DNA of 22,107 bases from a virus: positions 1 to 22,107 of IMG/VR virus record IMGVR_UViG_3300037041_000967. One strand, 5' to 3'. The notes under the pieces are model-generated. The model worked only from the letters and a program-made list of their open reading frames with translations. It did no database searches and was not told the DNA's origin. The position numbers and the translations under genes are program-made. Shown here piece by piece: positions 1 through 22,107 of the stretch; positions within the stretch are counted from its first letter, which is position 1; each line of letters opens with the position of its first letter.

Positions 1-1191
1 GTTATCAGTGGTGGCAGAGCATCTGGGAAGTCCACCCAAATCGCCGCTTACTTTCTGGTTAAACTGTTTGGCGAAGACAAGTTTAGAGGTGTGGTTTCGC
101 GTTACACACAAAAGAGTATCTCCTCCTCCATCTACCGAGACATCTTAGACTTAATAGATAATTGGGGTCTTAAAGATAGAGTCAGGATCACAGGAGACGA
201 GATCGAGAACCCGCAGAATGGCAACCTCATTATCACACACGCTATGAAGATGACCGAGAATAGTATGTCGGCCAAGGGTAAAGGTCTGTCCAATGTGACC
301 CACCTGCTTATAGACGAAGCCACCGAGATGCCGAGCGAAGAGGAATACATTAAGCTGATTGACTCGTTCAGAACCAAGGGCGCAGAGCGTAAGATCTTCC
401 TTTGCTTTAACCCGACGAGTAAGAACCACTGGATCTTTCAAAGGTTCTACCTACCAGATGGCACACCCCATCCTAAATGGTCCATAGACCATTGCTTCCT
501 GCACACAACCTATCATGACAATGCTGAACACTTAGATCCCACTAAGATAGCAGAATGGGAACGTATGAAGGTAATCGATCCAGCTTACTATGAACACCAG
601 ATCTTGGGTCGTTGGAAAGATGTTGGAGAAGGACAGGTGTTTAAGAATTGGGATTGGAATTACTTCGTGCCTGATCCTGAGTGTGAGACTATCTTAGGTC
701 TTGACTTTGGGTTTAGCCACGATCCCACAGCTCTTGTCCAAGTGCAGAAGCGTGGGCAGAAGTTATGGGTTAAGGAGTTGATCTACCAGACTGGGCTTAC
801 TATCGAGGACTTGCATCGGGCGATGACTAAGGCCAAGATCCCACAGCACTCGGTTATAGTTGCTGATTCCGCTGATCCTAGATCTATCGAAACGCTGAGG
901 AGACTTGGTTGGCGTAATGTCAGAGGAGCAATAAAAGGACCTGATTCGATCCGTGCTGGCATTGACACGATCTCTTCTTATGAAGTACATGCTGATGCTA
1001 TGAGCTTTAATCTCCGTCTTGAGTACGACAACTACTATTACCGAGAAGGCACTGACTCTCCGATAGACAATTACAATCATATTATGGATGCTTTGAGGTA
1101 CGCAGTAGGTACCAAGTTACAAATAGGATCTAGTTCTGGGTATACTTTAGTGGGTGCTGGTTCTCGTAGTCGGGATTTAGAACTGTTTTAA
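1..1191 (+). CDS. terL: Phage terminase large subunit (5' partial)
   Basis: This is the DNA-packaging motor: an ATPase that pumps DNA into the procapsid and a nuclease that cuts the concatemer. The frame is open from base 1, so the start lies outside the window; a GTG at 91 is internal, because the Walker A motif GGRASGKST lies before it at residues 4-12 of the visible 396. Walker B (LLIDEA) is at residues 102-107, followed by a coupling motif of the FNP type near residue 135. The nuclease domain shows the expected acidic residues in GLDFGFSHDPTAL (Asp235), VADSADP (Asp289) and HIMDALRY (Asp363). It resembles the PBSX/Terminase_3 type. The usual small terminase and portal neighbours are not seen; the next genes run on the opposite strand. 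The DNA here looks more GC-rich than the later tail genes (by eye). Confidence 0.95.
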   Translation, partial: VISGGRASGKSTQIAAYFLVKLFGEDKFRGVVSRYTQKSISSSIYRDILDLIDNWGLKDRVRITGDEIENPQNGNLIITHAMKMTENSMSAKGKGLSNVTHLLIDEATEMPSEEEYIKLIDSFRTKGAERKIFLCFNPTSKNHWIFQRFYLPDGTPHPKWSIDHCFLHTTYHDNAEHLDPTKIAEWERMKVIDPAYYEHQILGRWKDVGEGQVFKNWDWNYFVPDPECETILGLDFGFSHDPTALVQVQKRGQKLWVKELIYQTGLTIEDLHRAMTKAKIPQHSVIVADSADPRSIETLRRLGWRNVRGAIKGPDSIRAGIDTISSYEVHADAMSFNLRLEYDNYYYREGTDSPIDNYNHIMDALRYAVGTKLQIGSSSGYTLVGAGSRSRDLELF

Positions 1192-1218
1192 AAAAGAACC
1201 ACTCCGAAGAGTGGTTCT
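1190..1218 (-). terminator. Intrinsic terminator with a UUCG loop, between convergent genes
   Basis: A perfect 10-bp stem (AGAACCACTC with GAGTGGTTCT) encloses four bases. Read on the minus strand the loop is TTCG closed by C-G, the very stable UUCG tetraloop, and the stem runs straight into six T. Read on the plus strand the loop is CGAA and the bases after the stem (GTTGTCC) are poor in T. The site therefore best terminates the minus-strand island, and perhaps terL as well, since the two converge here. Confidence 0.85.
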
Positions 1219-1219
1219 G

Positions 1220-1261
1220 TTGTCCAGATCTAAAAACATCCCGGCGATTATCACTGGACAA
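1220..1261. repeat. Short inverted repeat in the convergent intergenic gap
   Basis: TTGTCCAG at 1220-1227 and CTGGACAA at 1254-1261 are perfect 8-bp inverted copies separated by 26 bases. They fill the gap between the UUCG terminator and the end of the first minus-strand gene. The repeat could form a 3'-UTR stem or be a protein site; nothing shows which. Confidence 0.4.
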
Positions 1262-1263
1262 TA

Positions 1264-1539
1264 TCATGGATGTAACCAATAATGTGAACCCTTAGGTAGA
1301 CTTACCCAACCTTGATCGGCTTTGTAACACTCCCAATATCCGTTTTTAACGCGCCTAGCCTGACGGCCAGCTATCTTTCTTATTCTAGTTCCAGTCATAA
1401 ACGTTAATGCACCATCCGTAACAGCTGCGAAACGAACTAACCCAGATGTAAGCATACGTTTTAAATCGCGTTCAGCTATGGGCTTTAAACACAGACGTTC
1501 CCAGTCTAGATTAGTCGGTAACAATTTGTTTGATTTCAA
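1264..1539 (-). CDS. Hypothetical small basic protein, 91 aa
   Basis: I do not recognise this protein. It is 91 residues long with a basic centre (TRIRKIAGRQARRVKNGYW) and an aromatic C-terminal end with three Trp and four Tyr or His residues. That could fit a small beta-rich nucleic-acid or structural protein, but this is only a guess. The chosen ATG overlaps the end of the upstream NUMOD gene by 29 bases, long but normal for a packed phage operon. The next in-frame Met (residue 29) would remove a third of the protein. It is the last gene of the minus-strand island, with the UUCG terminator about 45 bases after its stop. Confidence 0.65.
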   Translation of the reverse strand: MKSNKLLPTNLDWERLCLKPIAERDLKRMLTSGLVRFAAVTDGALTFMTGTRIRKIAGRQARRVKNGYWECYKADQGWVSLPKGSHYWLHP

Positions 1540-2233
1540 AATAATATCCTTTAATAGGTTTGTTAATTCCTGCAGTTCTATTCTTGTTAAAAGTCGAAGA
1601 AAAATATCTTTGCTCTGGTCTTGTTAGATAACCTAAATGTTTAGCAGCTGCAGCAACGCTAGAAAATTCTCCAACCAATTCCTTATTCTCGTTATAGACT
1701 ATAACTTCCGTTCCATTATTCTTGTAAGGAATTTTAATTTTTTTAGGAATCTTAGATCCTTGTTCTGCCCATCTCCATTCGTATCCTTTCCAATTTCTTT
1801 TTTCTGAACAAGAATACCGAATGCTAATATCATCTAATCCTGTTGCTGCAATAGCTTCTGTTACGTTTGCGTGAACTTGAACTAAGTTGCCTTTCGTATC
1901 ATACATGACAACTTGTTTAACTGCACTATTAACAACCGATTCTTGTATTTTTACTAATTCATCTTCTGTGAATTTTCTAGGTCCATAGCTAAATACAAAT
2001 CCATTAGTATGGGTTAACTTACCTATGCAAACTGCACCAATTCCACTTTCATGTATACCTGTTATTTGTGCAGCTTCTTTTCGGTGTTTAAAAACTGCTA
2101 TTTGTTTTCCGTAACGATCATACTGATAAACTTCTCTGCGTCGGATCATGTGCGCTAACTGAAGTCTATTAGCTTTACAGATATCGGTTTCACGAAAGGC
2201 GTTTAAGGATTTTTGTATTTCTTCGTTGGTCAT
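1511..2233 (-). CDS. Protein of three NUMOD1-like DNA-binding repeats, no nuclease domain
   Basis: Three copies of one module are visible at about residues 34-83, 107-155 and 176-233. Each has a short beta hairpin (VYQYDRYGKQI, VVMYDTKGNLV, VIVYNENKELV), a helix rich in Ala (RKEAAQITGI, VTEAIAATGL, VAAAAKHLGY), a Ser/Ile recognition-like turn and a closing aromatic strand (GFVFSY, GYEWRW, GYYFEI). This matches the NUMOD1 family, which normally forms the DNA-binding tail of HNH or GIY-YIG homing endonucleases. No HNH (His-Asn-His) or GIY-YIG motif is present, so a DNA-binding role without cutting is inferred. Its ATG overlaps the stop of the ATPase gene by one base, and its 3' end overlaps the next gene by 29 bases. 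It could be a remnant of a homing endonuclease or a repurposed regulator. Confidence 0.75.
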   Translation of the reverse strand: MTNEEIQKSLNAFRETDICKANRLQLAHMIRRREVYQYDRYGKQIAVFKHRKEAAQITGIHESGIGAVCIGKLTHTNGFVFSYGPRKFTEDELVKIQESVVNSAVKQVVMYDTKGNLVQVHANVTEAIAATGLDDISIRYSCSEKRNWKGYEWRWAEQGSKIPKKIKIPYKNNGTEVIVYNENKELVGEFSSVAAAAKHLGYLTRPEQRYFSSTFNKNRTAGINKPIKGYYFEIKQIVTD

Positions 2234-3072
2234 TATCTAAGATATTGAGATCTCCAAACAGTTTTGTAGTCTTTCTTATAATTAATATAATCATCACACA
2301 TCATTTGCATACCTCTAATACTTTTCTTAGTATGCTTTTCCCAGGTATCAAACATAAACACACACGCTTCTTCTACAACTTTTTTAGGAACTGCCTTAGG
2401 AATTGCAGGAGTATTTAAAGCAACATCAGCTATCCAACCCCATTTTTCTTTTGGCTCTAATTTAATTGCATAGGGACGCACACGGTCTGCAATTGCTTTT
2501 AAGTGAACAATCTTTTCGTTCTTGTTTGGTTCGTCTTCTTCCGGAAGATGTATATTAGCAGTAAACACAAAAATCATTTTATCTGTCGGTACTTTAAATC
2601 CACCATTCTTAAGATCCATGTGCTTTTCAATTGCCTTTTGTTGAATCTCAGGTAATTGATTAATCCAAGAAGTCATTAACTTTTGGTGATGGTAATTTCT
2701 AGCACCGTCTAAAACGTTTTTCATTACGTTAATATTAGCACCATTTTTTAGGATCTCGTCGCAGTCATCTACTGAAATAATAGAAACGTTTTTAGGATCT
2801 AAATAATTAATCGTAGCTAATTGCACACCGAAATTAAAAATGTTGGTGTTACCTGTAACGTGATAATAATTAACTTTATTCTTTTTCATTGCTTCGTTTA
2901 CAGTATGGGATTTTCCCAGACCAGGATCGGAAGAAATAAAAAGGTGTGGATACTTGTCTTTAATACTAGCAGTGGAAATCTTGTTTCCAAGATGTATAAG
3001 ACCTTGACGCTTTTCTGCTCCTTTAAGAAGTTCAGCGTACATTTCCTGGGTGAATGATTTTGGCTTCGTCAT
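2233..3072 (-). CDS. AAA+ family ATPase
   Basis: With the start at 3072 the protein is 279 aa. It has a Walker A motif SSDPGLGKS (residues 47-55, Lys54), a Walker B strand SIISVDDCDE (97-106), a sensor 1 strand ending FTAN (Asn173) and an arginine-containing helix AIADRVRP (193-200) that would supply the arginine finger or sensor. Such ATPases remodel protein or nucleic-acid complexes; the substrate cannot be read from the sequence. I prefer ATG 3072 because an A-rich leader (AAAAAACCAAGATAAC) precedes it. A GTG at 3099 in the same frame would add nine residues. The gene overlaps the NUMOD-repeat gene by one base, so the two are probably translated together. It is not a terminase-type or RecA-type ATPase. 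Confidence 0.8.
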   Translation of the reverse strand: MTKPKSFTQEMYAELLKGAEKRQGLIHLGNKISTASIKDKYPHLFISSDPGLGKSHTVNEAMKKNKVNYYHVTGNTNIFNFGVQLATINYLDPKNVSIISVDDCDEILKNGANINVMKNVLDGARNYHHQKLMTSWINQLPEIQQKAIEKHMDLKNGGFKVPTDKMIFVFTANIHLPEEDEPNKNEKIVHLKAIADRVRPYAIKLEPKEKWGWIADVALNTPAIPKAVPKKVVEEACVFMFDTWEKHTKKSIRGMQMMCDDYINYKKDYKTVWRSQYLR

Positions 3073-3114
3073 GTTATCTTGGTTTTTTAACTTTACCACC
3101 TGGTGTTGTGCGAA

Positions 3115-3267
3115 CTATTTCGTAGTAGTAGGACATGGTTTCTTAGGTTTAGGTTGTGAGACAATTTCTTTAACTATTTTAGCTGCTGCTTTTTTCATTG
3201 CATGGTTAGTACTAGGTAATCCCAGTATATCGAACAGCATGTTGTAACTTGGTTTTTTCTTAGCCAT
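3115..3267 (-). CDS. Small basic hypothetical protein, 50 aa
   Basis: A short complete reading frame starts with ATG at 3267 and stops at TAG 3115-3117. The product begins MAKKKPSYNMLFDILGL and ends in a Lys/Pro tail (SQPKPKKPCPTTTK). It starts two bases after the stop of the previous gene, the same two-base spacing seen between the two genes before it. That spacing and its strand support a real gene in this operon. Function unknown. The basic ends suggest nucleic-acid or protein binding, but this is weak. Confidence 0.6.
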   Translation of the reverse strand: MAKKKPSYNMLFDILGLPSTNHAMKKAAAKIVKEIVSQPKPKKPCPTTTK

Positions 3268-3269
3268 GA

Positions 3270-3575
3270 TTATTGATTTAGAATTTGATCTACTATATTT
3301 TCTACTTGCTTTGCTAGATCCGGGTTAGAACTAACTACACGTACTTTGCTTCTTAAAGAATCTTGCTTTAAAAGATCGTGCTGGTAAGCCATTAGATTGC
3401 GAGTGCTTAAAAGCCAGGTAGGATCCCATTCTTCTTTGTCGATATTAAGAGCAAAAGTCATTCTCCAATTTTTAGCTAATGGATAAAGCTTGTCGCCTAA
3501 TTTAATGAATAGTTTTTTGCCTTTGCCTGAGGTACCTATTTTTAGGTTAGCCATGTTTTTTTCTCTAGTAGTCAT
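3270..3575 (-). CDS. Hypothetical protein, 101 aa
   Basis: I do not recognise this protein. The first 40 residues are basic and Gly/Lys-rich (GTSGKGKKLFIKLGDKLYPL). The middle carries a hydrophobic and Trp-containing segment (NWRMTFALNI, WDPTWLL), and the C-terminal end looks helical (NPDLAKQVENIVDQIL). ATG at 3575 lies two bases after the stop of the upstream gene; a second ATG eight codons in (MANLKIG) is an alternative start. It lies in the middle of the minus-strand island, with no sign of a signal peptide or membrane segment. Confidence 0.65.
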   Translation of the reverse strand: MTTREKNMANLKIGTSGKGKKLFIKLGDKLYPLAKNWRMTFALNIDKEEWDPTWLLSTRNLMAYQHDLLKQDSLRSKVRVVSSNPDLAKQVENIVDQILNQ

Positions 3576-3577
3576 GA

Positions 3578-3805
3578 TTAGTCTTTTAAAATTTCAGGAA
3601 TAGAATTTTGCCATTTGGTAACAGGAAAGTCGTTGGGTAAAAATACACCATCTGCATCTTCTGCACCAAAGGTTAAAGAGGTGACCCACACGCTAACGCC
3701 GTGTTCGTCTTTACCTAGGATAACTCCTACTACGTGATTCCAACCGCCATCTGCCATGTAAGCAATAGCGTCACCAGGATTGAATTGTGAAATTTGTTTT
3801 GCCAT
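3578..3805 (-). CDS. Hypothetical small protein, 75 aa
   Basis: Unrecognised. The sequence looks like a compact all-beta domain: FNPGDAIAYM, WNHVVGVILGKDEHGVSVWV and a C-terminal tail WQNSIPEIL. The pattern of short strands with GD and GKDEHG turns resembles SH3-like or KOW-like barrels, but this is a fold guess, not a family assignment. A 60-base gap with promoter-like sequence precedes it, so it may be the first gene of a sub-operon running down to 1264. Confidence 0.65.
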   Translation of the reverse strand: MAKQISQFNPGDAIAYMADGGWNHVVGVILGKDEHGVSVWVTSLTFGAEDADGVFLPNDFPVTKWQNSIPEILKD

Positions 3806-3820
3806 GATTGGGATGTTTTA

Positions 3821-3860
3821 ATTTATACCCAAATGTATGGCAATCGTTCGAAATAAAAAA
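3821..3860 (-). promoter_or_regulatory. Candidate Bacteroidota-type promoter ahead of the 3805 gene
   Basis: On the minus strand TACATTTG (3830-3837) matches the Bacteroidota -7 consensus TAnnTTTG. Nineteen bases upstream is a T run (3857-3860) in place of the -33 TTTG. A second AT-rich box, TATAAATT, follows at about 3820-3827. The site lies in the only gap of the island that is not just a few bases, 25-32 bases ahead of the ATG at 3805. Match by eye only. Confidence 0.45.
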
Positions 3861-3865
3861 ATGTT

Positions 3866-4303
3866 TTACAATAATTTTTTTTCTTCCAGCATCATGAAGC
3901 ATTCCATGGCTGAGAACACTAGGCCTAATTCTAAATAATTAGTGGGGGAATGGATGTATCCCTGTGCCTTTAAACTGCGAATCCACTTATAACTGATAGC
4001 TAATTCCTTCTTGTATTCTGGATCGTCTTTGTAATCCTGCCATAAAGCAAGTCCGTGTGTGGCTAAATAAGCTATAGAATCGGTCAAATATGCCTTTTCG
4101 CTTCTTTGAAATCGGTAACGACACAAGGTTTCCCCACTTCTTAGGAAGGTAGTAAGGCAAAAATGTGGAAATTCCCACTCGGTTTTACCACCTTTTACCC
4201 TATATTCACGGAGTATTTGTCGGCAATTGTTAAAACAATAGTCGATATAAACGTCGGACAGTGTGTTTAGGTTCACTGTACTATGCTGAAAATGCCACGC
4301 CAC
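3866..4303 (-). CDS. Hypothetical protein, 145 aa
   Basis: Not recognised. It is a 145-residue, probably mostly helical soluble protein with four Cys, many aromatic residues (MAWHFQHST, YRFQRSEKAYL, LALWQDYKDD) and a hydrophobic end (LELGLVFSAMECFMML). No nucleotide-binding or metal motif is obvious. The ATG at 4303 overlaps the end of the upstream gene by 23 bases. An overlapping reading frame on the same strand at 3987-4178 looks like a shadow. Confidence 0.65.
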   Translation of the reverse strand: MAWHFQHSTVNLNTLSDVYIDYCFNNCRQILREYRVKGGKTEWEFPHFCLTTFLRSGETLCRYRFQRSEKAYLTDSIAYLATHGLALWQDYKDDPEYKKELAISYKWIRSLKAQGYIHSPTNYLELGLVFSAMECFMMLEEKKLL

Positions 4304-4544
4304 TGTTTGCTTCTAAATATTCTACTGCTCCTTGCTTCGAGATCATATCATAGTTCTGTGCTATGAAGTCACCAGTACTTGCATAAATAGGTTTTTTCTG
4401 AGCTTCTATTTGTCTTTTAAACTCTTCTCCCATCTCTTTTTGGAATTTCTTATGTGATGCAGCAACTCTTTCATTGCGTGTCTGTACTTTTTTACGGTGC
4501 TCTTTGGCTTTCTTTCCCATTTTCTTCGGCAGTTTTATAGTCAT
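4281..4544 (-). CDS. Hypothetical basic coiled-coil-like protein, 87 aa
   Basis: Unrecognised. The first half is very rich in Lys, Arg and His (KLPKKMGKKAKEHRKK) and continues as a charged helix up to residue 50 or so. The second half is more neutral (YASTGDFIAQNYDMISKQ). A basic helix followed by a small domain fits a nucleic-acid or assembly protein, by inference only. It is the first gene of the minus-strand island. Its ATG at 4544 faces the tail block's ATG at 4573 with only 28 bases between, so the divergent promoters must overlap or lie within the genes. Confidence 0.65.
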   Translation of the reverse strand: MTIKLPKKMGKKAKEHRKKVQTRNERVAASHKKFQKEMGEEFKRQIEAQKKPIYASTGDFIAQNYDMISKQGAVEYLEANSGVAFSA

Positions 4545-4546
4545 AT

Positions 4547-4562
4547 ATACTCATATAAAATA
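4547..4562 (+). promoter_or_regulatory. ATACTCA element, copy 1 (tail block)
   Basis: ATACTCATATAAAATA lies 26 bases ahead of the ATG at 4573. It shares ATACTCA plus an AT-rich TATA-like box with sites at 15494, 17158 and 19501, all upstream of + strand genes. A phage promoter is inferred. No classical Shine-Dalgarno sequence lies between it and the start. Confidence 0.5.
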
Positions 4563-4572
4563 GACACAGTTT

Positions 4573-5046
4573 ATGGCATCAGGTCCTTTATCATCATTCA
4601 AGTCAGTGGTGGAATATTTAAGAGAACTCTCCCTTTCCCATCTAAATGTTAAGCAATTCACGTTTGGCCAACTGAGCGATCTGGATGTTGAAACCAACAC
4701 ACAGAATCCTACTCAGTACCCGCTGGTCATGCTCATTCCGAGGCGTGCGGATCTAGATGCCGGCGGAAAGGTAGAGTTTTCCTTTGCACTAAGTGTACAA
4801 GACATTACGAATTACGACCTGCAAGTACAGGAAGATCAACTGAACACGACCTTTATGATACTACAGGACTTGCTAAGTCGTATGCGTATGACAACTTGGG
4901 GCGACGTAGAAGTTTATTTAGAAGTACCGGTAATGTGCAGACCATTTGTAGAATCATTCAACAACAATCTAAGTGGTTGGTCAGCAGAGATCGTAGTAGA
5001 AGTTAAGAATCCATTTAATAATTGCGACGCAGCATTTGCTAGTTAA
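4573..5046 (+). CDS. Probable tail terminator / head-tail neck protein
   Basis: The 157-residue protein starts with an amphipathic helix (SSFKSVVEYLREL). A strand pattern follows (VKQFTFGQLSDLDVE, YPLVMLIPRRA, KVEFSFALSVQDI), then a long helix (QLNTTFMILQDLLSRM) and a C-terminal strand ending in ...EVKNPFNNC. This helix plus small beta-sheet plan, and the position directly before an HK97 gp10-like gene and the tail chaperone, are typical of tail terminator or completion proteins that cap the tail tube at the neck. The family is inferred from layout and fold, not from a conserved motif. The stop overlaps the next ATG (TAATG), so the two genes are translationally coupled. It opens the + strand structural block. 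Confidence 0.55.
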   Translation: MASGPLSSFKSVVEYLRELSLSHLNVKQFTFGQLSDLDVETNTQNPTQYPLVMLIPRRADLDAGGKVEFSFALSVQDITNYDLQVQEDQLNTTFMILQDLLSRMRMTTWGDVEVYLEVPVMCRPFVESFNNNLSGWSAEIVVEVKNPFNNCDAAFAS

Positions 5047-5453
5047 TGATGAAGATAGATTTAACTCCAACATATAACAAGATTAGTAGAAAACTGGAAG
5101 CGATCCTTCGATCGCAAGCTCCTGTAGATACAGGACATTTGCAGAATTCTATTATGGTTTTGTATGACGAGAACGGATTTGTAATCTATGATACAACTAC
5201 TTATGGTATGTACTTGCATCGCGGTACGGGAGACGAAGCAGACGCAGGAGCTTCACAAGACGATTCTAGAACATACCTAAATTTAATTAGAAAAAAATGG
5301 AATCCTAATCCTGGTAAAGGAGAAGGAGGAATTAAACCTAGATATTGGATGAACTTTGCAGATTCTGTTTATGAAATGATAGACCAAGAAATGGAAAAAG
5401 CCATTACAGAAGAACTAGAAAAAGGAATTACTCAACAATTAAACGGAGCATAA
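5046..5453 (+). CDS. HK97 gp10-like neck / tail completion protein
   Basis: APVDTGHLQNSI at residues 25-36 is the hallmark of the HK97 gp10-like family, and it is followed as expected by a YGMYLHRGT strand-loop and a KPRYWM segment near residue 100. These proteins sit at the head-tail joint or tail end and help complete the tail. The C-terminal 30 residues form a charged helix. At 135 aa the protein has the usual family length. The start overlaps the upstream stop by one base; an ATG directly after it (5049) is equally possible. The stop TAA overlaps the next gene's ATG in the same way, so genes 4573, 5046 and 5453 form a coupled chain. Confidence 0.8.
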   Translation: MMKIDLTPTYNKISRKLEAILRSQAPVDTGHLQNSIMVLYDENGFVIYDTTTYGMYLHRGTGDEADAGASQDDSRTYLNLIRKKWNPNPGKGEGGIKPRYWMNFADSVYEMIDQEMEKAITEELEKGITQQLNGA

Positions 5454-6244
5454 TGATAGATTTTAAAATAGAGGACAGAAAATACACTATCGGAGCAATC
5501 ACTATAGGCAATTATTACAAGATAAAAACCCATTTAGTGCTGAACGATATGGAAGGTAAGTATCAGGTTTTACGTGAACTAACCGGATGTCCTATGGAAG
5601 ATCTTATTCGTATTCCTTACAACGAATTAAAAGAACTATTTTCTTTGTTAGAAGTAATGCTAGAAAAAAGTTTACTTAAAGATAATGCAGTTGTAAACAA
5701 GATAGCTTTTAAAGGAGTAGATTATGGTTTAGTAGATTTTGATAAAATGACTTTAGGAGAATTTGCAGATCTAGATGTAATGGTAAATGATCCAAATGCA
5801 GATAATCGTTTGCATGAAGTAATGGCTATTCTGTATAGACGAATTACCAAACAGAGATTATTCTCTTTTGATGTGGAAGAATACGACACTGACAATTACA
5901 AAGAGAGATGTAAAATATTTTTAGATCTTCCTTTAAAGCATGCAAAATCAGCTACTGCTTTTTTTTTGTCTTTCGAGCTAGCATCTTTGGGAGCTACAGA
6001 AATCTTTTCAGCACAGACTCCGAAACAGAACAAGGAGATGATGAAAAAAATCCTCAAAGTATTGGAAGAAACTGGTACACCACAATTGCCAATCTTGCAA
6101 ATCGTGATCCGCTTAAGATCGATTCAGTTACTAAATTGGGCATCAAAGAAGCTCTTAACTTTCTCGCATGGCGTCACGATGAAAACCAAAAAGCTGAAAA
6201 ACAAAGTTCAGGAAATGTTCGTAAAATATAAAATTGTAAGATGA
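5453..6244 (+). CDS. Tail assembly chaperone, zero-frame (G-like) reading
   Basis: The protein should bind the tape measure and keep it soluble until the tube grows round it. Evidence is position (after the gp10-like gene, before tail proteins and tape measure), the mostly helical domain of about 190 residues, the motif ATAFFLSFE, and above all a T-like domain in the -1 frame near its 3' end. The zero frame stays open for another 65 codons beyond the A7 run and ends at TGA 6242-6244, inside the next ATG (ATGA). Those last residues read like noise: they have poor codon use and no family look. I think the true C-terminus comes from the -1 frame, giving a 259-residue product ending at 6231. An assembly error in a homopolymer would give the same picture. 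Confidence 0.75.
   Translation: MIDFKIEDRKYTIGAITIGNYYKIKTHLVLNDMEGKYQVLRELTGCPMEDLIRIPYNELKELFSLLEVMLEKSLLKDNAVVNKIAFKGVDYGLVDFDKMTLGEFADLDVMVNDPNADNRLHEVMAILYRRITKQRLFSFDVEEYDTDNYKERCKIFLDLPLKHAKSATAFFLSFELASLGATEIFSAQTPKQNKEMMKKILKVLEETGTPQLPILQIVIRLRSIQLLNWASKKLLTFSHGVTMKTKKLKNKVQEMFVKYKIVR
5959..5967 (+). promoter_or_regulatory. Candidate -1 frameshift slip site, T9
   Basis: In the zero frame the codons are GCT TTT TTT TTG, so T TTT TTT at 5959-5965 is a perfect X XXY YYZ slippery heptamer in the right phase. A -1 slip here leads into the open frame that encodes the T-like segment. It lies about 80 bases before the other candidate at 6044. Confidence 0.45.
6044..6050 (+). promoter_or_regulatory. 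Candidate -1 frameshift slip site, A7
   Basis: Zero-frame codons are ATG AAA AAA ATC across a run of seven A. Sliding back one base after the second AAA continues AAT CCT CAA in the -1 frame. It is not a perfect heptamer, because the base before the first AAA is G, but A runs of this length also allow ribosomal or polymerase slippage. It lies immediately before the recognisable T-like peptide. Confidence 0.5.
6049..6231 (+). CDS. -1-frame T-like C-terminal segment of the tail assembly chaperone
   Basis: The -1 frame is open from 5914 to TAA at 6229-6231 and has no ATG and no usable start. From 6049 it encodes about 60 residues that include GRNWYTTIANLANRDP, DSVTKLGIKEALNFLAWRH and a charged tail DENQKAEKQ. 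A Trp-containing start, a small-residue helix, a D..TKL turn, a second helix and a charged end are the usual pattern of the second segment of G/GT-type tail chaperones, which is made only by frameshifting. Codon use here fits the phage, with A or T mostly at third positions. The shift could occur at the A7 run or at the T9 run (then the segment starts at 5965); both give a 259-residue fusion. The start given here assumes the A7 site. Confidence 0.75.
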   Translation, partial: NPQSIGRNWYTTIANLANRDPLKIDSVTKLGIKEALNFLAWRHDENQKAEKQSSGNVRKI

Positions 6245-7863
6245 TAACGGTAGTTAATTTTAGACCGAAATTTTACTCGCCAGCATATAACCCTATCATC
6301 TGGTCTGTGACTTCTGACAAAGCAACAGAAATAGATTTTAATTATGTGTTTGACATGTACATAGATGATGTTTACATTAATAGATTTATTCAAAGACCAA
6401 ATCCAGCAGGAGTTGGTATGATTGATGTAAGCTCTATGGTAGATCCTTATTTAGAAATTGGTGATTTTGCTAATGAAGTAGGAGCACCTACTTCTAAGCC
6501 TTTTAAAATGGGATACAATGCAGTGTGTAATATTAAATTATTTGCGGGAGAACAATATCGTTCTGCTGCTAATGCAGATCCAATAACTTATGATGGTTTA
6601 CAAAACGTAACTCCAGGTAATCCTTCTTATCCATTAGGAGCACAAACTTTTTATGACGTTCTTGATCCTTCGGACGATAACGATGTACTTCCTGTTATTT
6701 GTTTACCTGCTTCTTTAGCATGGAAAGAACAACAACAACATTTACAAGCACAAATGCCAGCTCCTAGTACTCCAACAACAGTTAACTATGGAGATTACTA
6801 TGGGATATTTGGTTACATGGCACCTTATGTGTTAAAAAACAATTCTGTATTTCCTTCTACTACTTGTGGTGGTCCTGGTTTATACCTATCAGAAGCACCT
6901 AGATCTATAACCGGCGGAGTGTGGCAAACCACTTCTGCTGCTCCAAGTTACAACATTAATGCGCAAGCTTTAGATTACGATCGTTACACTGTTACATTTT
7001 TAAACCGTAATCCGATCTACGAAACATACGGAACCGGAGGTTTGTTACAAAACGCTTCTCCTAAAGTTGCTTGGTTTACTTTTTATTCTGCTACAGGAGA
7101 AGTAGGAAGTTATCCTATTGGTAACTACGAAACGAACTTTGGCGGTGGTCCTAGATATTCGTGCGGTGGTTCTATTGCTACTGGCGGAACTGGATCTTTC
7201 TCTAGTGTAAACAATCAAGAATTTTTATCTCTTAGAGTTGGTCCGCAAGATTTAGAAGACTTAGGTGTATTTGCATCGCTTGGTCAAGTACCAGAGTATT
7301 ACACAGTGCAACTTTTTAATGAATTAACTATTAGCGCTGGTTGTACAGCTAGTGGTGCACCAAGTGTTCCAGTATCTGAATTACTTACTATCGATATTGT
7401 AGAAGATTGCAGTTCTTATTTGTATCCACGTGCAAGAGTTTGCTGGTTAAACTCGTTAGGTGGTAGAGACTATTGGAATTTCACTATGAAGGCAGAAGAA
7501 TCAATCGATGCTAAATCAGACGAATTCTACCAAACAGAAGTTGATTGGAGTGCAACAACACCAGTAGTTTTAACTAATGATACCACACAAAACTGGTTAA
7601 AAGGTGGTGTGCGACAATACAATAGAGCAATAAAAACTAAATGGCAAATTACTTCTGATTTTCTAACTCAAGAACAAGTAGAATTTTTAAAAGGAATTGT
7701 AAAAAGTTCTCAGACTTGGGTTTATATCGGACGCGAAGATTTTCCATATACATGTAAAGTGTCAGAGCAATCTTACACAGTTAAAACTATAAAACAAGTT
7801 AAACTGTATACCGCTAATTTTGTACTAGAATTCAGCACAGAACAATCAATGCAAAATATTTAA
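6241..7863 (+). CDS. Tail-tip / baseplate structural protein, 540 aa
   Basis: A 540-residue, mostly beta-strand protein with no signal peptide. The C-terminal third has a recognisable pattern, RARVCWLNSLGGRDYWNF followed by a K-rich linker and a DFLTQEQVEFLKGIVKSSQTW segment. I associate this layout with tail proteins of Bacteroidota phages lying between the chaperone and the tape measure or tip genes. The middle is rich in Gly, Tyr and Ser (residues 200-330). The start ATG overlaps the upstream zero-frame stop (ATGA). The next gene begins one base after its stop, so it is surely one operon with the 1432-residue protein. A distal tail or baseplate role is inferred from place, not from motifs. 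Confidence 0.6.
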   Translation: MITVVNFRPKFYSPAYNPIIWSVTSDKATEIDFNYVFDMYIDDVYINRFIQRPNPAGVGMIDVSSMVDPYLEIGDFANEVGAPTSKPFKMGYNAVCNIKLFAGEQYRSAANADPITYDGLQNVTPGNPSYPLGAQTFYDVLDPSDDNDVLPVICLPASLAWKEQQQHLQAQMPAPSTPTTVNYGDYYGIFGYMAPYVLKNNSVFPSTTCGGPGLYLSEAPRSITGGVWQTTSAAPSYNINAQALDYDRYTVTFLNRNPIYETYGTGGLLQNASPKVAWFTFYSATGEVGSYPIGNYETNFGGGPRYSCGGSIATGGTGSFSSVNNQEFLSLRVGPQDLEDLGVFASLGQVPEYYTVQLFNELTISAGCTASGAPSVPVSELLTIDIVEDCSSYLYPRARVCWLNSLGGRDYWNFTMKAEESIDAKSDEFYQTEVDWSATTPVVLTNDTTQNWLKGGVRQYNRAIKTKWQITSDFLTQEQVEFLKGIVKSSQTWVYIGREDFPYTCKVSEQSYTVKTIKQVKLYTANFVLEFSTEQSMQNI

Positions 7864-7864
7864 T

Positions 7865-10800
7865 ATGAGAGCGTTACCGCAGTTATTTGTTAGAAGATAT
7901 GATGATATAAATGATCCTAATGCATGGGTTCTTTTAGATCTGTATGATACAGATCCTATTAAAATGAATCTAAGGGCTCAAGATGTAATGGATCCAACTA
8001 TTACTGCTGCTTCTTATTCTCAAACTTTTAGGATACCGCATTCATCTGCTAATGGTAAGTTTTTTAAACAAGCTTTTAATGTTAACCAAACACTATTTGA
8101 TCCTGCAGTAAAAGCACAAGCCTACATTAACAACGAAGGACAACTTTGGATGATGGGAGTTATCCAATTAATGAATGTGTATCGTGAAGATGCTACTGGT
8201 AAAATAGAATACGAAATTCTTTTTTTAAGCGAAGTTGCTGACTTTGCCACACAAATAGGTTTAAGTTCTGGTGGAGCAACTGGTGCTAACCAAGGTGGAT
8301 TTTTAACTAACCTAGATCTTTCTAAATACAACCACGAATTAAATTATAATAACATTACACTTTCTTGGACACAAGGATTTGGTGGTGCGGGAGGAGAACC
8401 TGGCGATATAGTTTATCCATTAATTGAGTGGGGTTACAACTATACCGGTTCAGGTACTGGAAGTTTTCCTACTATTCCAACTATGGCAACTACTGGAACT
8501 GTTGGAGCAACTGGTTCTAAACCTTTCTGTGATCCTAACTTTCCTTTATTCCAAGGACAAATGAAACCCGCTTTACGTGTTAAAGCAATTTGGGATGCAA
8601 TTTTTGATCGTACAGAATTCACTTACGAGTCTGAATTTATTCAAGGTAATGATTATGTAAATTCAGGAGGAATTACAGGTTCTAGTTACGGAGACGAATT
8701 TAAAGATCTGTATATTATTTCTGATAAGTATGCAAGAGCAACTTTATATGACGCAGGATTTACTGGTGGTACTGGTGCAGTAGAAAACGTTAATGCACAA
8801 TTAACTACTAATGCTTATTATCATTATACAAACTTTGCACAAAGAATAGGTTACTTGTATGCAGCATTTGATTTTGCAAATAACTTTAACGTGTCTTCCC
8901 AGGTATTTACAATCTCTGTTCCTGGTACTTATGAATTTACACTTACTGCTGATTACCAATGGGATCCAATTATTCCACCTACTGGATCTGAAATATTTAT
9001 ATTTTCTCTTTCCACTGTAGGTGGTGGTACAAGTTATGCTTCTGGCGTTGATTTCTTTGCACCAAGTTCTTTGAGTGGAACTATAAACGCTGTTGCAGTT
9101 TACACTTTTGCTGCAGGAGATACAATTCAGTTTTATAGTAATATTGTTGGTACTCCTTTCGGAGCTAGTTCTGTTCAGTTTTATGATTTAAAAATTACTA
9201 CCACACAAACCCCAACTAATGTTTTAGACATTACAGCGGTTTTACCAGATAATATCAAGCAAATTGATTTTGTAAGATCTGTTAATGAAAGATTTAAATT
9301 TGTATGGGAACCTAGTAAAACTAAACCTAAGCATTTTATAATTACTCCTTGGAAAGATTGGATTAGACAAGGAACCGTAAGGGATTGGACTGATAAATTA
9401 AACGATAAAAAAACTTACAAGTTAACGCCTTTATTCCAGTCACAACCACGTTTTACCACTTATAAAGATCAAGAAGATTCAGACTACATAAACTACAATT
9501 ACCAACAAGCAAAAAAGCAAGTTTATGGTCAGTTAAATCAGGATTCACAAATAGAAATTATTAAAGGTACTAAAGATGTACAAGGAATTTTTGCAACTTT
9601 ACCTTTAGCACCAATCGGTTACGGCGCGGGGGCATCCTCACTAGATGTAACTGCTGCAGAGACTTTTTTAATTCCACACGTTGCAAAAAATACACCAGTT
9701 AATGATGGACCTACTAAACGTGAACCTTTACAACCTAAATTAAGACTTGCTTGGTATAACCAATTATGTGGAAGCGGCGGACCTACAACTACAATTTCTA
9801 AATCCTGGTATTTAAGAGATGACGCTGGAGTAGCAAGAGAACAGGATCAAGTGCCTTTAATGAGTGCCTATTATCCTCATCCATGGAACAACCAAAACTT
9901 TTTATTAGATTGGAATAACTCTACAGTTACTTGGAATAATACTATTGCACCTAATCCAAATGGATTTTCTGGATTTACTACTTTCCAAAGATTTTGGGGA
10001 GATTGGTACGATGCAACCTACGGTCAAATTATAGAGGTTCCTTCTCCAAACGGAGGTATGATGCAAATTAGAGATTATGCTTATATTTTTGAAGGAGAAT
10101 TTGTTTTAGATTATTCTGATATCGTAGATCTTAAATTTAATGACCTAATTTGGATTAAAGATGCATACTATTTAGTTAACTCTATTAATGATTATGTAGT
10201 AAGTGAAGCAAGTCCATGTAAAGTTGTACTTTATAAAATTAGTAATATTGATTTAGCAATTTCTGCACCAAACCAAATAGTAGAAAATATCTGTTATTCA
10301 GTTTCTTCTATTTGTAACGCAGTATGTTGTCAAGAATTTAGTACAATATCTGCAGTTTTCGTTCCAGATCCAGATAACATTGTAGTTGGTACTAGATTCT
10401 TTTTAAATGCAGCAGGATCTATTTTTGCACCAGCTGGTTATTATTCTGACGGCACTTACGTTTATACTGTAAGTACAAGTTCTGTAGTTACTACTATTAA
10501 TACTGTTGGAGTTGGTCCAGCAGATTGTGAATGTGTTCCAGAATTAGATCCATTAGAACTTTGTTACTATGGTGCAACTGGTGATGCATGTTTAGCATGT
10601 TGCTGCCAAGGTGCAACCGGAGAATTCTGGATGCAAGATAACGATCCTGCAACTTGGTTTAACAACACAGTGTTTTATGCTAACTCTACAGGTTCTGCTT
10701 TCCCTCCAAATGGTTGGTATGCTTACGATAATACTAATTACGTTTTTATTAATAACGGAATTAGAACACAATCAGGATCTTGCGATATTTGTAACTGTTT

Positions 10801-12163
10801 AATTTACGATCTAACTCCTTATGTTGGATGTACAGGATCTACTTTATGTAATGCTTCTTGTTGTGTTAATGCTGCTAATTATAATTTCTTTGCAGATTCA
10901 GACGATTTAAATACTGCTACTGTACTATTTTCTAATCAGTCAGGAACACCAGTTCCTAATGGTTGGTATTACAATGGATTAGCAGCGGTACAAGTTTCTG
11001 GAGGCACTGGAGCAGTTAATGCTACAGGAGATCCTGGATCTTGTGAGCCTTGTGTTAATGAAACGCTTGATGTATTTTTTGATTTTAATTCTAATGTAAA
11101 CGGAACTGGATCATTTGTAATTACACGTTCTTTCGACGGTTTAAATTTTATGCCTGAAAGCACTAAGAGTTTAGTTACAATTCCTGCTAACACACCATTT
11201 AATTATACTGGACCAATTTCCCCAGGCACATACGTGAAAGGCACATTAGTTTATGGTGCTTCTCATGATACAGGATTATTTACTACTAAAATTGAAGGCG
11301 GATCTACTTTAGATTCACAAAGTACAGTTAGATTTAGTACTTATACCTACACACCAGGAAGTCCAAGTACAACAGGAACCGAATACAGATTCTCTGTTAA
11401 CTTAACTGGTACTGTTTATGATTGCGGATTAAGTGGTGGTACTGCTTGGAAGTGTACACCACCATCCTGTAATATTACAGGAGGAACAGGAGGTAATTCA
11501 GTTTACGTTTACACTAACGATTTAGAAGTATGTTGTGATCCACTTTACATTTACGATCAAGGTGTTGCAAGAATTGATACTGGCACTGAAGTTTTCTTAA
11601 ACGGTAATTGCACTGGTGGAACGGGCACTTGTTATGAATGTAATGATTTTCTTTCTGGATCTTATGCTGGTAATGATTATCACATTTACGAAAACTACTT
11701 TATCTGTAACGATTTAGGAGCAGGTACAATCCAATTTAACTGGACTGCTTTAGATAGACCAAACAGATTTAATTTATATGGTCCTTCAGGTTTACTTGCA
11801 TCATCAGGTTGGGTTGGTACTGCAACTTATCCAGGACCATGGGGCGCTTCATTAAGTACACCTAACAGTGGTACATTAGGAGTTCCTTATATTAATGGCA
11901 TGTACTTACAAGTAGAAGCAGGACCTGCAGATCCAACATCATCAATTTCAGATGCATGGCAAGGTACGTTCCTTTGTTCTAATTCTTGTTTCCAATATTT
12001 TAATAACGAACCTTTTAACTGGGTAGGTGATTGGCAAGATTGCGACGGTACTTGGCACTACTCAGAAACGATAACTTCTTATGGTTCAGTTTGCGCAAGA
12101 TTCGGTACACCGTTTACAATATCAGGAACAAATTTAACGCAATCGTTCTCATGTATTTCATAA
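7865..12163 (+). CDS. Large tail-tip protein with C-terminal Cys-rich modules, 1432 aa
   Basis: The first 150 residues carry LDLYDTDPIKMNLRAQDV, a run SYSQTFRIPHSSANGKFF and then NNEGQLWMMGVIQL. I associate this opening with large tail proteins of Bacteroidota phages. Residues 150-800 are a beta-rich body with a conserved-looking centre (FVRSVNERFKFVWEPSKTK, about 475-493). From residue 817 three Cys-rich modules follow, and then Gly/Thr-rich beta sequence up to the end (C-terminal Cys in SFSCIS). It probably forms the tail tip, with the C-terminal modules facing the host. An enzyme active site is not visible. The tetrapeptide GATG recurs four times. The gene begins one base after the previous stop. 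Confidence 0.65.
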   Translation: MRALPQLFVRRYDDINDPNAWVLLDLYDTDPIKMNLRAQDVMDPTITAASYSQTFRIPHSSANGKFFKQAFNVNQTLFDPAVKAQAYINNEGQLWMMGVIQLMNVYREDATGKIEYEILFLSEVADFATQIGLSSGGATGANQGGFLTNLDLSKYNHELNYNNITLSWTQGFGGAGGEPGDIVYPLIEWGYNYTGSGTGSFPTIPTMATTGTVGATGSKPFCDPNFPLFQGQMKPALRVKAIWDAIFDRTEFTYESEFIQGNDYVNSGGITGSSYGDEFKDLYIISDKYARATLYDAGFTGGTGAVENVNAQLTTNAYYHYTNFAQRIGYLYAAFDFANNFNVSSQVFTISVPGTYEFTLTADYQWDPIIPPTGSEIFIFSLSTVGGGTSYASGVDFFAPSSLSGTINAVAVYTFAAGDTIQFYSNIVGTPFGASSVQFYDLKITTTQTPTNVLDITAVLPDNIKQIDFVRSVNERFKFVWEPSKTKPKHFIITPWKDWIRQGTVRDWTDKLNDKKTYKLTPLFQSQPRFTTYKDQEDSDYINYNYQQAKKQVYGQLNQDSQIEIIKGTKDVQGIFATLPLAPIGYGAGASSLDVTAAETFLIPHVAKNTPVNDGPTKREPLQPKLRLAWYNQLCGSGGPTTTISKSWYLRDDAGVAREQDQVPLMSAYYPHPWNNQNFLLDWNNSTVTWNNTIAPNPNGFSGFTTFQRFWGDWYDATYGQIIEVPSPNGGMMQIRDYAYIFEGEFVLDYSDIVDLKFNDLIWIKDAYYLVNSINDYVVSEASPCKVVLYKISNIDLAISAPNQIVENICYSVSSICNAVCCQEFSTISAVFVPDPDNIVVGTRFFLNAAGSIFAPAGYYSDGTYVYTVSTSSVVTTINTVGVGPADCECVPELDPLELCYYGATGDACLACCCQGATGEFWMQDNDPATWFNNTVFYANSTGSAFPPNGWYAYDNTNYVFINNGIRTQSGSCDICNCLIYDLTPYVGCTGSTLCNASCCVNAANYNFFADSDDLNTATVLFSNQSGTPVPNGWYYNGLAAVQVSGGTGAVNATGDPGSCEPCVNETLDVFFDFNSNVNGTGSFVITRSFDGLNFMPESTKSLVTIPANTPFNYTGPISPGTYVKGTLVYGASHDTGLFTTKIEGGSTLDSQSTVRFSTYTYTPGSPSTTGTEYRFSVNLTGTVYDCGLSGGTAWKCTPPSCNITGGTGGNSVYVYTNDLEVCCDPLYIYDQGVARIDTGTEVFLNGNCTGGTGTCYECNDFLSGSYAGNDYHIYENYFICNDLGAGTIQFNWTALDRPNRFNLYGPSGLLASSGWVGTATYPGPWGASLSTPNSGTLGVPYINGMYLQVEAGPADPTSSISDAWQGTFLCSNSCFQYFNNEPFNWVGDWQDCDGTWHYSETITSYGSVCARFGTPFTISGTNLTQSFSCIS
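10310..11053 (+). repeat. Three tandem Cys-rich modules within the 1432-aa tail protein
   Basis: At protein level three units of about 85-90 residues repeat. Each opens with a Cys cluster (CNAVCC at 817-822, CLACCC at 909-914, CNASCC at 995-1000). Each has a middle block like FYANSTGSAFPPNGWY with a conserved P-x-G-W/Y-Y core, and each closes with a second Cys pair (C888/C890, C973/C976/C978, C1060/C1063). A weaker fourth Cys pattern follows near residues 1220-1260. The spacing suggests disulfide or metal-held small domains. The DNA copies are well diverged, so this is not a recent duplication. Confidence 0.7.
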
Positions 12164-12173
12164 AAAATAAAAT

Positions 12174-13091
12174 ATGCCTACAGTAGCAGTTAATATAAAT
12201 TTAAGTTCAATAGGAACGGATGCTGGACCCTTTACAATTTCAGACAATGTATCGGGTGTGCTAGCAACGGGAATTCCCCGTACTTCTTTATTGGCGAATT
12301 ATGTGGTAAATGCAGACGATACTGCAACACAAATTATTGTGACATCTACAGGTGTGTGTACAACTACGGTTACAATTCCAATCGATTTTCATCCGTGCGG
12401 AGATGCGCCCCCACCACCACCGCCACCTCCACCACCTCCACCTCCACCTCCGCCAGAGGATTGTAAAGAGAATGTGGTGATTAATGTTACTGATACTGGT
12501 TACATAAAATACTACAACTGTACAACAGAAGCCACTGAATACCAATTCATTTCAAGTTTAGGTAATGTGACTTTAACTAACTGTATAAATACGGCTACAA
12601 TTTTGCCAGGATTTCCTCTGGCAGATATTGCAGACTTTACAGTTGTTAGTACAGGAGTTGCTTGTGGTACACCACCACCAACACCTCCAACACCACCTCC
12701 GCCTACACCGCCACCAAGTTTCTATACAATAGAATTAAGAATGAATGGTATGGTAGATAGAAATGGTTCGTTTACGTTGTATCAATCACCAGATAATAGT
12801 ACATGGACACAAGTTGTAGAATTAACAACTAACGGTAATGAGGTAGCAATCCAAAACTTTAATGGAACGCCTGGTTATTACTACTATTATGATGTGGCAA
12901 AAACATTAGGAGGATCTGCTTTTGCTAATGCTTATAACACGTTGTTACCTAGCGACTTTAGTCCAGGACCAATTGAAGGAGCATATTGCGGAAGTAACTC
13001 GGTAACTTTCCCGAGTTTCCAATTACCAGATCCTTACCAATCTAAAAGTTATATCAGTTTTAACGGCACGTTAGATAGTGGATGTTTATAA
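12174..13091 (+). CDS. Adhesin-like tail protein with polyproline hinges, 305 aa
   Basis: Three small beta domains are joined by proline-rich hinges. Domain 1 (residues 1-77) opens with AVNINLSSIGTDAGPF and ends in STGVC plus an IPIDFHPC segment. A run of 16 prolines follows (12408-12455). Domain 2 (about 95-165) repeats the STGV-Cys ending. A second hinge of Pro and Thr (residues about 166-181) leads to domain 3, which starts FYTIELRMNGMV and reaches a C-terminal CL. The plan suggests a tail-tip accessory that reaches outward, for example a receptor-binding or structural spacer. No family name can be given. It lies 10 bases after the 1432-residue gene and 14 before the tape measure, with A-rich leaders on both sides. 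Confidence 0.6.
   Translation: MPTVAVNINLSSIGTDAGPFTISDNVSGVLATGIPRTSLLANYVVNADDTATQIIVTSTGVCTTTVTIPIDFHPCGDAPPPPPPPPPPPPPPPPEDCKENVVINVTDTGYIKYYNCTTEATEYQFISSLGNVTLTNCINTATILPGFPLADIADFTVVSTGVACGTPPPTPPTPPPPTPPPSFYTIELRMNGMVDRNGSFTLYQSPDNSTWTQVVELTTNGNEVAIQNFNGTPGYYYYYDVAKTLGGSAFANAYNTLLPSDFSPGPIEGAYCGSNSVTFPSFQLPDPYQSKSYISFNGTLDSGCL
12408..12455 (+). repeat. Run of 16 proline codons
   Basis: Sixteen consecutive CCN codons occur between an Ala and a Glu codon. The codons are mixed (CCA and CCT most often, with CCC and CCG), so this is not a simple repeat made by slippage of one triplet. A rigid polyproline II rod of about 5 nm is the expected structure (about 0.31 nm per residue). The Pro/Thr hinge at about 12670-12715 is a second one. 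Confidence 0.9.
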
Positions 13092-13105
13092 AATAATTAA
13101 ATAAA

Positions 13106-15487
13106 ATGGCAGGTAAAGTCCAAATTAAAATAGACGTAGATTCAGAATCAGTAGAATTTGCAACCGACAGAACCCTAACCTTGACCGAAAAAACAAGGTT
13201 ATTAAAAAAGGAATTGCAAACAGTTCCTGAAGGTACTAAAGAATGGCATATTATAAACAATACGTTTAATGACACTAAAGATGCTTTAGATCGTGTTAAC
13301 ACAAAGTCTAAAGATATCTTTGGTACGTTCAGTTTACTCCCTGGTCCAATCGGACAGATTAGTGGTTCGTTAGAACAAACTATTGATGCTTTTAAAATAT
13401 TTGGAAGTTTAAAAACTACCGATATAAAAGCACAACTTGGAAATCTTGCTCAAGATTTTAAGGGCATGGCTTCTACCATTGGTAATCTAACTGGTATTAC
13501 TAAATTATACACTGTTACCAATACAGCTCTTTCTAAAGCATTAGTTGGTGTTGGTGTTGGTGAAGCAGCTGCTGCTACAGGAGCAAGAGCACTTTCTGCA
13601 GCGTTAATAGCTACCGGACTTGGAGCATTTGTTGTTTTACTAGGTGTTGCTGCTTCTGCATTTTATGAAATGGCGACAGGTACTGATGAAGCAGCTGCAG
13701 CAGAAAAAAGACTTAATGATGAATTAGAAAGAACTACTACATTATTAAACATGGATCTTGCAGATGCTAAGCGTAGGCAAGATAAAAGAATGTCCGAAAT
13801 GCGTCGTGATGGTGCAACAGAAGCTGCAATCAGAGCGCAACAAGGAAAAGATCTACAAGAAAATTTAAGAATCCAAGAAGGTGCTTTACGTGAGGCTGTA
13901 GCAAACGAAAACAAAATAATGAAGGAGGGCACAGGAGATCTGAAAAAAGCCCAAAATGATAGAAGTAAAATAGAAGAAGATATAGCAAATCTTAACACTG
14001 CAATTCAAGTTAAAGCTAATGACAATATAGCTGCTGCCAATAAAGAAAGACAAGCAATTACCGATAAAGCAAACGCAAAAGCAGAAGCGCAAGCAGCTAA
14101 AAATAAAGCAAATCGTGAAAAAGAATTAGATGAAATTAAAAAAGGTAATGAAGATGCTTTACAAGAAACTATGTCCGAAAAAGACAAAGAAGAACGTTTA
14201 GTTAACCAAAAGTATGAAAATTTAATTACGCTTGCTGAAAAATATGGAATGGATACTACCCAACTTAAAAAGGGTCAGGTAGCAGCACTTGCAAAAATCA
14301 CAGACAAGTATAATAAAGAAGATCAAGAAAGAGAAGAAAAGGCACAAGAAGATAGACTTAAAAAATTAGAACAGTATTTAGATAAAGAACAAAATCTAAG
14401 AGATAGCAAAAGAAATTATCAGTCACAAAAAGCACAACAAGGTTTAGCTAAACAATTATTCGATGGTTTAATTACGGAACAAGAATACCAAGATAAGTCT
14501 TTAGCTTCTAATTTAGCTTTTGCTCAGAAGAAACAAACTGATGACGAAAATACCTATAACACAAATAAGTTAGCATTAGATACTCTATACGCTAATAAAG
14601 GTATTTCTCAAAAACAATACGAAGAAAAATCTGCAGAGGATAAAGCAACTTACGATCAACAAGTATTAGATAATGATGTTGCAGTAACGGATGCAAGTTT
14701 AGCTATAGAACAAAATGCTTTCGATAAAAGAAAAGCTTTGGCCGAAGCAAGTGTTGAAGTAACAAGGGCAGAAGCAGAATCTAAAGCAGCTTTACAATTT
14801 GCTTATGCAGATGCTGTTGGAATGGTTGGTAGTTTACTTAGCCAATTTGCAGGTAAGAATAAAGGACTTGCTAAAGCAGGTGTTATTCTTGAACAAGGTG
14901 CAAACATTGCTAAGATCTTAATTGGTGCATCTTCTTCTATTGCACAACAGACTGCAGCAGCAAACGCACAAGCAGCTATTTTTCCTCCATTAGCACCTGT
15001 AATTTTTGCTAACTTAGCAAGAGGAATTGTAACAACTAAAATTGGTGCAGGTATTGGAGTTGCAGGAGCAATTGCAGGAGCAGTAAAAGGGATAGCAGAT
15101 ATCAATTCAGCAGACACTGGAGAAAAAGCTTCTAGCGGCGGAGGTGGAGGAGATGCTAAAGCAGTAGGAACCACATTTGCTAAAGGTGGTTTACTTAGAG
15201 GACCAAGACATTCTGAAGGTGGAATTAAAACTTCTTTCGGAGAACTAGAAGGAGGTGAGTATGTAATCAATAGACGATCCACAGCGTCATTCTTACCACT
15301 CTTAACGGCAATAAATTCTGCTGGCAATAGAAAGTATCAGGACGGAGGAATGACGTTCAATATGGACACTGTACAAGCAATGATGGCAGCACAACAAGCA
15401 CCGATTGTTAAGACTTATGTAGTTGCTTCTGACATGACTTCACAACAAGAAGCTAATAAGAAGCTTATGGATTTGGCAAAAATCTAA
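13106..15487 (+). CDS. Tail tape measure protein
   Basis: At 793 residues it has the classic layout. Residues 1-160 are mixed, then comes a hydrophobic stretch (about 162-188, ending VVLLGVAASAFYEMA). A long charged, Ala/Lys/Glu-rich coiled coil runs from about 195 to 580. A second hydrophobic region (about 600-672, with IGAGIGVAGAIAGAVKG) precedes a Gly-rich linker. The end contains AKGGLLRGPRHSEGGI and GELEGGEYVINRRS, a motif often seen near the C-terminus of tape measure proteins. The protein spans the tail lumen and sets its length; from the usual 0.15 nm per residue this predicts a tail of roughly 120 nm. It is probably the last gene of the tail operon. No lytic transglycosylase or peptidase domain is visible. 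Confidence 0.9.
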   Translation: MAGKVQIKIDVDSESVEFATDRTLTLTEKTRLLKKELQTVPEGTKEWHIINNTFNDTKDALDRVNTKSKDIFGTFSLLPGPIGQISGSLEQTIDAFKIFGSLKTTDIKAQLGNLAQDFKGMASTIGNLTGITKLYTVTNTALSKALVGVGVGEAAAATGARALSAALIATGLGAFVVLLGVAASAFYEMATGTDEAAAAEKRLNDELERTTTLLNMDLADAKRRQDKRMSEMRRDGATEAAIRAQQGKDLQENLRIQEGALREAVANENKIMKEGTGDLKKAQNDRSKIEEDIANLNTAIQVKANDNIAAANKERQAITDKANAKAEAQAAKNKANREKELDEIKKGNEDALQETMSEKDKEERLVNQKYENLITLAEKYGMDTTQLKKGQVAALAKITDKYNKEDQEREEKAQEDRLKKLEQYLDKEQNLRDSKRNYQSQKAQQGLAKQLFDGLITEQEYQDKSLASNLAFAQKKQTDDENTYNTNKLALDTLYANKGISQKQYEEKSAEDKATYDQQVLDNDVAVTDASLAIEQNAFDKRKALAEASVEVTRAEAESKAALQFAYADAVGMVGSLLSQFAGKNKGLAKAGVILEQGANIAKILIGASSSIAQQTAAANAQAAIFPPLAPVIFANLARGIVTTKIGAGIGVAGAIAGAVKGIADINSADTGEKASSGGGGGDAKAVGTTFAKGGLLRGPRHSEGGIKTSFGELEGGEYVINRRSTASFLPLLTAINSAGNRKYQDGGMTFNMDTVQAMMAAQQAPIVKTYVVASDMTSQQEANKKLMDLAKI

Positions 15488-15493
15488 AAAAAT

Positions 15494-15511
15494 ATACTCA
15501 CATATATAAAT
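15494..15511 (+). promoter_or_regulatory. ATACTCA element, copy 2 (head block)
   Basis: ATACTCA followed by CATATATAAAT lies 24 bases ahead of the ATG at 15518 in the 30-base gap after the tape measure gene. The TATATAAAT box is close to the start. If it is a -10-type element, the transcript would begin near the start codon. It shares ATACTCA with copies 1, 3 and 4. Confidence 0.55.
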
Positions 15512-15517
15512 TCTAAT

Positions 15518-17122
15518 ATGGAAAATAAAAAGCAAAAGCGAGTTATAGAATTAGAGGTAATGGACGAACTAGAGGAATCTGGCGTTTCGTCTATTGCTTT
15601 AGTCGACGAACCTGCTATAGAAAAATACTTTGTTTACATGCGTGATCAAAAGTTTGTAAAACCTTCTGCAGGAGAATCAGAATCTGATTTTATGGGTAGA
15701 TGTGTACCAGCTATGATTGACGAAGGCAAAGACCAAGATCAAGCAGTCGCTATGTGCATTTCTATGTACGAACAAGATTTTGTAAAAGAGAAATTTGAAA
15801 GTTATACTGACTATCCGGAATCTGCTACTGAAGCAGCCAAAAGAGCATTAGCATGGGCAGAAGAAAATGGTTGGGGTGATTGCGGTACACCAATTGGTAA
15901 AGCAAGAGCTAATCAGTTAGCAAACAGAGAAGCTATTTCAGAAGAGACAATTGCACGTATGGCTAGTTTTGCTAGACATGCACAGAATGCAGATACACCT
16001 TACTCTGAAGGATGTGGTAAACTTATGTGGGATGCATGGGGTGGAACAGCAGGAATAGAATGGGCAAGCAACAAACTAGAAAGTATCCGTACTGAATTAA
16101 GTTATGATACCTCAGGTTTACCTGATTTTGTAGAGCAAGCACCTAAAAAGAAAAAGAAGTTAGCTAAGTTTAACGAATACGGATGCCCAGAAGCAACAGT
16201 AGATATAGAACTAAATCTTGCTAACAGGCAAGATGCTATAGAACAAGCAAATTACGGTCCGTTAAATCCAGAAGAACCAAACGAAGAATACTGGCAAGCA
16301 AAAGCTGATAAGTTTAACACCACGGTTAAAGATGCAAAATCTGCAACTTGTGGTAATTGCGGTTTCTTTATCCGCACTAAATCTATGCTTGCTTGCATTG
16401 CTGCAGGAGTCGGTGAGGGTACCCTCGCAGATCCTTACGACGCAATTGCAGCAGGAGAATTAGGTTATTGTGAGGCATTTGATTTTAAATGTGCAGCAGC
16501 TAGAACTTGTGATGCTTGGATCGGTGGCGGACCAATATTAGAGGAAGAAGAATTTTTAGAGCCTAACCCATGTTGGGAAGGATACGAAGCGTATGGTCTA
16601 AAAGACGACGGTACACCTAACTGTGTTCCTATTAAAGCTAAAAAGTCTGCAGAAACTAAACTAGCATTTGCAGTGGAAAAAGATCAGCAGATCTTAGTTG
16701 GACCTGCTATGGTACCAGATATGGAAATTCTTAGAAGAGACGAGGAAACAGGAGAGACATATTATGTTAAGTTTTCCAAAGAAACCATTGCAAAAATACA
16801 GGAAAAGTTTATGCGTGAAACTAGACTTGGTGCAACCAATTTAGATCACAATGAAAATGTACATGGTGGTTCTTATGTTTTTGAATCTTGGTTGGTAGAA
16901 GACAAAAACGATAAAGCTAATTCAGTTTACAATTTAGGAGTACCAGTAGGAACTTGGATGGTTAAAATGAAAGTAACAGATCCTAATGTTTGGGCAATGG
17001 TTAAAGAAGGCAAATACCAAGGATTTTCTATCGAAGGTAACTTTATAGACAGAAAGGATTATGAGCAAATAAAAAGTGAGAAAGACATGATAGAATCTAT
17101 TATGGGAATTCTTGGATCATAA
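15518..17122 (+). CDS. Multi-domain prohead protease (XkdF-like) with inserted modules
   Basis: The protein should cut the scaffold and capsid during maturation. The catalytic part is C-terminal (residues about 391-512). It opens QQILVGPAMVPDMEILR and contains NLDHNENV (His444) and GFSIEG (Ser504), the expected His and Ser of XkdF-type phage serine proteases. The opening ELEVMDELEESGVSSIALVD looks like the first strand of the same domain, so modules appear to be inserted between. These are DFMGRCVP plus KDQDQAVAMCISMYE (about 57-85), a GDCGTPIGKARANQLA domain ending in WDAWGGTAGIEWASNK (about 100-187), a Cys-rich block CGNC through CAAARTCDAWIGGGP (278-339), and PCWEGYEAYG with NCVP (351-371). 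These modules are known to me as parts of phage head proteins. It lies directly before the scaffold and capsid genes. The family usually has about 200-300 residues, so 534 is long. Confidence 0.8.
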   Translation: MENKKQKRVIELEVMDELEESGVSSIALVDEPAIEKYFVYMRDQKFVKPSAGESESDFMGRCVPAMIDEGKDQDQAVAMCISMYEQDFVKEKFESYTDYPESATEAAKRALAWAEENGWGDCGTPIGKARANQLANREAISEETIARMASFARHAQNADTPYSEGCGKLMWDAWGGTAGIEWASNKLESIRTELSYDTSGLPDFVEQAPKKKKKLAKFNEYGCPEATVDIELNLANRQDAIEQANYGPLNPEEPNEEYWQAKADKFNTTVKDAKSATCGNCGFFIRTKSMLACIAAGVGEGTLADPYDAIAAGELGYCEAFDFKCAAARTCDAWIGGGPILEEEEFLEPNPCWEGYEAYGLKDDGTPNCVPIKAKKSAETKLAFAVEKDQQILVGPAMVPDMEILRRDEETGETYYVKFSKETIAKIQEKFMRETRLGATNLDHNENVHGGSYVFESWLVEDKNDKANSVYNLGVPVGTWMVKMKVTDPNVWAMVKEGKYQGFSIEGNFIDRKDYEQIKSEKDMIESIMGILGS

Positions 17123-17157
17123 AAATCGGATCAGGAAATGTCATATCCAAAAAAGAC

Positions 17158-17175
17158 ATACTCATGGACGTAAAT
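17158..17175 (+). promoter_or_regulatory. ATACTCA element, copy 3 (scaffold gene)
   Basis: ATACTCA at 17158-17164 is followed by TGGACGTAAAT. Its last A is the first base of the ATG at 17164. If this element behaves as in the other copies (24-26 bases from the start), the real start is the later ATG at 17194 (36 bases away). The TATA-like part is weaker than in copies 1, 2 and 4. Confidence 0.4.
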
Positions 17176-17193
17176 CAAAATAAAAAAATCGCA

Positions 17194-17793
17194 ATGAATT
17201 ACAAAAACAAACTTAATCAAATCCGTGTCGTTCTTGGGTTGCAAGTTAAGTTGGCAACAGCGAAGCTAAAAGATGGAACTGTAGTTGAAGCGGAAGAATT
17301 TGTACCAGGTGCTGCACTAGTAGTAGTAGCAGAAGACGGTAGCAAATCTCCAGCTCCAGCAGGGGAACATACTTTAGAAGATGGTTCAGTAGTCTTAGTT
17401 GACGAATCTGGAGCTATCGTATCTTTGAAGCCAATTGAAGCAGCAGAAGACGTAGAAGAGGTAGTTGAAGAAGAAGCTAAAAAAGTAAAAATGGAAGAAG
17501 AAGAAGGTCCAATAGATGGATCTGAACCAGAATCACCTGTAGCAGAAGCCGTTAAAGAAGTTATTAAAGAAAACATCGAAGAGGCTATGAAAAAGGTAAT
17601 GATGGCAATGGAACCACTAGTAACTGATATAGCAGAAATGAAATCTAAAATGGCTAAAATGGAAGAGTCTTATGCAAAATTTGCAAAAGCACCAGCAGCT
17701 GGCAAGATTACAACTATTAACGATTCTAAAATGGAATTTAACCAATCTACAGACATTGTAGATAGATTCAAAGAACTTAAAAATTCTTTATAA
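17194..17793 (+). CDS. Putative capsid scaffolding protein
   Basis: From ATG 17194 the protein has 199 residues. A short N-terminal part (NYKNKLNQIRVVLGLQVKL) leads to two beta-like repeats (LKDGTVVEAEEFVPG and LEDGSVVLVDESGAIV). A strongly acidic stretch (residues 82-106) and a charged helix with many Met and Lys residues (about 115-165) follow. The position between protease and major capsid protein, the acidic character and the coiled coil fit a scaffold that fills the procapsid and is later removed. An in-frame ATG at 17164 would add MDVNQNKKIA; I prefer 17194 because of the leader element and the A-rich bases before it. There is no scaffold motif to prove it. Confidence 0.65.
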   Translation: MNYKNKLNQIRVVLGLQVKLATAKLKDGTVVEAEEFVPGAALVVVAEDGSKSPAPAGEHTLEDGSVVLVDESGAIVSLKPIEAAEDVEEVVEEEAKKVKMEEEEGPIDGSEPESPVAEAVKEVIKENIEEAMKKVMMAMEPLVTDIAEMKSKMAKMEESYAKFAKAPAAGKITTINDSKMEFNQSTDIVDRFKELKNSL

Positions 17794-17816
17794 AAAAACA
17801 ATAAAATTATACAACT

Positions 17817-18767
17817 ATGTCATTTAACGTAGCAGGCTTAACCCCGTATACCGATCAACTTTCAACAGACTTGATCATCCGCGCGGTACTAAAACCACAA
17901 ACCGTACAAAACTTAACAGTTAGACCAAATCTAACTGCAGGAACTACAGCAATCAACATCTTAGGTGCTGGTGTAGCTGTTCAAGATTATTCTTGTGGCT
18001 TTGCTGGAGCAACAGGAAACACTACAATTTTCACACAACAAGATCTAGTAGTTGCTACTAAGCAATTAAAAGAAGTAATGTGTGTGGAAACACTTAGAGA
18101 ATACTGGATCTCTTCTGTAATGAGCGCTTCTGCTTATGCAAACGAAACACCAGTTTTCGAACAACAAATAGCAGATTTGAAAGTTAGAGAAATTAACAAG
18201 TACATAGAACAAGTAATCTGGGCCGGAGACGGTGGTTCTCTTGCAGGACTATTAGACCAAACTTCAGTAGGTGCTGGTGCTATCTCTGGCGTTTCATTCG
18301 CTTCTGATTTCGCATCTGCTTCTACAGCTTATGCAGGTTTCTTCAAAATGGTAGATAAATTAGCTGACGAAAACCCAGCAGTTTTACAAGAAGATGACCT
18401 TATCATGTATGTGTCTTATGCTACTTATTCTAAGTTAGTACAAGGCTTACAAGCTAAAGGTAACTCTATCTTGTTACAATACCCTAACATTTCTAACATT
18501 TCTGGATCTCCAGAAAACAGCTTCATTTTCCCTGGTACAAACATCAAGGTATTTGCAGCTCCTGGAATCGTAGATCTAGGTTCTCCAGCAGTTCCATCTG
18601 TAGTTTTAGGACCTAAGAAATATGCATTCTTCGGTACTGGTCTTAACAACGATCAAGATAGATTCAAATTCTACTACGATCCTTCTCAAGATGATGTTAA
18701 ATTCTTGGCAGCATGGAGAATGGGAACTGCAGCAATTGCTAACCAGTTCATCTCAACAGTAGCTTAA
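17817..18767 (+). CDS. Major capsid protein (HK97 fold, inferred)
   Basis: The 316-residue protein follows the protease and scaffold genes, the normal place for the capsid. It starts with MSFNVAGLTPYTDQLSTDLI. It has a long helical spine region (PVFEQQIADLKVREINKYIEQ) ahead of IWAGDG, a P-domain-like strand set (DDLIMYVSYATYSKLV), and a C-terminal part with IFPGTNIKVFAAPGI, KKYAFFGTGL and QDDVKFLAAWRMGTA. Together these resemble HK97-fold capsid proteins. Third codon positions carry more C here than in the tail genes, as often seen in highly expressed genes (by eye). The N-terminal Pro/Thr/Asn-rich section contains AGATGN, one of the recurring GATG tetrapeptides. The 10-residue area before the fold is short, so no long delta domain is present; the scaffold seems to be a separate gene. 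Confidence 0.85.
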   Translation: MSFNVAGLTPYTDQLSTDLIIRAVLKPQTVQNLTVRPNLTAGTTAINILGAGVAVQDYSCGFAGATGNTTIFTQQDLVVATKQLKEVMCVETLREYWISSVMSASAYANETPVFEQQIADLKVREINKYIEQVIWAGDGGSLAGLLDQTSVGAGAISGVSFASDFASASTAYAGFFKMVDKLADENPAVLQEDDLIMYVSYATYSKLVQGLQAKGNSILLQYPNISNISGSPENSFIFPGTNIKVFAAPGIVDLGSPAVPSVVLGPKKYAFFGTGLNNDQDRFKFYYDPSQDDVKFLAAWRMGTAAIANQFISTVA

Positions 18768-18782
18768 TCTACAAAACAATAA

Positions 18783-18814
18783 AAGAGTGTGATCATAAAG
18801 GTCACACTCTTATT
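18783..18814 (+). terminator. Hairpin after the capsid gene
   Basis: AAGAGTGTGA (18783-18792) pairs with TCACACTCTT (18802-18811), and a T-G and a C-G pair extend the stem to 12 bp with the loop ATAAA. Only a weak T tract (TTATT) follows, so it may be a leaky terminator or an RNA-stability hairpin that protects the capsid message. It lies in the 68-base gap before the tail tube gene. Confidence 0.7.
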
Positions 18815-18835
18815 AAAAAATAATAAACAACAACC

Positions 18836-19390
18836 ATGGCATGTAATTTAACATACGGTATTCCTTTAGACTGCATCGATAGTATCGGTGGTGTAAGTGG
18901 TAGCGTTTACATTGGTTCTGATGTTAATTTTGGTACTCTAACTATTTCTTCTGCAACTGGTAGTCAATCTTTGATTACTGGCGCAACAGGTGGAACTGGT
19001 ACAATGTATGAATTTGAAATCGCTAAAAACGTAGGTTCATTCACAGAGACTTTTAACATTTCCAATGAAAACGGAACTGCTTTCTTCGAACAGGCATTTA
19101 CCTTAAATCTCCAGAAGATGGAAGCAGAAAAAAGAAATCAAATTCTTTTAATTGCTCGTAACAGAAATCTAAAGCTTATCTTCGAAGATAACAACGGAAA
19201 ATACTGGTTAATGGGTCTTACAAGAGGTGCAGTCGTTTCGGCTGGAACCTCGGTAACAGGTACAGCAGTTGGTGATCTTAACGGATACACACTAACGCTT
19301 ACCGCTCAAGAACCAGCAATGGCTTATGAAGTAGCATCTACACCTCAGAATACATTTACAGGTGACGTTACGTTCGTAGCAGCAACATAA
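18836..19390 (+). CDS. Probable major tail (tube) protein
   Basis: A 184-residue protein beginning MACNLTYGIPLDCIDSIGG. It contains EFEIAKNVGSFTETFNISNE with NGTAFFEQAFTLNL, then a helix (KMEAEKRNQILLIARNRN), a strand LKLIFEDNNGKYWLMGL and GLTRGAVVSAGTSVTGTAVG followed by DLNGYTLTLTAQEPA. This order is the pattern I associate with tube-type structural proteins of Bacteroidota phages. The repeated beta-strand layout fits a tube subunit, which must be abundant. Its place after the capsid, away from the tape measure, is unusual. A GATGGTGT loop at about residue 49 is another copy of the recurring Gly/Thr motif. It is bracketed by two terminator hairpins. Confidence 0.7.
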   Translation: MACNLTYGIPLDCIDSIGGVSGSVYIGSDVNFGTLTISSATGSQSLITGATGGTGTMYEFEIAKNVGSFTETFNISNENGTAFFEQAFTLNLQKMEAEKRNQILLIARNRNLKLIFEDNNGKYWLMGLTRGAVVSAGTSVTGTAVGDLNGYTLTLTAQEPAMAYEVASTPQNTFTGDVTFVAAT

Positions 19391-19394
19391 TTTA

Positions 19395-19450
19395 TGTGAG
19401 GGCACCCCCTCGCAGAAATGTACAAAACGTCTAAGCGCTTAGATAGTTTT
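19395..19450 (+). other. Two structured stems in the gap after the tail tube gene
   Basis: Stem one is TGTGAGGG (19395-19402) with CCCTCGCA (19407-19414), one wobble pair, loop CACC. Stem two is AAAAC...TCTAA (19424-19434) with TTAGA...GTTTT (19439-19450), loop GCGC, with a bulge; its centre TCTAAGCGCTTAGA is a 14-base palindrome. Together with the terminator that follows they make three stems in 80 bases. This could be 3' mRNA structure, a processing site or a small RNA. Confidence 0.55.
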
Positions 19451-19452
19451 TC

Positions 19453-19479
19453 AAGGTCAGATTATTCTGGCCTTTTTTT
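19453..19479 (+). terminator. Strong intrinsic terminator
   Basis: A 9-bp stem AAGGTCAGA (19453-19461) with TCTGGCCTT (19466-19474), with one T-G wobble and loop TTAT, leads into seven T (19473-19479). This ends the capsid/tube unit. The ATACTCA element of the fibre unit follows 21 bases later. Confidence 0.85.
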
Positions 19480-19500
19480 ATGTCAGTTTTCAACGAATAC

Positions 19501-19516
19501 ATACTCATGTATATTA
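19501..19516 (+). promoter_or_regulatory. ATACTCA element, copy 4 (fibre unit)
   Basis: ATACTCATGTATATTA lies 26 bases ahead of ATG 19527 and directly after a strong terminator, where a promoter is expected. That placement is the best support for reading all four copies as promoters. An ATG inside the element opens only a five-codon frame. Confidence 0.6.
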
Positions 19517-19526
19517 ACAGATAATT

Positions 19527-21338
19527 ATGTCAGGAACATTAAAATTAGGAGCAACGGGTGGCCAAATTCTATTTTCAACAAGTGGAACATCTGGGCTTGG
19601 TACTCCAGCAACTGGATATGGATCACTTTACTACGGAACTGACAAACAGTTGCGTATAATAAATGACACCGGTGCAATTACAATCCTTGGAGCAGGCGGA
19701 ACAGGAAGCGGAACCAGTGGAACTTCAGGAACGTCAAGCGGAGGAGGTTTAGTCTACGGCGGTGGTAGTGTAACAAGTAACGTTGCGGGTTCAGTAGATT
19801 TATCTGCTTTAGCTGCAAATACCACAGGTGCTTTTAATACAGCAATTGGAGATAATGTTTTAGCTGCAAATACTATAGGTATAAATAATACTGCTGTTGG
19901 TTATAATGTTTTAGTTGCTAATACTACAGGCGGAAATAATACTGCTGTTGGTTATAACGCATTACTTTCTAATACTTTTGGTAGGGATTCAGTAGCAATT
20001 GGTTCAGAGGCTTTAGAATTTAATACAACAGGGATTCAAAACATTGCTATTGGTTCTTTAGCTTTAAATCAAAACACAACGGGAGGTCAAAATATAGCTA
20101 TCGGAGATAGAGCATTAGAAAATAATAATGCAGGTTTAAACACAGCAATTGGTACTTATGCTTTAAGAAATAACACGGTAACTCAAAACGTTGCAGTAGG
20201 AGTATATGCTTTAGAAGCAAATACTACTGGAGCTAATAATACAGCAGTTGGAGCTAGGGCATTAAATGCTAATACTATAGGTCAAAGAAATACTGCTTTT
20301 GGTAGTTTAGCATTAAACGCTAACACTACAGGGGATAATAATACAGCAATTGGAACTAATTCTTTACTATTAAATACTACTGGATCTAATAATACTGCAT
20401 TAGGACAGTTTTCTTTACGTTCGAATACTATTGGATCTTTTAATACTGCGATTGGTACTATTGCTTTATTTGATAATACTACAGGAAGTTATAATACTGC
20501 GATTGGCCGCGAGGCTTTACAAAATAATACTACTGGATCATTTAATAGTGCATTAGGACCAAATGCTTTAAATTCAAACGGTATCGGGTCTTATAATACT
20601 GCAATTGGACCGGGTTCATTACTTTTTAATAGTACAGGAAGTTTTAATACTGCTGTTGGCTACCAATCCTTACGAGGAAATACTATAGGAACTCTTAATA
20701 CTGCTGTTGGTTACGAGTCTTTATACGCAAATACTACAGGGGATAATAATACTGCAGTTGGGTACTGGGCTTTATACGCAAATACTACAGGAACTAAAAA
20801 CACTGCAGTTGGATCGGCTTCTTTAAAATCTAATACTATAGGTAATGATAATACTGCAGTTGGATTAGATGCTTTACAAGCAAATACTACCGGATCTAAT
20901 AATACTGCAATTGGGTCAGATGCTTTACAAGCAAATACAATAGGATTTCAAAATGTTGCAATTGGTTCTGCTGCTTTACAATTTAATACTGTTGGAAATA
21001 CTAATATAGCAATTGGAGATTCTTCTTTAGCAACTGCTACTGGATCTAATGGTAACGTAGCAATTGGAGACGATGCTTTACGTATTCAAACAACAGGTTC
21101 TAATAATATTGCAATTGGTAATCAAGCAGGAAATAACATTACAACTGGATCTAACAATATAATCCTTGGAGCTACCGGTGGTACTGCAGGAATTCAAGAT
21201 TCTATTGTTTTATATTCTGGGGCAAATACAAATGTAACTATTAACTCAGGAGCTATTGTAACAGCAAGCGTTTCTTCTAATCGTTACATTCCTATTGTAA
21301 TTGGTGGTACCACATATAAATTATTACTAGCTACATAA
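19527..21338 (+). CDS. Phage fibre with YadA/Hep-Hag-type head repeats, 603 aa
   Basis: The N-terminal 55 residues (SGTLKLGATGGQILFSTS, GYGSLYYGTDKQLRI, NDTGAITIL) form an anchor that is copied in the gene at 21905. A GTSGTSGTS collagen-like linker follows (about 60-72). Twenty-seven units of 17 residues, consensus N-T-A-x-G-x-x-A-L-x-x-N-T-T-G-x-x, occupy about 97-547. This is the head-repeat pattern of trimeric autotransporter adhesins, which form left-handed beta rolls as trimers. The end (RYIPIVIGGTTYKLLLAT) looks like a conserved cap. A trimeric host-contacting fibre is inferred. In units 2, 10 and others the NTTG turn becomes NTIG. The stop overlaps the next ATG (TAATG). Confidence 0.85.
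   Translation: MSGTLKLGATGGQILFSTSGTSGLGTPATGYGSLYYGTDKQLRIINDTGAITILGAGGTGSGTSGTSGTSSGGGLVYGGGSVTSNVAGSVDLSALAANTTGAFNTAIGDNVLAANTIGINNTAVGYNVLVANTTGGNNTAVGYNALLSNTFGRDSVAIGSEALEFNTTGIQNIAIGSLALNQNTTGGQNIAIGDRALENNNAGLNTAIGTYALRNNTVTQNVAVGVYALEANTTGANNTAVGARALNANTIGQRNTAFGSLALNANTTGDNNTAIGTNSLLLNTTGSNNTALGQFSLRSNTIGSFNTAIGTIALFDNTTGSYNTAIGREALQNNTTGSFNSALGPNALNSNGIGSYNTAIGPGSLLFNSTGSFNTAVGYQSLRGNTIGTLNTAVGYESLYANTTGDNNTAVGYWALYANTTGTKNTAVGSASLKSNTIGNDNTAVGLDALQANTTGSNNTAIGSDALQANTIGFQNVAIGSAALQFNTVGNTNIAIGDSSLATATGSNGNVAIGDDALRIQTTGSNNIAIGNQAGNNITTGSNNIILGATGGTAGIQDSIVLYSGANTNVTINSGAIVTASVSSNRYIPIVIGGTTYKLLLAT
19815..21167 (+). repeat. Array of about 27 repeats of 51 bp (17 aa)
   Basis: The repeat unit codes for NTAxGxxALxxNTTGxx. 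Most units are exactly 17 residues; the ones near residue 200 (with AGL and VTQ) lose one residue. Synonymous positions differ freely between units, so the array is kept by protein selection and is old. The last unit has INTAIG-like sequence degraded to NNIILG before the cap. Confidence 0.9.
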
Positions 21339-21895
21339 TGATAAATTTAAACGTAGGAACCAACGAATTTGCAATCTACGCCGATACAATTACATCGGAT
21401 GTACAAACCTTTGGTGACGAATTTTTAATAGGATTTAAAAGTTTATACACAAATCATTGGAGTTATGTTAGACCTGATGTCATTAAAAGAAACGCCAGAT
21501 TTGTTCAGTTCGAAATAACAGTAGTGGAAAAAGGAACAGCAGATGATCCTTTAAATTCTGTGCTAATGGTTTTCCCCCCAGGAAACTTCTCTTATAAAGT
21601 TTGGAATTTAGAAGATCCTTCTTTAGATCCTTCAACAGGTATAAAGATAGACGAAGGTCAGATGATCATGTCTAATTATACCCCGCCAGAAATAAACGAA
21701 ATTGTCTACATTTCTGATAATGAGACATTTAAAAATATAATATACTATTCCGGAGTTACGGATATTTGTACAGTTGATTATACAAACTCACCTTTCTTGG
21801 TGGAAGTACCAACAACTAATACATGTCAGCCATTAATTATAGCAGAATCAGGCTATCTATTAATCGAAGAAGGAATACAATTTACGCTAAATTAA
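21338..21895 (+). CDS. Fibre-associated structural protein of unknown function, 185 aa
   Basis: Not assignable to a named family. The protein opens INLNVGTNEFAIYADTI, continues with a beta-rich part (SLYTNHWSYVRPDVIKRN, RFVQFEITVVEKG) and has a GNFSYKVWNLEDPSLDPS motif before DEGQMIMSNYTPPE. It ends with a strand-rich section. No signal peptide or membrane segment is present. The start overlaps the fibre stop by one base and the next fibre gene starts 9 bases after its stop, so it lies between two fibre genes that share an anchor. A partner role is inferred: fibre chaperone, fibre tip or adaptor. Confidence 0.6.
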   Translation: MINLNVGTNEFAIYADTITSDVQTFGDEFLIGFKSLYTNHWSYVRPDVIKRNARFVQFEITVVEKGTADDPLNSVLMVFPPGNFSYKVWNLEDPSLDPSTGIKIDEGQMIMSNYTPPEINEIVYISDNETFKNIIYYSGVTDICTVDYTNSPFLVEVPTTNTCQPLIIAESGYLLIEEGIQFTLN

Positions 21896-21904
21896 TTATA
21901 AGCA

Positions 21905-22107
21905 ATGAGTGGAAAATTAAAAATACAAGGGGAAGGTGAAATTATCTTCGGCCAGAACAACACAGATCCAGCACCACCGGAATTTGGTTATGTGAGTTTG
22001 TATTCCAAAGATGGAGTATTAAAAGCACAAAACGACGAAGGTGAAATAGTGGTATTCGGATCTTCAGGTACTGCAGGTACCTCAGGTTCCTCTGGTCAGA
22101 ACGGGTC
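21905..22107 (+). CDS. Second fibre protein, N-terminal part only (3' partial)
   Basis: The frame runs from ATG 21905 out of the window (67 codons visible). SGKLKIQGEGEIIFG, GYVSLYSKDGVLKAQND and EGEIVVFG match the anchor of the fibre at 19527 position by position (SGTLKLG, GYGSLYYGTDKQLRIIND, GAITILG). GTAGTSGSSGQNG follows, which is again a Gly-X-Y collagen-like linker. This is a paralogous fibre using the same attachment site with a different distal part. Its length and repeats lie outside the window. Confidence 0.8.
   Translation, partial: MSGKLKIQGEGEIIFGQNNTDPAPPEFGYVSLYSKDGVLKAQNDEGEIVVFGSSGTAGTSGSSGQNG

Follow-up and report, generated by a model that had tools for sequence, protein, structure and literature searches.

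Does one gene in the tail module of an uncultured virus encode two proteins, which share a beginning and part at a run of T residues? The question arose from a virus record of 22,107 bases (hereafter the window, meaning the whole stretch of DNA analysed), in which terminase, neck, tape-measure and protease genes are recognised by profile matches. An original prediction, made from the letters of the sequence, had proposed that a -1 frame hidden behind an ordinary ORF is reached by a programmed frameshift in a tail chaperone. The explanation that we consider likely, and hold with good confidence, is that a programmed frame transition yields two proteins from a single gene, which is probably a tail assembly chaperone of the G/GT type: translation of the zero frame would give a 263-aa protein, whereas a fraction would switch to the -1 frame at the T9 (5959-5967), producing a fusion of 259 aa whose C-terminal domain of 88 residues is conserved. 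The features concerned are the following:

5046..5453, plus strand: upstream neck/tail-completion-like gene (phrog_5, E 3.6e-8), context for the tail module
5453-6244, plus strand: zero-frame ORF, 263 aa, the unshifted product; stop TGA at 6242-6244
5453..5965, plus strand: conserved N-terminal domain, 171 aa, common to both products; confidently modelled (pLDDT 85.8)
5959..5967, plus strand: T9 slip site; the ribosomal heptamer T_TTT_TTT occupies 5959-5965
5965..6231, plus strand: -1-frame C-terminal domain, 88 residues (5965-6228), stop TAA at 6229-6231; fusion of 259 aa
6241..7863, plus strand: next gene, conserved, 540 aa, no assigned function

Elsewhere in the window, a block of minus-strand ORFs (1264-4544) lies between the terminase and tail genes and opposes the direction of the structural genes; one of its members (2233-3099, minus strand) matches phrog_1250, function not assigned. 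ORF 12174-13091 (plus strand, 305 aa) contains two tracts, one a long poly-proline and the other proline-threonine, and ORF 19527-21338 (plus strand, 603 aa) consists mostly of short repeats of the type NTTGxxNTAIGxxALxAN.

Within the window, the -1 frame proved to be open and protein-like from 5914 to the TAA at 6229-6231, as had been predicted, and the anticipated third-position A+T bias was found as well, with values after the T-run of 0.70 in the -1 frame versus 0.52 in the zero frame. The predicted length of the fused product, 259 aa, was also correct. The claim that the -1 frame has no start codon holds for ATG and GTG, but one TTG is present at 6136. Likewise, the 60-residue peptide to which attention had been drawn is real and conserved, but represents only the second part of the 88-residue domain, which starts at the T-run and begins FVFRASIFGSYRNLF; the -1-frame consensus, FFF-x-FR-x-SIF-xx-Y-x-NLF, also begins at the run.

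To place the slip site, relatives were collected by scans with the neighbouring 540-aa protein, which yielded 62 viral loci, and each locus was then matched with two profiles, one for the zero-frame N-domain and one for the -1-frame C-domain; loci L036-L083, which had not been used to train these profiles, matched the C-domain profile at about 1e-10 to 1e-23. A misaligned mixed alignment of partial rows (N-domains) was left out of the results. Two scans of bacterial genomes found no relative, tblastn of the window fusion or the L018 fusion against phage records gave no useful matches, and two cultured Nonlabens phages were reached via the terminase and a structure search. The slip had first been placed between 6040 and 6100, near 6045, from the window and its closest relative (L002) alone, because zero-frame third positions in this pair vary up to about 6040. 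This placement was abandoned once more relatives had been compared and their -1 domain was seen to begin at the T-run; the A-run near 6045, a candidate slip site, is absent in L002.

The slip-site codons in the zero frame of the window are GCT TTT TTT TTG, and their T9 is the only one in the window; as 2.6 runs of that length are expected by chance on both strands, the weight of the run lies in its conservation and not in its rarity. In every slip-type contig holding both halves, the T-run ends the zero-frame domain and starts the -1-frame domain. The shift is -1 in 44/44 distinct relatives, with T9 in 28 of them, T10 in 15 and T8 in one (L060), and all 44 sequences, as well as both Nonlabens isolates, have the heptamer T_TTT_TTT in the correct frame; most relatives are metagenomic contigs, and since the sequences are related these counts are not independent events. 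Plain ORF calling misses this conserved -1-frame domain across the uncultured phage group. A slip signal of 9-10 T combined with two frames kept open is unusual, although hidden tail proteins of this sort are already known; no published description of this slip site was found in the open-access literature.

T-runs are error-prone both in sequencing and in replication, so that a frameshift mutation, a decayed gene or a homopolymer sequencing error could produce such a layout in a single sequence. For the group as a whole this explanation is refuted, its probability being negligible, by an identical shift shared among 44 distinct sequences, drawn from many samples, and two isolates, and by the selection on the -1 peptide described below. 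The mutability of long homopolymers also raises phase variation, in which replication slippage on the run would toggle the fusion within a population. This is disfavoured and highly improbable, as all 44 distinct sequences are in the -1 phase and the T10 cases keep it; because they do, these cases are attributed to substitutions beside the run and not to inserted bases.

Selection on the two frames was examined by holding one peptide fixed at a time. When codons were redrawn with the zero-frame amino acids fixed, the -1 frame was open in no more than 2.5e-4 of draws for each of 9 loci, and with the zero-frame peptide fixed, the similarity of the -1 peptides exceeded the level imposed by the zero frame in 36/36 pairs (z 5.2-10.3). 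Because the frame is so rarely open in redrawn codons and its peptide is conserved beyond the zero-frame constraint, the open -1 frame is not a product of chance and its peptide is under selection. When the -1 peptide was fixed instead, 14 stops were seen in the zero-frame tails of 24 representatives versus 129.6 expected, nearly all of them in the last codons (L041 excepted), while the number of stops in the third frame of the same representatives was near expectation. No conservation of the zero-frame tail sequence was found between distant pairs (z near 0); close pairs show an excess of zero-frame similarity, which is expected from shared descent and is absent from the null model. Given few stops and a z near 0 in distant pairs, the zero frame stays open although its sequence is not preserved. 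This is the opposite of the pattern that the original prediction had named as counting against it, a -1 peptide without homologs beside a conserved zero-frame tail.

Four relatives (L004, L006, L030 and L031) carry the N and C domains in one ORF without a T-run. A profile of the spliced fusion aligned with a profile of L004, L006 and L031 collinearly across the junction, over 201 columns (E 4.4e-25), compared with E 8.8e-8 for the N-domain alone. As these distant relatives encode the N+C protein as one ordinary ORF, they provide evidence, independent of the frameshift argument, that the fusion is an intended product. Comparison with these natural fusions could also address why phages need two forms of the chaperone.

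The two cultured Nonlabens phages possess the N-domain, the T9 and the -1-frame C-domain in the order found in the window:

L084 3947-4641 (NC_018272.1): P12024L gp40/gp41; T9 at record positions 24388-24396
L086 137-831 (NC_018271.1): P12024S gp38/gp39

In GenBank the gene of these isolates is split, gp40/gp41 and gp38/gp39 being annotated as separate hypothetical proteins that resemble the N-domain and the second C-domain part of one slip gene. The predicted junction peptide of the fusion is MLEAPLIAYSSCILFFLSFR in P12024L and SATAFFFVFR in the window gene. In Flavobacterium phage 6H (L085, KC959568.1, about 10047-10927, minus strand), a weak N-domain match is followed by an unannotated protein-like -1-frame peptide; there is no T9 at that site, only a T6 at the FF codons with a -1 stop right after it. 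Taken together, the programmed -1 transition that had been proposed is strongly supported by a shift, a slip site and a -1 domain kept in 44 distinct relatives and two cultured phages, and by the single-ORF fusions elsewhere.

The GenBank call of a small ORF, gp41, in P12024L would agree with separate translation of the -1-frame domain from a start of its own and not as part of a fusion. We regard this as very unlikely, given that the window's -1 frame lacks ATG and GTG, that the conserved domain extends right to the slip site, whereas gp41 spans only its second part, and that the single-ORF relatives carry the C-domain as a fusion.

In most relatives the zero frame runs 82-105 codons past the slip (58-60 in the L041-type group), and in most representatives both frames stop no more than about 30 nt from where the next gene starts, one of the two stops often forming an ATGA; the L077 and L049 rows were left out of this comparison. 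In the window, the zero-frame TGA (6242-6244) shares bases with the next gene's ATG, at 6241. The proximity of both stops to that start suggests coupling to the next gene, and the zero frame may be kept stop-free so that unshifted ribosomes, too, would finish there. In P12024L, the next gene lies about 130 nt downstream and the zero frame closes 25 codons after the slip. The L041-type T10 loci (e.g. L041, L043, L047, L050 and L064) have a variant of this end arrangement: their zero frame terminates about 20 codons ahead of the -1 frame, whose own stop falls within the start region of the next gene.

A zero frame that nearly all relatives keep open over about 90 codons, together with the deficit of stops reported above and extra similarity in close pairs, might also be read as dual coding, in which the zero-frame tail would be a further functional C-terminus under selection for its sequence as such. 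We consider this unlikely: in distant pairs the zero-frame similarity does not go beyond what a stop-free frame and the -1 peptide impose, the close-pair excess is expected from shared descent, and the frame ends early both in P12024L and in the L041-type group. With a zero frame that is open and unconserved, this gene is a clean case in which to ask whether a frame can be held open for coupling alone.

We infer that both products are made, and two mechanisms can be proposed for the slip. In the first, RNA polymerase would slip on the T9 and add an extra U to some of the mRNAs; slippage of bacterial RNA polymerase has been reported for runs of nine A or T residues (PMC5009743), and programmed transcriptional realignment has been associated with Tn where n exceeds 8 (PMC3711429). 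A homopolymer of the length expected at such a transition, nine or more T or A residues, is present in 43/44 distinct sequences and both isolates, though the heptamer needs only seven. In the second, ribosomal -1 frameshifting, tRNAs on TTT TTT would slip back one base on T_TTT_TTT with no polymerase slippage. Such slippage is known from lambda G/GT and many other phages and is what tail chaperones usually rely on (PMC5009743); the heptamer is in frame throughout, and the T8 locus L060, which keeps only the heptamer, is a small point for the ribosome and against the polymerase. On the other hand, ribosomal slippage accounts poorly for a run kept at nine or more where seven suffices, and in P12024L the run is displaced upstream by one base with respect to the codons and is nevertheless nine long. 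Downstream RNA structure showed no average excess over shuffled controls (mean z -0.2 at 80 nt, with pseudoknots outside the test), and no conserved Shine-Dalgarno-like element was found among the relatives, such elements being sporadic; both results favour the polymerase over the ribosome. The conserved third Phe in the fusion could also hold the run long for amino-acid reasons. Because the run is held at nine or more, we judge polymerase slippage to be at least as likely as ribosomal frameshifting and lean slightly towards it, and rate the ribosomal mechanism a little below an even chance. The fuller proposal, that slippage of RNA polymerase on the T9, rather than of the ribosome, sets the two chaperone forms and that the overlapping zero frame stays open for about 90 codons only to let ribosomes of either frame finish at the next gene's start, is tentative, and we would not back it at even chances.

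As to function, the slip gene is probably a tail assembly chaperone of the G/GT type, which is our best guess because of its position in the tail module, the frameshift itself and one weak structural match. Against BFVD structures, the N-domain gave 35 matches at E ≤ 1e-3, all of them phage or marine-virus proteins without assigned function, and the sole entry named tail assembly chaperone was a weaker match (E 9.9e-3, prob 0.99). The -1 domain was left aside in the structure search because it folded poorly when modelled alone (pLDDT 51). Searches of Pfam, NCBIfam and the PDB (by sequence and by fold) returned no usable match, and PHROGs gave only phrog_32199, function not assigned, with no named chaperone family. 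Compared with what is expected of a G/GT gene, a conserved -1 transition adding a C-terminal domain is found in 44/44 relatives and 2 isolates, with the slippery T_TTT_TTT at the transition, within T8-T10, in every sequence. On the other hand, three ORFs (6241-7863, 7865-12163 and 12174-13091) separate the slip gene from the tape-measure-like gene at 13106, to which a G/GT gene would be directly upstream, and an unshifted product that ends soon after the slip is seen only in P12024L. A point against the explanation of two products from one gene is that the single-ORF relatives seem to do without a separate short product.

Four known arrangements can be compared with that of the window. The single-ORF relatives, from uncultured viruses, share the order of N and C domains and also lie beside terminase and tail-module genes, but have neither a T-run nor a frame change, and in L004, L006 and L031 the gene comes right after the terminase and before a tail-terminator-like gene, unlike in the window. 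The Nonlabens phages differ by their annotation as two proteins and, in P12024L, by the early end of the zero frame and the distance to the next gene; as P12024L is cultured, the proposed arrangement is testable there. Lambda gpG/gpGT and the G/GT proteins of long-tailed phages (PMC5009743) resemble the window gene in that one tail-module gene gives a long and a short product by a -1 shift, and in lambda the C-terminal domain is confined to the shifted product, as predicted here. The window gene differs from them in that a T9 run replaces the lambda heptamer, that the unshifted frame stays open, which makes the unshifted product equal in length to the fusion, that it is not directly upstream of the tape-measure gene, and that no sequence similarity to named chaperone families is detectable. 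In Shigella mxiE and Thermus dnaX, programmed transcriptional slippage (PMC5009743, PMC3711429) also involves nine T or A residues at the transition and a C-terminal domain added from another frame; the window gene differs from these in being a phage tail-module gene and in holding a ribosomal heptamer within its run. Should the slip be made by RNA polymerase, a textbook case of ribosomal recoding would gain a transcriptional counterpart.
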